A stretch of 64,000 nucleotides of DNA from positions 186,001 to 250,000 of the forward strand of contig BPIL01000001.1 of assembly GCA_026004095.1 (NCBI GenBank). Direction: 5' to 3'. The notes under the pieces are model-generated. The model did no database searches, was not told where the DNA came from, and saw nothing but the letters and a program-made list of their open reading frames with translations. Source of the DNA: Meiothermus sp. GTDB taxonomy: Bacteria; Deinococcota; Deinococci; Deinococcales; Thermaceae. This document shows, piece after piece, positions 1 through 64,000 of this stretch (position 1 is its first letter; the number at the start of each line of letters is the position of its first letter). The translations under genes and the position numbers were made by a program.

Positions 1-1
1 C

Positions 2-190
2 TTTTTCGAGGACGGCACCCCCACCGAGACCCAGCAGTTCTATCAGGTGACCCTGCTGGTGCGCACCGAGCAGGAGCCACAAGACCTGAAGCCGCTGGCG
101 CTGTGGGTAAGCCAGGCGCTAAAGCCCTACCTCGAGGCCACCCCCAAGGAGGTGGGCTGGCAACTGCTGGAAGACCTGCGGCAGGTCTGA
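2..190 (+). CDS. 3' end of an unidentified protein (partial)
   Basis: An open frame runs in from the left edge and ends at TGA 188-190, giving the last 62 residues of a protein that begins outside the window. The fragment is acidic and amphipathic, has no recognisable motif, and ends in LLEDLRQV. Codon use (GCC, CTG, CTC-GAG) matches the neighbouring genes, so it is very likely coding. It converges on the GNAT gene with only 5 bases between the stops. I cannot assign a function. Confidence 0.55.
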   Translation, partial: FFEDGTPTETQQFYQVTLLVRTEQEPQDLKPLALWVSQALKPYLEATPKEVGWQLLEDLRQV

Positions 191-195
191 GCTGG

Positions 196-771
196 CTAGC
201 GATACAGCCGGGCCTCGAGCGCTTTTTTCACCTGGGGCCACTCGTCGTCGATAATCGAGTACACCGCGGTGCTGCGAATGGTGCCATTGGGATAAATCTG
301 ATCCTTACGCAAAATACCCTCAAAGGTAGCCCCTAGCTTCTCGATGGCCTTGCAGCTACGGGTGTTGCGCGCGTCGGCCCGAAACTGCACCCGGATGGCC
401 TTCAGATCCTCGAAAGCCCTGCACAAAAGCAGGTACTTGCTCTCCGGGTTGGCATAGCCGCCCTGAAAAGGGGTAAAAATCCAGGTGGTGGTCTCTAAGC
501 TGCGGTACTCCGGGTTGACCCGCACATAACCGGTGCGCCCGGCCACCTGGCCGCTGGCCTTGTCGACGATGGCCCAGTTAACCCGATCTCTGGCTGCAAG
601 TAAGGTGCGGATGTAGTTTTGCATGGCTTCCAGGGAGGGCTCCCTGGGTGCGTTGCTCAGGTACTGTACCATCTCGGCGTCGAAGTGCTCGAGCAAAGCC
701 GGTGCGTGCTCCAGGCCCAAAGGCTCCAGCCGGATATAACGACCCTCCAGGGTTGGGCTATCGTGCCACAT
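196..771 (-). CDS. GNAT-family N-acetyltransferase (RimJ/RimL type)
   Basis: This is a RimJ/RimL-like acetyltransferase of about 191 residues. The N-terminus (LEGRYIRLEPLGLEHAPALLEHF) is typical of the family, and the C-terminal half has the acetyl-CoA region with FRADARNTRSCKAIEKLGATFEG. Such proteins acetylate ribosomal-protein N-termini or small-molecule amines; the substrate here is unknown. I chose ATG 771 because it gives the usual family start. A GTG at 789 is the alternative and sits 8 bases after a minus-strand -10-like TTTAGA (798-803). The gene is divergent from the MoaB-like gene, and their -10 elements overlap around 798-805. Confidence 0.85.
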   Translation of the reverse strand: MWHDSPTLEGRYIRLEPLGLEHAPALLEHFDAEMVQYLSNAPREPSLEAMQNYIRTLLAARDRVNWAIVDKASGQVAGRTGYVRVNPEYRSLETTTWIFTPFQGGYANPESKYLLLCRAFEDLKAIRVQFRADARNTRSCKAIEKLGATFEGILRKDQIYPNGTIRSTAVYSIIDDEWPQVKKALEARLYR

Positions 772-814
772 ATAACCCAAAGCTAACACTTTTTTGCTCT
801 AAACTTTGCACTAA

Positions 815-1321
815 ATGATTCGAGTCGGCATCCTAACCATTTCCGACCGCGAAGCCCGCGGGGAGATCGAAGACCACGCCTATGCGGCGTTGCGCGAGAG
901 CCTGGCCTTGGGCCCCTACGAGATTGCCAATTACGAGATTATCCCCGATGAGCCGGCCCAGATTAAGCGGGTGCTGCGGCTATGGGCCGATCGCGACGGT
1001 TTGGACGTAATCTTGACGCTGGGCAGCATCCGCCTTAGCAACCGCGACCACGCCCCGGAGGCCACCCGGGAGATGCTGGAGAAAGAGGCGCCCGGAATTG
1101 CGGAGCTTATCCGCATGGAAACCTACAAGAAAAACCCTCTAGCAGCGCTATCCCGCGGGGTGGCGGGTGTGCGGGGCAAAACCCTGATTATCAACCTGCC
1201 GGGTGGGCCGCAGGGCAGCAAGGACTCCCTCGAGGTCATCCTGCCCCTCATTCCCGAGGCGGTGCAGCGCATCACAGGCCGCCCGGTGGCCCATCTAGCC
1301 AATGGCTTTTCCTTCGATTGA
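815..1321 (+). CDS. MoaB/Mog-fold protein with altered active-site loops
   Basis: The 168-residue product follows the MoaB/MogA fold throughout, from the N-terminal GILTISDREARGE to the C-terminal LIINLPGGPQGS loop. MoaB/Mog proteins adenylylate molybdopterin during molybdenum cofactor synthesis. The normally conserved TTGGTG loop reads TLGSIR here (residues 68-73), although the following LSNRDHAPEAT aligns well. The earlier D-x-S-G motif also reads D-H-A-Y. It may therefore be a divergent or non-catalytic paralogue. A plausible -10 (TAAACT, 800-805) lies 9 bases before ATG 815. No other Moco genes are adjacent. Confidence 0.8.
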   Translation: MIRVGILTISDREARGEIEDHAYAALRESLALGPYEIANYEIIPDEPAQIKRVLRLWADRDGLDVILTLGSIRLSNRDHAPEATREMLEKEAPGIAELIRMETYKKNPLAALSRGVAGVRGKTLIINLPGGPQGSKDSLEVILPLIPEAVQRITGRPVAHLANGFSFD

Positions 1322-1427
1322 TCTTACCCCTGGGTTGACTGGGTATGTGCAAAGCCCGGATGAGCCACAAGAAGGCTGGGCCGCCCGGGCGCGGTCTGCG
1401 GGCGTGCGATGGATGCAGTTCCCGTCT

Positions 1428-1455
1428 TTGTTTTCCTGGCCCAACGGGATAAAGT
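1428..1455 (+). promoter_or_regulatory. Predicted leaderless promoter of deoD
   Basis: TTGTTT (1428-1433), a 16-base spacer and TAAAGT (1450-1455) lie 6 bases before ATG 1462. Transcription would begin at or next to the start codon, and no Shine-Dalgarno sequence is present. This is inferred from sequence only. Confidence 0.5.
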
Positions 1456-1461
1456 ACAGGC

Positions 1462-2160
1462 ATGACGCCTCATATCTCTGCTGCACCTGGTGCTATTGCT
1501 GAAGCCATCCTGCTCCCCGGCGACCCCCTGCGAGCCAAGTACATCGCCGAAAACTTTCTGGAAAACCCGGTTTTATACAACCAGGTTCGCAACATGTTCG
1601 GTTACACCGGCACCTACAAGGGGAAGCGGGTGAGCGTGCAGGGCACCGGGATGGGCATCCCCTCGGCCAGCATCTACATCCACGAGCTGGTTCAGTTTTA
1701 CGGCTGCAAGACCCTGATTCGGGTGGGCACCGCCGGGGCCATCACCGAGCGCCTCAAGCTGCGCGATCTGGTGATTGCCCAGGCCGCCTGCACCGATTCT
1801 TCCATCAACAACCTGCGCTTTGCCGGCCAGAACTATGCGCCCATCGCCACCTTCGACCTGCTGCGCCGGGCCTACGAGCAGGCCCAGTCCAGGGGCATGC
1901 CGGTACACGTGGGCAACGTGCTTTCCACCGACACCTTCTACCACGACCAGCCCAACCCCTACCAGCTATGGGCCCAGTTTGGGGTGCTGGCGGTTGAGAT
2001 GGAGGCCGCCGGGCTCTACACGCTGGCGGCCAAGTTTGGGGTGCAGGCTTTGTGCATTCTTACCATCAGCGACCACCTGATTACCGGCGAGAAAACCACC
2101 CCCCAGGAGCGGCAGGAGACCTTCGACCAGATGATTGAGGTGGCGCTCGAGACCATCTGA
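1462..2160 (+). CDS. deoD: Purine-nucleoside phosphorylase
   Basis: This 232-residue cytosolic enzyme cleaves purine nucleosides with phosphate to a base and (deoxy)ribose-1-phosphate in purine salvage. It is the hexameric low-molecular-weight DeoD type: [12 protein letters not shown] near residue 19 (phosphate loop), [20 protein letters not shown], and [12 protein letters not shown] with the ribose-binding Met-Glu near residues 179-180. The SDH in [11 protein letters not shown] carries the family's catalytic Asp. Length fits the family (about 235). The start is set by the leaderless promoter immediately upstream. Confidence 0.95.
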
Positions 2161-2181
2161 GTAGCGTCTGGCCTGTAGATT

Positions 2182-2216
2182 TGTATAATCAAACCCTATG
2201 ACTGGGTTTTTATACA
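2182..2216 (+). promoter_or_regulatory. argF -10 element within an inverted repeat
   Basis: TATAAT (2184-2189) lies in the left arm of a two-part inverted repeat: TGTATA/AAACCC (2182-2187, 2191-2196) against GGGTTT/TATACA (2204-2209, 2211-2216). The repeat overlaps the likely -10 and the transcription start, a usual place for an operator. An ArgR-type repressor is a reasonable guess, but the sequence is not a classical ARG box. Confidence 0.4.
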
Positions 2217-2248
2217 CACAGGGGCGGAGGTGCTTGTGGTTGAGGTGA
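2198..2248 (+). CDS. Possible 16-codon upstream ORF of argF
   Basis: ATG 2198 is 8 bases after the TATAAT -10, a spacing common for start codons in this window. It opens a short frame, MTGFLYTQGRRCLWLR, ending at TGA 2246-2248. The frame contains three Arg codons (CGG, AGG, AGG) and runs through the argF ribosome-binding site. Its stop overlaps the GTG at 2245 as GTGA. It could couple or modulate argF translation in response to arginine. No homologue is claimed. Confidence 0.35.
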   Translation: MTGFLYTQGRRCLWLR

Positions 2249-3177
2249 TTAAGCCGCTTGCCAGCCTCAAAGGCCGCGACTTCCTTTCCAACCTCGACCT
2301 GTCGCCCGCCGAGTACCGCGCGGTGCTGGATACCGCCCACGCCATGAAGCGGGGGGCTTACAGGGGGCTGCGGCCCCTCGAGGGCCAGACCCTGGCCATG
2401 ATCTTCGAGAAGCCCTCCCTGCGCACCCGCACCACCTTCGAAGTAGCCATGAACCAGCTTGGCGGGCATGCGGTGAACCTCACCAACGCCGAGATTGGCC
2501 TGGGCACCCGTGAGCCGGTGCGCGACATCGCCCTGAACCTCGAGCGCTGGGTGGAGGCTATTATGGCCCGGGTCTACCTGCACTCGACCCTCGAGGAGCT
2601 GGCCCGCTACTCTTCCAAGCCGGTCATCAACGGCCTTTCCGACCTGCTGCACCCGGTGCAACTGCTGGCCGACTACCAGACCATCGAGGAGACCTTCCCC
2701 GATACCAGGGGTATCAAGGTGGCCTATATTGGCGACGGCAACAACATGGCCAACGCCCATATCCAGTGCGCGGTGCTCTCCGGGGTCAAGCTCACCATCG
2801 CCACCCCGCGCGGCTATGAGCCCAACGCCATCATCTACATGGAAGCCCTCAAGCTAGGGGCCGATATCACCCTGACCCACGACCCCCTCGAGGCCGCTAA
2901 AGGGGCCCAGGTGCTCTATACCGACGTCTGGGTCTCGATGGGCCAGGAGGCCGAGGCCAGCCAGAGGCGCAAGATCAAAGACTTCACCGGTTTTCAGGTA
3001 ACCCCGGCCATGCTGGATTTGATTGACCCCGACGGCATCTTTTTACACTGCCTGCCGGCCCACTACGGCGAGGAGGTGGTCGAGGAGGCCACCCTGCACA
3101 AAAAGTCCAGGGTCTTCGACCAGGCCGAGAACCGGCTGCACGCGCAAAAAGCCCTGCTCTACCATTTGCTAAGCTAA
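2236..3177 (+). CDS. argF: Ornithine carbamoyltransferase
   Basis: This cytosolic enzyme makes citrulline from ornithine and carbamoyl phosphate in arginine synthesis. It is about 313 residues. The carbamoyl-phosphate motif is present as EKPSLRTRTTFE, and the ornithine-side signatures are DLLHPVQLLADY and FLHCLPAHYGEEV. GTG 2236 is chosen because GGAGG (2226-2230) lies 5 bases upstream; GTG 2245 is a second candidate overlapping the upstream ORF stop. argC follows after 183 bases, so two arginine genes are adjacent but not tightly coupled. Confidence 0.93.
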   Translation: MVEVIKPLASLKGRDFLSNLDLSPAEYRAVLDTAHAMKRGAYRGLRPLEGQTLAMIFEKPSLRTRTTFEVAMNQLGGHAVNLTNAEIGLGTREPVRDIALNLERWVEAIMARVYLHSTLEELARYSSKPVINGLSDLLHPVQLLADYQTIEETFPDTRGIKVAYIGDGNNMANAHIQCAVLSGVKLTIATPRGYEPNAIIYMEALKLGADITLTHDPLEAAKGAQVLYTDVWVSMGQEAEASQRRKIKDFTGFQVTPAMLDLIDPDGIFLHCLPAHYGEEVVEEATLHKKSRVFDQAENRLHAQKALLYHLLS

Positions 3178-3360
3178 CAGGATGGGACAGGGCGAGCACA
3201 TACGCAAGCAGGTGGGCCGGCCACAGATAAAGTCACCCCTGGCCCAGGTGTTTCTTCTTCGACAGATGCTCCTAGAGCTGGGCCTGGAACCAAAGCATGC
3301 GCACACACACGTTCGAAAGTCTGTTGGCCGCCCTGGGCCGGGGCGGGGTTGGGTGGAGCC

Positions 3361-4326
3361 ATGAGTAAACCCAAGGTGTTCATTGACGGCGAGGCGGGCA
3401 CCACCGGCCTGCAGATCCGGGCCCGCTTGCAGCACAGAAACGATATCGAGATCATTTCAATTGACCCGGCTAAGCGCAAGGACGAGCTCGAGCGCAAGCG
3501 CCTGCTGAACATGGCGGATGTGGCCATCCTCTGCCTGCACGACGACCTGGCCAAAGGGGCGGTGGCGATGCTGGAGAACCCCGAGACCCGCATCCTGGAC
3601 GCCAGCTCGGCCCACCGGGTGGCCGAGGGCTGGGTGTACGGCTTCCCGGAGCTCACCCCGGCCCAGCCCGAAGCGATTCGCCGGGCGCGCCTGGTTTCCA
3701 ACCCCGGCTGCTACCCCACCGGGGTGATCGCCCTCCTGCGGCCCCTGGTGGAGGCCGGGCTTTTGCCGGCGGACTTTGCGGCCTCGGTGAACGCCATCTC
3801 GGGCTACTCGGGCGGGGGGCGGCAGCTCATAGACGCCATGGAAGGCCGGGGGGAGCACCGCCTGGCCGGGGACTACCGGGCCTATGGCCTCGAGCTCACC
3901 CACAAGCACATCCCCGAGATGACCGTCTACTCGGGCCTGCGGCACCCCCCCATCTTCACCCCGGCGGTGGGGCGCTTCCGCCAGGGGATGCTGGACTTTA
4001 TCCCGGTGCACCTGTGGGCCCTGCCGCAAAAGGTTACCGCTGCCGAACTGCACGAAGCCCTTGCGGAGCGCTACCAGGGGCAGCGCTTCGTGCGGGTAAT
4101 GCCCCTGGAGACCTACGGCCAGCACCACCCGGTGCTCGACCCCCAGGCCCTGAACGGCACCAACCTGCTCGAGCTCTTCGTCTACGAAAACCCCGCGCGC
4201 GAGCAGGCCCTGCTGGTGGCGCGTTTCGACAACCTGGGCAAGGGGGCTTCGGGCGCGGCGGTGCAGAACCTCGACATCATGCTGGGCCTGGAAGGGCCCC
4301 ATACCTACGAGTACTTTGGCGACTGA
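3361..4326 (+). CDS. argC: N-acetyl-gamma-glutamyl-phosphate reductase (type 2)
   Basis: This enzyme reduces N-acetylglutamyl-phosphate to the semialdehyde with NADPH, the third step of arginine synthesis. The 321-residue protein is of the short type-2 form, starting [14 protein letters not shown]. The catalytic Cys is at residue 117 in SNPGCYPTG, and the substrate-binding His lies in LTHKHIPEM. The start is ATG 3361 with GGTGGA just upstream; an in-frame TTG at 3349 has no such support. I see no clear gene or terminator in the 183 bases before it. Confidence 0.93.
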
Positions 4327-4350
4327 TTCAAAGGCCGCTTTGTTGGGCCT

Positions 4351-4984
4351 ATGCAGACTGTGGTTATCTACCTCGATTACCTGTGCCCTTTTGCCTGGCG
4401 GGGCCTCGAGCTGGCCTATGTGGCGGCCCCCCAACTGGCGCCTGGAGCTTGACACTCCGGCACTACAGCCTGGAGCAGGGCAACCACCCCGAAAACGCAG
4501 GCCGGCCGCGCCATACCCCGGCCTGGAAGCTGGCCGAGCAGCCGCTGGAAAGCTCCCCCTCGCTCCGGGCTTTTCTGGCCTCCCACGCCGCAAGGCAGCA
4601 GGGGAAGGCCGCCCACCTGCGCTTTGCCCTCGAGCTCTTTCGCCTGCGCCACCAGGACAGGCGCGCCGCTGGACGACGACCAGACCCTGGTGGATGCGGT
4701 GGGGCGGGCCGGGCTGGACTCTGGAGCGCTTCATGGCCGACCTGGAAGACGAGGAAAGCCGGCGGCTCGAGCTGGCCGCCGACCTCGAGGCCGCCGGTGA
4801 ACTGGGGGTTTTTGGCACGCCCACCTTCGTGCTGCCCTCGGGCGATGCGGCCTATCTCCGTTTCACCCAGCTCACCACCGAGCCGGAGCTGGCCGTGAAC
4901 CTGTGGGAGCTATTCACCGCTGTGCTGGAAAACGGGGCCCATATCGAGACCATCCGGAGGCCCCACCGATCAACAAAACCCTAG
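4351..4984 (+). pseudogene. DsbA-family oxidoreductase, frameshifted
   Basis: The reading frame of a DsbA-like thioredoxin-fold protein is recognisable but broken. It starts with IYLDYLCPFAWRGLELA (CPFA motif) in frame 1 from ATG 4351. It then shifts to frame 2 near 4440, frame 3 near 4450 (LTLRHYSLEQGNHPENAGR), frame 1 near 4660 (LDDDQTLVDAVGRAGLD) and frame 2 near 4731 (LERFMADLEDEESRR through GVFGTPTFVLPSG to the stop). Each shift fits a single inserted base. Protein sequence between the lesions is still coherent, so the decay is recent or reflects sequencing errors. Its stop is interlocked with that of the next gene on CTAG. Confidence 0.75.
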
Positions 4985-5772
4985 GGAAGAGAGGGGGTGG
5001 CGGGCCTTTCAGATGTGGCGTTGAGTACGGCCTGCAGTTCCTCCAGGTCGGCCACGATGTGGTCGGGCTGGGGTGGGGTCTGAGGGTGGGCCGAACCCAC
5101 CCGGCCGTGCTCTTCCAGTTCTTTTTGCAGCCTGGCGGTGATGATGCTGCTGAGGTCGGGCCGCCGGGTGCGCTCGAGCACCGGGGTTTCGCGCCAGTCC
5201 TGGGGCATGTCGCGCCAGATCCAGACCGCTTTCAGGCCGGCGGCGTTGGCCCCCCAGATATCCTGGCTGAGCAGATCGCCGACGTGCACAATCTGTTCTA
5301 CCGGCTCCTCAAAGAGCGGCCTCCAGAAAGCAGGATCGGGCTTGAGGGCCTGCGAGATATCCGGGGCCAGCAGTCGGTCGTAGGCGATGTTAAGCCTATC
5401 TATCAGCACCTGCTGGTACCTAGCCAGGCCATTGGTGGCTACGGCAATTTGATAGCCCTGCTGGCGCAAGGCAGCCAGGCTGGCCGGTACCTCGGGATAA
5501 AGCACCTCCGGCTCGAGCGCCGCCTCGGCGAGCACCTGGGCAATGTTGGGGAAGACCGGCGGAAGCCCCAGTTGCTCCCGCACAGCCCGGTGAATATCGC
5601 CCCAGTCGTACACCTTGGTGGGGTCGCCCTGGGCCAGGCGGCGCAGGTACTCCCTCCGCAGGGCCTGGCGGATGGTGGGCTCTGCCAGCAAAGCCTCCAT
5701 GTGGGGCCGCAGCAGGCGGCGGAAAGGCCAGTCTGCCAGGGTGCCGTCAAAATCGAAGGTAAGCCAGCGCAT
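4981..5772 (-). CDS. HAD-superfamily hydrolase (phosphatase)
   Basis: This 263-residue protein is a haloacid-dehalogenase-fold phosphatase, subfamily I. Motif I is FDFDGTLAD at residues 6-14, with the nucleophile Asp7 and acid/base Asp9. Motif II is VATNGL, and motif IV is VHVGDLLSQDIWGANAAGLKAVWI. The cap domain sits between motifs I and II. The substrate cannot be read from sequence; phosphoglycolate, nucleotides or sugar phosphates are typical. It converges on the DsbA pseudogene and diverges from the trp leader. Confidence 0.88.
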   Translation of the reverse strand: MRWLTFDFDGTLADWPFRRLLRPHMEALLAEPTIRQALRREYLRRLAQGDPTKVYDWGDIHRAVREQLGLPPVFPNIAQVLAEAALEPEVLYPEVPASLAALRQQGYQIAVATNGLARYQQVLIDRLNIAYDRLLAPDISQALKPDPAFWRPLFEEPVEQIVHVGDLLSQDIWGANAAGLKAVWIWRDMPQDWRETPVLERTRRPDLSSIITARLQKELEEHGRVGSAHPQTPPQPDHIVADLEELQAVLNATSERPATPSLP

Positions 5773-5853
5773 CGGCTTTAGCCTATCGTTTTGTGGGGCC
5801 GGCGTACAGAACCCCTTGCATTCTGGCCGCCCATAGCGCAGACTGGAGGCCAG

Positions 5854-5898
5854 ATGGTATCGATCGCGCTCGTCAAGGGTTGGTGGTGGCCCGGATAG
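5854..5898 (+). CDS. trpL: trp operon leader peptide
   Basis: A 14-codon ORF, MVSIALVKGWWWPG, contains three consecutive TGG (Trp) codons at 5881-5889. GGAGG (5845-5849) precedes ATG 5854 by 4 bases, so it has its own ribosome-binding site. It is followed by a terminator-like hairpin and then trpE, the classical layout of transcription attenuation by ribosome stalling at Trp codons. The frame was found by direct translation of the leader. Confidence 0.85.
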   Translation: MVSIALVKGWWWPG

Positions 5899-5922
5899 CC
5901 CTGGGACGGTAGCGCTCGTTAC

Positions 5923-5951
5923 CCCTGGGGCTTTCCTCAGGGAATTTTTTT
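5923..5951 (+). terminator. trp attenuator terminator
   Basis: CCCTGGGG (5923-5930), the loop CTTT and CCTCAGGG (5935-5942) form an 8-bp stem with one G-U pair. It is followed by AA and seven T residues (5945-5951). An alternative hairpin, GGTAGC/GTTACC (5908-5913/5918-5923), overlaps the first base of the terminator stem. The terminator lies 25 bases after the trpL stop and just before the trpE ribosome-binding site (AAAGGAG, near 5960). Confidence 0.8.
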
Positions 5952-5969
5952 ATTGCTAAAGGAGAACAG

Positions 5970-7385
5970 ATGCCCATCGCACACCTAACCCGACCCACCA
6001 TCCCGGTCAAAAAAACCCTGCTGGCCGACCTCGAGACCCCCGTCACGGCCTACCTGAAGCTCTCGGAGAAGGCCAGCCCCAGCTTTTTGCTGGAGTCGGT
6101 GGAGGGGGGCAAGGCCTGGGCCCGCTGGAGCTTTGTGGGGGTGGGGGCCCGGCAGACCTGGCGGCTCAAGGACGGGGTGCTGACCCTGAACGGCCAGGCG
6201 GTGCCCACCCGGGATCCCTTGCGCACCCTCTACCAGGCCATCCACCGGCCCATCCAGCCCGACCCCGACCTGCCCCTGTTCTGGGGCGGCGCGGTGGGCT
6301 ATGCGGCCTACGACCTCATCCGCTACTACGAGCGGCTGCCCAGCCAGAAGCCCGACCTGCTGGGCATTCCCGACCTGCTGTTTATCGAGCCGGAAGTGCT
6401 GATTGTATTTGACCAGTTCAAGCAGCAGCTTCACATCGTGGCCCCGGCCCTGGAGGACGAGCGGGCCCAGGCCCTGGAACGCATCGCCTGGGCCGAGAAG
6501 CGGCTCAGCGGGCCGCTGCCGGGGGTGCCGGGCGAGCGGGCCGGGCGGCGGGTGGAGTTCAGCCAGAACCTGAGCCAGGCCGAGTACGAGCAGATGGTGG
6601 AGAAAGCGCTCGAGTACATCCGGGCCGGCGACATCTTCCAGGTGGTGCCCTCGCTGCGCATCTCGGCCCCCCTGCAGGTGCACCCCTTTGCCGTCTACCG
6701 CGCGCTGCGCTCGGTGAACCCCAGCCCTTACATGGGCTACCTGGAGCTGGGCGAGGTGACGCTGGTCTCGAGCAGCCCCGAGAGCCTGCTGCGCTCCGAT
6801 GGGCAGCGGGTGGTGACCCGCCCCATCGCCGGAACCCGCCGGCGGGGCCGGGACGCCGCCGAGGATCAGGCCCTGGCCGAAGAGCTGCTGTCCGACGAAA
6901 AGGAGCGGGCCGAGCACGTGATGCTGGTGGATCTCTCGCGCAACGACCTGGGCCGGGTCTGCCGCTATGGCAGCGTGCGGCCCCGCGAGCTTATGAAGGT
7001 GGAGAACTACTCGCACGTGATGCACATCGTCTCCACCGTGGAGGGCGAGCTCTGCGAGGACAAAACCCCGCTCGACGCCCTGGCCGCGGTCTTGCCGATG
7101 GGCACCGTCTCGGGGGCCCCCAAGATCCGGGCCATGGAGATTATCGAGGAGCTCGAGCCCGCCCGCCGGGGCGCGTACGGGGGGGCTTTTGGCTATGTGG
7201 CCTACGACGGGCACATGGACATGGCCCTGACCCTGCGAACCATCGTGGTGGCGAACGGGCAGATGCACATCCAGGCCGGGGCGGGTGTGGTCTACGACTC
7301 CAACCCCACGGCCGAGTACCAGGAGTGCTTGAACAAGGCCCAGGCCATGGTCAAGGCCGTGCGCCTGGCGGAGGAGGGTTTGTGA
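5970..7385 (+). CDS. trpE: Anthranilate synthase component I
   Basis: TrpE converts chorismate to anthranilate using ammonia supplied by TrpG, the first committed step of tryptophan synthesis. The 471-residue protein has the N-terminal domain with FLLESVEGG (around residues 39-47, the region of the Trp feedback site). The chorismate-binding domain follows, with VTRPIAGTRRRG, LVDLSRNDLGRV, MGTVSGAPKIRAMEII and GAFGYVAYDG. The start ATG has AAAGGAG upstream. Expression should be controlled by the attenuator just before it. Its stop overlaps the next gene (GTGA). Confidence 0.96.
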   Translation: MPIAHLTRPTIPVKKTLLADLETPVTAYLKLSEKASPSFLLESVEGGKAWARWSFVGVGARQTWRLKDGVLTLNGQAVPTRDPLRTLYQAIHRPIQPDPDLPLFWGGAVGYAAYDLIRYYERLPSQKPDLLGIPDLLFIEPEVLIVFDQFKQQLHIVAPALEDERAQALERIAWAEKRLSGPLPGVPGERAGRRVEFSQNLSQAEYEQMVEKALEYIRAGDIFQVVPSLRISAPLQVHPFAVYRALRSVNPSPYMGYLELGEVTLVSSSPESLLRSDGQRVVTRPIAGTRRRGRDAAEDQALAEELLSDEKERAEHVMLVDLSRNDLGRVCRYGSVRPRELMKVENYSHVMHIVSTVEGELCEDKTPLDALAAVLPMGTVSGAPKIRAMEIIEELEPARRGAYGGAFGYVAYDGHMDMALTLRTIVVANGQMHIQAGAGVVYDSNPTAEYQECLNKAQAMVKAVRLAEEGL

Positions 7386-7651
7386 GCCTCGAGGACCTTC
7401 GCCTGCAGATCAACGCCATTGACGCCCGGATTGTGGTGCTGCTGGCCCAGCGGGCGCGGCTGGCTAAAGAAGCGGCCCGGCTTGTGCAAAGCCAGGTGCC
7501 CATTGAGTCAAAAGACCGGCAGGAGCAGATCATCCACCACGTGCGCTACATGGCCGAGCACCAGGGCTTATCGCCCAACGTGGCCGAGCGCATCTACCGC
7601 ACCATCCTCAGCGAGTTTGCGGCCATGGAAAAGCGGGAGGCAGGACTGTGA
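7382..7651 (+). CDS. AroQ-fold chorismate-mutase-like protein lacking the catalytic lysine
   Basis: This 89-residue protein has the all-helical AroQ (chorismate mutase type II) pattern: DLRLQINAIDARIVVLLAQR, then a long helix and PIESKDRQEQII. Arg7, Arg24 and Arg46 match E. coli Arg11, Arg28 and Arg51. The position of catalytic Lys39 is Val35, and that of Asp48 is Ser43. No nearby Lys restores it, so mutase activity is doubtful. It overlaps trpE (GTGA) and trpG (GTGA), so it is tightly co-expressed. It might be a partner or allosteric subunit of anthranilate synthase. Confidence 0.75.
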   Translation: MSLEDLRLQINAIDARIVVLLAQRARLAKEAARLVQSQVPIESKDRQEQIIHHVRYMAEHQGLSPNVAERIYRTILSEFAAMEKREAGL

Positions 7652-8223
7652 AGCGAATCCTGATGATTGACAACTACGACTCCTTCACCTACAACCTGGT
7701 GCAGTACCTGGGCGAGCTGGGGGCCCAGGTGACCGTCTGGCGCAACGATCAGTTTGGCCTCGAGGACGTCGCCCTGTTCGACCCCGACGGCATCGTGGTG
7801 AGCCCGGGCCCCTGCACGCCCCGGGAGGCCGGGCTTTCGGTAGCGCTCATCCAGCGCTACGCGCCCCGATACCCCATCCTGGGGGTCTGCCTGGGCCACC
7901 AGAGCATCGGCGAGGCCTTTGGGGCTGCGGTGCGGCGGCACCGGGTGATTGTGCACGGCAAAACCAGCCCCATCCTGCACGACGGCAGCGGGGTGTTTGC
8001 CGGCCTGCCCACCCCCCTGACGGCCACCCGCTACCACTCGTTGGTGGTGGAAGACCTGCCCGACGAACTGGAGGTCAACGCCTGGTGCGACGAGGCCGGG
8101 GGCCGCACGGTGATGGGGCTGCGCCACCGCCGCTACCCTACCCACGGGGTGCAGTTTCACCCGGAATCGGTTTTGACCGAGGGGGGCAAGCAGATGCTGG
8201 CGAATTTCCTGGCGATGGCTTGA
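7648..8223 (+). CDS. trpG: Anthranilate synthase component II (glutamine amidotransferase)
   Basis: TrpG hydrolyses glutamine and feeds ammonia to TrpE. The 191-residue class I amidotransferase has DNYDSFTYNLVQYL at the N-terminus, VSPGPCTP (oxyanion strand), the nucleophile Cys81 in GVCLGHQSIGEAFG, and the His-Glu pair in GVQFHPESVLTEGG near the C-terminus. The start is GTG 7648, overlapping the stop of the preceding gene. trpD, expected next in a simple trp operon, lies 3.2 kb further on beyond an inserted gene block. Confidence 0.96.
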   Translation: MKRILMIDNYDSFTYNLVQYLGELGAQVTVWRNDQFGLEDVALFDPDGIVVSPGPCTPREAGLSVALIQRYAPRYPILGVCLGHQSIGEAFGAAVRRHRVIVHGKTSPILHDGSGVFAGLPTPLTATRYHSLVVEDLPDELEVNAWCDEAGGRTVMGLRHRRYPTHGVQFHPESVLTEGGKQMLANFLAMA

Positions 8224-8254
8224 GTTATATGGTAAATATATATACACTATTTAC
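8220..8254 (+). promoter_or_regulatory. vapBC promoter with inverted-repeat operator
   Basis: TTGAGT (8220-8225), a 17-base spacer and TACACT (8243-8248) end 6 bases before ATG 8255, predicting a leaderless mRNA. An inverted repeat GTAAATA/TATTTAC (8232-8238/8248-8254) spans the -10 and the start site. This is where an RHH antitoxin would bind to repress its own operon. The stretch is unusually A+T-rich for the region. Confidence 0.65.
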
Positions 8255-8473
8255 ATGCCGCAGGTGCAGACCTATCTAAAAGAAGCGACCTACCGCATCC
8301 TCGAGCAGAGGGCCAAGGCCCGGGGCATGAAGCTCTCCGAGCTGTTGCGCGAGATGATCGAGTCGCAGGTTGTACCGCGACGCTCGGCGGCTTTCCTGGC
8401 CCTGGCGGGAAGCTGGGAGGGCGACCTCGAGCGCCCCCCGCAGGGGCCGCTCGAGGAACGGGAAGGGCTGTGA
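8255..8473 (+). CDS. Ribbon-helix-helix antitoxin (VapB-like)
   Basis: This 72-residue protein starts with a short basic strand and two helices (QVQTYLKEATYRILEQRAKA, then MKLSELLREMIESQ). That is the CopG/ribbon-helix-helix DNA-binding pattern in about 40 residues. The C-terminal tail (from about residue 50, FLALAGSWEGDLE) is the usual toxin-binding type. It should neutralise the PIN-domain toxin encoded next and repress the operon through the upstream inverted repeat. Its TGA overlaps the toxin ATG. Confidence 0.8.
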   Translation: MPQVQTYLKEATYRILEQRAKARGMKLSELLREMIESQVVPRRSAAFLALAGSWEGDLERPPQGPLEEREGL

Positions 8474-8865
8474 TGTATCTGCTGGACACCAACGTCTGGA
8501 TCGGCTACCTGAAGGGGGTGCCGCCTTTGGTCGCGCGCATACAGGCCGAGCCCCAAATTTTCATCAGCAGCATCAGCCTGGGGGAGCTGTACTACGGGGC
8601 CCGCAAGAGCCAGCGGGTGGAGGCCAACCTCAGGCGGGTGGAGATCATCCGCAACGAAATACCCTGCTTCGGAGTGGATGCGCTGGTGGCAGGGGTGTAC
8701 GGGATGATTCGGGCCGACCTCGAGCGCCAGGGTGCGCTGATTGGCCCCAACGACCTGTGGATTGCGGCCATTGCCAAAGCCCACGACCTGGTGCTGGTCA
8801 CGCGCAACCAGCGTGAGTTTGCCCGTATAGCGGGATTACGGCTGGACGACTGGGAGCAGGCATGA
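8473..8865 (+). CDS. vapC: PIN-domain ribonuclease toxin (VapC-like)
   Basis: This 130-residue PIN domain protein has the conserved acidic residues: YLLDTNVWIGYL at the start, SLGELYYGA near residue 35, and the later cluster PNDLWIAAIAKAHDLVLVTRN. Such proteins are Mg-dependent endoribonucleases, often cutting tRNA or rRNA. The ATG at 8473 overlaps the antitoxin stop (TGATG), and the stop overlaps the next glycosyltransferase (ATGA). The toxin is therefore transcribed together with the glycosyltransferase genes, which is unusual. Confidence 0.88.
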   Translation: MYLLDTNVWIGYLKGVPPLVARIQAEPQIFISSISLGELYYGARKSQRVEANLRRVEIIRNEIPCFGVDALVAGVYGMIRADLERQGALIGPNDLWIAAIAKAHDLVLVTRNQREFARIAGLRLDDWEQA

Positions 8866-9680
8866 TCTCGGTAATTGTACCCACCCACAACCGCCGCGAA
8901 GTGCTGGCGAAGAAGCTGCGCGCTCTGGAAAACCAACCGGGCGCGTTTGAGGTGATCGTGGTGGCCGATGGCTGCACCGACGATACCCTGGAATTCCTAC
9001 AGCAGTACAAACCGCCCTTTGCGTTCCACTTTCTTGAGATCACGCCGGGCCTCGGCGCGGCCAACGCCCGCAACCGGGGGGCTGGGATGGCCCGGGGCGA
9101 TATCCTGCTCTTTTCCGACGACGACGTGATACCCCAGCCGGGCTGGATCGAGGCTCATCAGAAAGCGCACACCCGGCCCCGCACGGTGGCGGTGGGGCGG
9201 CTCGAGCTGCCCCCCGCGCTGCGGGGTACGGGGGCGGCGGAGCTGAAGGGCCCCCGGGCCTTCTGGTGGAACATCACCGGCAACAACACCTCGCTGCCCA
9301 GGGCCCTGTTTGAGGAGGTGGGCGGCTACGACCCCGCCTTCAGCGGCTACGGCGGCGAAGACCCCGACCTGGGCTACCGCCTGATGCGGGCTGGGGCGCG
9401 GCTGGTGTTCGTGCGGGACGCGCTGGCCGTGCACGAGGCCTTCGACTACCGGGGCAGGGCCCTCGAGAAAGCCCGGCAGGCGGGGGCGGCCCATGTACGG
9501 GTTTGCAGGAAACACCACGACCCCCGCATCGCCTGGGCCCTGGGGGTGCACCCGGTGCTGGTGAGCCTGAAGCTGGCCCTGCTCCCCTCCTTCAAGGGCC
9601 TGCTGGGGGCGCGGGGCGACTACGAGCTGGCGTATGCCTGGGGGGCTTCGGAGGCATGGAACCTACCTTCAGCGTCGTGA
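8862..9680 (+). CDS. Family 2 glycosyltransferase
   Basis: This 272-residue GT-A fold glycosyltransferase has ISVIVPTHNRREVLAKKL (nucleotide-sugar site), EVIVVADGCTDDT and LLFSDDDVIPQPGW (the DXD-type metal site). The C-terminal half has NNTSLPRALFEEVGGYDPAFSGYGGEDPDLGYRL, the acceptor/catalytic region seen in family 2 enzymes. It probably adds a sugar to a cell-surface glycan or lipid. It overlaps vapC by 4 bases and the next, broken, glycosyltransferase by 25 bases. Confidence 0.88.
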   Translation: MISVIVPTHNRREVLAKKLRALENQPGAFEVIVVADGCTDDTLEFLQQYKPPFAFHFLEITPGLGAANARNRGAGMARGDILLFSDDDVIPQPGWIEAHQKAHTRPRTVAVGRLELPPALRGTGAAELKGPRAFWWNITGNNTSLPRALFEEVGGYDPAFSGYGGEDPDLGYRLMRAGARLVFVRDALAVHEAFDYRGRALEKARQAGAAHVRVCRKHHDPRIAWALGVHPVLVSLKLALLPSFKGLLGARGDYELAYAWGASEAWNLPSAS

Positions 9681-10544
9681 TCCCCACCTACAACCGGGCC
9701 GAACTGCTGGCCCGCACAGTGCAGGCTTTTTTAGCCCAGGAAGGGGTTGCGCTCGAGCTGATCGTGGTGGACGACGGCTCGAGCGATGCAACGCCGGAGG
9801 TGCTGGCCGGGTTCCATGACCCCCGCCTGCGGGTTTTGCGCCAACCCAACGCAGGGATGGCCTATGCACGCAATGCAGGGCTGCTTCAGGCCCGGGGCCA
9901 GTATGTGCTGTTCAACGATGACGATGTGGTGCCCGAGGCGGGTTTTTTACAGGCTCATCTTGCTTTGCATCGGCGCTATCCCTCGAGCGGCGGGGGTGAG
10001 TTATACCTATATACCGGAATCGCTGGGACAGGATTCTTTTATCGCTTCTGGCGTGCGAGGGCCGAGTCGGGGGTGCGGGGCCGGGCCGATGGCGCGTCGC
10101 TGGGCTGGGGCGGCTTCTGGTTCGCCAGTCTTTCTTTGCCGCTCGAGCTAGGCCGAGGCTTTTGCACCCATGCGGGGCTACGGCTGGGAAGATCACGAGC
10201 TGGGCTGGCGGCTCTGGCGCAAGGGGGTGCGGCCCCGCCTGGCCCTGGGGGCCCGCGCGGCGCACGAGGATCGGGTCAGCCTGGACGTTATGGTAGCCAA
10301 GTCGCGGAGCCTGGGGCGGATGGCCTGGCAGTTTTACCGGTTGCACCCGCACCCCCTGGTGGCCTTCTGGACGGGTGTACACCCCCTGTCGCGGGCCTAC
10401 AAGCGCTGGGCCTACCCCTGGGCCAGGGCCGAGCGGCTGTTGCAGGTGCGCGACTGGGAGGCGGGGGCGGGGGCCTTTGCAGCCTACCGGTTTGTGCTCG
10501 AGGCCGCCTACACCCAGGGGCTGCTGGAAGGGGCCACGGCATGA
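9656..10544 (+). pseudogene. Family 2 glycosyltransferase, frameshifted
   Basis: ATG 9656 begins a clear family 2 glycosyltransferase (FSVVIPTYNRAELLARTV, ELIVVDDGSSDATPEV, YVLFNDDDVVPEAGF). The frame shifts near 9990 (GVSYTYIPESLGQDSFIA continues in another frame), back near 10035 (FWRARAESGVRGRADG), and again near 10140, where a TAG also interrupts the frame at about 10150. The C-terminal third is intact (MRGYGWEDHELGWRLWRKG to ATA, stop 10542-10544). At least three single-base shifts plus one stop make it non-functional unless they are sequence errors. Its stop overlaps the next start (ATGA). Confidence 0.8.
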
Positions 10545-11398
10545 GCGCGCCCCTGGTGTACATCCTGATCGTCAACTACAACGCCTGGCCCGACACCCTG
10601 GCCTGTTTGCGGGCGCTGGAGCAACTCCGTTACCCCAACCACCGGGTGCTGGTGCTGGACAACGCCTCCAACAACGATGCGGTGGCCCGGCTGCGTGCAG
10701 CTTTTCCGCACCTCGAGCTGCTCGAGCTAAAGCGCAACCTGGGCTTTGCCGGGGGTAACAACGTGGGCATCCGCCGGGCCCTGGCCGCGGGGGCCGACTA
10801 CGTCTGGCTGCTCAACCCCGACACCCTGCCCGAGGCGGGCGCGCTCGCCGCCATGGTGGAGCGGGCCGAGCAGGACACCCGGATTGGGGCGGTGGGCGCG
10901 GTGCTCTACGAGATGGACAACCCCCAGCAAGTACAGGCCTGGGGTGGGGGCCAGGTGGTGCTTCCCTGGGGCCTGATCCGCCTGCTAACCCATCCGCGCC
11001 AGGCCGGGCGTTTGAACTACATCAGCGGGGCCAGCCTGCTCATCCGCCGGGCCGCCCTGGAACGGGTGGGCCTGCTGGACGAGGGGTTTTTCATGTACGG
11101 CGAGGACTGCGACTACGGCCTGCGCCTGACCCGCGCGGGGTTCCGGCTGGCGGTGGCCGAGGGGGCGCGGGTGCTGCACAAAGGGGGCAGCTCCTGGTCG
11201 GGCAGCCTGCGTTCCGACGAAACCTTTGCTGCCTACAACGTCCGGCTCTTTCGCAAGCACGCCCGCTGGCCCCTGCTGGCGGTGGCCGGGTATGGCCTGT
11301 TCTGGCTGCTGGAGTACAGCCTGCGGGGCCGTTTCGACAAGGTGGGGGCCCTCGGGCGGGGCCTCCGGCAGGGTTGGCGCCTGCCGCTTGATGTGTAA
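10541..11398 (+). CDS. Family 2 glycosyltransferase (rhamnosyltransferase-like)
   Basis: This 285-residue GT2 protein belongs to the group with VYILIVNYNAWPDTLACLRAL, VLVLDNASNN, NLGFAGGNNVGIRRAL and VWLLNPDTLPE. It also has the acceptor-site signature GFFMYGEDCDYGLRLTRAGF near residues 181-200. Such enzymes transfer rhamnose or similar sugars to surface polysaccharides. A C-terminal hydrophobic segment (LLAVAGYGLFWLLEYSL) may anchor it to the membrane. It is the last gene of the block between trpG and trpD. Confidence 0.87.
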   Translation: MSAPLVYILIVNYNAWPDTLACLRALEQLRYPNHRVLVLDNASNNDAVARLRAAFPHLELLELKRNLGFAGGNNVGIRRALAAGADYVWLLNPDTLPEAGALAAMVERAEQDTRIGAVGAVLYEMDNPQQVQAWGGGQVVLPWGLIRLLTHPRQAGRLNYISGASLLIRRAALERVGLLDEGFFMYGEDCDYGLRLTRAGFRLAVAEGARVLHKGGSSWSGSLRSDETFAAYNVRLFRKHARWPLLAVAGYGLFWLLEYSLRGRFDKVGALGRGLRQGWRLPLDV

Positions 11399-11415
11399 AC
11401 TTTTGGGGAGGAACC

Positions 11416-12441
11416 GTGGACGAACTCAAGAAAGCCCTTCTAGCCGAGCCTTTATCCAGGGCCGAGGCCCATGCCCTGATGCGCCGGATCATGGCCGGCG
11501 ACCTGACCCCGGTGCAGACCGCCGGGGTGCTGATGGCCCTGCGCACCCGGGGCGAGACCCCCGAGGAGATCGCCGGTTTTGCAGCCGGTATGCGCGAGGC
11601 CGCGGTGCGGGTGGAGACCCGCCGCCAGCCCCTGCTGGACATCGTGGGCACCGGGGGGGTGGCCCCGGAGGCCTTCAACATCTCCACCACCACCTGCTTT
11701 GTGGTGGCCGCGGGCGGGGTGGCGGTAGCCAAGCACGGCAACCGGGCGGCCTCCTCCAAGTCGGGCTCCTTCGACCTGATCGAGGCGCTGGGGATCCGGA
11801 TCGACATTCCCGCCGAAAAAGTGGCCGAGGCCATCGAGACGGTGGGCCTGGGCTTTCTGTTTGCCCGCAACCACCACCCGGCCATGCGCTATGTGGCCCC
11901 GGTGCGGGCCGAGCTGGGGGTGCGCACCGTCTTCAACCTGCTGGGCCCCCTCACCAACCCCGCTTTTGCCAGCCTGAACCTGGTGGGGGTGAGCAGCCCG
12001 GCCCTGGTGGAGCCGTTCGCCCGGGTGTTGCGCGACCTGGGCAGCAGCCGGGCGCTGGTGGTGCACGGCCAGATGGCGCGCGGGGAGGGCCTCGAGGCCA
12101 TCGACGAACTGGCCCTGGGCGACAACCTGGTGGCCGAACTGAAGGACGGCCAGATCCACACCTACCGCCTCCGGCCTGAAGAGGTGGGCCTGGAGCCCGC
12201 CCCCTACCCAGCGATTGGCGGGGGAACCGCCGCCGAGAACGCGGCGGAGGCGCGGGCCATTCTGAGCGGCCAGCAGCGGGGCCCCAAGCGCGATGCGGTG
12301 GCGCTGAACGCCGGGGCGGCCTTTTACCTGGCGGGCCGGGTGGAGGGTGTGGCCGCAGGGGTGCGGCTGGCCCAGCAACTCCTGGACGAAGGGGCCGGGC
12401 TGGCGGTGCTCGAGCGCCTGGTTCGCTTTACCCAGGCATGA
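11416..12441 (+). CDS. trpD: Anthranilate phosphoribosyltransferase
   Basis: TrpD joins anthranilate to PRPP, the second step of tryptophan synthesis. The 341-residue protein has the expected motifs: LLDIVGTGGVAPEAFNIST (PRPP glycine loop), VAKHGNRAASSKSGS, RNHHPAMRYVAPVRAELGVRTVFNLLGPLTNP, and the metal-binding acidic pair in GLEAIDELALGDN. The start is GTG 11416 with GGGGAGGA upstream. Its stop overlaps the next gene (ATGA). It is separated from trpE-G by the VapBC/glycosyltransferase block. Confidence 0.96.
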   Translation: MDELKKALLAEPLSRAEAHALMRRIMAGDLTPVQTAGVLMALRTRGETPEEIAGFAAGMREAAVRVETRRQPLLDIVGTGGVAPEAFNISTTTCFVVAAGGVAVAKHGNRAASSKSGSFDLIEALGIRIDIPAEKVAEAIETVGLGFLFARNHHPAMRYVAPVRAELGVRTVFNLLGPLTNPAFASLNLVGVSSPALVEPFARVLRDLGSSRALVVHGQMARGEGLEAIDELALGDNLVAELKDGQIHTYRLRPEEVGLEPAPYPAIGGGTAAENAAEARAILSGQQRGPKRDAVALNAGAAFYLAGRVEGVAAGVRLAQQLLDEGAGLAVLERLVRFTQA

Positions 12442-13604
12442 AGCGGATACTGCTCATCTCCAACGGGCACGGCGAGGACATCATCGGGGCTGCCCTGGGC
12501 GGGGCCTTGCAGGCGCTGGGCTACGCGGTGCAGGCGGTGCCGCTGGTGGGCCAGGGCCAGGCCTACCGGCGGGCCGGTATCCCGAGGCTGGGGCCCTGCC
12601 AAGAGCTGCCCTCGGGGGGGTTTGCCCTGCAGAGTGCGGCGGCGCTCTGGGCCGATCTCCGGGCCGGCTGGTTTTCCATGAGCCGGGCCCAGTACCGGGC
12701 GGTGCGGGCGGCGGCCCCGGGGGCCCTGGCCACGCTGGTGGTGGGGGATGTGTACGCCCTGGGGGTGGGGGTGGTGTTTGGCGGGCGCCCGCTTTTTTTG
12801 ATGCAGTGCCGCTCCTCGCTGCGGGTGGGGGGGCGCCCTTACAGCGTGACCGAGCGCCTGCTGATGCGCCGGGCGATTCGGGTGTATCCCCGCGAGCCGG
12901 AAGGGGCGGTCTGGCTGCGGGCTCGAGGCCTTCCCCAGGCCTGCTACCTGGGCAACCCCATGCTGGATGCCCTGGACGAGGGGTCGCTCGAGCTTCCCCC
13001 ACCGTATCTGCTGCTGCTGCCGGGCTCGCGCCAGGACGCCTACCAGAGCCTGCCGGTCATGCTCGAGGCCTGCCGCCGGCTGCGCGATACCGCCCTAACG
13101 CCCGTGGTGGCCTGGGCGGGCCTGCCCCTGGACAGGCTGGAGCTGAAAGACTACCGGCTCGAGGCCACCGGTCGGAGCGAGGGCGTCACCCACCGGCTCA
13201 GCCACCCCGATGGAACCGTGGTGTACCTGGCGCAGCGGGCCTTCGGTGCAGCCTTGCGGGGCTCGAGGCTGGCCCTCTCCACCAGCGGAACGGCGGCCGA
13301 GCAGGCCGCGGGCTATGGGGTGCCGCTGGTGGGCTTTCCCACCCACGGGCCGCAGTACACCCCAGGGTTTGCCCAGACGCAAAAACGTTTGCTGGGGGAT
13401 GCCTTAATGCTCACCGAGCCCAGCCCCGAGGCCGTTGTGCGGGGTGTGCGGGCCTTCCTCTCCTCCGAAACCCTGTTGCAGCGGGCCCGAGCGGCCGGGA
13501 AAGCCGCCATGGGCGAGCCCGGCGCCGCCGCGCGGATAGCCCTGGATATTCACCAGCACCTCCCGGCTACTGGGCGGGAACCCGCGCAATCCCGGTCTCG
13601 ATAA
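12438..13604 (+). CDS. Lipid-A-disaccharide synthase-related protein (LpxB-like GT-B)
   Basis: This 388-residue protein resembles LpxB over its length: ILLISNGHGEDIIGAALGGAL at the N-terminus, and LLPGSRQDAYQSLPVML and LSTSGTAAEQAAGYGVPLVGFPTHG in the nucleotide-sugar domain. It lacks the exact LpxB acceptor signatures and belongs to the LpxB-related family found in bacteria without lipid A, including cyanobacteria and Thermaceae. A glycolipid or surface-glycan glycosyltransferase role is inferred. The ATG overlaps the trpD stop, and its 3' end overlaps the convergent membrane-protein gene by 38 bases. Confidence 0.75.
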   Translation: MKRILLISNGHGEDIIGAALGGALQALGYAVQAVPLVGQGQAYRRAGIPRLGPCQELPSGGFALQSAAALWADLRAGWFSMSRAQYRAVRAAAPGALATLVVGDVYALGVGVVFGGRPLFLMQCRSSLRVGGRPYSVTERLLMRRAIRVYPREPEGAVWLRARGLPQACYLGNPMLDALDEGSLELPPPYLLLLPGSRQDAYQSLPVMLEACRRLRDTALTPVVAWAGLPLDRLELKDYRLEATGRSEGVTHRLSHPDGTVVYLAQRAFGAALRGSRLALSTSGTAAEQAAGYGVPLVGFPTHGPQYTPGFAQTQKRLLGDALMLTEPSPEAVVRGVRAFLSSETLLQRARAAGKAAMGEPGAAARIALDIHQHLPATGREPAQSRSR

Positions 13605-13986
13605 AGCGCCACCACAGCAGCAAACAGACCAGGCTGGCCCAGAAGAAGTACGGCCCCACCTGCTCCGGGGGCTTTTCCAGGCTTTTGCGGAACCAGCCCC
13701 CAGGCTCCAGGCCGCTCACAAACCACAGAATGCTGGCAGCCAGCAGGCCATAGACGGCGTGCAGCCAGCTCACGCCGCCCATAAACAGCGTGCGCACCAA
13801 CAGCTCGACCACCACCGCCGCCACCGCAAAGCCCGCCACGAACCTGAAAAAGCGCAACTGCCGGGCATGGGGCTCGCGCACCAGCAGCGGCAGGTTCCAC
13901 AGAAGCGAAACCCCGATCAGGAGCAACGCGATCAGGTTGAGCAGGCCGCGCAGCCCGATGATGTAGACCGGAAGGGGGGTGTCCAT
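13567..13986 (-). CDS. Conserved four-helix membrane protein, unknown function
   Basis: This 139-residue hydrophobic protein has about four transmembrane segments: roughly residues 7-30 (LRGLLNLIALLLIGVSLLW), 45-65 (FVAGFAVAAVVVELLVRTL), 70-90 (LHAVYGLLAASILWFVSGL) and 110-128 (FFWASLVCLLLWWRF). I do not recognise the family. ATG 13986 is chosen because TAAACT on the minus strand lies 9 bases upstream, inside the end of the amidase gene. A TTG at 13995 is an unlikely alternative. Its 3' end overlaps that of the LpxB-related gene on the other strand. Confidence 0.7.
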   Translation of the reverse strand: MDTPLPVYIIGLRGLLNLIALLLIGVSLLWNLPLLVREPHARQLRFFRFVAGFAVAAVVVELLVRTLFMGGVSWLHAVYGLLAASILWFVSGLEPGGWFRKSLEKPPEQVGPYFFWASLVCLLLWWRFIETGIARVPAQ

Positions 13987-13998
13987 GCCAGGCAAAGT

Positions 13999-15627
13999 TT
14001 ACCGAAGGATGGGGGGCCGGTGGATGCCCAGCCGCTCTGCAACCGCCTGGGCCAGGCCGATCAGCAGGGGGTCTTGCAGGGTCGGGCCCACCAGCGAGGC
14101 CCCCACCGGCTCGCCGCTCTCGCGGTAGCCCGCCGGAAAATTCACCACCGGGAAGCCCGAGGTGGAGGTGAGCAGGCTCAGGCTGTTGCTGATAGCCAGC
14201 AGCACATCCACCCGGTGGGCCTGCATCAGCTCGAGCAGCCTCTCGCGGCCCTGCTGGCGGTTTTTCTGTACCAGGGCCTCGTACTCGGCGTCGGATAGGG
14301 GGTGCGAAAGCGAGACCTCGAGCAAGTCCTGCCCGTAGCGCATGGCCTCGGGGTGCTGGCGGTTGTATTCGATCACCTCCTGCAAGCCCCTAATTGCAGC
14401 CCCGGTGGTCTTTAGGTAGTGGGCCAGGTCGCGTCGCATACCGGCGTGCAGCACCGGCATCATCTCGATGGAACCCTCGGGAAAGGGCACCGGCACCACC
14501 TCGGCCCCCAGGTTTTGCAGGGCCTGCGCGACCCGCTCCAGGGCTTCCTGGTCGCCCCTGCGCTGGATGTGCTGTACCCAGCCCACCCGCAGCGCGGCCG
14601 GCGGGGATGGGGGTGCGGCGGGGAAGGTGAAACCCTGGGCCATCTGGGTCTGGGGGTCGCCGGGGTCGTACCCGGTGAGCACCGACATCAAGACCGCCAG
14701 GTCGGGGGCCTTTTTGGTCATGGGGCCGGCGGTGTCCTGGGCGGCGGTGATGGGGATGATGCGGTCGCGGCTGACCAGGCCCAGGGTGGGCTTGAGGGTG
14801 AAAAGGCTGTTCTGGGCGGCGGGGTAGACGAGCGAGCCCGAGGTCTCGGTGCCGATGCCGGCCACGGCCAGGTTGGCCGCTACGGCCACCGCTGTGCCGC
14901 TGCTGCTGCCCCCCACATCGAACGGCCCGTAGGGGTTGCGGGTATGGCCGCCCAGCGTGCTGTAGCCGTTGACCGACTGGCTGGTCATGAAGTTGGCCCA
15001 CTCCGAGAGGTTGTTCTTGCCCAGAATAACTACCCCGGCGGCCCGCAGCTTTTGCACGATAAATGCGTCCTGGTCGGCGATGTGCTGGGCCAGCACCGCG
15101 GCCCCGGCGGTGGTGTGCAAAGGGCCTCGGGTAGAGATGTTGTCCTTCAGGCTGATGGGGATGCCGTGCAGCAGGCCGCGCACTATGCCTTGCTTTCGCT
15201 CCTGGTCGCGGGCTCGAGCCTCCTCGAGCGCCTCGGGGTTCAGCTCCAGATAGGCGCGGAGCTGGTCATTATAGCGGCGGATGCGCCACAGATAGAAAAG
15301 CGTTAGCTCTTCGGAAGTGAGCTGCCCGGCCTGCATCAGGGCCTGTAGCTCGGCGATGGTGGCCCGCTGGGTAAGGGTTTGCAGGCGCTCGAGGGTTTCC
15401 GCCTCGAGCCGGTTCAAAGCCGCTTCAAAGGGGGTAAAGTCCAGCTTGCGCTGCAACGGGTAGCTGGAGGGGGCGGTCTGCTCGGCCACCTGGCGGGCCA
15501 CAAAGCTCTCCCAGTCGCGCTTGTTGGGGTTCAGACGTTTTTCGGCAGCCTGGCTCATCACCCACCACACTACCAGCCCTGCAACCAGCCAGACCAGGGC
15601 CGCACACACTCGAACCCCTCTGGGCAT
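13999..15627 (-). CDS. Exported amidase (amidase-signature family)
   Basis: This 542-residue amidase-signature hydrolase has the Ser-cisSer-Lys triad: Lys in ISLKDNIS, and the Ser-rich GGSSSGTAVAVAANLAVAGIGTETSGS. The start ATG 15627 gives MPRGVRVCAALVWLVAGLVVWW, a signal or anchor helix, so it acts outside or at the membrane. The domain begins near residue 90 (LQALMQAGQLTSEELTLFYL). It cleaves an amide bond; whether the substrate is a peptide, aryl amide or cell-wall fragment is unknown. Confidence 0.9.
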   Translation of the reverse strand: MPRGVRVCAALVWLVAGLVVWWVMSQAAEKRLNPNKRDWESFVARQVAEQTAPSSYPLQRKLDFTPFEAALNRLEAETLERLQTLTQRATIAELQALMQAGQLTSEELTLFYLWRIRRYNDQLRAYLELNPEALEEARARDQERKQGIVRGLLHGIPISLKDNISTRGPLHTTAGAAVLAQHIADQDAFIVQKLRAAGVVILGKNNLSEWANFMTSQSVNGYSTLGGHTRNPYGPFDVGGSSSGTAVAVAANLAVAGIGTETSGSLVYPAAQNSLFTLKPTLGLVSRDRIIPITAAQDTAGPMTKKAPDLAVLMSVLTGYDPGDPQTQMAQGFTFPAAPPSPPAALRVGWVQHIQRRGDQEALERVAQALQNLGAEVVPVPFPEGSIEMMPVLHAGMRRDLAHYLKTTGAAIRGLQEVIEYNRQHPEAMRYGQDLLEVSLSHPLSDAEYEALVQKNRQQGRERLLELMQAHRVDVLLAISNSLSLLTSTSGFPVVNFPAGYRESGEPVGASLVGPTLQDPLLIGLAQAVAERLGIHRPPILR

Positions 15628-15787
15628 GGCTTTTATTGTGCAACCAGCCCACGGGCGTCGACTGCGATGCTCCTTACCCAAGGGGTTTTTTCGGCACCAG
15701 CGCGGCTCTCTAAATATCACAGGGCTTGAGCGGGAGGGGGGCTAAACTTTAGCTTAGGTTAGGGGGTGCTTTTTCCTGGTTGTGATC

Positions 15788-16705
15788 ATGCACGAGCTTT
15801 ATACCAATGCACCAGCCCACTGGCCCAGGGTTCGCCTCGAGGGCCTGATCAATAGCAATGCCCCTGAGGTCAGGGCAGCCAACCGCCTGATCTTTGCCAC
15901 CACCATCGAGACCCTGTTCCGTAAATCGGGTATCCAGGTGCTGGAAGCCGATGTACTGCGCCTAACCCGGGAAGGGGTGCTGGAAATTCCCCTGCGGGTG
16001 CGGGCCGAAGACGGCGAATACGACCTCTTTTTTTATCCTGTAGCCGACGAAAAAGCCGCGGCCCACTACGTGGCGGTGCAGGAGCTGGCCCAGCGCTGGG
16101 GGCGCATCCGCCCCATCTACTACAGCACCGACGACCTGCTGTCCATCTACCCCGAAACCCTGGAACCCGTGACCTGCCGCGACCGGCTTTTTATCCAGGC
16201 TTCCCTGAGCGCTCCCAAGGGCCAGTACGCCATGTGGTGGGCCGAGCAGGAGGGCGAACAGTTCCACTACAGCTCGACCTACGACCTTATCGATCGCATC
16301 TACCGCGAGATTAATGGCCTCGAGATGCGGGCGTTTGCTCTAATTTTGCTCGAGCTTGGCATGATTCAGGAAGAGTACGAGTTCACCGCCTCCACCCTGC
16401 CCGACAGCACCGTGGAAATCCCGGTAGAAGGCCCCGAGGGCGTGCCCATCATCATCTCTTTCTCGCAACACCGTGGGGTGCGCTTTCACTTTCACATGGA
16501 GCGGGCCAGCGCTGAGTACCGCGACCTGTTCCTCAACCTGTTTTTGCTGCGCCTGAAGACCTGGCGCAAGGAGGCCGCCCTCGAGCACATCAAACGCCTG
16601 GACAGCCCCGCCTACATCTGGTGGCGCGAGCTGGGCAAACGCCTGCGCCTGAGCACAGGCTCGAGCGAGCACGCCATCAGCGCGGTGGGTTCGGTTAGGC
16701 GCTAG
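15788..16705 (+). CDS. Conserved hypothetical protein
   Basis: This protein of about 305 residues has no recognised domain. It is soluble, acidic-basic mixed, and begins MHELYTNAPAHWPRVRLEGL. Notable segments are IFATTIETLFRKSGIQVLEAD and MEMRAFALILLELGMIQEEYEF-like helices. GTG 15782 is an alternative start two codons upstream. Codon use matches its neighbours, so it is a real gene. It precedes gyrB by about 240 bases with no sign of co-transcription. Function is unknown. Confidence 0.7.
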   Translation: MHELYTNAPAHWPRVRLEGLINSNAPEVRAANRLIFATTIETLFRKSGIQVLEADVLRLTREGVLEIPLRVRAEDGEYDLFFYPVADEKAAAHYVAVQELAQRWGRIRPIYYSTDDLLSIYPETLEPVTCRDRLFIQASLSAPKGQYAMWWAEQEGEQFHYSSTYDLIDRIYREINGLEMRAFALILLELGMIQEEYEFTASTLPDSTVEIPVEGPEGVPIIISFSQHRGVRFHFHMERASAEYRDLFLNLFLLRLKTWRKEAALEHIKRLDSPAYIWWRELGKRLRLSTGSSEHAISAVGSVRR

Positions 16706-16824
16706 GGTGGGCCGGGTGTTTTTTGTCTTTATCGGAATTGACCCGGATCGCTGGCCTGGAGAGCAAAACATATAAACCCTTCATACGCGCTCAAAAGCCC
16801 TTCGCGCCCGAGATGATAGGATAG

Positions 16825-18873
<2,049 letters not shown>

Positions 18874-18903
18874 CCCCAACCGCGTGGGAACCTGAAAGGG
18901 CCC

Positions 18904-19560
18904 TTAAAGCGAGCGCTCTGGATTCCGCCACACGATAAACACCCCGTAGTTACCACAACTGGGGTCGTTGAGGTAATCGGGCATAATGCCCCACACACAG
19001 TAGCCCCGCTTGAGCTGTACCGAGAGCACCGGGTCGAACATCTCGCCGCGCACCACTTTTTGCACGTACTGTTCGATAGCCAGGTCGCGCTGGAAGGTGG
19101 CGTAGCCCTTGGGCATGGCCCCGGCCACGTGGCCCTTCAGGCCCAGGCGGCGCACCAGGTTTTGCCGGGCGGTGTAGAGCAGGGTGGAGAGGCCCAGGCC
19201 GCGGTACTCGGGGTGCACGCCGATGTCGGCGCCGTAGAGCCAGTCGCCGGTGGGGTTGTGGGTGGTGAGCCAGTTGCCGCCCACCGCTTCGATGTAGCGG
19301 TGCTGGAAGTGGCCCAGGTCTACCTGGGTGCGTAGGTCGGTGGAGCAGGCCACCACCCTGCCGCTCGAGCGCTCGATCACGGCGTGCTGGCCTTCGGGGA
19401 AGACCTGCATGTGGGCCCGGTAATGCCCGGCAGTAATGAGTTCGTCTTTGGCCAGCGATGGGAAGGAGGCCTGCTGGATGGCCTCGAGGGCCTCGGCCAT
19501 CCAGGGCTCGGACTGCACCACAGCAAAGCGTTGGTCGGGGCTTTGAAGGAGTTCGGTCAT
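18904..19560 (-). CDS. GNAT-family N-acetyltransferase
   Basis: This 218-residue acetyltransferase has the acetyl-CoA pyrophosphate-binding signature near residues 116-130 (GADIGVHPEYRGLGLSTLLYTARQNLV). The preceding region (AVIERSSGRVVACSTDLRT) is the central strand pair of the fold. The C-terminus (GYCVWGIMPDYLNDPSCGNYGVFIVWRNPE) is longer than in simple GNATs. ATG 19560 is the first well-placed start; a longer frame upstream overlaps the dehydratase and is not supported. Substrate is unknown. It lies 56 bases after the dehydratase and is probably co-transcribed. Confidence 0.85.
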   Translation of the reverse strand: MTELLQSPDQRFAVVQSEPWMAEALEAIQQASFPSLAKDELITAGHYRAHMQVFPEGQHAVIERSSGRVVACSTDLRTQVDLGHFQHRYIEAVGGNWLTTHNPTGDWLYGADIGVHPEYRGLGLSTLLYTARQNLVRRLGLKGHVAGAMPKGYATFQRDLAIEQYVQKVVRGEMFDPVLSVQLKRGYCVWGIMPDYLNDPSCGNYGVFIVWRNPERSL

Positions 19561-19616
19561 CGGCGATTTACCTGCGGCTTTTTCGTCAAAATACAGTCTC
19601 TGCTGCTCCGGCGCAA

Positions 19617-20573
19617 CTAACACAGCACCGTTTGCAGGGCCGATAGCCCGATGTTGGCCCCGCAGATCACCACCACCACCCGCTGCCCCCGGTAGCGCGC
19701 GGCCTTTTTGAGCAAAGCGGCCAGGGCCACACCGGCGGCCCCTTCCAGAAGCTGGTGCTGGGTCTCGATGAAAAGCCGCATGGCGGCCCTGATCTCCTCC
19801 TCGCTCACCGTAACCCAGTCGTCCACCAGGGTGCGGCACAGCTCGAAGGTGATGGTACCGGCCTCGAGGCCCCCCGCGCTGCCGTCCGAGAGGGTGGGCT
19901 GGGCCTCGATGGACACGATCCGCCCCGCCTGCACCGAGGCCCACATGGCCGCGTCGTTTGCTGGCTGGCAGCCGATGATCTGGGTTGCTGGGGTGAGCGA
20001 CTTAAGGTACGCGGCGATGCCGGAGATCATCCCTCCGCCCCCCACCGTCACGAAGACGGCCTGGGGGGGCTGGGGTAGCTGCTGGGCGATCTCCAGCCCG
20101 ATGCTGCCCTGCCCGGCGATCACCTGGGGGTCGTTGTAGGGCGGGATGTAGGTCAGGCCGTGCTGGGCGGCGTAGCCCCGGGCGTAGGCTTCGGTGTCGT
20201 CGCCGCTCTGCCCGTAGACCCGCACCGCTGCGCCATAGCGCCGGATGGCCTCGAGCTTGGTGGGGCTGGCCCCCTGCGGTACGAAGACCAGGCCCCGCGC
20301 GCCCAGCTTGGCCAGGCCAAAGGCCACCCCCGCCCCGTGGTTGCCGCTGCTGGCCGTCACCACGCCCTGTTGCAGTTGCTGGGGGGATAGCGAGAGCAGC
20401 TTGTTCAGGGCCCCCCGCACCTTGAAGCTTCCGGTGTGCTGGAGGTTTTCCAGCTTCAAGTAGACCTCGGCCCCGGTGGCCTGGGAAAGGCCCAGCGAAA
20501 GCTCCAGCGGCGTCTCGCGCACGTGGGGCCGCAGGCGGGTGTGGGCCTGCCGGATGGCCTCGGGCCAGTTCAT
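19617..20573 (-). CDS. PLP-dependent threonine/serine dehydratase
   Basis: This 318-residue fold-type II PLP enzyme has the Schiff-base Lys in HTGSFKVRGALNKLL near residue 51. It also has the substrate loop SSGNHGAGVAFG and the glycine-rich phosphate loop VGGGGMISGIAAYL near residues 178-191. This matches catabolic threonine/serine ammonia-lyases and serine racemases; it lacks the C-terminal ACT domains of biosynthetic IlvA. It would deaminate threonine to 2-oxobutanoate or serine to pyruvate. Serine racemase activity cannot be excluded from sequence. Confidence 0.85.
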   Translation of the reverse strand: MNWPEAIRQAHTRLRPHVRETPLELSLGLSQATGAEVYLKLENLQHTGSFKVRGALNKLLSLSPQQLQQGVVTASSGNHGAGVAFGLAKLGARGLVFVPQGASPTKLEAIRRYGAAVRVYGQSGDDTEAYARGYAAQHGLTYIPPYNDPQVIAGQGSIGLEIAQQLPQPPQAVFVTVGGGGMISGIAAYLKSLTPATQIIGCQPANDAAMWASVQAGRIVSIEAQPTLSDGSAGGLEAGTITFELCRTLVDDWVTVSEEEIRAAMRLFIETQHQLLEGAAGVALAALLKKAARYRGQRVVVVICGANIGLSALQTVLC

Positions 20574-20680
20574 GCGGGGCGCAGGCCCCCACCCCCAGGG
20601 CCTGGCTTCGGGGATGTTGGGGGGTCAACTTTGCGGCGTTTTCCACCGCCCTGGCTACAACGCTGCACAGCCATTTGCCT

Positions 20681-21952
20681 CTAGCTTAGCAGAGCGTACA
20701 GCGCGCTTAGAACCTGCTCCTCCCAGCGGGTGTAGGCCGAGTAGCAGCCCCTGTGCTGGGCGGGGTCACAGCCCTGGCCCCCCAGGATGTACACCAGCGC
20801 GTGAGCGGCCTCCGGGTCGAACAGCAGGCCGCTCAGAAGGCCATAGGCATCGCCCAAGTGGCCGAACCAGGGCCGGGGGTGGCCCGGCACCGGGCAGTCC
20901 TGGCCCGGCTGGTTGGTAAAACGCCAGACCCCCAGCCCCCAGCTTAGGGCCTGGCCTTCCAGGGTGTCGCCGTTGTGGCCGTTGTAGTTCCACTGGGGTG
21001 CGCACATCTGCTCGAGCGTCTCTGGCTCGAGCCACTGGACGCCCCCCACCCGGCCTTGGTGCAAAAAAAGCTGGGCTATCCGGGCCAGCTCGAGGGCCGA
21101 GGCCCGCAAGCCCCCTTGCGGCGAGAAAAAGGTGGCGTTGGTGCCGGGCCGGTAGGTGCGCAGATCCACGGTGACAAACCCCCCGTCGGGCCGGTTGGGG
21201 TCGGGGACGAGGGGGCCGGGCGGAACCACCCCGCGGTGGTCGTCCACCTGGGCCACCCAGGGGCCGGCCGGGTTCCATACCCCGCCGGTTTGCTTGCGGT
21301 AGAGCACCGCTAGGTTGCCCATGGCCTCCGGGGTGAAGCGGCTCAGGTTGAACCCACCCCCCAGGCCCAGCGGGCGCAGCACCTCGTGCTCCATAAACAG
21401 GTCGAAGCGCTGGCCCGACACGCGCTCCAGCAGAGTGCCCAGCACGCCGGTATTGAGGTTGGCGTAGCAGGCGTAACTGCCGGGCGGGTGGGCCGGGTCG
21501 AAGTGGGCCCCGGCCTCAAAAAAACGCCCCTGGGGGTGAAAAAAGTCCTGAAGCGTGTAGGGGCTGGGAACGGCGTAGCACGAGCCGTCGCGCAACGAGG
21601 AGGTGTGCGAGAGCAGGTGCCGAACCCGGATGGGCGCCTGGGGAAACGCCGGGTTGCGCAGGGGAAAGCCCAGGTACTGGCTTACATCGGCCTCGAGGTC
21701 GAGCTTCCCCTGCTCCACCAGCCGCATGGCCCCCAGCGCCACCACCAGCTTGGAGAGGGAGGCCACCCGGAAGCGGGTCTGGTTGTTGACGGGCAGGCAC
21801 CGGCCGGGGTCGGGGTCAAGGTAGCGATGCCCAAACGACCGGGCATAGACCACCTCCCCGGCCCGGATCACCGCTACCTGCAAGCTGGGCAGGGCGTGTA
21901 GAGGGTCTTCGAGCAGCAGTTGCAGGTGCTGGTGGGCGTCTTTGGGCCTCAT
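20681..21952 (-). CDS. Beta-lactamase-fold serine hydrolase
   Basis: This 423-residue protein belongs to the class C beta-lactamase/penicillin-binding protein-like family. The nucleophile motif S-x-x-K is FRVASLSKLVVALG near residue 66. The Tyr-x-Asn motif is YANLNTGVLGTLLE, and the third motif is HLG in WFGHLGDAYGLLSG. Members act as esterases, D-amino-acid peptidases or beta-lactamases. I see no signal peptide, so a cytoplasmic esterase or peptidase role is more likely than antibiotic resistance. It is followed on the same strand by the dehydratase 107 bases downstream. Confidence 0.85.
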   Translation of the reverse strand: MRPKDAHQHLQLLLEDPLHALPSLQVAVIRAGEVVYARSFGHRYLDPDPGRCLPVNNQTRFRVASLSKLVVALGAMRLVEQGKLDLEADVSQYLGFPLRNPAFPQAPIRVRHLLSHTSSLRDGSCYAVPSPYTLQDFFHPQGRFFEAGAHFDPAHPPGSYACYANLNTGVLGTLLERVSGQRFDLFMEHEVLRPLGLGGGFNLSRFTPEAMGNLAVLYRKQTGGVWNPAGPWVAQVDDHRGVVPPGPLVPDPNRPDGGFVTVDLRTYRPGTNATFFSPQGGLRASALELARIAQLFLHQGRVGGVQWLEPETLEQMCAPQWNYNGHNGDTLEGQALSWGLGVWRFTNQPGQDCPVPGHPRPWFGHLGDAYGLLSGLLFDPEAAHALVYILGGQGCDPAQHRGCYSAYTRWEEQVLSALYALLS

Positions 21953-21978
21953 TCGCCCAGATTGTATGCCAGCCTGGG

Positions 21979-23283
21979 CTATCTGGCTTCGTGCAGGGCT
22001 TGCTCGAGGCTGGCCTCCAGAATCTCCAGGCCCTTGCGGGCCTCGGCCTCGCTCACCACCAGGGGCACCAGGCAGCGGATCACGTTGGCGTGCATCCCGG
22101 CCTTGAACAAGAGCAGGCCCTTCTCGCGGGCGACCTCGAGCAGCCGGTTGGTGAGCTGCGGGTCGGGGCTCTTGCTGCCGGGATCCTTGACCAGCTCCAT
22201 GGCGATCATGGGCCCCAGGCCGCGCACATCGCCCACTGCCTGGGGGAAGCGGGCCTGAATTTTGCGGAAGCCCTCGTGCAGAAGCTCGCCCAGCTTCTGG
22301 GCTTTTTCCAGCAGGTTTTCCTGCTCGAAGATGTCCAGCACGGCCAGCGCGGCGGCACAGGCCAGGGGGTTGCCCCCAAAGGTGCTGCCCAGCCCGCCCA
22401 CCGCGGGCGCGTCCATAATCTCGGCCTTGCCCAGCACCCCCCCGATGGGCAGCCCGCCGCCGATGCTCTTGGCGAAGCAGATCAGGTCGGGCTCCACCTC
22501 GGCGTGCTCGATGGCCCAGAATTTGCCGGTACGGCCGATGCCGGTCTGTACTTCGTCGTCAATGAAGACGATGCCGTGCTTCTGGGTCAGGCTCCGCAGG
22601 GCCTTGAGGAAGGGCTTGGGGGCTGGTACAAAGCCGCCTTCGCCCAGTTGCGGCTCGATGATGACCGCGGCCACCCGCTCGGGCTGAATCTGGGTATCGA
22701 AGACCTCGTGCAGGCCCTCCAGGGCTTTGCGGGTGTCGATCCCGTGGTACTCGTTGGGGTAGGGGGCGTGGTAGACCTCGGGGGCGAAGGGGCCAAAGTT
22801 CTGGCGGTAGGGGTTGGATTTGCCGGTCAGGGTCATGCCCATCAGGGTGCGCCCGTGGAAGCTACCACGGAAAGCGATCACACCGGGCCGGTTGGTGAAG
22901 GAGCGGGCAATCTTTATGGCGTTCTCGGTGGCCTCCACGCCGGTATTCAGGAAGAAGGCTTTCTTGTCGCCGGAGATGGGCGCGGTGGCCGCCAGCCGCT
23001 CGGCCAGCTCGATGTAGGGCTCGTAGGCTGCTCCAGGAAAGCAGGTATGCATGTAGCGGCGCAGTTGCTTTTCCACCGCCTCCACCACCCTGGGGTGGTT
23101 GTGCCCCACGTTCAGCACACCGATGCCGCCAAACCAGTCCAGGTACTCGTTGCCGTCCACATCCCAGATTTTGCCGCCCTCGGCGCGGGCCACCACGATG
23201 GGGTGCACCTGCGAGACGCCGCGGGGGACAATTTTGTGCCGCCGCTCGATGAGGGCTTGGTTTTTGGATGGGGTTTGGGTCAT
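21979..23283 (-). CDS. gabT: 4-aminobutyrate aminotransferase or related class III aminotransferase
   Basis: This 434-residue class III PLP aminotransferase starts with NQALIERRHKIVPRGVSQVHP, as in GabT proteins. The PLP-site features are NTGVEATENAIKIAR, AFRGSFHGRTLMGMTL, FIDDEVQTGIGRTGKFWA (Asp pairs with the pyridine N), and the Schiff-base Lys in CFAKSIGGGLPIGGVLG. It transfers the amino group of GABA or a related omega-amino acid to 2-oxoglutarate. No succinate-semialdehyde dehydrogenase is adjacent, so the physiological substrate is uncertain. GGAGG lies upstream of the ATG. Confidence 0.87.
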   Translation of the reverse strand: MTQTPSKNQALIERRHKIVPRGVSQVHPIVVARAEGGKIWDVDGNEYLDWFGGIGVLNVGHNHPRVVEAVEKQLRRYMHTCFPGAAYEPYIELAERLAATAPISGDKKAFFLNTGVEATENAIKIARSFTNRPGVIAFRGSFHGRTLMGMTLTGKSNPYRQNFGPFAPEVYHAPYPNEYHGIDTRKALEGLHEVFDTQIQPERVAAVIIEPQLGEGGFVPAPKPFLKALRSLTQKHGIVFIDDEVQTGIGRTGKFWAIEHAEVEPDLICFAKSIGGGLPIGGVLGKAEIMDAPAVGGLGSTFGGNPLACAAALAVLDIFEQENLLEKAQKLGELLHEGFRKIQARFPQAVGDVRGLGPMIAMELVKDPGSKSPDPQLTNRLLEVAREKGLLLFKAGMHANVIRCLVPLVVSEAEARKGLEILEASLEQALHEAR

Positions 23284-23355
23284 AGGCTTCCTCCAGACGC
23301 TTCCTAAAGTCTAAACCCCCAGATAGACCTTGTGTACCCCGTGTAGAATCACGTC

Positions 23356-23598
23356 ATGCTCACCAAAGCCCTGCAAACCCTGGGCCTGCTCTTTTGGACG
23401 GGTTTCCTGGTCTACTTTACCGCCTACCTCTTCTCGCTCGGTTACCGGGTGCAGAACCTGGCCCAGTGGGCCCTGATCGCGCTGATGCTCCTGGCCTGGG
23501 TGGCGGTATGGGTGGGGCATGGCCGCTGGCTGGGTTTGCTGGTGGGGCTGCAGCTTGGGCTGGTGGTGCTTTTGTACCTGCTGAGCCTCAGGCCTTAG
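23356..23598 (+). CDS. Small membrane protein, unknown function
   Basis: This 80-residue hydrophobic protein has about three membrane segments: residues 8-28 (TLGLLFWTGFLVYFTAYLF), 36-54 (AQWALIALMLLAWVAVWV) and 58-78 (LGLLVGLQLGLVVLLYLLSL). TAGAAT (23344-23349) lies 6 bases before the ATG, consistent with a leaderless promoter. I do not recognise the family. It is followed after 19 bases by the 2OG oxygenase gene and probably shares its transcript. Confidence 0.65.
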   Translation: MLTKALQTLGLLFWTGFLVYFTAYLFSLGYRVQNLAQWALIALMLLAWVAVWVGHGRWLGLLVGLQLGLVVLLYLLSLRP

Positions 23599-23617
23599 AT
23601 TGGGGTGAGGTGTCTTT

Positions 23618-24297
23618 ATGAACACATCCCCGGTGCAGATGCTCTGGCCCACGCCCATCCTGGTTCGTAGGTTTGAGGAGGCCGCAGCGGTGAACCCGGA
23701 GCTCCTCCGCCTCTTCTACCGCGAACTGGGTACGCAGGGCTTGCAGGGAACCGTCTACAGCAGCTCGGATGACATCCTGGTGCGCTACAACCACCCGGCC
23801 TTGCAGGCGTTGTTCGGCTTTATCTCCGATGCGGTCTTCGAAATTGCCCGTACCCTGAACGGGGCCATCTGGCAGCGGGCCGGGGTCAAAAACCTGCGTA
23901 TGGAGATCGTGGGGGCCTGGTTCCAGATTCAAAACCGCTACGGCTTCCACGACATCCACAACCACGGCAACTGCTCGTGGTCGGGGGTTTACTACGTGCA
24001 GCTCGACCCTGTCCAGCAGCGGCGGCAGCACCCGGTGTTGGGGGCGCTCAACGGCATTACCCGTTTTTATGCCCAGCACCTCAACCTGCTGGGCGGGGCC
24101 CACATGGACATGGGCAACGCCTACCTCCAGCAGTCCACCTTCGATGTAACCCCCGAGGAAGGGGTGCTGGTGGTGTTCCCAAGCTGGCTACTGCACAAGG
24201 CCATGCCCTACGACGGTGAGCGCGACCGGGTGATTATCTCCTTCAACGCCCAGGTACACGGCGAGCAGGGCAACAAGGCCTTCGAGTACGGCTTCCA

Positions 24298-24301
<4 letters not shown>
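23618..24301 (+). CDS. Putative 2-oxoglutarate/Fe(II)-dependent oxygenase
   Basis: This 227-residue protein matches the small bacterial 2OG-Fe(II) oxygenase family. It has the double-stranded beta-helix signature [19 protein letters not shown] near residues 109-127 and the distal [24 protein letters not shown] near residues 188-211, which carries the C-terminal metal His and the Arg for 2-oxoglutarate. Such enzymes hydroxylate proteins or small molecules; the substrate is unknown. GAGGTG precedes the ATG. Its TAG is interlocked with the glyA stop on CTAG (24298-24301). Confidence 0.75.
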
Positions 24302-25530
<1,229 letters not shown>

Positions 25531-25536
25531 GCTTCA

Positions 25537-25576
25537 AGTATAGCAATATCAAAATGCCCGCCAAATCCGGTACACT
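25537..25576. promoter_or_regulatory. Divergent leaderless promoters of glyA and a small membrane protein
   Basis: In the 52 bases between the two genes, the minus strand has TTGGCG, 16 bases and TATACT (25542 down to 25537), 6 bases before the glyA GTG. The plus strand has TACACT (25571-25576), 6 bases before ATG 25583. Both predict transcripts starting at or near the start codon. Confidence 0.5.
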
Positions 25577-25582
25577 GGGGCT

Positions 25583-25837
25583 ATGAGCGTTTTGGGGCGC
25601 ATCTCTTTGATACTGGGGCTTATCCTTCTGATCGTTGCGATTGTTTTAGCCACCATGAATTTCATCATCATCCGCGACTACCTGGTGGCCCTTACGGCCC
25701 AGCGCAGCCGCGACTTTTATAACGTGAACCCCCGCCTCTGGATTACCTATCTGGTGGTGTTTGGCTCAGGCCTGTTCCTGGGTCTGGGGCTGGTCTGGAG
25801 CTGGATGGCCCGTCGCCGCAACCACGCGGTTGAATAA
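25583..25837 (+). CDS. Small two-helix membrane protein
   Basis: This 84-residue protein has two membrane helices: residues 6-28 (ISLILGLILLIVAIVLATMNFI) and about 53-73 (WITYLVVFGSGLFLGLGLVWSW). They are separated by a polar loop (RSRDFYNVNPR), and the protein ends in a basic tail (MARRRNHAVE). No family is recognised. It is followed 3 bases later by a DMT transporter and is probably co-transcribed with it. Confidence 0.7.
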   Translation: MSVLGRISLILGLILLIVAIVLATMNFIIIRDYLVALTAQRSRDFYNVNPRLWITYLVVFGSGLFLGLGLVWSWMARRRNHAVE

Positions 25838-25840
25838 GCC

Positions 25841-26716
25841 GTGATTGGCTATCTCTACGTGCTGGCCGCCGCCTGTTTGTGGGGGCTGCTGGGGGTGGTC
25901 TCGCGCTGGGCCTTCGCGCAGGGGGTGAGCCCCCTCGAGGTGGCCTTCTGGCGGGCTGCCCTGGGGGCGGTGCTGTTTGGGGCACAGGCGGTGCTGATGC
26001 AAAAAGTGCGCCTCGAGCGCGCCGATGCCTGGGCGGTGCTGGGCTTTGGGCTGGTGGGCATCTCGCTTTTCTATGGGTCTTACCAGCTCGCCATCGGAAG
26101 CGGCGGGGCGGCCCTGGCCGCGGTGCTGCTCTATACCGCCCCGGCCATTGTGGCCCTGCTCTCCTGGCTGTTTTTGCGCGAGCCCATGGACGCCCACAAG
26201 GTGGGGGCGGTGGGCCTGACCCTCTTGGGGGTGGCCCTGGTCAGCCTGCAAGGGGGCGGGGTCAGGGTTACGCCGGCGGCGGTGTTCTGGGGCCTGCTCT
26301 CGGCCCTGACCTATGCCACCTACTACCTGTTTGGCAAGCTTTATCTGAACAAATACAGCACCCCCACGGTGTTTTTGTACGCGCTGCCGGTGGGGGCGCT
26401 GGGGTTGCTGCCGTTTGTGCATTTTGTGCCCAAAAACGCCGAAGCCTGGGCGGCCATCGCCTTCCTGACCGTGGCCTCCACTTTTTTCGCGGTCACGCTC
26501 TATTTTGCCGGCCTTCGGCACCTGGAGGCCACCCGGGCCTCGGTGGTGGCGACCATCGAGCCGGTGGTGGCGGCCCTGGTGGCCTGGCTGTGGTGGGGCG
26601 AGCGCTTCAGCCTGCTGGGCTACCTGGGGGCCGGGCTGGTGCTGGCGGGGGTGGTGTGGATGGTGCTGAGGCCGCAGACCAGACCTGTGAACCTCGAGGC
26701 TTCGCGCTTGAGCTGA
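25841..26716 (+). CDS. EamA/DMT-superfamily transporter
   Basis: This 291-residue inner-membrane protein has about ten transmembrane helices in two EamA repeats (roughly residues 1-133 and 143-282). Typical features are the C-terminal helix of repeat 1 (YTAPAIVALLSWLFLREPM) and the matching repeat 2 end (IEPVVAALVAWLWWGERF). Family members export amino acids, nucleosides or other metabolites; the substrate is unknown. The start is GTG 25841, 3 bases after the preceding stop. A second EamA gene lies at 29681. Confidence 0.88.
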   Translation: MIGYLYVLAAACLWGLLGVVSRWAFAQGVSPLEVAFWRAALGAVLFGAQAVLMQKVRLERADAWAVLGFGLVGISLFYGSYQLAIGSGGAALAAVLLYTAPAIVALLSWLFLREPMDAHKVGAVGLTLLGVALVSLQGGGVRVTPAAVFWGLLSALTYATYYLFGKLYLNKYSTPTVFLYALPVGALGLLPFVHFVPKNAEAWAAIAFLTVASTFFAVTLYFAGLRHLEATRASVVATIEPVVAALVAWLWWGERFSLLGYLGAGLVLAGVVWMVLRPQTRPVNLEASRLS

Positions 26717-26797
26717 ACCCCGGATCACTTCCCTCGGAATGTCGGGTTGTAGTCTGAGAGTGGCTTTTAGCGTTATGCGAGCAGAGCGGAGGTAGAG

Positions 26798-28948
26798 GTG
26801 CGAGGACACAGGCATTGGATATGGTTGTGGCTGCTGCTTCTGGGCTCCTCCTGGGCCCAGCAGAGAGTTCCCGTCACCTTCACCTACGACCCCCCCTACG
26901 GCCTCGAGGTGCGCTCGGTGAGCCTGCGCGGTAGCTTCAACAACTGGGCCGAGCTGCCTATGCAGAAAACCGAGGACGGGGTCTGGCAGGTCACGGTGGA
27001 GCTGCCGCCGGGCCCCATCCAGTACAAGTTCTTCATCAACGGGCAGTGGCCCAAAGACATGTGCGAGGACGAGACCTTCGGCACCCCGCAGGTGGACGCC
27101 GAGGCCGAAGGCTGCACCGACGACGGCCAGGGCGGGAAAAACGCGCTGCGGGAGGTGGGCCGGGTGGCCGATGCGCCCACCGAAGACGGCGGGCTGGCGC
27201 TGGAGCACGACCCCAGCCAGCCGCGCTTTGTCTCGCAGGCGGCGGGCCGCCTGTCGGTGCGCTTCCAGGTGCCAGCGGGTAGCATCCGCTCGGCGGTGCT
27301 GCGGGCCGACCGCGACCACCCCTTTACCCTGCAACTGTCCACGCTCGAGGGAGAAACCTGGCGGGTGGCCTTGCCGCCCGCGCTCCGGCAGTACCGCATT
27401 GAGGTAGTGGACAAAGATGGCCAGGAACACACCTTTGGCCCCTTCGAGGTGCCGGCCCAGGTCTTCCGGGCGGTGGACTGGGTGGCGGGGCGGGTGGGGT
27501 ATCAGATCTTCCCCGAGCGCTTCTGGAACGGCGACCCCCGCAACGACCGCCGGGCCCTGGAGGCCACCCAGGCCCACTTCGACCAGACCTGGAGCGGCCG
27601 GCCCCCCTACCTCTCGCGCTGGAGCGACCCGCCCGGCGACTACCACTGCTGCCAGCAGTACTACGGCGGCGACCTGGCCGGGGTGCTCGAGCGCCTGCCG
27701 CACCTGCGCGCGCTGGGGGTGAACCTGATCTACTTCAACCCCCTTTTCGATTCGGGCTCGGCCCACGGCTACGACACCCACGACTACGTGCGGGTCTCGC
27801 CCAAGTTTGGCGACAACGCCCTGCTCAAGCGCCTGCTGACCGAGGCCCGGCGCCAGGGCATCCGGGTTATCTTCGACTTTGTGCCCAACCACACCGGCCT
27901 GGGCCACTGGGCCTTTCAGGATGTGGTGAAGAAGGGGCGTGAATCGCGCTACTGGGACTGGTACTTCATCCGCCGGTGGCCCTTCACCCCCGGCGATGGC
28001 CGGGCCTATGTGGGCTGGGCCGACCTGGGCAGCCTGCCCAAGCTCAACACCGCCAACCCCGAGGTGCAGGACTACCTGATCCGGGTCTCCAGGTTCTGGC
28101 TCAACTTCGGTTTCGACGGGATCCGGGTGGATGTGGCCAACGAGATCTCCACCGAGTTTGTGCAGAGATGGCGGGCCGAACTCAAGGCCCTGAAGCCCGA
28201 GGCGTACCTGGTGGGCGAGGTCTGGGATCTGCGCCCACAGTATCTGCAGGGCGACCAGTTCGACTCGCTGATGAACTACACCCTGGGGCGCGGGGGCTCG
28301 CCCCCGGCCATGGGGGGTATCCTGGGGTTTGCGAAGGGGGGCCCTCTGCAGAGCGGGGCGCGCGTGCTGGGCGAGCTGGCCCGGGTCTACGCAGTCTACC
28401 CCGAGGCGGTGGCCGCCATGGGCTTCAACCTGATCGGCTCCCACGACACCCCCCGCGTCCTGACCGACCTGGGCGGGGGGGGCCTGCGCGACACCCCCAG
28501 CCCGGAAGCCCTGGCCCGGCTGCGGCTGGCCTCGGCCATGCTCTATGCCCTGCCGGGGGCCTCGGTGATCTTCCAGGGTGAGGAGTGCGGTTTTACCGGC
28601 GAGCGCGGGGTGTGGCCCGTCAACGAGCTGTACCGCTACCCGTTGCAGTGGGAGAGGTGCCGCGCCGACGTCCTCGAGCACTACCGCTTGCTGGGCCGCC
28701 TCAAGGGCCAGCTCAAAGCCTTCCAGAGCCCGCTTTTCCGCACCTACCTGGGCGAGGGTACGCGCCTGGCCTTTCTGCGGGGGGAGCCGGGGGTGGGCGA
28801 GGTGCTGGCGGCCTTCAACAACGGCCTCGAGGCCGCTCCCCTGCCCCTCCCCCCCGGCCAGTGGCGCGATGCAGTGGAGGGGCGGGTCTACCAGGGGCAG
28901 GTGCTTTTAGCCGGGCTGGGGTGGCGCTACCTCGAGCGGGTTCGCTAG
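26798..28948 (+). CDS. Exported GH13 alpha-glucan hydrolase (neopullulanase/cyclomaltodextrinase-like)
   Basis: This 716-residue secreted enzyme hydrolyses alpha-glucans. A signal peptide (HWIWLWLLLLGSSWAQ) is followed by a CBM48-type E-set domain (about residues 25-110, SVSLRGSFNNW and IQYKFFINGQW). A second N-terminal beta domain runs to about residue 225. The GH13 barrel has the four conserved regions: DFVPNH (near 360), GIRVDVANE (nucleophile Asp near 445), GEVWD (acid Glu near 474) and SHDTPR (near 548). GTG 26798 has GGAGGTAGAG before it. Its last 42 bases overlap the convergent phosphatase gene. Confidence 0.9.
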   Translation: MRGHRHWIWLWLLLLGSSWAQQRVPVTFTYDPPYGLEVRSVSLRGSFNNWAELPMQKTEDGVWQVTVELPPGPIQYKFFINGQWPKDMCEDETFGTPQVDAEAEGCTDDGQGGKNALREVGRVADAPTEDGGLALEHDPSQPRFVSQAAGRLSVRFQVPAGSIRSAVLRADRDHPFTLQLSTLEGETWRVALPPALRQYRIEVVDKDGQEHTFGPFEVPAQVFRAVDWVAGRVGYQIFPERFWNGDPRNDRRALEATQAHFDQTWSGRPPYLSRWSDPPGDYHCCQQYYGGDLAGVLERLPHLRALGVNLIYFNPLFDSGSAHGYDTHDYVRVSPKFGDNALLKRLLTEARRQGIRVIFDFVPNHTGLGHWAFQDVVKKGRESRYWDWYFIRRWPFTPGDGRAYVGWADLGSLPKLNTANPEVQDYLIRVSRFWLNFGFDGIRVDVANEISTEFVQRWRAELKALKPEAYLVGEVWDLRPQYLQGDQFDSLMNYTLGRGGSPPAMGGILGFAKGGPLQSGARVLGELARVYAVYPEAVAAMGFNLIGSHDTPRVLTDLGGGGLRDTPSPEALARLRLASAMLYALPGASVIFQGEECGFTGERGVWPVNELYRYPLQWERCRADVLEHYRLLGRLKGQLKAFQSPLFRTYLGEGTRLAFLRGEPGVGEVLAAFNNGLEAAPLPLPPGQWRDAVEGRVYQGQVLLAGLGWRYLERVR

Positions 28949-29566
28949 GGAATTAAAGCCCATCTCGAACCTGTCTAAATGCCAGGTGTGCCGGTCTGGC
29001 CGGTACTCCAGCACCGCATAGCCCAGGTCGGCGAAGGAGAACCTGAGGCTGGGCGTACCGTTGCCGGGGGAGAGGCCAAAAATGGCCCACAGCGCACAGT
29101 TGAGGATTTTCCCGTGGGCCACCACCAGGTACGAGCCCGCGCCCCGGTTCACCAGGTTCTGAACCGCTCTGGCGGCGCGGGTATAGGTTTCCCACTCGCT
29201 TTCCCCGCTGCCATCGTATGGCTTTTCGTAAGGGCTGCGAAAAAGGGGCCTGGGGAAGCGCTGCTCGGCTTCCTCGTAGGGGAGGCCGGCAATTTTGCCG
29301 TTGTCCTGCTCCATCCAGTCAGGGTTCAGCTCCAGCGGCACCCCCAGCCCTTCGCTCATCAGCTCTGCTACGGCGCGGGCCCGCTGGAGGGGGCTGGAGA
29401 TGATGCGATCGAAGTGGAACTGCTTGGCGCGAAACTCCGCCAGGCGCTGCTGGGCCTGGGCCCGGCCCACCTCGGTAAGGGGGGCGTCGTAGCGGCCTTC
29501 GTGCACCCGCAGATCGTCGCCCAGGGAGCGGCCATGACGCAGGAATGTGATCAGAACCCGACGCAT
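28907..29566 (-). CDS. Histidine-phosphatase family protein (phosphoglycerate-mutase-like)
   Basis: This 219-residue protein has the histidine phosphatase signature FLRHGRSLGDDLRV with catalytic His near residue 10. It also has the conserved Arg in SSPLQRARAVAELM near residue 61, and the second His in YLVVAHGKILNC. The usual RHGE/RHGQ is RHGR here. Members act as broad phosphatases or phosphoglycerate mutases; this one is more likely a phosphatase. ATG 29566 begins MRRVLITFLRHG, the usual family start. It converges with and overlaps the GH13 gene. Confidence 0.85.
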   Translation of the reverse strand: MRRVLITFLRHGRSLGDDLRVHEGRYDAPLTEVGRAQAQQRLAEFRAKQFHFDRIISSPLQRARAVAELMSEGLGVPLELNPDWMEQDNGKIAGLPYEEAEQRFPRPLFRSPYEKPYDGSGESEWETYTRAARAVQNLVNRGAGSYLVVAHGKILNCALWAIFGLSPGNGTPSLRFSFADLGYAVLEYRPDRHTWHLDRFEMGFNSLANPLEVAPPQPG

Positions 29567-29680
29567 GGGAGACAGCTTACCAGAGCTGGGGAAAAGCCCG
29601 CGGCCACAGGTAAGGAAGGGAGGCAGCACTGCACCGGGAAGGGCCATCGAAAAGCGCGGGAAGCCGGTAAACTTTTCTTC

Positions 29681-30547
29681 GTGCGCCGCGATCTGCTGTT
29701 GGGACTCCTTTACCTGAACCTGGCTACGCTGTTCTGGGGTAGCACCTTCGTGCTGGTGAAAGACAGCCTGCAAACCCTGGGGCCGGGGCAGGTCAATTTT
29801 GTGCGTTTCGCCATTGCCACCCTGGTTTTTGTTCCATTTTTATTCCGGCGCGACCCCCGGCTGTGGGGAGCGGGCTTCGAGCTGGGCGTGGTGCTTTTTT
29901 TGGCCTACCTGACCCAGACTGTGGGCCTGCAGTACACCACGGCCAGCCGCAGCGCCTTTATCACCACGCTGTATGTGGTGGCCCTGCCCATGCTGCTGGG
30001 GCTGTTGGGGCAGCGCCTGGGCTGGCCCATCTGGCTGGCGGCCGGGCTGGCGATTGGGGGGGTGGGGCTTCTGTCCTACGATGGCTCACCGCCCAACCTG
30101 GGCGACCTCTGGACGCTGGGAACCGCCCTGGCCTACGCCGTGTACATCTGGCGCTTAGAACACTTTGCACGCCAGCACGCAACCCTGCCGCTGACGGGCA
30201 TACAGATGCTCACCGTTGCGCTTTTGTCGCTGGTTTGGATGCTCTGGGAAAAGCCGGTATGGAGCGCGGATGGCTTCCCCTACTTTTCGCTGCTGTACCT
30301 GGGCCTGGTGGCCTCGGCGCTTTGCATCTGGTTGCAGGCCCTGGGGCAGCGGCGGGTTCCAGCCCCCCAGGCTGCGGTGATCTTTACCCTCGAGCCCGTT
30401 TATGCGGCGGCTTTTGCCTATATTTTGCTGGGGGAGCGGCTGGGCTTGCAGGGCTTGATTGGGGCAGGCCTGATTATCACGGCCACCCTGATCAGCCAGC
30501 TCAGAAGCCCCAAACCCCATCCCGAGCAGATAACCCCGGAGATGTGA
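29681..30547 (+). CDS. EamA/DMT-superfamily transporter
   Basis: This 288-residue membrane protein has ten predicted helices in two EamA repeats. It starts LLLGLLYLNLATLFWGSTFVLVKDSL and has the typical repeat-1 segment LQYTTASRSAFITTLYVVALPML and repeat-2 segment FTLEPVYAAAFAYILLGERLGLQGLIGAG. It is a likely metabolite exporter of unknown substrate. GTG 29681 is the family-consistent start; a longer in-frame extension upstream overlaps the divergent phosphatase and is not supported. Two strong inverted repeats follow its stop. Confidence 0.87.
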   Translation: MRRDLLLGLLYLNLATLFWGSTFVLVKDSLQTLGPGQVNFVRFAIATLVFVPFLFRRDPRLWGAGFELGVVLFLAYLTQTVGLQYTTASRSAFITTLYVVALPMLLGLLGQRLGWPIWLAAGLAIGGVGLLSYDGSPPNLGDLWTLGTALAYAVYIWRLEHFARQHATLPLTGIQMLTVALLSLVWMLWEKPVWSADGFPYFSLLYLGLVASALCIWLQALGQRRVPAPQAAVIFTLEPVYAAAFAYILLGERLGLQGLIGAGLIITATLISQLRSPKPHPEQITPEM

Positions 30548-30550
30548 TAC

Positions 30551-30604
30551 GCATTCCGGCAGTATCGTTCACTTTGACAAGCCTAAACGATACTGCCGAA
30601 ATGC
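30551..30604. repeat. Long inverted repeat 1 (19-bp arms)
   Basis: Arms at 30551-30569 and 30586-30604 are complementary at 18 of 19 positions (GCATTcCGGCAGTATCGTT against AACGATACTGCCGaAATGC), with a 16-base loop. It begins a few bases after the EamA stop. No T-tract follows immediately, so it is not a classic intrinsic terminator, although it could act as an mRNA 3'-end structure. Confidence 0.75.
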
Positions 30605-30624
30605 TTTTCTACTCCCTTCGGTCG

Positions 30625-30672
30625 GCTTGAATCCTTCACCTCTGACTGCGTCCAGCGGTGAAGGATTCAAGC
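30625..30672. repeat. Long inverted repeat 2 (16-bp perfect arms)
   Basis: Arms at 30625-30640 and 30657-30672 (core CTTGAATCCTTCACC and GGTGAAGGATTCAAG) are perfectly complementary, with a 16-base loop. It lies 21 bases after repeat 1 and about 70 bases before the prolyl oligopeptidase start. The two repeats are unrelated in sequence but similar in geometry. Origin is unknown; a small mobile-element remnant or paired regulatory hairpins are possible. Confidence 0.75.
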
Positions 30673-30743
30673 GGAAACGGTATGACCCGGCCCAGGTTTT
30701 TGTCTGGCGACAGGGCCGCCTCGAGGCTTGTATATTGTGCAGG

Positions 30744-32792
30744 ATGAAACTTTCGTATCCCCCTGCCCCCACCGCAAAGGTGGTCGAGGAGCTGCACGGG
30801 GTGCAGATTCCCGACCCCTACCGCCCCCTCGAGGATCCCCAGGCCCCCGAGACCCGGGCCTGGATCGAGGCCCAGAACCGCCTCACCTTTGGCTACCTCG
30901 AGCAGATTCCCTTGCGGGAGACCCTCCGGCGGCGGCTCGAGGAACTCTGGAACTACCCCCGCGTGCTCAGTTTCTTTAAGCGTGGGGGCCGCTACTTTAG
31001 CCTGCGCAACGACGGCCTGCAGAACCAGAACGTGCTGTATGTGCAGGAACACCTGGAGGCCACCCCCCGGGTTCTGCTCGACCCCAACACCCTCTCCGAG
31101 GACGGCACGGTGGCCCTGAGCAACTATGCCGTCAGCCGGGATGGGCGCTACCTGGCCTACGCCCTGAGCAAAAGCGGCTCGGACTGGCTCACCTGGCGGG
31201 TGCGTGAGGTGGCGACGGCCCAGGATCTGCCCGACGAGATCCGCTGGAGCAAGTTCAGCAGCGCGGCCTGGCTGCCTGATGGCAGCGGGTTCTTCTACAG
31301 CCGCTACGACGAACCCGCCGAGGGCACCGACTACACCGGGGCCAACTACTTCCAGAAGGTCTATCTGCACCGCTTGGGCACCTCCCAGCAGCAGGACGTG
31401 CTGGTCTACGAGCGGCCCGACCAGAAGGAGTGGGGTTTTCAGGCCTTCGTGACCCACGACGGGCGCTACGAGTGCCTGCACGTGTGGCGGGGCACCCACC
31501 GCGAGAACCTGTTTTTCTACCGGCCCCATGGCTCGGAGGAGCCCTTTGTTGAGCTGGTGGGCGAGTTTGTGGCCTCGTTCGAGTTTATCCGCAACCAGGG
31601 CTCCCGCTTCTACTTCAAAACCAACCTGGAGGCCCCCCGGGGCCGGGTGGTGGTGGTGGATGTGGCCCGAGGGGGGCTGGAAACCCTGGAGACCCTGGTG
31701 CCCGAGGGCGAGGACACCCTGAGCTTTGCGGAGCCCGCTGGGGACGGGCTGGTGCTGGGCTACCTGCACCACGCCAGCCACCGGCTGGAGCTGGTGGATC
31801 TCGAGGGGCGCCCCCGGGGCCGCCTGCCCCTACCCACGCTGGGTATGGTGCCGCTGGTGGCGGGCGAGGAAGACGACCCCGAACTCTTCTACGGCTTCAC
31901 CTCTTTTTTGTACCCCCTCACCCTCTACCACCACCACCTGACCACCGGCCAGACCCGGCCCCTGTTCACACCGCCCCTGCAGTTCGACCCCAGCCTTTAC
32001 GAGACCCACCAGGTGTTTGTGCCCAGCCGGGATGGTACGCGCGTACCCCTGTTTTTGGTGCACAAAAAAGGGCTTCAGCTCGACGGGCAGAACCCCACCT
32101 TGCTGTATGGCTACGGGGGCTTCAACATCCCCATGACCCCCGCCTTCAACCCAGGGCGGCTGGTCTGGCTCGAGCAGGGCGGGGTGTTTGCCCAGGCCTG
32201 CCTGCGCGGGGGCGGCGAGTACGGCGAGGACTGGTACCGGGCCGGCACTTTGGAGCGTAAGCAGAACGTCTTCGACGACTTTATCGCCTGCGCCGAGTGG
32301 CTCATCGCCCAGGGCTACACAAAACCCCAGCGGCTGGCTATTCAGGGGGGCTCCAACGGGGGGCTGCTGGTGGGGGCCGCCCTCACCCAGCGCCCGGAGC
32401 TGTTTGGGGTGGCGCTGCCGGCGGTGGGGGTGCTGGATATGCTGCGCTTCCACAAGTTCACCATCGGCTGGGCCTGGGTCTCGGATTACGGCTCGCCCGA
32501 CAACCCCGAGCACTTCCAGTACCTGCGGGCCTACTCGCCCCTGCACAACCTAAAGCCCGGCACCCACTACCCGGCCACCCTGATCACCACCGCCGACCAC
32601 GACGACCGGGTGGTGCCCGCGCACTCCTTCAAGTTCGCGGCAGCCCTGCAGGCCGCCCAGGGCGGCCCGGCCCCCATCCTTATTCGCATCCAGACCAAGG
32701 CCGGGCATGGGCTGGGTAAGCCCACCCGCATGCTGATCGAAGAACAGGCCGATATCTACGCCTTTACCCTGCGCCAGATGGGCCTGGCCTAG
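30744..32792 (+). CDS. Prolyl oligopeptidase (S9A)
   Basis: This 682-residue cytosolic serine peptidase cleaves short peptides after proline. The N-terminal beta-propeller begins after VQIPDPYRPLEDPQAPETRAWI. The C-terminal alpha/beta-hydrolase domain (from about residue 415) has LYGYGGFNIPMTP, GGVFAQACLRGGGEYGEDW, the nucleophile Ser in IQGGSNGGLLVGAAL, the Asp in TADHDDRVVP, and the His in KAGHGLGK. TATATT (30731-30736) lies 7 bases before ATG 30744, a near-leaderless promoter that supports this start. The 3' end overlaps the phosphoribosyltransferase gene by 29 bases. Confidence 0.94.
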   Translation: MKLSYPPAPTAKVVEELHGVQIPDPYRPLEDPQAPETRAWIEAQNRLTFGYLEQIPLRETLRRRLEELWNYPRVLSFFKRGGRYFSLRNDGLQNQNVLYVQEHLEATPRVLLDPNTLSEDGTVALSNYAVSRDGRYLAYALSKSGSDWLTWRVREVATAQDLPDEIRWSKFSSAAWLPDGSGFFYSRYDEPAEGTDYTGANYFQKVYLHRLGTSQQQDVLVYERPDQKEWGFQAFVTHDGRYECLHVWRGTHRENLFFYRPHGSEEPFVELVGEFVASFEFIRNQGSRFYFKTNLEAPRGRVVVVDVARGGLETLETLVPEGEDTLSFAEPAGDGLVLGYLHHASHRLELVDLEGRPRGRLPLPTLGMVPLVAGEEDDPELFYGFTSFLYPLTLYHHHLTTGQTRPLFTPPLQFDPSLYETHQVFVPSRDGTRVPLFLVHKKGLQLDGQNPTLLYGYGGFNIPMTPAFNPGRLVWLEQGGVFAQACLRGGGEYGEDWYRAGTLERKQNVFDDFIACAEWLIAQGYTKPQRLAIQGGSNGGLLVGAALTQRPELFGVALPAVGVLDMLRFHKFTIGWAWVSDYGSPDNPEHFQYLRAYSPLHNLKPGTHYPATLITTADHDDRVVPAHSFKFAAALQAAQGGPAPILIRIQTKAGHGLGKPTRMLIEEQADIYAFTLRQMGLA

Positions 32793-33435
32793 CCGAAGCG
32801 GCCTGCAGCAGGGCCAGCACCTCTTCGTCCGAGGTCTGGGGGAAATGTTCGTACCACAGGCCGACCGCTTGAAAGAAGGCTGGGGTTTCCAGGCAGACCA
32901 CCTCGTCTACCAGCGCCTGGATTTCCGCCACCGTATCGGGCGGGGCCACCGGTACGGCCACCACCAGCCGGCCGGGGTGGTGTTGTCGGGCTGCGGCGAT
33001 GGCGGCCTTCATGGTGGCCCCGGTGGCCAGCCCATCGTCCACCAGCAAAACGGTTTTGCCCTTCAGGTCGGGGAAAGGCCGGTTGCCGCGGTACAGCCGC
33101 TCGCGGCGCTGTAGCTCGGCCCGCTGCTGTTGTTCAACGGTGGCCAGGGTGTCGGCCGAAACCTGCAAACTGTCCACGATCTCTTGGTTGAGCACCCGCC
33201 CCCCGCCCGAGGCGATGGCCCCCAGGGCCAGCTCCTCGTGGCCGGGGGTGCCCAGCTTGCGTACCACCCAGACATCCAGGGGTGCGCCGAGCCGCCGGGC
33301 CACCTGAAAGGCCACCGGCACCCCCCCTCGAGGTAAACCGAACACCAGCAGGTTGGGCTGCCGGTCGTAGCCCAGCGCCACCAGCCGCTCGGCCAGCAGC
33401 GCACCGGCCTGGTTGCGGTCTTTGAAGGGTTTCAT
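32764..33435 (-). CDS. Phosphoribosyltransferase-family protein
   Basis: This 223-residue protein has the type I phosphoribosyltransferase fold with the PRPP loop VLLVDDGLATGATMKAAI near residues 130-147. The N-terminal LVFGLPRGGVPVAFQVARRL and WVVRKLGTPGHEELALGAIASGG match the group of predicted phosphoribosyltransferases often found with stress genes or fused to hydrolases. The acceptor base is unknown, and some members may not be transferases. It is convergent with prolyl oligopeptidase. Confidence 0.82.
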   Translation of the reverse strand: MKPFKDRNQAGALLAERLVALGYDRQPNLLVFGLPRGGVPVAFQVARRLGAPLDVWVVRKLGTPGHEELALGAIASGGGRVLNQEIVDSLQVSADTLATVEQQQRAELQRRERLYRGNRPFPDLKGKTVLLVDDGLATGATMKAAIAAARQHHPGRLVVAVPVAPPDTVAEIQALVDEVVCLETPAFFQAVGLWYEHFPQTSDEEVLALLQAASARPGPSGAG

Positions 33436-33539
33436 TGCGGCCTCCTTGGGATACCTTGTTCATTCATAACCTTACACCCGGCCATTACCAAAGGATTACA
33501 CCCCCATTCGTACTGCCCTGACGGGCTATACTTCTTCAG

Positions 33540-34532
33540 GTGAGCCAGATCCGGGCCGAACACCTCTCCAAGTTCTATCCGGTGGCCCTCAAAGAGCCTG
33601 GTTTTGTGGGCACCATCCGGCACTTCCTCAAGCGCAAATACCGGCAGGTCGAAGCCGTCAAAGACGTCTCCTTCCAGATTGAACCGGGGGAGATGGTGGG
33701 CTTTTTGGGGCCCAACGGGGCCGGCAAAACCACCACCCTCAAGCTTTTGTCGGGCCTGATCCACCCCAGCGCGGGGCGGCTCGAGGTCGCCGGACACCAG
33801 CCCTTCAAACGGGAGTACGCTTTCTTGCGCAAGATTACCCTGGTGATGGGCAACAAGCAGCAGCTCATCTGGGATCTGCCGGCGGCCGACAGTTTCCGGG
33901 TCAACGCCGCGGTGTACGAGATTCCCGAGGGCGAGTTTAAGAAGCGGGTGGCCGAGCTAAGCGAGATGCTCGCGCTCGAGGGTAAGCTGAACCAGCCGGT
34001 GCGCAAGCTCAGCCTGGGGGAGCGCATGAAGGCCGAGCTGCTGGCCGCGCTCTTGCACCGGCCCCAGGTGCTGTTTCTGGACGAGCCCACGCTGGGGCTG
34101 GACGTGAACGCCCAGGTGGCGGTGCGGGAGTTTTTGCTCGAGTACAACCGGCGCTACCGGGCCACCATACTGCTCACCAGCCACTACATGGCCGACATCA
34201 CCGCGCTGTGCGAGCGGGTGCTGATGATCCACCAGGGCCGGCTCATCTACGACGGGGGGTTGGAGGGTTTGCTCGAGCGCTTTGCCCCCTACCGCGAGGT
34301 GCACATTCAGCTCGGCAAGCCCATCGAGAAAGACCGCCTGGAACAGTTCGGCGAGGTGCGGGCCTGGGAGGGGCTCGAGGCCCGGCTGCTGGTGCGGCGG
34401 GAAGACCTGGTCAACCGGGTGAGCCGGATGCTGCACGAACTCCCCATAGACGACCTGGAAGTGCGGGAGCCAGCCATCGAAGAGGTGATCGGGCGGGTTT
34501 TTGCCGATACCCGACTGGTGACCGATAGTTAG
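33540..34532 (+). CDS. ABC-transporter ATPase (ABC-2 exporter type), no permease nearby
   Basis: This 330-residue ATPase has Walker A GPNGAGKTTTLKLLSG (near residues 60-75), a signature variant LSLGERMKAELLAALLHRP, Walker B VLFLDEPTLGLD, and the switch His in LLTSHYMADI. It belongs to the long ABC-2 group (uncharacterised transport ATPases) that normally pairs with two permeases. None is adjacent: glpD follows after 58 bases. GTG 33540 is 7 bases after TATACT (33527-33532), a leaderless arrangement. The partner permease must be elsewhere or absent. Confidence 0.88.
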   Translation: MSQIRAEHLSKFYPVALKEPGFVGTIRHFLKRKYRQVEAVKDVSFQIEPGEMVGFLGPNGAGKTTTLKLLSGLIHPSAGRLEVAGHQPFKREYAFLRKITLVMGNKQQLIWDLPAADSFRVNAAVYEIPEGEFKKRVAELSEMLALEGKLNQPVRKLSLGERMKAELLAALLHRPQVLFLDEPTLGLDVNAQVAVREFLLEYNRRYRATILLTSHYMADITALCERVLMIHQGRLIYDGGLEGLLERFAPYREVHIQLGKPIEKDRLEQFGEVRAWEGLEARLLVRREDLVNRVSRMLHELPIDDLEVREPAIEEVIGRVFADTRLVTDS

Positions 34533-34590
34533 GGGGTGCCCCTTCGAGCATTGGCCCAGCCTTCGGGGTCTGGGTTAGTCTGGTGGTGCT

Positions 34591-36189
34591 ATGGAGCGCA
34601 CCCAACTGCTGGAGAGACTCGCCTCGGAAACCTTCGACCTGCTGGTGATTGGGGGTGGGGCCACCGGGGCCGGGGTGGCCCTGGAAGCGGCCAGCCGGGG
34701 CCTCAAAACCGCCCTGGTCGAACGCTACGACTTTGCCGAGGGCACCTCGAGCCGAAGTACCAAGCTGATTCACGGGGGGGTGCGCTACCTCGAGCTTGCC
34801 ATCAAAACCTTTGACAAAGTACAGCTCAACCTGGTGCGCGACGCCCTGCGGGAACGGGCCATCATGCTCAGGAACGCCCCCCACCTGGCCCGGCCCCTCT
34901 GGCTCCTGACCCCTCTGTACCGGGTGTGGGAGGTGCCCTACTACTACACCGGGCTGAAGCTCTACGACCTGCTGGCCGGCCGGGCGCGCCTGCAGCCCGC
35001 GCAGTACATCGGCGCCAAAGGAACCCTGGAGCGCTTCCCCGCGGTCAACCCCGACGGCCTTAAGGGTTCGGTGGCCTACCAGGATGGGCAGTTCGACGAT
35101 GCCCGCTTCAATGTGGAGCTGGCCCTGACCGCCGTGCAGCAGGGTGCGGTGGTGCTCAACCACCTGGAAGTAACCGGGTTGCTCAAGCAAAACGGCAGAC
35201 TAGCGGGCGCTGTCGTCAAAGACCGCCTGTCTGCAAAGGAAATCGAGGTTTCTGCTCGGGTGATCGTCAACGCCACCGGCCCCTTTTCGGATCATATCCG
35301 GCGCCTGGACGACCCCGGGGCCCCCCCTTTGCTCAAAGCCAGTTCGGGGATTCACATCGTGCTGGACAAAAAATACAGCCCCTCCGATACCGGCTTGCTG
35401 ATCCCCAAAACCGAGGACGGACGGGTGGTGTTTGTGCTGCCCTGGCTGGGGGGCACCCTGGTGGGCACCACCGACGACCCGGCCCCGATTGTGGATCACC
35501 CCAGGGTGAGCGAAGCGGAGATTGAGTACGTGCTCAGACAGGTAAGGCCCTACCTGGGGGCGATCCCCAGGGAGGCGGTGCGCGCGAGCTGGTCGGGCCT
35601 GCGCCCGCTGATTGCCCGCCCCGAAGCCGACACCGCAAAGCTGGCCCGCGACCACCTGATTCAGGAGAGCGCCTCGGGCCTTTTAACCCTAACCGGTGGC
35701 AAGTGGACCACCTACCGCAAGATGGCGCTGGATCTGGTGGACTACGCCGCTAAGAAATTTGGCTTGCCAGCAGGTGAATCGCGCACCGGGCAGCTCCCGC
35801 TGATAGGCGGACAGGGCTTTGAACCCGCGGGGGCCCGGAAGCTCGAAGAGATGGGAGTTTCCCCAGATGTGGCGCAGCACCTGCACCAGGCTTATGGCGC
35901 CCGCGCCCAGGTGGTGGCCCAGCTTGCAGCCGAAGGCTACGGGAACCGGCTGGCCCAGGCCTGGCCCTACCTCGAGGCCGAGGTCATCCATGCCGTCCGC
36001 CACGAGATGGCCCGAACCCCCCTCGACGTGCTGGCCCGCCGCACCCGGCTGGCCTTCCTTGACACCTCGGCGGCCCTGATAGCGGTCTCCCGGGTGGCCG
36101 AGCTGATGGGCCGCGAACTGGGCTGGGACGCAGATAAGGTGACGCTCGAGCAGGAGAAGGCCAGGTCGCAGATACTCGAGGCGATATAA
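34591..36189 (+). CDS. glpD: Glycerol-3-phosphate dehydrogenase (FAD, respiratory)
   Basis: GlpD oxidises glycerol-3-phosphate to dihydroxyacetone phosphate and passes electrons to the quinone pool. The 532-residue protein has the FAD-binding Rossmann motif FDLLVIGGGATGAGVALEAASRG (near residues 15-37), the family signature SSRSTKLIHGGVRYLE, and VLPWLGGTLVGTTDDP. The C-terminal cap domain is complete. It is peripheral to the membrane. No glpK or glpF lies next to it. Confidence 0.94.
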   Translation: MERTQLLERLASETFDLLVIGGGATGAGVALEAASRGLKTALVERYDFAEGTSSRSTKLIHGGVRYLELAIKTFDKVQLNLVRDALRERAIMLRNAPHLARPLWLLTPLYRVWEVPYYYTGLKLYDLLAGRARLQPAQYIGAKGTLERFPAVNPDGLKGSVAYQDGQFDDARFNVELALTAVQQGAVVLNHLEVTGLLKQNGRLAGAVVKDRLSAKEIEVSARVIVNATGPFSDHIRRLDDPGAPPLLKASSGIHIVLDKKYSPSDTGLLIPKTEDGRVVFVLPWLGGTLVGTTDDPAPIVDHPRVSEAEIEYVLRQVRPYLGAIPREAVRASWSGLRPLIARPEADTAKLARDHLIQESASGLLTLTGGKWTTYRKMALDLVDYAAKKFGLPAGESRTGQLPLIGGQGFEPAGARKLEEMGVSPDVAQHLHQAYGARAQVVAQLAAEGYGNRLAQAWPYLEAEVIHAVRHEMARTPLDVLARRTRLAFLDTSAALIAVSRVAELMGRELGWDADKVTLEQEKARSQILEAI

Positions 36190-36622
36190 GGGGCTTGCTG
36201 GGCTGGGTGTGGGATATCAAAGGCCTGAGTATGTCTGTTAGGAAAAATGCGCTGTAAACGTACAAGCCTGTATCTCACCATTTGATTTGTTCGTTCTGGA
36301 TACCATTAAGCCCGGATGTCAGCAACAGAAAAGGCCACCCTGCACTACCAAAACAGCGCGATTCGCTATACCATCCGCCGCAGCGCCCGCCGCCGGATGG
36401 TGGGAATTACCATCGATATGCAAGGGGTGCGGGTGGCTGCCCCTGAGCGGATGCCCCTGGAACAGGTTGTGGCCCTGGTCAACACCAGAGCCCGCTGGAT
36501 CGCCGAGAAATACGCGGAATTCAAGAACCGCCTGGGGCCAAGAAAGCGTTTCGTGAGCGGGGAGGAGTTTTTATACCTGGGTCGTCGGGTTAGCTTATAT
36601 GAAATCCTTTTGATTCATTCCC

Positions 36623-37183
36623 CTAACATCCCCCCGGCCACCAGTGAAATAGGGTGTAGCTCTGGATAAGCGCGGGCTGGGTTTGTAGGTAAGCGCACCG
36701 GGCTTCCACCTTGGCCCACAGCTCCTCTTCATCCTGCACCTGCCCATTGGCCACGACCGCGTCAATGAGCCCCCAGGTTCGTTCTACCGGCTGCAACTCG
36801 GGCGAGTAGGGTGGCAGATAACACAGCCCCAGGCCCTTGGCTGGCTCCACCCGCCCCGAGGTGTGCCAGCCAGCCTGATCCAGCACCACCAGTACCAGCT
36901 TGCCCGCCCCCGCCCCCCGTAGCCGGGCAAAGGCCTCCAACACCAACTGGAACCCCTCCACCGAGACCGAGGGCAGCAGCCAGTACTCGCTTTCCCCCGT
37001 ACCCGGTCTTATGAAGGCGTACACATACAGCCAGCGATAGCGGGGCCGCTCCTGCGCTAGCGGCGTCCTCCCTCGCAAGGCCCATACCCGTCGGCGGATG
37101 GGCTTCAGCCCTATTCGGTGCTCATCAAAGCCCCACACCTCCAACTCCAGTTCAGGAAAGAGCAACCTGAACAGGAAAACCAT
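36623..37183 (-). CDS. IS630 transposase, second frame (DDE catalytic domain)
   Basis: This frame encodes the DDE nuclease domain (186 residues from the internal ATG). It has FDEHRIGLKP (first Asp), LVLVVLDQAGWHTS (second Asp) and YLPPYSPELQPVERTWGLID (Glu). The frame is open upstream to the A7 slippery run, so it is normally translated as a fusion with the HTH part by -1 frameshifting. All three catalytic residues are present, so the element may still be active. Confidence 0.8.
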   Translation of the reverse strand: MVFLFRLLFPELELEVWGFDEHRIGLKPIRRRVWALRGRTPLAQERPRYRWLYVYAFIRPGTGESEYWLLPSVSVEGFQLVLEAFARLRGAGAGKLVLVVLDQAGWHTSGRVEPAKGLGLCYLPPYSPELQPVERTWGLIDAVVANGQVQDEEELWAKVEARCAYLQTQPALIQSYTLFHWWPGGC

Positions 37184-37695
37184 CAGAAAGAGCTTTTTTT
37201 GAAAGCCTCCTGCCGCTTCGCATCCGCCTCCCGGTGGCGCGGCCGGGGGCGCAGCGGGGCCAGGCCCAGGCGACGCATCCAGTACCAGGCCCGCCGCCCA
37301 TCCACCGGACGTCCCAGCCTTTCAGCCAGCCACTCCGCAGCGTTGCGAATGCTCCAAAGCCCGTCCCTGGGATGGGGCTGGAGGAGGGCCTGGCGGAAGC
37401 CCTCCTGGAGTTCGGGCGGTACGAGGGGGGCCCGGCCTTTGTTCTCGTGCCGCAGATTCTTCATGGGCAGGCCCTGATTGTAGCGGTGGATTACCTGACG
37501 CACCCAGCGATCGGTATAGCCCAGATTCCTGGCTACCTCGGGGATGCTCTGACCCCTGGCCAGCAGCCAGAGAGCGTGCCAGCGGGCGCGTTCGGTGTGG
37601 TCTTGGGACTCCCGGTAGAGGGCGTGGAGGTTATCCGGATGGTGTCGCAGTTGGAGTTCCAACCGGGGGCGGCGCTGATGTTGGGCCAGTTGCAT
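37183..37695 (-). CDS. IS630 transposase, first frame (HTH domain)
   Basis: This 170-residue product carries the N-terminal helix-turn-helix DNA-binding part of an IS630 transposase. ARWHALWLLARGQSIPEVARNLGYTDRWVRQVIHRY (about residues 37-72) is the first HTH, and the following Pro/Arg-rich linker leads to a second HTH (GLWSIRNAAEWLAERLGRPV). The frame ends at TGA shortly after seven A residues (minus strand, 37200-37194). The downstream frame is in -1 phase, so a full transposase would need a -1 ribosomal frameshift there. Confidence 0.8.
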   Translation of the reverse strand: MQLAQHQRRPRLELQLRHHPDNLHALYRESQDHTERARWHALWLLARGQSIPEVARNLGYTDRWVRQVIHRYNQGLPMKNLRHENKGRAPLVPPELQEGFRQALLQPHPRDGLWSIRNAAEWLAERLGRPVDGRRAWYWMRRLGLAPLRPRPRHREADAKRQEAFKKSSF

Positions 37696-38269
37696 GGCTC
37701 CATTTTAGTGGAAAGAGTCTTGAAGATTTCTTATTACAGGTGCAAACCGGGCCTTCTGCCTCAGGTGGATGCGGGCGCGATGCGCAGGGCTTCCCCCTCC
37801 AGCCCGGGCCGTGCGACTTTGACTTTTCCTCCTCGAGCAGACAAAAGACCGCGGTAGCCCTCAAAGGCAATGTGCTGCTGGTGCAGGCCGGAGCCTCCAG
37901 CGTGCACAGCAAAGAGGTGCGCGAGATGCTGGAAAACTGGTACAGGTCACGCGCCGAGGAAGTCATTACCCGCCGGGTTCAGCACTACGCGCTTCAGCTT
38001 GGCTGGCCCATGCCCAAGGTGCTGATCCGCAACCAGAAAAAGCGCTGGGGAAGCTGCAACGCCAGGGGGGAGCTGCGCTTCAACTGGCGACTGGTAATGC
38101 TGCCCTTGCGGGTGCTGGATTATGTGGTGGTGCACGAGATGGCCCACCTTAAGGTGCTCAACCACAGCCCTCGCTTCTGGTCTTTGGTCGAGCGGATCAT
38201 GCCCGATTACAAAGCCCGCCACCAGGCCCTACACGAACTGGGGCCGGGTTTGTACTGGTGAAAGCCGGC

Positions 38270-38902
38270 TCATGGGGCCAGCCGCTCTATTCTCCAGCTT
38301 CCATCCGGCTGCAGGCGGTAGACCAGCCGGTCGTGCAGGCGGCTGGGGCGGCCCTGCCAGAACTCGAAGGTATCGGGTTTCAGACGATAACCGCCCCAGT
38401 GGGCCGGGCGGGGCACGGTCGTGGGGTAGCGGGCCCTGAGCTCTGCGACGCGTTGCTCGAGCACCTCCCGGCTGGCAATCACCTGGCTTTGCGGGCTGGC
38501 CGCCGACCCAATCTGGCTGTCGTAGGGGCGGCTGGCAAAGTAGGCATCGGATAACTCGGGCTCGACCTTCTCGACCCGACCCTCGACGCGCACCTGGCGC
38601 TCCAGGGGCGGCCACCAGAAATTAACACAGGCCCAGGGGTTGGCCTCGAGCTCCCGTCCCTTACGGCTTTGGTAGTTGCTAAAGAACACCAACCCCCTTT
38701 CGTCCAGCCCCCGCAGCAAGACCACCCGGCTGCTGGGGCGGCCATCCGGGCCTACCGTGGAAAGGGTCATGCCGTGGGGTTCGTAAAGCTGGGCCTCGAG
38801 GGCCTCGGTCAGCCAGCGCTCGAGCTGCCGGAAGGGGTTGGGAAGGGCCTCCTGCTCGCTGAGGGTGCCGTAGGTGTACTCGCTACGAAGGTCGCGCAGC
38901 AT
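38270..38902 (-). CDS. pdxH: Pyridoxamine 5'-phosphate oxidase
   Basis: PdxH oxidises pyridoxine- or pyridoxamine-5'-phosphate to PLP using FMN and oxygen. The 210-residue protein has NPFRQLERWLTEAL, MTLSTVGPDGRPSSRVVLLRGLDERG (FMN site), FFSNYQSRKGRELEANPWA, and the C-terminal signature W.GRPSRLHDRLVY. ATG 38902 is chosen because a minus-strand CATAAT lies 6 bases upstream, which gives the standard length; a longer frame upstream looks non-coding. It converges on the metallopeptidase remnant. Confidence 0.93.
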   Translation of the reverse strand: MLRDLRSEYTYGTLSEQEALPNPFRQLERWLTEALEAQLYEPHGMTLSTVGPDGRPSSRVVLLRGLDERGLVFFSNYQSRKGRELEANPWACVNFWWPPLERQVRVEGRVEKVEPELSDAYFASRPYDSQIGSAASPQSQVIASREVLEQRVAELRARYPTTVPRPAHWGGYRLKPDTFEFWQGRPSRLHDRLVYRLQPDGSWRIERLAP

Positions 38903-39050
38903 GGCTGTATTATGCGCTTTTGCTCTGCGCCAAAAGGGATCTTCTACCAGATTGGAAGGGACTGATAACCCTAGCCAGGCCTTCTTTTGCACGGTATGGT
39001 AAGGGCGTCGGCAGGTGGTTGGTTGTTACAGGCAAACCCAGGAGGTGAGG

Positions 39051-40028
39051 ATGTACAAATGCATGCTGCTCCCAGTAGATGGCTCTCCTCCCAGCGAGCG
39101 CGCCGCGGCCTTGGGGCTGGCCCTGGCTAAGCGTCTTTCGGCCTCGGTGGTGTTTGTGCACGTTGTGGAGCCGCACCGCTACCGCGAGCTGCGCGACAAC
39201 CAGGAAGCCCTCGAGCGCGCCCGCACCGTAGGGAAAGCCCTCCTGGAGCAGTGGGCGCGCAAAGCCGGCCAGGCCCAGGTGCCCTGCTTTACCCAGCTCA
39301 CCAGTACCGAGCCGGAAAGCCGTCCGGGGGTGGCCGAAGCCCTGATAGACGCAGGGGTGGCCCATGGCTGCGACCTGGTGGTGATGGGCACCCACGGGCG
39401 CACCGGTCTGCCTCGAGTGTTGCTGGGCAGCGTGGCCGAACGGATGGCCCGCCTGGCCCCCACCCCGCTCCTGTTGGTGCGGGGGGACGGGCTCGAGCCC
39501 ACCTTATTCAGGCACATCCTGGTCGCCTTCGATGGCAGCGCTTTTAGCGAACTGGCCCTGCAACACGCCGATGCCCTGGCTGGGGCCCTCGAGGCCGGGC
39601 TCTCGGTGGTGTACGTGGTGCCCGATCTGACCCAGCTATACCGCAGCGCAGGCCGGGCCTGGATGTTTGCCGATCAAGCCCAGCTCCAGGCCCAGCTTGC
39701 CCAGGAGCAGGCCCGCCTGCGCGAGCAGGGCGAGCGCATCCTGCGTGAAGCGGCCAGGCAGTGCACCCACGCCCCAGCAGTACACACCGTGCTGAAGGAA
39801 GCCGGGCGGAGCCTGATTGGCGAGCGCATCCGCGAGGTGGCCGAGGAGGAGCAGGCCGATCTGATCGTGCTGGGTACCCACGGGCATACCGGGTTGCGCA
39901 GGCTTCTGCTGGGCAGCGTGGCCGAGGATGTGGCCCAGCAGGCCCGCCAGCCCATTTTGCTGGTACGCAACCCTGCCGCCCTGACCCACCCCGATGAGTC
40001 GCACCTCCCCCCACCGGGGGAACGCTAG
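39051..40028 (+). CDS. Tandem universal stress protein
   Basis: This 325-residue protein consists of two universal stress protein domains (about residues 1-145 and 150-305). Each ends with the ATP-binding signature G-x2-G-x9-G-S: GTHGRTGLPRVLLGSVAERM and GTHGHTGLRRLLLGSVAEDV. The start ATG 39051 has a near-perfect ribosome-binding site, AGGAGGTGAGG. Such proteins bind ATP/AMP and are made during stress or respiratory limitation. It heads a cluster with a single-domain paralogue and a P-type ATPase. Confidence 0.93.
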   Translation: MYKCMLLPVDGSPPSERAAALGLALAKRLSASVVFVHVVEPHRYRELRDNQEALERARTVGKALLEQWARKAGQAQVPCFTQLTSTEPESRPGVAEALIDAGVAHGCDLVVMGTHGRTGLPRVLLGSVAERMARLAPTPLLLVRGDGLEPTLFRHILVAFDGSAFSELALQHADALAGALEAGLSVVYVVPDLTQLYRSAGRAWMFADQAQLQAQLAQEQARLREQGERILREAARQCTHAPAVHTVLKEAGRSLIGERIREVAEEEQADLIVLGTHGHTGLRRLLLGSVAEDVAQQARQPILLVRNPAALTHPDESHLPPPGER

Positions 40029-40047
40029 TGCAACACGAGGAGGAACC

Positions 40048-40494
40048 ATGTACAAACGCATTCTGATTCCCACCGATGGCAGCGCCCCCAGCGAGACCGC
40101 GGTTAAAGCAGGCCTCGAGCTAGCCAAAAGCCTGGGGGCCGAGGCCACCTTGCTGTATGTGGTGGAACCTGTGGTGCCGCGCATCCTGATCGGCCCCGAG
40201 ACCATCCCCTACTACCCCGACCTGACCCGCGACCTCGAGGTGGCCGGCAAGCAGGCCCTCGAGCGGGCCGAGGGCTTCGCCCAGTACCTGGGGGTTCCGG
40301 CCAGGGCCGAACTCAAGCAGGGCAGCGCGGCCCAGGTAATTGTGGAGGAGGCCGCCGCACACGACCTGGTGGTGATGGGTACCCACGGGCGCAGCGGGCT
40401 GGATCGGCTCCTGCTGGGCTCGGTGACGCAGAAGGTGCTGCAGCGCAGCAGCAAGCCGGTGCTGGTGGTGCGTCACCCTGGAGAGGGAGCCTGA
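40048..40494 (+). CDS. Universal stress protein, single domain
   Basis: This 148-residue protein has one universal stress protein domain, MYKRILIPTDGSAPSETAVKAGLELAK to the ATP-binding GTHGRSGLDRLLLGSVTQKV near residues 110-129. GAGGAGGA lies before ATG 40048. It follows the tandem paralogue by 19 bases and its TGA overlaps the ATPase ATG. It is probably the third-from-last element of one stress transcript with the ATPase. Confidence 0.93.
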   Translation: MYKRILIPTDGSAPSETAVKAGLELAKSLGAEATLLYVVEPVVPRILIGPETIPYYPDLTRDLEVAGKQALERAEGFAQYLGVPARAELKQGSAAQVIVEEAAAHDLVVMGTHGRSGLDRLLLGSVTQKVLQRSSKPVLVVRHPGEGA

Positions 40495-42980
40495 TGAACC
40501 GCACGGGGCTCTCCCAACGGGAGGCGGCGGATCGCCTGGCCCGTTACGGCCCCAACACCCTGCCCGAGCAGCCGCCAGAGCCCCTCTGGCGGCGCTTTCT
40601 TCGCCAGTTTAGAAGCCCCCTGATCTATATCCTGCTCTTCGCTTTGCTGGTGGAGCTGGCCCTGTGGTTCTACGAGGGCCGCCAGGGAGCCCCTTTTGAA
40701 GCGCTGGCGATCCTGGTAATCCTGCTCTTCAACGCGGGGCTGGGGGTCTGGCAGGAGCGCCGGGCCGAAAACGCCCTGGCCCGCCTCAGGGCCCTGGCCG
40801 CTCCGCAGGTCTGGGTGCTGCGCGAGGGGGTGCTGGCCCGCGTCCCCAGCCAGCAGTTGGTGCCGGGCGATCTGGTGCGGCTCGAGGCCGGGGAGCGCAT
40901 CCCCGCCGATGGCCTGCTGGTGGAGGGCCAGGGCCTCATGGTAGACGAATCGGTGCTGACCGGTGAAAGCCTACCAGTGGACAAGGGCCTGGGGGAAGAG
41001 GTGTTTTCTGGAACCCTGGCGCTGCGGGGCACCGGCTGGATTGAGCTGACCCGCACCGGCCCCCACAGCGCCATGGGCCGCCTGGCCGAGATGCTGGGCA
41101 GTATCCGGATGGAAAAGACCCCGCTCGAGCGGCGCCTGGATGCCTTCGGTCATCAGGTTGCTCTGTGGGTGGGTCTGCTGGCCCTGGCCTTGCTGATCGG
41201 CATCCTTCTGGTGGAAGGCACCGCCCATTTTTCGAAGGCCTTCCTGTTCACCGTGGCCCTGGCGGTGGCGGCTGTGCCGGAGGGCCTGCCCGCCGTTCTG
41301 ACCCTGGCCCTGGCCCTGGGGGTGGAGCGCATGGCGGGACGCAAGGCTGTGGTAAGGCGGCTTTCGGCGGTGGAAGCCCTGGGCTCGGTCACGGTGATCG
41401 CCACCGACAAAACCGGTACCCTAACCCAGAACCAGATGGAGGTGCGGGCCACCGATCTGCCGGATCCGTGGCGGGGTCATCGGGCCATGGCGCTGGCCTC
41501 CGACGCCGAGCCGGGCAGCCCGGTGGGAGACCCTCTCGAGCTGGCCCTGCTCGAGCACCTCCGCAAAGCCGGAATGGATGTGCAGGCCCTGCGCCAGGCG
41601 CACCCCCGCCTGTCCAGCCGCCCGTTCGATAGCGCCTGGAAGTACATGCGGGTCACGGTGAAAGAGGCCGATCAGGCGGTGAGCTATCTCAAGGGCGCGC
41701 CCGAGGTGCTGCTGGCCCGCTGCCAGCTCGAGCCCCGCGAGCGGGCCTTGTGGCAGGAGAAGATTGAGGCTTACGCCCGCCAAGGCCACCGCTTGCTGGC
41801 CTTTGCCTGGGGGCCAGGGGAAGGGGAAGATCATCTGACCTGGCTCGGACTGGCCCTGCTCTGGGATCCGCCCCGCCCCGAAGTACCAGAGGCCATCCGC
41901 CGCGCCCAGGCTGCGGGCATTCGGGTGCTGATGATCACCGGCGATCACCCGGCCACCGCCCTCGCAGTGGCACAGCAGGTCGGCATTCCGGGCCAGCGGG
42001 TGCTGACCGGTGAAGATATCGAAGGTCACACCCCGGAGGAGCTGCAACAGGCCCTGCGGGAGGTCAACGTGTTTGCTCGAGTCTCCCCCGAGCACAAGCT
42101 GCGCCTGGTTAATCTGCTCAAGGCCCAGGGTGAGATCGTGGCCATGACCGGGGATGGCATCAACGATGCCCCAGCCCTCAAACGGGCCGATGTGGGGGTG
42201 GCGATGGGACAGCGCGGCTCCGATGTGAGCCGCGAGGTGGCCGACCTGGTGCTCCTAGACGACAACTTCGCCACCATCGTGAACGCCGTCGAAGAGGGGC
42301 GTAACATCTACGAGAACATCCGCTCTTTCATCCGCTTCCTCTTTTCCACCAACGTGGCCCTGGTGTTGCTGGTGGCTGGGGGCGTGATTGGGGCGGCTTT
42401 GTTGGGGCTGCGCGATGCCACCGGCGCGCTGCTGGTGCCGCTCACAGCGGTGCAACTGCTATGGATCAACATCATCGCCGATGGGCCGCCGGCCCTGGCG
42501 CTGAGCCTGGATCGGCATCCCGAGGTTATGCGTCGTCCACCCTACGACCCCCGCCAGCCCCTGCTGGATCGGTTCTCTTTGGCCTTTATCCTGGGGACTG
42601 GGGTGGTCAAGGCTGGGCTGGGGCTGGCCTTGCTGGCCCTGCTCCCGCTCTACCAGTTAGCTCCGGTGGCGGTGCGCTCGGCGCTTTTTCTCTACGAGTC
42701 GCTGGCCCAGTTGCTGTTTGCCCAGCCCTCGCGCCTGACCACCAGCCAGCCCTCAAGCAACCCTATTTTGCTGCTGATTCTCCTGGCAAGTGCCGGGGTG
42801 CAGATCCTAACGGTGACGCTGGAGCCCCTGCGGGCTGCGCTGGGACTCGCCCCCCTACCCGGGCCGGCCTGGGGTCTGGTGGGGGCTGCCCTCTTGCTGA
42901 GCTGGGCTTTTGCCATGCTTTTTGTGGTCTGGCTGCGCCGGCACAACAGCGCTCAAATGCAGGCCCATCCGCTGCGATAG
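40494..42980 (+). CDS. P-type cation-transporting ATPase (P2 type)
   Basis: This 828-residue membrane pump has the order M1-M2 (SPLIYILLFALLVELALWF), actuator TGES (VLTGESLPVD), M4 with PEGLP (AAVPEGLPAVLTLALALG), phosphorylated Asp near residue 305 in ATDKTGTLTQNQ, hinge MTGDGINDAPALKRADVGVAMG, and M5-M10. The M6 motif is LLWINIIADGPPALALSLD, keeping the Asn and Asp of Ca-ATPases. It is shorter than typical P2A pumps (about 900), mainly in the nucleotide-binding domain. Calcium or manganese is likely, but the substrate is not certain. Its ATG overlaps the stress-protein stop. Confidence 0.9.
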   Translation: MNRTGLSQREAADRLARYGPNTLPEQPPEPLWRRFLRQFRSPLIYILLFALLVELALWFYEGRQGAPFEALAILVILLFNAGLGVWQERRAENALARLRALAAPQVWVLREGVLARVPSQQLVPGDLVRLEAGERIPADGLLVEGQGLMVDESVLTGESLPVDKGLGEEVFSGTLALRGTGWIELTRTGPHSAMGRLAEMLGSIRMEKTPLERRLDAFGHQVALWVGLLALALLIGILLVEGTAHFSKAFLFTVALAVAAVPEGLPAVLTLALALGVERMAGRKAVVRRLSAVEALGSVTVIATDKTGTLTQNQMEVRATDLPDPWRGHRAMALASDAEPGSPVGDPLELALLEHLRKAGMDVQALRQAHPRLSSRPFDSAWKYMRVTVKEADQAVSYLKGAPEVLLARCQLEPRERALWQEKIEAYARQGHRLLAFAWGPGEGEDHLTWLGLALLWDPPRPEVPEAIRRAQAAGIRVLMITGDHPATALAVAQQVGIPGQRVLTGEDIEGHTPEELQQALREVNVFARVSPEHKLRLVNLLKAQGEIVAMTGDGINDAPALKRADVGVAMGQRGSDVSREVADLVLLDDNFATIVNAVEEGRNIYENIRSFIRFLFSTNVALVLLVAGGVIGAALLGLRDATGALLVPLTAVQLLWINIIADGPPALALSLDRHPEVMRRPPYDPRQPLLDRFSLAFILGTGVVKAGLGLALLALLPLYQLAPVAVRSALFLYESLAQLLFAQPSRLTTSQPSSNPILLLILLASAGVQILTVTLEPLRAALGLAPLPGPAWGLVGAALLLSWAFAMLFVVWLRRHNSAQMQAHPLR

Positions 42981-43003
42981 CCGCCGGCCTCGCTCTGTCC
43001 CGT

Positions 43004-43279
43004 TTAGCCGCGCAGCAGGCGCACGGCCTCCACGATGGCCTTGGTGTCCCCCTGGCCTCTGGCCAGGTCGGCCCGGCACTCTTCCAAGTAGGTTTCAAAG
43101 ATGAGGTCGCCGGTGGCTTCCAGGGCGCTTCGGATGCCAGCCAGCAGCGTTAAGATCTCGCGGCAGTCGCGGTCTTCTTCCACCATCTTTTGCAGGCCCC
43201 GAACCTGTCCCTCCAGCCGCTTGAGCCGGTTCAGGACGCGGGTACGGGCCTCGAGGTCGTGTTTCTTGACAGTGCGCAT
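43004..43279 (-). CDS. CsoR/CstR-family repressor with Cys-Tyr-Cys sensor triad
   Basis: This 91-residue all-helical DUF156 repressor has the family core RVLNRLKRLEGQVRGLQKMV. Its sensor positions are Cys39, Tyr64 and Cys68, at the exact +25 and +29 spacing of CsoR Cys36/His61/Cys65. Replacement of the His by Tyr while keeping both Cys matches persulfide-sensing CstR better than copper-sensing CsoR. ATG 43279 is next to the operator palindrome at 43283-43300, so it likely autoregulates. Two similar palindromes occur in the next 2 kb. Copper or other thiol-reactive ligands remain possible. Confidence 0.85.
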   Translation of the reverse strand: MRTVKKHDLEARTRVLNRLKRLEGQVRGLQKMVEEDRDCREILTLLAGIRSALEATGDLIFETYLEECRADLARGQGDTKAIVEAVRLLRG

Positions 43280-43282
43280 GGC

Positions 43283-43300
43283 GTATCCCCAGGGGGTATC
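43283..43300. promoter_or_regulatory. CsoR/CstR-type operator 1
   Basis: GTATCCCCAGGGGGTATC is a near-perfect palindrome of the TAyCCCCnGGGGrTA form used by CsoR/CstR repressors. It ends 3 bases before the repressor start codon (minus strand), so binding should block its own expression. Confidence 0.7.
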
Positions 43301-43338
43301 GTACCCCAAGGTGCCCGCTCTTTCCAACAGCGGGGTTT

Positions 43339-44151
43339 TTACTCCAGCCTTCGTAAGAGTTGCTCGAGCTGGGCCCGGTTCACCGGCCCCAGGTGGCGGG
43401 CCTGCACCTTTCCATCGGCGCCAATCAGCAAGGTGGTGGGCAGCCCGCTTACCTGGAAGGCCCGCTGCAAGCCGGCGCTGTCCAGGAAAACCCGCGCCGA
43501 AAGCCCGGTCTGGGCCAGGAAGCCCTGGATGGCCCCCACGTCCTCGCCGGTGTTGAGCAGCACGATGGGGTAGCCCTTCTGCTGGTACTCCACCAAAAGG
43601 GGCATCTCGGCCCGGCAGGGGGGGCACCAGGTGGCCCAGAAGTTGAGCAGCATGGGCTTGGGGAGTTCGGCAAAGCGCACTTCCAGGGGGCGGGTTTGGG
43701 CGGGCTCGAGGTACTGCAGCACGCGGCTGGCATACTCGGGCGGGGTAGGGGTCTGGGCCGGCCGGGTCAGGCTAAACTGCACCCCTAGGGGCAGCAAGGC
43801 CAGCGCCAGCGCCGCGCCGCCCGGCACCAAGAGCCGTGGGCTTTCTTGGCGCAAAAGCCAGACCGCGACCAGGGCCCCCACCGGAAGCCCCGCCCACCAG
43901 TTCCAGCCCCCGCTGCGGATGTCCACAATGCCCAGAAAGGCGGCCCCCAGGCTGGGCCAGGTGGAGAGGTGGGCCACCGCATAGCCCATCCGGGCGGCCA
44001 GGAGCGTTGCCAGCAGTACCCACCAGGCTTTGCTTTCCAGGCCCTGCCGGGCGGCCAGCCAGGTAAAGGCCAGAATCCCCACCAGCAGGGCCAGGTTGGG
44101 CCAGCTCAGGGCCAAAGGGCCCAGCAAAAGGGCGTCCGGGGTGAGTTTCAT
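43339..44151 (-). CDS. Membrane-anchored TlpA-type thiol-disulfide oxidoreductase
   Basis: This 270-residue protein has an N-terminal membrane domain of about four helices (LLVGILAFTWLAARQGL, WWVLLATLLAARMGYAVAHL, WWAGLPVGALVAVWLL, GAALALALLPLGVQF). Its pattern (RMGYAV... GGWNWWAGL) recalls Lgt-like membrane domains. Residues about 155-270 form a TlpA/ResA-like thioredoxin domain with the redox motif LLNFWATWCPPCRAEMPLL and the cis-Pro loop SGLPTTLLIG. It would reduce disulfides or metal-site thiols outside the membrane, for example in cytochrome or CuA assembly. It overlaps the 44-codon ORF upstream (ATGA) and lies in front of the CstR-like gene. Confidence 0.85.
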   Translation of the reverse strand: MKLTPDALLLGPLALSWPNLALLVGILAFTWLAARQGLESKAWWVLLATLLAARMGYAVAHLSTWPSLGAAFLGIVDIRSGGWNWWAGLPVGALVAVWLLRQESPRLLVPGGAALALALLPLGVQFSLTRPAQTPTPPEYASRVLQYLEPAQTRPLEVRFAELPKPMLLNFWATWCPPCRAEMPLLVEYQQKGYPIVLLNTGEDVGAIQGFLAQTGLSARVFLDSAGLQRAFQVSGLPTTLLIGADGKVQARHLGPVNRAQLEQLLRRLE

Positions 44152-44282
44152 CGGCTATACACCACCCATCCCAGCGCCAGCAGCGCGACCCAGGGGGCTA
44201 TCCGGCATAGTGAAATTCCACGCAGACGGCAGGCCAGCCCGCTGCGCAGGCGCTCCACCCCAACCCTTATAAAGCGCGTCAT
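44148..44282 (-). CDS. 44-residue membrane mini-protein heading the TlpA operon
   Basis: ATG 44282 opens a 44-codon frame ending at TGA 44148-44150, overlapping the TlpA-like ATG (ATGA). The product has an Arg-rich N-terminus (MTRFIRVGVERLRSG), two Cys (residues 18 and 26) and one helix near the C-terminus (APWVALLALGWVVYSR). It lies 10 bases downstream of a strong TATAAT -10 with a 17-base spacer to TTGCAC, so it is the first gene of the repressor-controlled transcript. I know no family for it. It is too short for most gene finders. Confidence 0.6.
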   Translation of the reverse strand: MTRFIRVGVERLRSGLACRLRGISLCRIAPWVALLALGWVVYSR

Positions 44283-44292
44283 ATCCAGGGCC

Positions 44293-44321
44293 ATTATACC
44301 CCAGGGGGATATAATGTGCAA
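44293..44321 (-). promoter_or_regulatory. Promoter with CsoR/CstR-type operator 2 in the spacer
   Basis: On the minus strand, TTGCAC (44321-44316), a 17-base spacer and TATAAT (44298-44293) make a strong promoter. The spacer is filled by the palindrome TATACCCCAGGGGGATATA (44295-44313), placing the repressor between -35 and -10. Transcription would start about 4 bases before the 44-codon ORF at 44282. Confidence 0.75.
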
Positions 44322-44373
44322 AAGTCGATGAAATTCCCATGCACGAAATACAAAGGTGGCGTGCGCCGCAGAA

Positions 44374-44802
44374 TTACCGCGCTTTGACGGGGGCTTCCAC
44401 TACCAGCGCGCCGCCCCCCTCGAGCCGCAGGGTAATCCGAACGATCTTGCCTTCCTGCAGGGGTTCCTTAAGCATCATCAGCATGATGTGATACCCCCCT
44501 GGTTTGAGCTCGACCTTGCCCCTAGCCGGGATTTCCAGAAACTGAACGGGGCGCATCTGCATAACGTCGGTGCCCCCTGCACCCTTAACGATGGTGGTTT
44601 GGTGGATTTCTACCTTACCGGCGATGGGGCTTTCGGCGGCAATCACCCGAATGGCCCTGTCGCTGGGGTTGGAAAGGGTCATGAAGGCCCCGCTCACCGG
44701 GCCAGGTACCAGGCGAACCCAGGGATTTTCGGCTTTCAGAGAGGTCTGGGCAAAGGCCATCAGGCCTGCCATGCCCAACAAAACCAACAGCGTGCGTCTC
44801 AT
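44374..44802 (-). CDS. PCu(A)C-type periplasmic copper chaperone
   Basis: This 142-residue exported protein starts at ATG 44802 with a signal peptide (MRRTLLVLLGMAGLMAFAQ). The PCuAC copper site H-x(10-11)-M ... H-x-M is present: VEIHQTTIVKGAGGTDVMQM and GGYHIMLMML, ligands near residues 65, 76 and 104-106. Such proteins deliver Cu(I) to the CuA centre of cytochrome oxidase or buffer periplasmic copper. It lies 98 bases after a DUF2946 gene on the same strand, and the two are probably co-expressed. Confidence 0.88.
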   Translation of the reverse strand: MRRTLLVLLGMAGLMAFAQTSLKAENPWVRLVPGPVSGAFMTLSNPSDRAIRVIAAESPIAGKVEIHQTTIVKGAGGTDVMQMRPVQFLEIPARGKVELKPGGYHIMLMMLKEPLQEGKIVRITLRLEGGGALVVEAPVKAR

Positions 44803-44900
44803 ACGTTGCTCCAGCTCGAGGCCGCTATGGCCTCCAAAGAAAGACAGCTTGGGGTCGTGGATGTTTATGCCCATCCTCAGGGGTTTTGTTCGCTACCCAG

Positions 44901-45272
44901 CTAGGCCCACAACGGCGGCCCCCGATAAGGGGTGTGTTCCCAGAAGCCATGTCGGATGTACACCGCTTCCGGTGGTGTGGCTTGTAGCAGCCCTATCTGT
45001 ATACAGGGCCGCACCTCTGTTGCAAAAGCGGTTAATGCTATGGCAAACGCAGCGTTCAGGCAGAGGGGGCAGTGGGGCTGGTGGGTGTGGGTGGGGGAGG
45101 GCTGGGGATGGGTTGAGCCCGCGCTGCAGATGTCCGCGCCCGCTAGAAAGCTAACCGGCAGGGCCTGGCTGCGCGGGTCGCGCAGCGCGTACTGGCTCGA
45201 GACCAGGAACACCAGCCCCGCCAGGAAGAAAACCCAGAGGGTGCGGTGGACTCGAGCCGGAGCCGCCCACAT
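44901..45272 (-). CDS. DUF2946 family protein
   Basis: This 123-residue protein has an N-terminal membrane segment (VHRTLWVFFLAGLVFLVSS) and a Cys/His cluster, THTHQPHCPLCLNAAFA, near residues 65-81, the DUF2946 signature. DUF2946 genes are frequently next to copper-related genes, and a copper-linked role is inferred from that and from the PCuAC gene downstream. ATG 45272 is 10 bases after a minus-strand TATACT (45288-45283). Operator 3 lies about 34-52 bases upstream of that -10, so it may also be under repressor control. Confidence 0.72.
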   Translation of the reverse strand: MWAAPARVHRTLWVFFLAGLVFLVSSQYALRDPRSQALPVSFLAGADICSAGSTHPQPSPTHTHQPHCPLCLNAAFAIALTAFATEVRPCIQIGLLQATPPEAVYIRHGFWEHTPYRGPPLWA

Positions 45273-45321
45273 ACTTGGAACCAGTATATCCGGGCCCCCG
45301 AAGGGCAAACGTCCTGCGACA

Positions 45322-45347
45322 CATATCCCCCAGGGGTATGTTATACT
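45322..45347. promoter_or_regulatory. CsoR/CstR-type operator 3 and trxB promoter
   Basis: CATATCCCCCAGGGGTATG (45322-45340) is the third palindrome of the series, immediately before the plus-strand -10 TATACT (45342-45347). It lies between the divergent DUF2946-PCuAC (minus) and trxB-TDT (plus) units. The trxB start has a leader of about 38 bases with GAGGAG near 45379. Confidence 0.7.
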
Positions 45348-45391
45348 ACCCCATGAAGGGCCGGCCTTAGGCTGGCGCGAGGAGACCAATC

Positions 45392-46330
45392 ATGAGCCAA
45401 CTCTACGACGTGGTGATTATCGGGGGCGGCCCCGCCGGGCTGACCGCAGGCATCTACACCGGACGGGCCAACCTCAAAACCCTCATCCTGGAAAAGGGTC
45501 TGCCGGGGGGCCAGATCGCCCAGACCGAGGAGGTGGAGAACTACCCCGGCTTCCCCGAGCCCATCAGCGGGGCCGAGCTATCCGAACGCATGGTGCAGCA
45601 GGCCAAACGCTTTGGGGCCGAGATTGTGATGGACGAGGCCCAGGCCGTGGAAAAAACCCCGGAGGGTTTCGTGGTGCGGGGTTACGAGCAGGACTACCGC
45701 GCCCGCAGCGTGATTCTCGCCACCGGGGCCAACCCCAAGAAACTGGGCGTACCCGGCGAAGAGAAGTTTTATGGCCGGGGTGTGAGCACCTGCGCCACCT
45801 GTGACGGCTTCTTTTACCGGGGCAAGGAAGTGGTGGTGGTGGGTGGGGGCGACGCCGCGGTGGAGGAGGGTCTGTTCCTCACCAAGTTTGCCTCCAAGGT
45901 CACCCTGGTGCACCGCCGCGACACCCTGCGGGCCAACAAGACCGCCCAGGCCCGGGCCCTGGCCCACCCCAAGATGCAGTTCATCTGGGATACCGTGGTG
46001 GAGGAGGTGCTGGGCGAGGAGACCGTGACCGGGGTGCGCCTCCGAAACCTGAAGAGCGGCGAGGTCTACGACCACCCTACCGACGGGGTCTTTGTTTTCA
46101 TCGGGCATGAGCCCAACACCGGCTTTTTGCAGGGGGTGGTGGAACTCCGGCCCGACGGCTACGTGGCGGTGCGGGACGAGATTTTCACCTCGGTTCCGGG
46201 GCTGTTTGCAGCGGGGGATGTGGCCGACCCCATCTACCGCCAGCTTTCCACCAGCGTGGGGGCCGGCACCCGGGCGGCCATGATGGCCGAGCGCTACCTG
46301 GCCGAGCAGGAACACGCCGCCGTGCACTAG
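45392..46330 (+). CDS. trxB: Thioredoxin-disulfide reductase
   Basis: This 312-residue FAD/NADPH flavoprotein reduces thioredoxin or a thioredoxin-like partner. It has the FAD motif [20 protein letters not shown], the redox disulfide CATC in [15 protein letters not shown] near residues 135-138, the NADPH motif [21 protein letters not shown], and the C-terminal FAD site [16 protein letters not shown] precedes ATG 45392. Operator 3 lies upstream, so it is likely induced by the thiol or metal stress that releases the CstR-like repressor. Confidence 0.92.
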
Positions 46331-46339
46331 GGGGCCCTT

Positions 46340-47410
46340 GTGGAGGCGGCCATCCCAGCAGCGCCCAGCGTGCGCTACCTGAACCCGGCCTGGTTTGCCT
46401 CGGTGATGGGCACGGGGGTGCTGGCCCTGGCCCTGGCCCAGTTTGGCCTGGTGGGGCTGGCCTTGCCGGTTTATGGGCTGGCCCTCTTGTTCATGGCAGG
46501 CTTGCTGGGGCTCTACCTGGCCAAACTCCTGCGCTATCCCCAGGCCGCCCTGGCCGATTTACAGCATCCCCTGTTGTCCCAGATGCTCCCCACGCTACCT
46601 ATTGCCCTTCTGGTGCTGAGCCTGGCGACCCGGGCCCTGCCCCTGGGGCCCTGGGCGCAGCCGTTGGGCCAGGGGCTTTTTCTGCTGGGGACGCCGCTGA
46701 TTTTCCTGGTGGGCCTGCTGGTGGTCTACTGGGTGAGCACCCGGCTTAAGCTGCCCATCGAGGCCGCCAGTGGGGCCTGGTTTATCCCGCCGGTCTCGGC
46801 CCTGCTGGTGCCCATGGCCGGGGGGCTCTGGCTTTCCAGTTTTCCCAAAGCCTGGCAAAAGGAGCTTTGGGTGGTGAGCGGCCTGTTCCTGGGGATTGGG
46901 CTTTTTCTGTTCTTGTTCGTGCTGCCGAGCTTTTTGCAGCGGTTGTACGGGTACGGCCGCCTCGAGCCCCACTTCCTGCCCTCGGTCTTCATCGGGCTGG
47001 CCCCGGTGAGCCTGCTGGCGCTGGCCCCCTGGCGCTGGCTCGAGGGTGGGGTGCGGGCCGGGCTCATCCCGGAGGGCCTGGTGGCGGCCTGGCCGGTGAT
47101 CGGGCTGGCAGTCTGGGGGCTGGGCCTGTGGTGGCTGGCCTTTAGCCTGCTGCTGCTGCTGGATACCCTGCTGGCGCCGTGCCGCCGGGCGCAGTTTTAC
47201 TTTGCCCCCGGCTGGTGGGGGTTTGTCTTCCCCCTGGGGGCTTTTACCCTGGCCACGCTGGCGCTGGCTCGAGCCCTGGACTCGGCCTTCCTGGGCGGGC
47301 TGGCCTGGGGGTTGCTCGGGCTGTTGGGGGTGTTCTGGCTGTGGGTGATGCTCTACTCCTTTAGGGCCTGGGCCGGCCTGGGGGCCTTGCGACCGCCCAA
47401 GGGATCGTAG
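46340..47410 (+). CDS. TDT-family transporter (TehA/SSU1-like sulfite or dicarboxylate exporter)
   Basis: This 356-residue protein has about ten transmembrane helices and the TDT/SLAC1 family features: YLNPAWFASVMGTGVLALALAQ at the start and GWWGFVFPLGAFTLATLALARAL near the C-terminus. Members export tellurite, dicarboxylates, anions or sulfite. Sulfite export would suit the sulfur-linked context (CstR-like operator, Sox operon nearby), but this is inference. GTG 46340 is 9 bases after trxB, so the two are one transcript. Confidence 0.85.
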   Translation: MEAAIPAAPSVRYLNPAWFASVMGTGVLALALAQFGLVGLALPVYGLALLFMAGLLGLYLAKLLRYPQAALADLQHPLLSQMLPTLPIALLVLSLATRALPLGPWAQPLGQGLFLLGTPLIFLVGLLVVYWVSTRLKLPIEAASGAWFIPPVSALLVPMAGGLWLSSFPKAWQKELWVVSGLFLGIGLFLFLFVLPSFLQRLYGYGRLEPHFLPSVFIGLAPVSLLALAPWRWLEGGVRAGLIPEGLVAAWPVIGLAVWGLGLWWLAFSLLLLLDTLLAPCRRAQFYFAPGWWGFVFPLGAFTLATLALARALDSAFLGGLAWGLLGLLGVFWLWVMLYSFRAWAGLGALRPPKGS

Positions 47411-47515
47411 CAGGAGCAAAAGCCAGGGTAAATCACCGTTAAGGTGGCGGATGCCCCGATCCCCGAAGCTGAGCGCAGATATAAGTTTTTATTATCAAAA
47501 CAACAAAAGACGAGG

Positions 47516-47545
47516 TTGATGGTTCTGGCTCGCCGTGTCTAAACT
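47516..47545 (+). promoter_or_regulatory. Predicted promoter of the DUF3422 unit
   Basis: TTGATG (47516-47521), an 18-base spacer and TAAACT (47540-47545) are followed after about 24 bases by AAAGGAG and ATG 47578. The preceding 90 bases contain an A+T-rich stretch (ATATAAGTTTTTATTATC). Confidence 0.45.
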
Positions 47546-47577
47546 GGCCTCGAGGCCCGTCTTGTGAAAGGAGACAC

Positions 47578-47730
47578 ATGGCCAGCACCCTCCAAGCGAT
47601 AGCGATCCAGACCGCCACAGCCAGCCGGCTGTGGATTGCCGTACAGGCCAGGCTTTTTGAGGTGCAGGCGCGCCAGGCCCCCCACCGCCGCGCCCCGCCA
47701 ATGGAGGGGGTTTTGTATGGGGCAGGATGA
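47578..47730 (+). CDS. 50-residue ORF ahead of DUF3422 gene
   Basis: A frame from ATG 47578 to TGA 47728-47730 has the strong ribosome-binding site AAAGGAG 5 bases upstream. The product begins MASTLQAIAIQTATASRLW, continues with WIAVQARLFEVQARQ and ends in a Pro/Arg tail. Its end overlaps the DUF3422 start (47717) by 14 bases, so translation is probably coupled. I recognise no family; the first 35 residues could form an amphipathic helix. Confidence 0.5.
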   Translation: MASTLQAIAIQTATASRLWIAVQARLFEVQARQAPHRRAPPMEGVLYGAG

Positions 47731-49051
47731 GGTGATGGTGCGTGAGGCGGGCCTGCTGCCGCCCGACGACCCTTTACGCCACGAGCTCCACAACGAATTG
47801 CATGCCCGGCCAACCCCCCGCATCCGCCTTCCGGCCCTGGTGGTGCAGGTGGCGGTGCGGCACGAAGGGGTCTCGCGTGAAGAGGAGTACGAGCACCTGC
47901 GCCGGCTTTCGGGGTTGGGGGAGCTCGAGCTCGACCGGCTCGCCGGCATTTACCTACGCCTGCATCTGCCCGGGGGCTCGCTGCGCTGGGAGCGGCACAC
48001 CGAGTTCAGCACCTATACCCTGATCCAGCCCTTGCCTGCGCTCGAGGCCAGCCCCGAGGCCGATCTGCTGGGCCACCTGATTGTGGATGCAGGCTGGCTG
48101 CGCAGCATTCCTGGCCGCACCCTCTCGGCGGTCAAGCTGATCATGTTGCATGGGGCAGTGGAGGAGGCCCTGGCCCTGGCCTGCCCCTGGCTGGGTGTGC
48201 ACAGCGTGGTGGCCTCGATGATGGGCCGGAATAGCCATAGCTGTGCCGTGACCGATTTCCTTCTGCGGCCGGATGGTTTTGAGCATATGGTGGTGGTGGC
48301 CCCACCGGGCACCAGCGAGACCCGGGCGGGCCGCATTGCAGCCCGGCTTCTGGAGATGGAGGCTTACCGCATGATGGCGCTGCTAGGTTATCCGCTGGCC
48401 CGGGCTTTGCGTCCCATGTTGCTGGAGTCGGAGCGGGCCCTGGCCCGGATGACAGCCCGCATCCGCGACACCAACCAGGCCGACGCCGGTTTATTAGACG
48501 AGCTCGAGGCCCTGGCCGCCCGGGTGGAGCACGCCATCGCCGAGCACAGCTACCGCTTTAGCGCCAGCGCGGCCTACCACGCCCTGGTCAAGGCCCGTCT
48601 GGCCGAGCTGCGCGAGACCCCCATCCCCGGCATTCAGACCATCGGCGAGTTCTTGCAGCGCCGCTTCAGTCCGGCCATGGCTACGGTGGAGTCCACCGCC
48701 CAGCGCCTGGCCGCCCTTTCCCAGCGCATCGAGCGGGCCGGGGCCTTGCTGCGCACCCGTGTGGACATCGCCCTCGAGACCCAGAACCAGGAGCTGTTGC
48801 ACAAACTCAAGCGCGGCCAGGAGATGCAGTACCAGCTCCAGCGCACCGTGGAGGGCCTCTCGATTGCGGCCATCTCCTACTATGTGGTGGGCTTGCTGTA
48901 CTACCTTTTCAAAGCTGGAAAGGAGGCCGGCCTGCCCTTTTCCCCTGAGCTGGCGGCGGGGCTGTCCATCCCTGGGGTGATTGCCGCGGTCTGGTGGCTT
49001 ACCCGCCAGATTCACCGGCGGCTGGCCTCCCAGCAAGACCGCGAAGGCTAG
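47717..49051 (+). CDS. DUF3422 family membrane-associated protein
   Basis: This 444-residue protein matches DUF3422 through the N-terminal signature DDPLRHELHNELHARPTPRIRLPALVV, near residues 17-43. A long middle region is helical (LARMTARIRDTNQADAGLLDELEALAARVEH). The C-terminus has two membrane helices (ISYYVVGLLYYLFKAG and LSIPGVIAAVWWLTRQ). DUF3422 function is unknown. ATG 47717 has GGAGGGGG 7 bases before it. The gene is preceded by a coupled small ORF. Confidence 0.85.
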   Translation: MGQDEVMVREAGLLPPDDPLRHELHNELHARPTPRIRLPALVVQVAVRHEGVSREEEYEHLRRLSGLGELELDRLAGIYLRLHLPGGSLRWERHTEFSTYTLIQPLPALEASPEADLLGHLIVDAGWLRSIPGRTLSAVKLIMLHGAVEEALALACPWLGVHSVVASMMGRNSHSCAVTDFLLRPDGFEHMVVVAPPGTSETRAGRIAARLLEMEAYRMMALLGYPLARALRPMLLESERALARMTARIRDTNQADAGLLDELEALAARVEHAIAEHSYRFSASAAYHALVKARLAELRETPIPGIQTIGEFLQRRFSPAMATVESTAQRLAALSQRIERAGALLRTRVDIALETQNQELLHKLKRGQEMQYQLQRTVEGLSIAAISYYVVGLLYYLFKAGKEAGLPFSPELAAGLSIPGVIAAVWWLTRQIHRRLASQQDREG

Positions 49052-49062
49052 GGCCGGCGTGT

Positions 49063-49956
49063 TCAGGAGAGCAGCGTGTTCTTTAGCGCCTCGGCAGCAG
49101 GGTTGCCCAGCTCTTTGGGATAGAACAGCCAGAAGAGCCGGCGCAGTTCCATTCCCTTCAGGCGCAAGGCCCGCAGGTTGCCCACCCGCACATTGGGCCG
49201 CACCACCACGCTCGACACAATGCCCACCCCGGCCCCCTCGAGCACCAGCCGCTTGGTGACCTCGTGGTTGTCGGTGTAGAAGATGGGGTTGACCTCGAGG
49301 CCGGCCTGCTCCAGCGCCGAGCCCAGCACCCGGAAGGTCATGGCCCCCGGCTCCCGCACAATCAGCGGAACCTCGGCCAGTTGTTCCGGGGCGATCTCTT
49401 CCTTTCGGGCCCAGGGGTGCTCGGGGGGTACGATCACCACCAGCTCGTCCTCGTAGAAAAGCTGCCGCTCAAAGCCCTCGAGGTGCTCCACGGCCTCCAC
49501 CACGGCCAGCTCGATCTCACCCTGCAACAGCCGCTGGGTTAGGCGCTCAGAACTGCCGCTCTCCAGTTTGATGCGGATTTCCGGGTAGAGTCGTTTGAAC
49601 TCAGTCAGGTAGCGGGGCAGCACGTACACCGCCATGGTGGTCGAGGCCCCAATCTCCACCCGCCCCCGCTCGAGGCGCTCCAGGGCCTGGGCGGCCTGCA
49701 TAAACTCCTCCAGGGCCTGCACTGCCCGGCGGGCCTCGGGTAGCAGATCCTGCCCCGTTTTAGTAAGCACCAGCCGGCGACCCTGGCGATGGAACAGGGC
49801 CCGGCCGATCTGGTTTTCCAGCGCCTGCAGGTGCTGGCTCACCCCTGGCTGGGTCATGCCCAGGCTCAGGGCCGCACGGCCTACGCTGCCCTCCTGCGCT
49901 ACGCACAAAAACACCCGCAGGGCCTGGGGGTTGGGGAAGGGACGGCGTCCATTCAT
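49063..49956 (-). CDS. LysR-type transcriptional regulator
   Basis: This 297-residue LysR regulator has the N-terminal winged HTH (LRVFLCVAQEGSVGRAALSLGMTQPGVSQHLQALENQIG, about residues 14-52) and a C-terminal periplasmic-binding-protein-like effector domain (RVEIGASTTMAVYVLPRYLTEFKRLYPE onward). The effector and target are not known from sequence. It resembles CysL/CbbR-type regulators in general layout. It converges on DUF3422 and diverges from rpe; LysR proteins often regulate the divergent neighbour. Confidence 0.9.
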   Translation of the reverse strand: MNGRRPFPNPQALRVFLCVAQEGSVGRAALSLGMTQPGVSQHLQALENQIGRALFHRQGRRLVLTKTGQDLLPEARRAVQALEEFMQAAQALERLERGRVEIGASTTMAVYVLPRYLTEFKRLYPEIRIKLESGSSERLTQRLLQGEIELAVVEAVEHLEGFERQLFYEDELVVIVPPEHPWARKEEIAPEQLAEVPLIVREPGAMTFRVLGSALEQAGLEVNPIFYTDNHEVTKRLVLEGAGVGIVSSVVVRPNVRVGNLRALRLKGMELRRLFWLFYPKELGNPAAEALKNTLLS

Positions 49957-50081
49957 AAGCGGATGTTATCAAAGTGCTAGAATCCTGTTAGCTACTATAG
50001 CGTACAAAGACCAGGCTGGTGCAGGTTGGCAATTGCTGGGACGGAGCCGCCCGCCGGGTCATCGCGTATGATTGGGTAGTT

Positions 50082-50756
50082 ATGCCTAAACTCCTGGTAG
50101 CCCCCTCCATCCTCACCGCCGATTTTGCCCGCCTGGGCGAGCAGATCCGCGAGGCCGAGGCCGCGGGGGTGGACTGGATTCACCTGGACGTGATGGACGG
50201 GCGCTTCGTGCCCAATCTGACCTTTGGCCCGCTGGTGGTGGAGGCCATCCGCAAGGTCACCGCCTTGCCCCTGGATGTGCACCTGATGATCGTGGAGCCC
50301 GAGCGCTACATAGCCGACTTTGCCCGGGCCGGGGCCGACTGGATCACCGTGCACCACGAGGCCACCCCCCACGCCCACCGGGCGGTGCAGCAGATCAAAG
50401 AACTGGGCAAGAAAGCCGGTCTGGCCATCAACCCCGGCACGCCCCTGGAGGCTTTGCTACCCCTGCTGCCCGAACTCGACCTGGCCCTCCTGATGAGCGT
50501 GAACCCCGGCTTTGGCGGGCAAAAGTACATCCCCGCCAGCACCGAGCGCATCCGCCGGCTGGCCGCCCTGCGCGGGCAGATGAACCCGGCCTGTCTGATT
50601 CAGGTGGACGGGGGCATCAAACCCGAGAACGTGGCCGAGGTCTACCGGGCCGGGGCCGATGTGGTGGTGGTGGGCAGCGCCTTGTTTAATAACCGGCCGG
50701 TGGCCGAAAATATGGAAAAGCTGCTAGGAGAAGTGTATGCCGCTGGCTCTAGGTAA
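50082..50756 (+). CDS. rpe: Ribulose-phosphate 3-epimerase
   Basis: Rpe interconverts ribulose-5-phosphate and xylulose-5-phosphate in the pentose-phosphate pathway. The 224-residue TIM-barrel protein has [34 protein letters not shown] (metal-binding His/Asp), [30 protein letters not shown] and [33 protein letters not shown] 50082 lies 9 bases after TATGAT (50067-50072). It overlaps the next gene by 20 bases, so the two are co-translated. Confidence 0.96.
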
Positions 50757-51660
50757 AGACGTCCTCGACAAAGCACGGCGTGAAGGCTATGCTGTGCCCA
50801 GCTTTAACACCAACAACCTCGAGATCACCCAGGCCATCCTCGAGACCGCCGAGGTCCTCCGGGCCCCGGTCTTCATCCAGGTCTCGGATGGAGCCCGCAA
50901 GTACGCCGGGCTGGAGAACCTCTCTAATCTGGTGCACGATATGGCCAGCCGGGTCAGCGTTCCGGTGGTGCTGCACCTCGACCACGGGGCCGATTACCAG
51001 ATGGTCTTGCAGGCCCTCCGGGCTGGGTTTACCAGCGTGATGATTGACGCCTCGCACCACCCCTTCGAGGAAAACGTACGCGAGACCAAAAAGTGCGTGG
51101 AGGCAGCCCATGCCGTGGGGGTGAGCGTGGAGGCCGAGCTGGGGCGCCTGCAGGGCATCGAGGACAACATCGTGGTAGATGCCAAAGAGGCCTTCCTCAC
51201 CGACCCCGACGAGGCCGCGCGCTTTGTGGAGGCCACCGGGATCGACTACCTAGCCGTCGCCATCGGCACCTCCCACGGGGCCTACAAGGGCAAGGGGCGG
51301 CCCTACATTGACCACGCCCGCCTCGAGCAGATTGCCGCCAAAGTCTCCCTGCCGCTGGTGCTGCACGGCTCCTCGGGCGTGCCGCAGTGGCTCAAGGACA
51401 AGATGGCCGCCAGCGGGGCCGACCTGGGCGACCCCACCGGCATCCACGACGAAGACGTGAAAAAAGCCATTCCCAACGGCATCGCCAAGATCAACATCGA
51501 CACCGACCTGCGTCTGGCCCTCACCGCTGGCATCCGCGAGGTGGTGGTGGGCAACCCCAGGGAGTTCGACCCCCGCAAAATCCTGGGCAGGGGGCGGGAC
51601 TATCTCAAGCAGGTTATTCGGGAGAAATTTGAGCTGATGGGCACGGTGGGCCGTGCGTGA
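50737..51660 (+). CDS. fba: Class II fructose-bisphosphate aldolase
   Basis: This zinc-dependent aldolase cleaves fructose-1,6-bisphosphate in glycolysis and gluconeogenesis. The 307-residue protein has the class II motifs [31 protein letters not shown] (zinc His near residue 82), [26 protein letters not shown] and [10 protein letters not shown], with the phosphate loop [14 protein letters not shown]. It is a type IIB aldolase like those of other Thermaceae. It overlaps rpe by 20 bases. Confidence 0.94.
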
Positions 51661-51730
51661 ACTACCTCGAGCAGATTCGAAAAAAAGCCTTCCAGACCTG
51701 GGGCTGCCTGTATTTTGTTGGGCGCGGCCT

Positions 51731-51755
51731 TGTGGATAACCTCTGGTTATTCACA
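51731..51755. other. Head-to-head pair of DnaA-box sequences
   Basis: TGTGGATAA (51731-51739, the reverse of TTATCCACA) and TTATTCACA (51747-51755) both match the DnaA box TTATNCACA. They face each other with 7 bases between, making a 25-base near-perfect palindrome. It sits between fba and a cytochrome c gene, about 18 bases before the cytochrome promoter. Binding by DnaA is possible but untested. Confidence 0.55.
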
Positions 51756-51772
51756 AAATAACTAGAAGTAGC

Positions 51773-51800
51773 TTGCAAATCGATTTTTTGCGCACATACT
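51773..51800 (+). promoter_or_regulatory. Predicted promoter of the cytochrome c gene
   Basis: TTGCAA (51773-51778), a 16-base spacer and CATACT (51795-51800). GAGGTGAT follows near 51810-51817 ahead of the TTG start at 51823. Confidence 0.45.
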
Positions 51801-51822
51801 ATGAACTCAGAGGTGATGCAAC

Positions 51823-52302
51823 TTGATCAAGCGTAACATCTCGCTCTTTCTTTCCTCGGTGGTGGTGCTGCTAGGCCTGGGTGCTTATCTGTTCAGCGCA
51901 CAGACAGCCATGGCCCAGGCCAGCCCTCTTTACGCCCAGTGCCAGGGCTGCCACCAGCCCACCGGGGCCGGTATTCCAGGGGTCTTCCCCCCGTTGGCGG
52001 GTCACGTACCCGAAATTCTGGCGGCCAAAGGGGGCCGCGAGTACCTGATCCAGGTGCTGCTCTATGGCCTGCAAGGGCAGTTTGCGGTGAAAGGCACCAG
52101 GTACCAGGGGGTCATGCCGGCTTACGCCCAGCTCAAGGATGAAGACATTGCTGGCCTGCTCAACCATATCTCCACCCAGTGGGGCAACAAGTTCCCTGCC
52201 GGTCAGCGGCCCTTTACCGCAGCAGAGGTCAGGGCTCAGCGCGCCAAAACCCTCACTGCGGCGCAGGTGCTCGAGGCCCGCAACAAGCTGGGCTTGAAGT
52301 AA
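51823..52302 (+). CDS. Exported monohaem cytochrome c
   Basis: This 159-residue protein has a signal segment (ISLFLSSVVVLLGLGAYLFSAQTAMA) and a class I cytochrome c domain. The haem-binding CQGCH is near residues 41-45, the axial Met probably lies in GVMPAY, and the C-terminal helix is DEDIAGLLNHI. TTG 51823 is the start, supported by GAGGTGAT upstream. It lies on the opposite strand just beyond the 3' end of the sox operon, and may be an electron acceptor for the Sox enzymes or for terminal oxidases. A perfect terminator follows. Confidence 0.88.
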   Translation: MIKRNISLFLSSVVVLLGLGAYLFSAQTAMAQASPLYAQCQGCHQPTGAGIPGVFPPLAGHVPEILAAKGGREYLIQVLLYGLQGQFAVKGTRYQGVMPAYAQLKDEDIAGLLNHISTQWGNKFPAGQRPFTAAEVRAQRAKTLTAAQVLEARNKLGLK

Positions 52303-52314
52303 ACCCAACCAGCC

Positions 52315-52346
52315 AAACACCCAGGCCCACTGGCCTGGGTGTTTTT
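52315..52346 (+). terminator. Intrinsic terminator after cytochrome c
   Basis: AAACACCCAGGCC (52315-52327), the loop CACT and GGCCTGGGTGTTT (52332-52344) form a perfect 13-bp stem ending in T residues. On the minus strand it also lies just downstream of the sox operon end and may act there, with a shorter U tract. Confidence 0.88.
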
Positions 52347-52357
52347 CTATCGAGATT

Positions 52358-52654
52358 TCAGATTATCTTGCGCAGAATCATGGCAATATGGCCTTTGCTC
52401 ATCTCCGTGTCGTCTGCGGCAGCCTGGGCCTCCCAGGCATTCAGGTACTCCTCCAGCACCACGCTGGCGACCGCGTCCATGGCTTTGCGGGTTGCGTTGA
52501 TCTGATCCAGCAGTTCGCTGAAGGGTCGCCCTTCCTCGGCCATCCGCTGCAAGCCCCGCACCTGGCCCTCAATGCGCTTGAGGCGACGGAGGAGGCCTTC
52601 CAGGGCCTCGAGGTCGCTAAAGGTGCCCTCCAGCTTGGGCCGGCTTGGCTTCAT
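52358..52654 (-). CDS. CsoR-family protein without sensor ligands
   Basis: This 98-residue DUF156 protein has the family core LEGLLRRLKRIEGQVRGLQRMAEEGRPFSELLDQINA. The three sensor positions are Phe45, Tyr70 and Trp74 (the +25/+29 spacing is kept), so no Cys or His ligand remains. It probably cannot sense Cu(I) or persulfide in the usual way. GGAGG lies before ATG 52654. It is the last gene of the sox operon, 12 bases after ccdA, and may be a constitutive or partner-dependent regulator. Confidence 0.82.
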   Translation of the reverse strand: MKPSRPKLEGTFSDLEALEGLLRRLKRIEGQVRGLQRMAEEGRPFSELLDQINATRKAMDAVASVVLEEYLNAWEAQAAADDTEMSKGHIAMILRKII

Positions 52655-52666
52655 CTGTTCCTCCGC

Positions 52667-53335
52667 TCACAACAGTTTTTGCAGCCACTCGGGGGTGATT
52701 CTGAGGAAGAAGCTGTTGAGCTGGGTAAAGCTGCCGGTGATCAGGAGAACGCCCACAACGATCAGCACCACACCGGCCACAATCTCCACCGCATGGGAAA
52801 CCCGGGCGGCGCGCCTTAGGAAGGCTCGAGCCCGCTCGGCAAAGAGCGCCACCAGCATGAAGGGTACGGCCAGCCCCAGAATGTAGGCCACCAGCAGATG
52901 AATGCCCCCGCCGGTGGCGGTGAGGGTGAGGATGCCCCCCAGAATGGGGCCGATGCAGGGCGTCCAGCCCAGCCCCAGCACGATGCCCAGCACGAAGGCC
53001 CCCCAGGGGCGGTCGGTGGGGCCCTGGTAGCGCAGGTTCACCCCCCACCTGGGTTTGAGGCCCAGCATATACAGCCCCAGCAGGATGAGCACCCCGCCCC
53101 CGATGCGCGAAAGCAGGTCGCGGTGCTCGAAGAGCAAGCCCCCCAGCAGGGTAAAGGGCAGGCCCAGCAAAAAGAAGATGGCCGAAAAGCCCAGCACAAA
53201 GAAGAGGGCGTTGCGGATGGGGCGGCCCCGCTGTCCCCCCAGGTACAGCAGGTAGGTGGGTACCAGGGGGAGCACACAGGGCGACAGGAACGAGAGGATT
53301 CCTGCCAGGAAAGCGATGGGGAGGCTCAGGGTCAT
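52667..53335 (-). CDS. ccdA: CcdA-type cytochrome c biogenesis / thiol transporter
   Basis: This 222-residue membrane protein with six helices has the two redox Cys of CcdA, in LSFLSPCVLPLVPTYLLYL (near residue 20) and LGLGWTPCIGPILGGILTL. It carries reducing equivalents from cytosolic thioredoxin to extracytoplasmic proteins, such as those keeping cytochrome c haem sites or the SoxYZ thiol reduced. It lies between the Rieske gene and the ligand-less CsoR paralogue at the end of the sox operon. Confidence 0.92.
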   Translation of the reverse strand: MTLSLPIAFLAGILSFLSPCVLPLVPTYLLYLGGQRGRPIRNALFFVLGFSAIFFLLGLPFTLLGGLLFEHRDLLSRIGGGVLILLGLYMLGLKPRWGVNLRYQGPTDRPWGAFVLGIVLGLGWTPCIGPILGGILTLTATGGGIHLLVAYILGLAVPFMLVALFAERARAFLRRAARVSHAVEIVAGVVLIVVGVLLITGSFTQLNSFFLRITPEWLQKLL

Positions 53336-53351
53336 GGTCTGGGCTCGAGGA

Positions 53352-54077
53352 CTACCCTAAAACCGGGCAGGTGGTGGGCACTTTGGTGTGCTCGGCGTAG
53401 GGGATGACGGTGGCTTTGCTCACCTCTTCACGGGCCCGGGCGGTGGTGCGGAACAGGTTGCGCAGGGCCTGGTTCTGGGCCCGGAAGAACTCGTCGAACT
53501 GGGGGTTGCCTAAAAAGCCCACGGCGTAGGCTTCGTCCTTGGCGGCGTCGTACTCGAGCGCCACCGCGGCCAGGGCGTGGGGGGCCGGCCCCCCTCTGAC
53601 CTCACCGCCCCGGGTCACGTCGAACGACGAAAGGTGGGCGCAGCAGACCATCCGGGGCCCGCGGTTCCCTTCGGGCTTGTAGTAGCCCATGGCCCCCAGG
53701 TTGGGGGCGGCGTAGCTGTAGGCGTGGGGGCAGATGCTGGTATAAGCCACGATGTTCCTGCCCTTGCCCACCCCGCCGGGCCAGCGGTAGTTCTTGCCGT
53801 CCGGCATCTTCACCTCCACCGGGGAGAGCTCGGCGTCCACATTAACCAGGATATTGGGGGTGGCGGCAAAGGGGTAGGCAAAAACAAAGGGCTCGTGGGG
53901 CTTGAGGGTGCTCAGCTTGAAGGGGTTGCCAGCCTTGTCCACCAGGAGCGCTTTTTGGAAGCTGGTGGCGCTGGACTGGGCCCGCACGAACTCGAGCATC
54001 CCCAAAGGCGAAAGCTTGAGCAGCAGGCCCAGCGAGGTGCCTTTGGCCAGTAGGTCGAGAAAATCGCGTCGATCCAT
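53352..54077 (-). CDS. Exported Rieske-type [2Fe-2S] protein
   Basis: This 241-residue protein begins MDRRDFLDLLAKGTSLG, a Tat-like signal. It has Rieske-like cluster motifs, ICPHAYSY (C-x-H) and RMVCCAHLSSFD (C-x-x-H), about 27 residues apart. Both Cys and both His ligands are present, but the disulfide Cys usual in Rieske loops is missing from the first motif. Sox operons do not always contain a Rieske protein, so it may link the sulfane dehydrogenase to the electron-transport chain. It lies 9 bases after the soxD-like cytochrome. Confidence 0.82.
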   Translation of the reverse strand: MDRRDFLDLLAKGTSLGLLLKLSPLGMLEFVRAQSSATSFQKALLVDKAGNPFKLSTLKPHEPFVFAYPFAATPNILVNVDAELSPVEVKMPDGKNYRWPGGVGKGRNIVAYTSICPHAYSYAAPNLGAMGYYKPEGNRGPRMVCCAHLSSFDVTRGGEVRGGPAPHALAAVALEYDAAKDEAYAVGFLGNPQFDEFFRAQNQALRNLFRTTARAREEVSKATVIPYAEHTKVPTTCPVLG

Positions 54078-54086
54078 GCTTGACCT

Positions 54087-54650
54087 CTAGGGGAGCCTGA
54101 TCCAGGGGAAGCGTTTCTGGGTGTTGGGGTCGAGCTCCAACAGGGCGCGGGCGGGCATCTGTACTTTGGGTAGGGTCTGGGCGTTCATGGGTTCGCTGCC
54201 GTCAATGATCCCGTTTTGATAAAGGATATAGGCCACCACCGCGTACACCTCGTCGTTGCTGAGGATGCCCGGCGTGGCAAAGGGCATGGCCCGGCGGGTG
54301 TAGTCGAAGAGGGTGGTGGCGTACTGCCAGTAGTTGCCGATGGCAAAGTCCACCGAGTCCACCTCTTTGGTGATGGGGAAGGGCTCGGAGACCAGCCGGG
54401 TAAAGGCCCCCCCTTCGCCGGTGGCGCCGTGGCAGCTCGCACAGTGGGTGGCATAGACCTGGGCCCCCTCATCTACCGTGCCCTGGCCGGGGGGCAGACC
54501 CACCCCATTGGCCAGGATGGAGGGCCGGATGTTCCACTCCTGCACCTCCTGCTCGCTCAGCGGGGTGCCAATCTGGTAGCGCCCCTGGGCCAGCACCAGG
54601 GCCGGGAGGGCCAGGGCCAGAAGGGCCACATAGAACCGCTTGCGCCGCAT
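54087..54650 (-). CDS. soxD: SoxD-like monohaem cytochrome c
   Basis: This 187-residue exported cytochrome has a signal peptide (RFYVALLALALPALVLAQG) and one haem site CASCH near residue 71. A Met ligand probably lies in RAMPFATPG. Its gene follows soxC, overlapping it by one base (TGATG), so it is almost certainly the electron-accepting subunit of the sulfane/sulfite dehydrogenase. It is smaller than the dihaem SoxD of proteobacteria. GTG 54653 is an alternative start one codon upstream. Confidence 0.85.
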   Translation of the reverse strand: MRRKRFYVALLALALPALVLAQGRYQIGTPLSEQEVQEWNIRPSILANGVGLPPGQGTVDEGAQVYATHCASCHGATGEGGAFTRLVSEPFPITKEVDSVDFAIGNYWQYATTLFDYTRRAMPFATPGILSNDEVYAVVAYILYQNGIIDGSEPMNAQTLPKVQMPARALLELDPNTQKRFPWIRLP

Positions 54651-55945
54651 CACGACTCACCTCCACAGCCGCCCCGGCCCACCGCGCCGAGCCGGGCGGG
54701 GGCCCCGGCCAGGGTCTTGTCGCCGTTGACCACCTTGCCATCGGCCCCAATCCGCCAGGCCTGGATGGCGTTGTAGTGGTAGCGGTTGTTGCGGGCCCAC
54801 TTGGCGAAAAACTCCTCCTGGGTGGGCTGGGTGTTGCCTTTTTCATCCCAGGCCCGGCTCATGATAACCGTCTCGCGGCCATCCCAGACCCAGTTGTACT
54901 TGAAGCGCACCACCGAGAGCGCATCGGGGGCGGGCTCGAGGCTGGCCTGTTTCCAGGTTTTGCCCCCGTCCAGCGAGATCTCCACCCGGCGGATGCGCCC
55001 GTGGCCGCTCCAGGCCAGGCCGCGAATCTCGTGGAAGCCCCGCGAAATCTGCTGCAACCCCGAAGGATAGGTGATGATGGACTCCGGATCCATCACCCAG
55101 GTGAAGGCATAAATCTTACCGTCGGCCATCACGTCGGTGTATTCCGAGGTCTCGTCCTTGCTCATCACCGGGGTGTCGGTCACCTGGATGCGCCGCAGCC
55201 ACTTGACCTGGATGCTCCCCTCCCAGCCCGGCACCACCAGGCGCACCGGGTAGCCCTGCTCGGGCCGGATGGCCTCACCGTTCTGGGCGTAGGCCACCAG
55301 CACATCGTCCAGGGCCTTTTCCAGCGGCAGGCTGCGGGTGTAGGCGGCAGCGTCCTGCCCCTCGGGAATCAGCCAGCGGGCGCCTTCCTTGAGGCCCGCT
55401 TCCTTGAGCAGAATCGAGAGGGGCACCCCCGTCCAGGAAGAGTTGGAGACCAGACCCCGGCTGCGGGTGGCGGTCAGGGTCATGTCGGGGGGGTTGCGGT
55501 AGCCGTTCTGCCCGTTGCCGGCACACTCAATGAAGTAGGTGCGGGTGACCGAAGGCAGGCGCTTGAGGTCTTGCAGGGTGAACATCAGGGGCCGCTCAAC
55601 CATCCCGTGAATCACCAGCCGGTAGTCGGCCGGGTTTACGTTGGGCACCCCGGCATGGTGCCGCTCGAAGTGCAGCGAGTTGGGGGTGACGATGCCCTCG
55701 AGCTTCTCCAGCGGGGAAAAGCTGGCCCCGGTGTGGCGGCTGCGCAGGTTGGGCGAGATGTAGCGAATCACGTCCTTTTCAAACTCGCTGCGCTCGCCGT
55801 ATTCGCGCAGGGTGGTTCCCAACACCTTCATGGTGTCGGTAGCGCCTTGGGGAATCTTGCCCTGGGCCAGGCCCCCGGAGAGTTTTACAAAGGCCCCGGC
55901 AGCGGCTCCTTTGCTCAGGAGTTGCAGCAGTTTTCGACGGTTCAT
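54650..55945 (-). CDS. soxC: Molybdenum-dependent sulfane/sulfite dehydrogenase SoxC
   Basis: This 431-residue molybdoenzyme has a Tat-type N-terminus (MNRRKLLQLLSKGAAAGA). It also has the sulfite-oxidase-family molybdenum site: the Moco-ligating Cys lies in RTYFIECAGNGQNGYRNPP (near residue 165), preceded by FERHHAGVPNVNP. The C-terminal dimerisation domain (EIRGLAWSGHGRIRRVEISLDGGKTW) is complete. SoxCD oxidises sulfane sulfur bound to SoxYZ. ATG 55945 is the start; an in-frame extension upstream overlaps the end of soxF and lacks a motif. Confidence 0.92.
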   Translation of the reverse strand: MNRRKLLQLLSKGAAAGAFVKLSGGLAQGKIPQGATDTMKVLGTTLREYGERSEFEKDVIRYISPNLRSRHTGASFSPLEKLEGIVTPNSLHFERHHAGVPNVNPADYRLVIHGMVERPLMFTLQDLKRLPSVTRTYFIECAGNGQNGYRNPPDMTLTATRSRGLVSNSSWTGVPLSILLKEAGLKEGARWLIPEGQDAAAYTRSLPLEKALDDVLVAYAQNGEAIRPEQGYPVRLVVPGWEGSIQVKWLRRIQVTDTPVMSKDETSEYTDVMADGKIYAFTWVMDPESIITYPSGLQQISRGFHEIRGLAWSGHGRIRRVEISLDGGKTWKQASLEPAPDALSVVRFKYNWVWDGRETVIMSRAWDEKGNTQPTQEEFFAKWARNNRYHYNAIQAWRIGADGKVVNGDKTLAGAPARLGAVGRGGCGGES

Positions 55946-56003
55946 CCGATGAGTTCTCCTTGGAAGGGGTGGGGTATGCGCAACCCCACCCCGTGCCGCG
56001 GGT

Positions 56004-57284
56004 TCAGGCGTCCGGGCCAAACATATCGCTCCACAGGCCCCGGGCCCATTCCAGCGCCAGGGCTCCGTTGGGCTTGGAGCGGTTGTTGTCTACGGTGGCT
56101 TGCTGCCGAATCTGCCGGGCGGCCTCGTCCCAGTTGTGTTTGTGCGATACCCAGATGGACTCCTCGTTGCTCACGAAGCTGTAGCAGATGTTGTCGGGCA
56201 GCGGGTTGGCAATCTCATCCAGGCGCTTACCAGCGATACGCTGGGCGATGTGCTCGGCGATGATCTTGCCGTCGTTGTAGGCCACCTGCCCGCTCTTGGG
56301 GTAGGGTACGTTGCCGATCACGTCGCCGATGATGTAAACCCGATCGTCCCGCTCGGAGAGGAACGAAGGTAGCCGCACGTTGGCCCAGCGGTCGCCCAGC
56401 CCTGCGGTGCGTACAATTTCGCCGGCCTTCATGGGCGGGATGATGTTGGCCAGGTCGAACTTGAACTCGCCTAGGGGGGTCTTGACCTCCTTCCTGGCGT
56501 AGTCAATGGCCGTGACCTCGGCCTGAGGAATGTACTGGATGTAGTCTTTGTAGAGATCGTTGTACGCCGCGGTAAAGCCGGGGCCTTTGGAGATGGGGCC
56601 GGGGTTGGCGTCCAGCACGATCACCTTGCCCTTGATCTGGTTGGTCTTGAGGTAGTAGGCCAGCATGGCCGCCCGCTCATAGGGGCCTGGGGGGCAGCGG
56701 TAGGGGGGCTTGGGGATGGCCAACACCAGGTCACCCCCTTCGAAGTTGTCAAGCTGGCGTTTGAGGGCGATGTGCTCCCAGGGCTTGAAGCCTACCGGCA
56801 GGAACTGCTTGACCTCCTCATACCCCTGGATGGCCTCGTACATATAGTCGATGCCGGGCGAGACCACCAGGTAGTTGTAGAAGACCAGGCCGCTGGTGGT
56901 GCGCACATAGCGGCCCGCCCGGTTGACCTCAATAGCCCGCTCGTTGATGATGGTGACCCCAGCCCGGGCCACGTTGGCGTAGTCGAAGACGATAAAGTCG
57001 AGATCCTTGACCCCGCCTAGGTACAGGTTGCTCATGGGGCAGGACATGAAGGCGGGGTTCTTCTCGATCAGCACCACCTCGATGTTGGGGTTTTTGCGCC
57101 GCAGATGCCGGGCGGTGCTCACACCGCCCCAGCCCCCACCGATAATCACCACGCGGTTGCCCCTGGCCGGCCCCAGCACGCTGCTGGGCTTGCTGAAGAA
57201 CTCCTGGGCAAAAGCGCTGCTGGCTGCCGCTGCACCCGCTACCGCACCTGCTTTGAGAAGCTTACGACGTGTTACCTTGCTCAT
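56004..57284 (-). CDS. soxF: Flavocytochrome c sulfide dehydrogenase, flavin subunit (SoxF/FccB)
   Basis: This 426-residue flavoprotein has a Tat signal (TRRKLLKAGAVAGAAAASSAFA), the FAD motif VVIIGGGWGGVSTARHLRR, and the FCSD signature LIEKNPAFMSCPMSNLYLGG. A second flavin segment is VYIIGDVIGNVPYPKSGQVAYNDG. It oxidises sulfide to sulfur or polysulfide, passing electrons to a cytochrome. ATG 57284 is supported by GGGAGGA. A possible promoter (TTGTTA and TAGAAT on the minus strand within 57350-57400) lies in the 126 bases upstream, so it may have its own start within the operon. Confidence 0.9.
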   Translation of the reverse strand: MSKVTRRKLLKAGAVAGAAAASSAFAQEFFSKPSSVLGPARGNRVVIIGGGWGGVSTARHLRRKNPNIEVVLIEKNPAFMSCPMSNLYLGGVKDLDFIVFDYANVARAGVTIINERAIEVNRAGRYVRTTSGLVFYNYLVVSPGIDYMYEAIQGYEEVKQFLPVGFKPWEHIALKRQLDNFEGGDLVLAIPKPPYRCPPGPYERAAMLAYYLKTNQIKGKVIVLDANPGPISKGPGFTAAYNDLYKDYIQYIPQAEVTAIDYARKEVKTPLGEFKFDLANIIPPMKAGEIVRTAGLGDRWANVRLPSFLSERDDRVYIIGDVIGNVPYPKSGQVAYNDGKIIAEHIAQRIAGKRLDEIANPLPDNICYSFVSNEESIWVSHKHNWDEAARQIRQQATVDNNRSKPNGALALEWARGLWSDMFGPDA

Positions 57285-57410
57285 GCTTCCTCCCATAACC
57301 CGAGCCACTTCGGGGGCTTCCCCTCGATAACCTCCGTGAGCTTGGGTTTAAAGGCAAGTTTATCAGATTCTATCCAAGCCCACGAAAGCCATAACAACGG
57401 GTTATAACAC

Positions 57411-58277
57411 CTATTGCCCAGGGCGATAGGGCTGGCCGCCCACCCCCTCCAGAATCTGGCTCATCACCCGCCGGGCCTCCTGGAGCATGCCCATGGTGGC
57501 CTGGTTCTGGGCCACACCTGGCATGATGCTCATCAGCATGGGTTCGATGGCCCCGACCAGTACACCGCCAGGTATGGGTGCTACAAAGAAGCGGCACGGC
57601 GCGGCAAAACCGCCCGCGGGCTGGGTCATGAACATCTGGTAGGCCCACTCGCTCTTGCAGGGCTGGATGCCCACCACCTCACCCATCCTGACCGAGGGCA
57701 GCACGTTGAGGCCATTGTTGCCCAGCTCGCTTTCGATCAGAAGGGTGAGTTCATCCACGTTGCCCCCTTCAACCCGGTACATCATGGCTGGCATCATCCC
57801 GGAGCTGGGATCAGGCATCATGGCCGGCGCCACTTTACGGGGTAGTCCCAGGCTGGCGATTACCGCTTTGAGTTTGGCTCCCAAGAGGCGGCTCTTGGTG
57901 TTTTTGACCCCCAGCATCCCGAACATCAGGTCGGGGTCGAAGGTGCCCACCGTGACCATCCCGGGCCGGGCAGCGTGCAGGTAGATGGTGGGGGGCAGGA
58001 TAATGGCGGTCATAACGTTTTCCTGCACCGCCGCCAGCACCCCGGCCTCGGGCTCGAGCACCATCAGCAGGTAGTCGGGGAAGTCGGCCTTGAAGTTTTT
58101 GACCTGTCCACCCAGGTTCAGGGTGCGGGCCACCTTGAGCCCCTGGGCCTGGACAGCGGCCTCGACCCGGGCCTGGGCCTCGGCCACGCTAACCCCGCGC
58201 AGGGTGGTTTCCAGCGACTGGGCTAGAACCGACAGCGAAAGAACAAAACCCAACCACAGCGTCCACTTGATCTTCAT
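57411..58277 (-). CDS. Exported protein with DUF302 domain(s)
   Basis: This 288-residue protein has a signal peptide (MKIKWTLWLGFVLSLSVLAQ) and DUF302-like segments in two places, about residues 20-105 and 135-260. The best signature is PCRFFVAPIPGGVLVGAIEP near residues 227-246. DUF302 proteins are small and of unknown function but recur next to sulfur-metabolism and rhodanese genes. It lies between the rhodanese and soxF with 9 and 126 bases spacing, so it belongs to the operon. The 126-base gap after it may hold an internal promoter. Confidence 0.75.
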   Translation of the reverse strand: MKIKWTLWLGFVLSLSVLAQSLETTLRGVSVAEAQARVEAAVQAQGLKVARTLNLGGQVKNFKADFPDYLLMVLEPEAGVLAAVQENVMTAIILPPTIYLHAARPGMVTVGTFDPDLMFGMLGVKNTKSRLLGAKLKAVIASLGLPRKVAPAMMPDPSSGMMPAMMYRVEGGNVDELTLLIESELGNNGLNVLPSVRMGEVVGIQPCKSEWAYQMFMTQPAGGFAAPCRFFVAPIPGGVLVGAIEPMLMSIMPGVAQNQATMGMLQEARRVMSQILEGVGGQPYRPGQ

Positions 58278-58286
58278 AGCTCTCCT

Positions 58287-58718
58287 TTAGGGTCTCTGTA
58301 CCGGCAGGCCCAGCTCGAGCCAGGCCCGAAAACCCCCATTCAGGTTCTTAACTTCGCGGTAGCCCAGGGCCCGCAAATAGGCCGCCGCCACCGCACTGAC
58401 GTGCCCGGTGCCGCAATAGACCAGGATGGGCTTGTCTTTGTCTTTGGGCAGCTCGCCCAGGCGGTCGGGTAGCTGGCTGATGTGGATGTGCACCGAGCCG
58501 GGCAAGAAGCCCCTCGAGCGCTCCTCGGCGGTGCGAACGTCCAGGATAAAAGGCTCGAAGACCTCCACAAAGTCCTTGGCCTCGGCGGCGTAGAGCAGGT
58601 AGCTGGCGGGGTTTGTTTTCTTGATAAAGTTGCCCATCTCCTGCAGTGAGGCCGGGCTCATCTCCTGGGCCAGGCCCAGACCACCCAGCAGCACCAGCAG
58701 TATCCAACCCTTCCGCAT
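58287..58718 (-). CDS. Exported single-domain rhodanese
   Basis: This 143-residue sulfurtransferase has a signal peptide (GWILLVLLGGLGLAQ) and one rhodanese domain. The catalytic Cys is in ILVYCGTGHVSAVAAAYL near residues 97-114, and the other family elements are PFILDVRTAEERSRGFLPGSVHI and NGGFRAWLELGLPV. It moves sulfane sulfur outside the membrane, probably between thiosulfate or polysulfide and Sox proteins. GGAGG precedes ATG 58718. It lies 11 bases after soxA1. Confidence 0.9.
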   Translation of the reverse strand: MRKGWILLVLLGGLGLAQEMSPASLQEMGNFIKKTNPASYLLYAAEAKDFVEVFEPFILDVRTAEERSRGFLPGSVHIHISQLPDRLGELPKDKDKPILVYCGTGHVSAVAAAYLRALGYREVKNLNGGFRAWLELGLPVQRP

Positions 58719-58729
58719 AGATGCCTCCT

Positions 58730-59527
58730 TCAGCGGGTGAACCCCGGTAGCTCGGTGAACTTGTGCTTGCCCTTGGTGGCCTCGGCCAGCATGTAGATGG
58801 AAAGCGCGATGTAGGGCTCGGAGTAGAACTCGGGTGGGGCGATCCCGATGGATTCGTAGCAGAAGGCGATGCGGTCTTGCAGGGTGTAGAGTTTGTCGGC
58901 CTCGAAGCGGTAGGCCGGCCACTCGTTGGATAGGCCCTGGCGCGGGCTGCGCACCGGTGAGAGCCGCACCTTGCCCCCAGCGTAGGCATCGTGGCAGATG
59001 GCGCAGTTCATGTCGCGGTTACCGGCCCGGTGGTACCACAGCTCGCGGCCCAGGTTGTACATAGCGATCTCCTGGGAGGTTTTGGGCACCACATTGATGG
59101 GCATCTCGCTGGATTTGGAGGCCACGTAGGCGGTGAGGGCCTTCACCTCATCGCGCTTGATCTCTTCGGGTTTGAAGCCCTGGAGCCGCACCATGCAGCT
59201 CACGATGCGGGTCTCGAGGTCCTCCACCCGCCGGGTATCGGCAAAGTAGCGGGGAAGCTGGGTCAGGGCGCCCTCGAGCTTCCCCGGCCCCAGGCCGAAG
59301 TCGCAGGCCTCGAGGCTGGCGTTCTTGGAGCCGCGTTTCTGGGTAAAGAGTTCTTCGCCCTGGGCGGCGTACAGCTCGCCGGGCAGGATGCCGGCGGTCT
59401 GGCGGAACAGCTCCCGCTGCCGCTCGGCTTCCTTGTAGGGGTCTACTTCTTGTGGCTGGGTGAGGGCGATGCTCAGGCCCAGGCCCAGCGCCAACAAAAA
59501 TCCGATCCACAGGCTGCGGTTGCGCAT
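58730..59527 (-). CDS. soxA: SoxA (copy 1)
   Basis: This 265-residue exported c-type cytochrome has a signal peptide (LWIGFLLALGLGLSIALTQ) and one haem motif CAICH near residue 175. The catalytic Cys is in QDRIAFCYESIG near residue 222, whose persulfide ligates haem. The N-terminal region keeps a disulfide pair (EACDFGLGPG and RIVSCMVRL) instead of a second haem site. With SoxX it joins thiosulfate to the SoxY Cys. It pairs with the adjacent soxX copy 1 (4-base gap) and lies downstream of soxB. Confidence 0.93.
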   Translation of the reverse strand: MRNRSLWIGFLLALGLGLSIALTQPQEVDPYKEAERQRELFRQTAGILPGELYAAQGEELFTQKRGSKNASLEACDFGLGPGKLEGALTQLPRYFADTRRVEDLETRIVSCMVRLQGFKPEEIKRDEVKALTAYVASKSSEMPINVVPKTSQEIAMYNLGRELWYHRAGNRDMNCAICHDAYAGGKVRLSPVRSPRQGLSNEWPAYRFEADKLYTLQDRIAFCYESIGIAPPEFYSEPYIALSIYMLAEATKGKHKFTELPGFTR

Positions 59528-59531
59528 GGCA

Positions 59532-60095
59532 TCACCTCTTGGCATTGACCGGCGAGGCCGGATCGAGCAGGAAGGCGGTCACGTGGGCGGTTTCCTCCGG
59601 GGTCAGGATGCCGTGGTAGCCGGCCCGGTACATCAGCGAGCAGGGCATGGTGGCCCAGGCGTTGTAAATCTTGTCGTAGGTGTACTTGATCACCGCCTCG
59701 CTGGTGCCGCGCTGGCCGTAGTTCACCAGCCCTGGCCCCATCCGCCCGGCCCCTGCCTCCCTGGGGTCGCCGGTGTGGCAGGCGTAGCAGTTGCCTTTGC
59801 GGGGGTTGGTGAAAAGGGCCTCGCCCTGCTTCCAGTCCCCCATCAGCTTGCCGTCGGCGGGGTACTTAATCAGGGCCCGCTGGCGCTCGAGGAAGGCCCC
59901 TACCAGCTCTGGGGGCAGTTTGTCGCGGTACTGCGAGCACAGGGCCTGGTCGGGGTCTTGCTTCATGGTCTCAGCAAACTTACTGCCGCCGTTCTGGATG
60001 GCCTGCTGCACCCGCTGTTGAAAGGGGCTGGGTTGCGACAGGGTGAGACCGGCCAGCAGCACGGCTAAAAGTCCTAGTGTGTATCTTTTTTTCAC
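59532..60095 (-). CDS. soxX: SoxX (copy 1)
   Basis: This 187-residue exported monohaem cytochrome has a signal peptide (YTLGLLAVLLAGLTLSQ), the SoxX segment IKYPADGKLMGDWKQGEALF, and the haem site CYACH near residue 105. A likely axial Met lies in TMPCSLMYRAGYHG. It is the partner of SoxA. It is paralogous to the copy at 61876 with long shared stretches, such as the KLMGDW and LTPEETAHV regions. It follows soxB by 15 bases. Confidence 0.93.
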   Translation of the reverse strand: MKKRYTLGLLAVLLAGLTLSQPSPFQQRVQQAIQNGGSKFAETMKQDPDQALCSQYRDKLPPELVGAFLERQRALIKYPADGKLMGDWKQGEALFTNPRKGNCYACHTGDPREAGAGRMGPGLVNYGQRGTSEAVIKYTYDKIYNAWATMPCSLMYRAGYHGILTPEETAHVTAFLLDPASPVNAKR

Positions 60096-60110
60096 AACTG
60101 CTCCTCCTGG

Positions 60111-61817
60111 TTATCCGGGTAATACATAGCGCTGATCCAGCACCCGCATGCTGGGGCGCGGGGGGATGTTAACGGTCTTGACCTGCTTGAGGTACTCGGC
60201 AATCAGGTCGTAGATGGGGCGGGGGGTGTATTTTTCCACCAGGGTGCCGCTGCGCTGGAGGCGCCCCCCAAAGGAGGCCAGGGTGTACTCCCGGTTGGGG
60301 TCGAGTCGGCGGCCCTGGATGGCTACGTTGCGGATGCGCTGGCCGGTGGGGGCGTTTACCACCAGCTCGTAGGTAAGCCCAAAGACCCGGCTCATGTCGC
60401 CGCCCTGCTGGTAGAAGGGGTCGGGGTTGAAGGTGTTGGCTGCTACGTCCTCCAGTACGGCCTGCAGGCGCTCGCCCTTGAGTTTGAACACGTAGACCTC
60501 GGGGTAGGTAAAGCCGGTGAAGGCCAGGATTTTATCCATGGTGATGGGCTGGCCCGGCAGGATGGCCGTACCCCAGCGGGTGCCGGTGCTGAAAGCTACC
60601 TCCACCTCGGGGTAGGCGGCCCGAACCGCCCGTCCGGCCAGCTCGTCCAGGGTGGAGTAGGTGGAGTCGCGCTTGTACAGCAGGGTTTCGGTGGTGCCCA
60701 GCACCTGGTCGAGGTAGTCCAGGTGGGGGGCGTAGGCCTCGCGGATGAAGGCCTCGAGCCCGGGGTCGGGCTTGATCAGGTGGGTAGCGACCGGCAGGGT
60801 TTTGGCCCGTATATCGGCAATCCCTCCTTTTTTCATCTGCAGGTCTACCCGCACCACAGCCTTGCCCGCCGAGCCCCCGGCCACCAGCCAGGTGTTGCCC
60901 ACCCGGATGGGCCTGGGGGTAAAGTCGTGGGTGTGGCCGGTCAGAATCAGATCCAGGCCCTTGATGCGCCCGGCCAGGGCCAGATCCAGCGGTACGCCGT
61001 TGTGGGAAAGCATCACCACCGCGTCCACACCCTTGCCCCGCAGCTCGTCCACATACTTCTGCAGCTCGTTTTCCCGGATGCCAAAGGAGAGCCCCTCGGA
61101 GAACTCCTCGGGGTGCGAGACCTTCACATAGGGGAAGGTTGAACCAATCAGGCCCAGGGTGTAGCCGCCGATCTCGTGGATGGCGTAGGGCTCGTAGATG
61201 GGGTCGCCAAACAGGTCGTCCACGATGTTGAAGCTGATGATTTTAGCCTTCAGGGCCTGCACCAGCTCCTCTACGCGCGCACGCCCCAGGGTGTACTCCC
61301 AGTGGAAGACCATGTGGTCGAAGCCCACCCGGTTCATCCAGTCCACCATGACCTGCCCCCTGGTCAGAAGCGAGATACCGGAGTTGGTCCAGGTATCCCC
61401 ACCATCCAGTACCAGGGTGCGTTTTTCACCCGCCAGCGCTTTTTGCTGCTGGATCAGGGCCCCGATATAGGCCCCACCCCCCATCGGCCCGAAGCGTTGG
61501 GCCAGGGCGGTAAAGTCCACCGAGGCGAAGGTGTAGGCCTCGAGGCTGCCCCGCCGGATGCCGTAGTAGCGTAAAAAGGCCTCGCCGGTAAGGTAACCAG
61601 GCCTGCCTTCCAGGGGTTTGGCCGCCAGCAGGTTGGGCGGCTCCATGAAGTAATGGGGCCGTAGCTGCCCGTGCAGATCGGTATTGAAAAGCAGCGTGAC
61701 GTTGCCAAAAGGTGGTAGATCGTAAAGGGCCTCGGGGCGATCCATGGCCTGGGCGAAGGCTTTGGGGGAGGTGATACCCAGGGCCAGCATGAGTTGTACC
61801 AGTTCGCGTCGGGTCAC
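60111..61817 (-). CDS. soxB: SoxB thiosulfohydrolase
   Basis: SoxB is a dinuclear-metal hydrolase that releases sulfate from SoxY-bound S-sulfonate. The 568-residue protein starts at GTG 61817 (AAAGGAGG upstream) with a Tat-like MTRRELVQ. The metallophosphoesterase motifs are LLFNTDLHGQLRPHYF, LVLDGGDTWTNSG, FDHMVFHWEYTLG, VVMLSHNGVPLD and LILTGHTHD. The C-terminal 5'-nucleotidase-like domain (from about residue 380) is complete. It lies between the two soxXA pairs. Confidence 0.95.
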   Translation of the reverse strand: MTRRELVQLMLALGITSPKAFAQAMDRPEALYDLPPFGNVTLLFNTDLHGQLRPHYFMEPPNLLAAKPLEGRPGYLTGEAFLRYYGIRRGSLEAYTFASVDFTALAQRFGPMGGGAYIGALIQQQKALAGEKRTLVLDGGDTWTNSGISLLTRGQVMVDWMNRVGFDHMVFHWEYTLGRARVEELVQALKAKIISFNIVDDLFGDPIYEPYAIHEIGGYTLGLIGSTFPYVKVSHPEEFSEGLSFGIRENELQKYVDELRGKGVDAVVMLSHNGVPLDLALAGRIKGLDLILTGHTHDFTPRPIRVGNTWLVAGGSAGKAVVRVDLQMKKGGIADIRAKTLPVATHLIKPDPGLEAFIREAYAPHLDYLDQVLGTTETLLYKRDSTYSTLDELAGRAVRAAYPEVEVAFSTGTRWGTAILPGQPITMDKILAFTGFTYPEVYVFKLKGERLQAVLEDVAANTFNPDPFYQQGGDMSRVFGLTYELVVNAPTGQRIRNVAIQGRRLDPNREYTLASFGGRLQRSGTLVEKYTPRPIYDLIAEYLKQVKTVNIPPRPSMRVLDQRYVLPG

Positions 61818-61827
61818 AAAACCTCCT

Positions 61828-61854
61828 TTCCCCAGGCCCAGGCCCGCTGGGGAA
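61828..61854. other. Hairpin between soxX copy 2 and soxB
   Basis: TTCCCCAG (61828-61835) and CTGGGGAA (61847-61854) form a perfect 8-bp stem with an 11-base loop. It lies directly before the soxB ribosome-binding site on the minus strand. It could modulate translation or mRNA processing; there is no T tract for termination. Confidence 0.5.
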
Positions 61855-61875
61855 CGTGTTGAAGTTTGAAAAACG

Positions 61876-62451
61876 TTAGCGCTTCAGCGCCGGTTTGGTG
61901 TTGAAGTCCGAAGCCGGGTCGAGCAGGTAGGCCACCACATGGGCGATCTCCTCCGGCTTGAGCAGGCCGCCGTGCCCGAAGCGGTACATCACCGTGCAGG
62001 GGAAGTAGGCCCAGACGTTGTAGATCACCTCGTAGGTGTACTTCTGCACTGCCTCCGAGGTGCCGCGCTGGCCGTACTTCTCCAGGCTGGGCCCCACGTT
62101 GCCCCCGATGTTGCGGGGAGAGCCCACGTGGCAGGAGAAACAGTTGCCGCGGGCCAGGGTGTTGAAGATGGCATCGCCCTGCCTCCAGTCCCCCATCAGC
62201 TTGCCGTCGGCGGGGTATTTGATAGTTTGGCGCTGGGCCTCAATAAAGGGGCCCAGCACCTCGGCGGGCAGCTTGTTGCGGTGGATGGAGCACAGGGCCT
62301 GGTCGGGGGCCTGTTTGAGCAGGATGTTGGAGTAGTTCTGACCCCCTGCCTGAATCAACCGCTGAAGTTCGGCGTCGATGTAAGACGGGCCGGTCTGCCC
62401 GAGCGCCAGACCCAGGAGCACCAGGGGTATAAGCAGATAGATTCGCCGCAC
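61876..62451 (-). CDS. soxX: SoxX (copy 2)
   Basis: This 191-residue exported cytochrome is a paralogue of copy 1. It has a signal peptide (IYLLIPLVLLGLALGQ), IKYPADGKLMGDWRQGDAIF, the haem site CFSCH near residue 107 and FPCTVMYRFGHGGLLKPEE. Both copies share the same layout and are clearly related. It lies 9 bases downstream of soxA copy 2 and 58 bases upstream of soxB, so it belongs to the same transcript. Confidence 0.93.
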   Translation of the reverse strand: MRRIYLLIPLVLLGLALGQTGPSYIDAELQRLIQAGGQNYSNILLKQAPDQALCSIHRNKLPAEVLGPFIEAQRQTIKYPADGKLMGDWRQGDAIFNTLARGNCFSCHVGSPRNIGGNVGPSLEKYGQRGTSEAVQKYTYEVIYNVWAYFPCTVMYRFGHGGLLKPEEIAHVVAYLLDPASDFNTKPALKR

Positions 62452-62460
62452 AGAACCCTC

Positions 62461-63252
62461 CTAGCGTATGAAACCGGGCAAGTCCATCCGGGCCCCGTTG
62501 GCCTGCACATTCATAAACAGGGTCAGGGCGATGATGGGCTCGGAGTAGAAGTCGGGCGCAGGCATGCCCAGGTTGGCGTAGCAAGCCCGGATGCGGTCGG
62601 CCATGGTCCAGGCCTGGTCGTTGGAGTAGCGGAAGGCAGGCCAGTGGCTGGCGGCGCGCTTATCCTTCAGGATATCGGAGTAGGGGAGCACCCCGGCCCG
62701 CCGGCCCACGTAGGTCACATGGCAGGTCGCACAGCCCATATCGCGTGGGCCAGCCCGCAGGTAAAAGAGACGCTCGCCCAGCTCGTAAAGTTTTTTCTCC
62801 TGAGGCAGCAAGGGGCGCACCACGACCGGCTGCTCGTTGGAGAGCGAGGCCAGGTAAAACGCGATCGCCACCACATCGCTGCGCTTGATCTCCTCCGGTT
62901 TGAAGCCCTGCAAGCGAATCATGCAGGTGCGGATGCGCGAGTCGAGGTCTTCCACCCGCCGGGTATCGAAGAAGTAGCGGGGCAGTCGCCCCACCACCCC
63001 CTCGAGCCTGCCCGGCCCCCGGCCAAAGTCGCAGGCCTCGAGGGAGGCGTTTTTGGGGCCGCGCTTGGCTTTGAAGAGCTGCTCACCCTGCTCCACATAC
63101 AGGTCGCTGGGAAGAATCCCCCCGCTCTGCTCCAGAAGCTGCTGCTTCTGCTTCTCGGCCTCCTTGGCCGGATCGTCTTCTTCCTGGGCCAGCACCATCA
63201 GGCTAAAAAGGGCTAGAACAACCGCCCCTACCAAGCGCCAGAAGCGACCCAT
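62461..63252 (-). CDS. soxA: SoxA (copy 2)
   Basis: This 263-residue exported cytochrome is a paralogue of SoxA copy 1. It has a signal peptide (WRLVGAVVLALFSLMVLAQ), EACDFGRGPGRLEGVV and RIRTCMIRL (disulfide pair), the single haem site CATCH near residue 171 and the catalytic Cys in ADRIRACYANLG. Gene order with its SoxX partner (A then X) is reversed relative to the other pair (X then A). It lies 9 bases after soxZ. Confidence 0.93.
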   Translation of the reverse strand: MGRFWRLVGAVVLALFSLMVLAQEEDDPAKEAEKQKQQLLEQSGGILPSDLYVEQGEQLFKAKRGPKNASLEACDFGRGPGRLEGVVGRLPRYFFDTRRVEDLDSRIRTCMIRLQGFKPEEIKRSDVVAIAFYLASLSNEQPVVVRPLLPQEKKLYELGERLFYLRAGPRDMGCATCHVTYVGRRAGVLPYSDILKDKRAASHWPAFRYSNDQAWTMADRIRACYANLGMPAPDFYSEPIIALTLFMNVQANGARMDLPGFIR

Positions 63253-63261
63253 CCGAACCTC

Positions 63262-63588
63262 CTAGGCCAGGGTGAGGTCCGCGGTTTTTTCGCCGGTCTG
63301 GCCGTTCAGGTCTTTACAGGTGACCTTGAGCTGGCCGGCTTTGCTAGCCTTCATCTTGAAGGCGAACAGGGGGTTGGCGCTGGTGCCAGGGCCTGGCTTG
63401 ACCTGGGCGATGAGCTGCCCGTCCATGGTCACGTTCACCTCGTTGATGTGGTCGGCGGGGATCAGCTTCCCGCTGGCGTCCCGGCGGGTACCGGGCTCCA
63501 TGGGGTGCTGTACGACAATCTGTACACGAACGTCTTCGCCCGCTTTGGGTTTGGCTGGATTGAAGCGAACCAGAATGTTAATCGGCAT
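63262..63588 (-). CDS. soxZ: SoxZ
   Basis: SoxZ is the chaperone-like partner of SoxY in the periplasmic sulfur carrier SoxYZ. The 108-residue beta-sandwich protein has MPINILVRFNPAKPKAGEDVRV, VQHPMEPGTRRD and INEVNVTMDGQLIAQV, and ends with KVTCKDLNGQTGEKTADLTL. It has no signal peptide, as usual for SoxZ, which is exported with SoxY. It lies between soxY (12 bases) and soxA copy 2 (9 bases). Confidence 0.95.
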   Translation of the reverse strand: MPINILVRFNPAKPKAGEDVRVQIVVQHPMEPGTRRDASGKLIPADHINEVNVTMDGQLIAQVKPGPGTSANPLFAFKMKASKAGQLKVTCKDLNGQTGEKTADLTLA

Positions 63589-63600
63589 GACCTGACCTCC

Positions 63601-64000
63601 TTAACCGCAACCGCCTACCGTGACCCGTACCGACTGCGAGGCCATCAGCAACCTGCCATCTTTGGTCTCAACCACGGCCCGCACCGGGGCGGTCTCGGCG
63701 ACCCGTACGCGGGTGGCGTAGTAGGGCAGTACCCCGTTGAGAACAACCGTGAAGAGCAGGGGGTTGGCGTTTTTGTCGCTGAAACAGTGAATGGCCTTGA
63801 CCTGATCGGCGGGCAGGCTGGCCTCGATCTCCACCGGTACGTTGGCGCCCGACTCGGCGATGGTGGGGGCTACGAGCTTGACCTGCTGCGAAGGGGTCAG
63901 GTCTTTGAAGCTTTTACCCAGAACCTGTTGCAAGCCCTTCTCGAGGTTGGCGATGTCCTCGCCCTCGAGGCCCCCCTGGGCCAGCGCCGAGGTGAGCTGG
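63601..64000 (-). CDS. soxY: SoxY (N-terminal part outside the window)
   Basis: SoxY carries the sulfur intermediates on a C-terminal Cys. The reading frame runs off the right edge; 133 residues are visible, ending in the diagnostic GGCG (VRVTVGGCG). Visible upstream residues include LTSALAQGGLEGEDIANLEKGL and GANVPVEIEASLPADQVKAI. The missing part is the Tat signal and the first strand. It is the first known gene of the sox operon in the window; further genes probably lie beyond 64000. Confidence 0.93.
   Translation of the reverse strand, partial: QLTSALAQGGLEGEDIANLEKGLQQVLGKSFKDLTPSQQVKLVAPTIAESGANVPVEIEASLPADQVKAIHCFSDKNANPLLFTVVLNGVLPYYATRVRVAETAPVRAVVETKDGRLLMASQSVRVTVGGCG

Follow-up and report, generated by a model that had tools for sequence, protein, structure and literature searches.

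The window analysed here is a 64,000-nucleotide stretch of one contig from a draft genome of the hot-spring bacterium Meiothermus sp. It holds a gene for a CsoR-family repressor, designated D, together with genes for thiol, copper-chaperone and transport proteins and three palindromic candidate operators (Table 1). The stop codon of the 44-codon ORF overlaps the tlpA start (ATGA), and this ORF matches the N-terminal anchor that a longer rhodanese ORF carries in relatives. The first-pass annotation had described a site before trxB that also faces a DUF2946–PCuAC gene pair; the TIGR01292 and PF04314 matches uphold TrxB and PCuAC, and the DUF2946 assignment stays below threshold. We placed the start of the DUF2946-like gene at an ATG 51 bp from operator 3, while the longest ORF covers 44901-45389. 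The proposed TDT exporter agrees with PF03595, although TIGR00816 lies under its cut-off. Its gene, 9 bp behind trxB, is probably carried on one transcript with trxB. A P-type ATPase of a non-heavy-metal-type group (40494-42980) is encoded convergently with D and has no site.

Table 1. Coordinates of the genes and regulatory elements in the window.
Feature	Position	Strand	Evidence or remark
CsoR-family repressor D, 91 aa, Cys39/Tyr64/Cys68	43004..43279	-	PF02583, alignment to CsoR/CstR chains, tree
Operator 1 TATCCCCAGGGGGTA	43284..43298		4 bp upstream of D start codon; 0 mismatches to TAYCCCCNGGGGRTA
TlpA/ResA-like thioredoxin-fold protein, N-terminal membrane part	43339..44151	-	LGT-like match under its cut-off
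44-codon ORF	44148..44282	-	Kept in relatives; no Pfam match
Sigma-70-type promoter TTTGCA-18-TATAAT, 44-codon ORF-tlpA	44293..44322	-	Consensus match
Operator 2 TACCCCAGGGGGATA	44297..44311		Between the -35 and -10 elements of the 44-codon ORF-tlpA promoter; 1 mismatch to TAYCCCCNGGGGRTA
PCu(A)C copper-chaperone-family protein	44374..44874	-	PF04314, 119.8 bits
DUF2946-like protein	44901..45272	-	PF11162 sub-threshold: 17.8 bits (cut-off 23.7), E 0.0057
Operator 3 TATCCCCCAGGGGTA	45324..45338		Divergent region common to trxB and DUF2946-like gene; 1 mismatch to TAYCCCCNGGGGRTA
trxB, thioredoxin reductase	45392..46330	+	TIGR01292, 395.9 bits, above cut-off
TDT/SLAC1-family transporter	46340..47410	+	PF03595, 188.9 bits; TIGR00816, 149.8 bits, under cut-off of 237.25
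CsoR-family paralogue E, without sensor Cys	52358..52654	-	PF02583, 67.2 bits

Three palindromes of the form TAyCCCCnGGGGrTA had been proposed for this region. All three are real and lie within 1-2 bases of the positions given for them, and two deviate from that consensus by one base. The placement of operator 2 in a promoter spacer was confirmed, as TTTGCA stands at 44322 and TATAAT, after an 18-nt spacer, ends at 44293. Four matches to TAYCCCCNGGGGRTA with at most two mismatches occur in the window, against a mean of 1.2 in shuffled sequence, and 4 of 100 shuffles equalled this number. The significance of the palindrome within the window alone is thus modest, and the weight of the palindrome evidence rests on the genome-wide count and on the loci of relatives.

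D matches the CsoR/RcnR family model PF02583 (DUF156) with 80.6 bits, compared to a cut-off of 22.8; an NCBIfam search with D returned no name above cut-off. Alignment to the CsoR chain 4m1p bears out the earlier reading that Cys39, Tyr64 and Cys68 occupy the Cys, His and Cys positions of CsoR, and D thus carries the cysteine pair of CstR at CstR-like spacing and no His. In a tree of 83 columns, in which resolution is weak and 57 of the 113 inner branches stay open, D and its paralogue B form a separate Deinococcota branch of 57 sequences (SH-aLRT 84), and lie outside the Asn-type branch of Bacillota CstR (13 sequences, SH-aLRT 91). Cys39 and Cys68 are present throughout the D/B branch, residue 64 is Tyr in 53 members and Phe in 4, and His occurs at this position in none of the 57, so that the copper-CsoR ligand set is absent from D. 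At the level of sequence, the assignment of D as a CstR-like dithiol repressor of the persulfide type, as first suggested, is well supported. D appears to add one more representative to an already known type of sulfur sensor; it does not look like a copper sensor.

Copper CsoR proteins bind the metal through Cys-His-Cys or Cys-His-His. Two separate Cys-His-His CsoRs, A1 and A2, adjoin genes for HMA-domain heavy-metal P-type ATPases elsewhere in the genome; they share this pattern with the copper sensor TTHA1719 (TtCsoR), whose ligands are Cys-His-His. Longer G-tract palindromes stand at the heavy-metal ATPase genes, where the 15-mer was not found even with two mismatches allowed. Membership of the CsoR family and the PCuAC gene across the operator from trxB would fit a copper sensor in which Tyr64 replaces the His ligand. 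We nevertheless rejected this reading as very improbable: D lacks the His, distinct CsoRs with Cys-His-His exist, and the heavy-metal ATPase genes are without the 15-mer. D is not linked to a copper ATPase operon, and its sites sit at sulfur and thiol genes instead. Copper, which the first-pass annotation had entertained as a signal, was dropped. TTHA1719 is of the same family as D and is described with the operator CCCCACCCCACCTGGGGTGGGG (PMC10318464).

The genome search suggested at the outset found six exact matches to TAYCCCNNNGGGRTA in the 2.77-Mb draft genome and none with the reversed control. All six are located at sulfur or thiol loci, namely D, the 44-codon ORF/TlpA promoter, the trxB//DUF2946-like-PCuAC region, the head of a run encoding a disulfide oxidoreductase, a rhodanese and the CsoR paralogue B, the head of a run encoding a persulfide-dioxygenase-like protein, a rhodanese and TauE, and the interior of soxW. 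The last three are outside the window on the same contig. At tlpA, the dioxygenase run and the B run, the operator lies inside promoter-like pairs. The match inside soxW (C1:250159) is in coding sequence and encodes VPQGG codons; it is perhaps a coding coincidence and for this reason was left out of the core regulon. A half-site with two mismatches, 30-34 bp before soxW, is conserved in 8/17. A further site with one mismatch (C6:92678), within a seryl-tRNA synthetase gene, was taken as a chance match. Autoregulation and a coherent thiol/sulfur regulon, both proposed earlier, are supported by these sites, and the regulon is widened by the dioxygenase and B runs.

Footprints were drawn from related genomes. 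Around D/B-type regulators, 46 sites with at most one mismatch were found in 43 Deinococcota loci (494 kb), compared to 0-2 per set in 20 shuffled sets and none in reversed sequence. In the best match within 200 bp upstream, a site with at most one mismatch is present in 21/21 dioxygenase promoters, in 14 of 16 trxB promoters of the genus Meiothermus (lacking in the other two) and before D at 9 of 14 loci (12 from Meiothermus, 2 from Calidithermus), the poorer D sites having two mismatches at three loci, three at one and five at one. Some named loci are from the same species as other genomes in the set, and these counts are consequently not independent. Background windows with at most one mismatch numbered 12/427 for dioxygenase, 6/289 for trxB, 12/197 for D and 10/260 for soxW; these are upper bounds, as genuine sites on the opposite strand passed the filter. 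No site was found within 14 kb around the D of one genome (G014). Among loci not titled Thermaceae, 12/24 have a site with at most one mismatch in the 200 bp that precede the regulator, and sites recur at D-type regulators in Trueperaceae. In M. granaticius, a single strand encodes an SQR-like protein, followed by two operators, the dioxygenase, three rhodanese ORFs, TauE, a disulfide oxidoreductase, a rhodanese and, last, a D-type regulator.

We consider it likely that D is a CstR-like dithiol repressor that responds to persulfide (sulfane sulfur) and controls a dispersed regulon through the 15-bp palindromes. Reduced D, probably with paralogue B, would bind the TAYCCCNNNGGGRTA palindromes between or beside promoter elements and block transcription. 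A build-up of per- or polysulfide would modify Cys39 and Cys68' of neighbouring protomers, as a persulfide or a di- or trisulfide bridge, and the modified protein would leave the DNA and permit expression. The predicted regulon includes persulfide-dioxygenase-like/rhodaneses/TauE, disulfide-oxidoreductase/rhodanese/B, TlpA/D, trxB/TDT and the divergent DUF2946-like/PCuAC genes, and B and D may share sites. Control of genes for rhodanese, SQR, persulfide enzymes and a sulfite exporter is suggested by operators and gene order.

The same cysteines could serve as a general sensor of thiol oxidation, in which peroxide, disulfide stress or Cu(II) acts via an intersubunit disulfide. A CsoR-like sox repressor with the same C39/C68 pair, TTHA1953 of Thermus thermophilus HB8 (published in 2023), lost DNA binding on exposure to H2O2 or Cu(II) in the absence of reductant and did not respond to NaHS (PMC10318464); the cysteine pair does not, therefore, prove persulfide sensing. 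Both trxB and TlpA are, moreover, general thiol-repair genes. Against this, no site is as constant as that of the dioxygenase, whose run holds rhodaneses and TauE, and the dioxygenase run of M. granaticius ends with the regulator itself. We regard general thiol oxidation as an unlikely substitute for persulfide as the signal.

A close known system in Thermaceae is TTHA1953, which shares with D the family, Cys39/Cys68, sulfur genes and dispersed targets, and differs in its branch, in a consensus, TACNNTACNNNNGTANNGTA, without long G-tracts, and in its targets, which are sox and related genes (PMC10318464). Its counterpart here is paralogue C, which carries C39/F64/C68 and groups with proteins of genus g5, taken to be Thermus, in a TTHA1953-type branch that includes C and E (8 sequences, SH-aLRT 98); Phe was likewise read at position 64 in 8 g5 orthologue loci. 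D was considered as the TTHA1953 orthologue and rejected, since it is 42-45% identical to the g5 proteins in the 26 g5 genomes with such a match and C fits (the 27th, G070, is 65% complete and gave only a 28% match). D is outside the TTHA1953-type branch, and its operators do not fit the published TTHA1953 motif. No TTHA1953-type motif with at most two mismatches was found near the sox genes of locus L022, and genome G000 has no excess of it (15 against 16 in the control), whereas some other genomes do exceed their controls.

The g5 genomes have a C-type match and no D/B-type match. Absence of the dioxygenase palindrome had been expected in them, yet a diverged form, TACCC-N5-GGGTA, is present in all 26 g5 dioxygenase promoters examined, and the originally proposed palindrome pattern is also above control in g5 (120 compared to 41). 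Another factor can thus own the dioxygenase operator position where D and B are missing. C alone, or C with D/B, might then be the main reader of the sites, with D in another role; the g5 palindromes fit this, as does genome G001, which lacks a close D and holds a C/E-like protein with the first Cys kept and Phe as the second. On the other hand, TTHA1953 selects its own motif and leaves a C-tract site (TTHA0653/4) unprotected (PMC10318464). No exact site was found at C in 8/8 g5 loci tested, two Calidithermus genomes (G018 and G022) without a C-type match keep the dioxygenase site, and sites occur at D/B-type genes in both Thermaceae and Trueperaceae. Reading by C is accordingly quite unlikely, more so than general thiol sensing, and D with B is preferred.

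It was already known as a general principle that a CsoR-family repressor of the sulfane-sulfur type can govern dioxygenase and rhodanese genes. ScCsoR (SCO0620) of Streptomyces coelicolor is a CsoR-like protein with a Cys pair 29 residues apart (Cys37/Cys66; 39/68 in D), which represses a persulfide dioxygenase, a rhodanese, a sulfite transporter and itself through a palindromic operator, ATACCn6GGTAT (PMC7533328). Its operator is TACC-N6-GGTA (14 bp) compared to TACC-N7-GGTA (15 bp) for the D type, and it controls four genes, whereas the Meiothermus sites are at dispersed promoters that include trxB and TlpA (PMC7533328). CstR of Staphylococcus aureus and Enterococcus faecalis is, like D, a dithiol CsoR-family repressor and represses a sulfurtransferase, SQR and persulfide enzymes (PMC5480029, PMC9405070). 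It is on a separate branch, with Asn at the His position in chain 7mq1 and in the 12 distinct Bacillota sequences grouped with it, and the S. aureus study infers one operon under direct control. The system had been called little described in Thermaceae, which holds in part: TTHA1953 is a published example (PMC10318464), and for the D/B clade no published account was found among the matches listed.

These results predict a genus-wide persulfide-defence regulon, with a named operator, in thermophiles whose genomes hold sox genes as well. They suggest that a single family contains two CsoR branches with a cysteine switch, D/B for sulfane-sulfur detoxification and the TTHA1953 type for sox, and point to a Thermus operator without a known reader. 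A tentative and rather doubtful extension is that an old Thermaceae persulfide regulon kept an operator position that outlived its regulator. In this combined scenario, the Tyr/Phe-64 clade (D, B and later copies) would read the 15-bp TAYCCCNNNGGGRTA operator in Meiothermus, Calidithermus and Trueperaceae; Thermus, without this clade, would use the shifted TACCC-N5-GGGTA at the same dioxygenase-promoter place with another reader; and Meiothermus would have parallel cysteine-switch paralogues, C perhaps for sox and B and D for detoxification, plus the cysteine-less E. Paralogue E, which had been overlooked in the first-pass annotation together with the three further exact sites on the contig, has Phe, Tyr and Trp at the three sensor positions and is outside the proposed circuit.

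Regulator D, a CsoR-family protein, was analysed in a draft genome of 2.77 Mb (33 contigs, 84% complete). Its closest named relative is a protein of Meiothermus taiwanensis (98% identity), and genus g1 is accordingly taken to be Meiothermus. Alignment to the CsoR chain 4m1p places Cys39, Tyr64, and Cys68 of D opposite Cys, His, and Cys, which we take to be copper ligands; this bears out the first-pass annotation, which had described a repressor with both cysteines and Tyr replacing the His. The genome encodes six CsoR-family paralogues (A1, A2, B, C, D, and E). In a family tree (116 rows, 83 columns), D and B group in a branch confined to Deinococcota (57 rows, SH-aLRT 84), in which position 64 is Tyr in 53 rows and Phe in four. 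CstR-type Asn proteins (13 rows, SH-aLRT 91) are separate, as is a branch of the type of TTHA1953, a CsoR-like repressor of T. thermophilus HB8, which includes C and, on a long branch, E (eight rows, SH-aLRT 98). The branch order is uncertain, because 83 columns leave many forks open. The gene for E lies close to a cytochrome/sox-type cluster. A C/E-like protein of genome G001 (L343 229-546, G001:C28) retains the first Cys and has Phe replacing the second, which would place it midway between the Cys-less E and paralogue C with its Cys switch.

Regulators, predicted operators, and associated features (C1, contig BPIL01000001.1; the window spans C1:186001-250000)
Feature	Coordinates	Description
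A1, A2		Cys-His-His; each adjoins a P-type ATPase that has heavy-metal domains
B		Cys-Tyr-Cys
C	C1:7656-7931 (L026 7656-7931)	Cys-Phe-Cys; behind dnaX; TTHA1953 orthologue by sequence; no 15-mer nearby
D	window 43004-43279 (-)	Cys-Tyr-Cys
E	window 52358-52654 (-)	Phe-Tyr-Trp; lacks both sensor Cys
44-codon ORF	window 44148-44282 (-)	overlaps tlpA start
Site	C1:50068	between rhodanese gene and disulfide-oxidoreductase-like/rhodanese/CsoR-B run
Site	C1:229284 (window 43284)	at D
Site	C1:230297 (window 44297)	at 44-codon ORF-TlpA
Site	C1:231324 (window 45324)	at trxB
Site	C1:250159-250173 (L022 5160-5174)	inside soxW, before soxY; operator-like 15-mer encoding VPQGG
Site	C1:255120	persulfide-dioxygenase-like, two rhodaneses, TauE
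Half-palindrome	C1:250521-250535 (L022 5522-5536)	before soxW

The three palindromes of the first-pass annotation are present, and two deviate from its consensus at one position. In the window alone, at up to two mismatches, four of 100 shuffles equalled the observed matches, which is modest evidence. The genome search that it had proposed returned six exact copies of TAYCCCNNNGGGRTA and none in the reversed control; since the draft is incomplete, six is a lower bound. The predicted regulon is larger than the three sites first described. With up to one mismatch allowed, the first-pass consensus pattern summed to 156 sites in the 18 g1 (Meiothermus) genomes versus 13 in reversed sequence, and to 120 versus 41 in 27 genomes of the sister genus (g5, taken to be Thermus). 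The 15-mer inside soxW, which reads similarly in several species, could be a chance effect of the coding sequence. A conserved half-palindrome, TACCCCCAGG(T/C)AGTA, lies 30-34 bp before soxW in 8/17 genomes.

Promoters were located by a consensus scan. An operator lies within the promoter spacer at tlpA (TTTGCA-18-TATAAT), as had been claimed for the 44-codon ORF-TlpA operon, at the dioxygenase gene (TTGACA-18-TATCCT), and at the B run (TTGCGA-17-TATACT); the scan found no such promoter at trxB or D. By eye, the trxB site directly precedes a TATAC-type element and the D site lies 4 bp before the start codon. Such predicted placement fits a repressor. In contrast to its drifting upstream flank, the tlpA promoter TTTGC...ATATCCCC..GGGGTATAAT is retained in nine distinct copies from Meiothermus.

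Conservation was scored as the best match in 200 bp upstream of each gene copy; the counts are non-independent, as the genomes are akin and some loci represent one species twice. At most one mismatch was found in 21/21 dioxygenase copies (18 genomes, 14 perfect), 14/16 trxB copies, 9/14 D copies (two mismatches in three, three in one, and five in one), and 0/17 soxW copies (two mismatches in eight). Background windows of the same loci gave 12/427, 6/289, 12/197, and 10/260, respectively, which are upper bounds because the filter retained genuine sites read from the opposite strand. Around D/B-type regulators, 43 named Deinococcota loci contain 46 sites, 22 of them perfect, compared to 0-2 in each of 20 shuffled sets and none in reversed sequence. 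The regulator has a site in its upstream 200 bp in 12/24 loci not titled Thermaceae; 18/19 Thermaceae loci have a site, only three of them this close, because the operator there mostly heads longer runs. No site was found within 14 kb around D in G014.

Six of the 18 Meiothermus genomes (G001, G005, G007, G010, G012, and G015) lack a close D, and all retain the dioxygenase operator; three of the four with a trxB orthologue also retain the trxB site. In G017, which has D and lacks a B-type match, the dioxygenase site is present and the trxB site is absent. Since sites persist where either regulator is missing, a shared operator for D and B is very probable. The sister genus provides counter-evidence. 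Two CsoR-family matches occur in 25/27 of its genomes, none more than 45% identical to D, and D/B-type regulators are absent; the eight orthologue loci read carry C39/C68, as reported for TTHA1953. TACCC-N5-GGGTA nevertheless occurs in all 26 dioxygenase promoters examined there (L309-L334; the 27th genome, G021, has a gene fragment only) and in 9/27 trxB promoters of g3/g5, where either TTHA1953 or another factor may read it. Because G018 and G022, two Calidithermus genomes that lack a C-type match, retain the dioxygenase site, the predicted link of D/B to the operator stands, and they are not necessarily its sole readers.

The term persulfide-dioxygenase-like refers to a metallo-beta-lactamase plus rhodanese architecture. 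The name also rests on the g5 homologue, which matches 3tp9, chains of BpPRF (presumably a persulfide dioxygenase-rhodanese), and human ETHE1. In M. granaticius (L339, G001:C37), an SQR-like gene (model match under its cut-off) precedes, on one strand and in this order, a tandem pair of operators and the genes for the dioxygenase, rhodaneses (three ORFs), TauE, a disulfide oxidoreductase, a further rhodanese, and the D-type regulator; some names are BLAST labels from the draft genome analysed here. In Calidithermus roseus (L338), the D, tlpA, rhodanese, and dioxygenase runs are clustered together with operators. This gene set is shared with the known CsoR-family sulfane-sulfur repressors ScCsoR (PMC7533328), CstR (PMC5480029, PMC9405070), and YrkD (PMC9918477), as far as the available parts of these papers describe them, and on this basis persulfide would be the likeliest signal. 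According to the accessible text of PMC10318464, TTHA1953, with the same Cys pair, responds to oxidation and not to NaHS. The A1 and A2 operons have longer G-tract palindromes that by eye resemble those of TtCsoR and no 15-mer at up to two mismatches, and the trxB operator stands between trxB and the PCuAC gene; thus, copper is at most a secondary link. From the persulfide- or copper-stress system first proposed, the persulfide part is favoured by gene content and the copper part is without support. The D system is real, well conserved, and functionally legible, and belongs with CstR/ScCsoR.

In the accessible portions of the open-access literature, searches on Meiothermus CsoR and Deinococcus-Thermus CsoR regulons, and on Meiothermus sulfur oxidation or persulfide dioxygenase (best 10 of 94 matches), gave no paper on the D/B clade or operator. 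The available text of PMC13019369 mentions CsoR and TTHA1953 once each, both in the reference list.

A second D-type copy with an identical core protein adjoins dioxygenase and TlpA/rhodanese genes in M. hypogaeus, M. taiwanensis, and Calidithermus chliarophilus (L132, L133, L134), which suggests recent transfer of the module. In Calidithermus (L131, L134), a second M. hypogaeus module (L132), and G017 (L098), a longer rhodanese ORF has an N-terminal anchor that the 44-codon ORF matches; the 44-codon ORF is kept in nine Meiothermus genomes and appears to be a truncated rhodanese gene retained as a tlpA leader. Before the Calidithermus roseus rhodanese gene, a short ORF noted by eye (L131, ~5486-5620) looks like both ends of a disulfide-oxidoreductase gene minus the middle.
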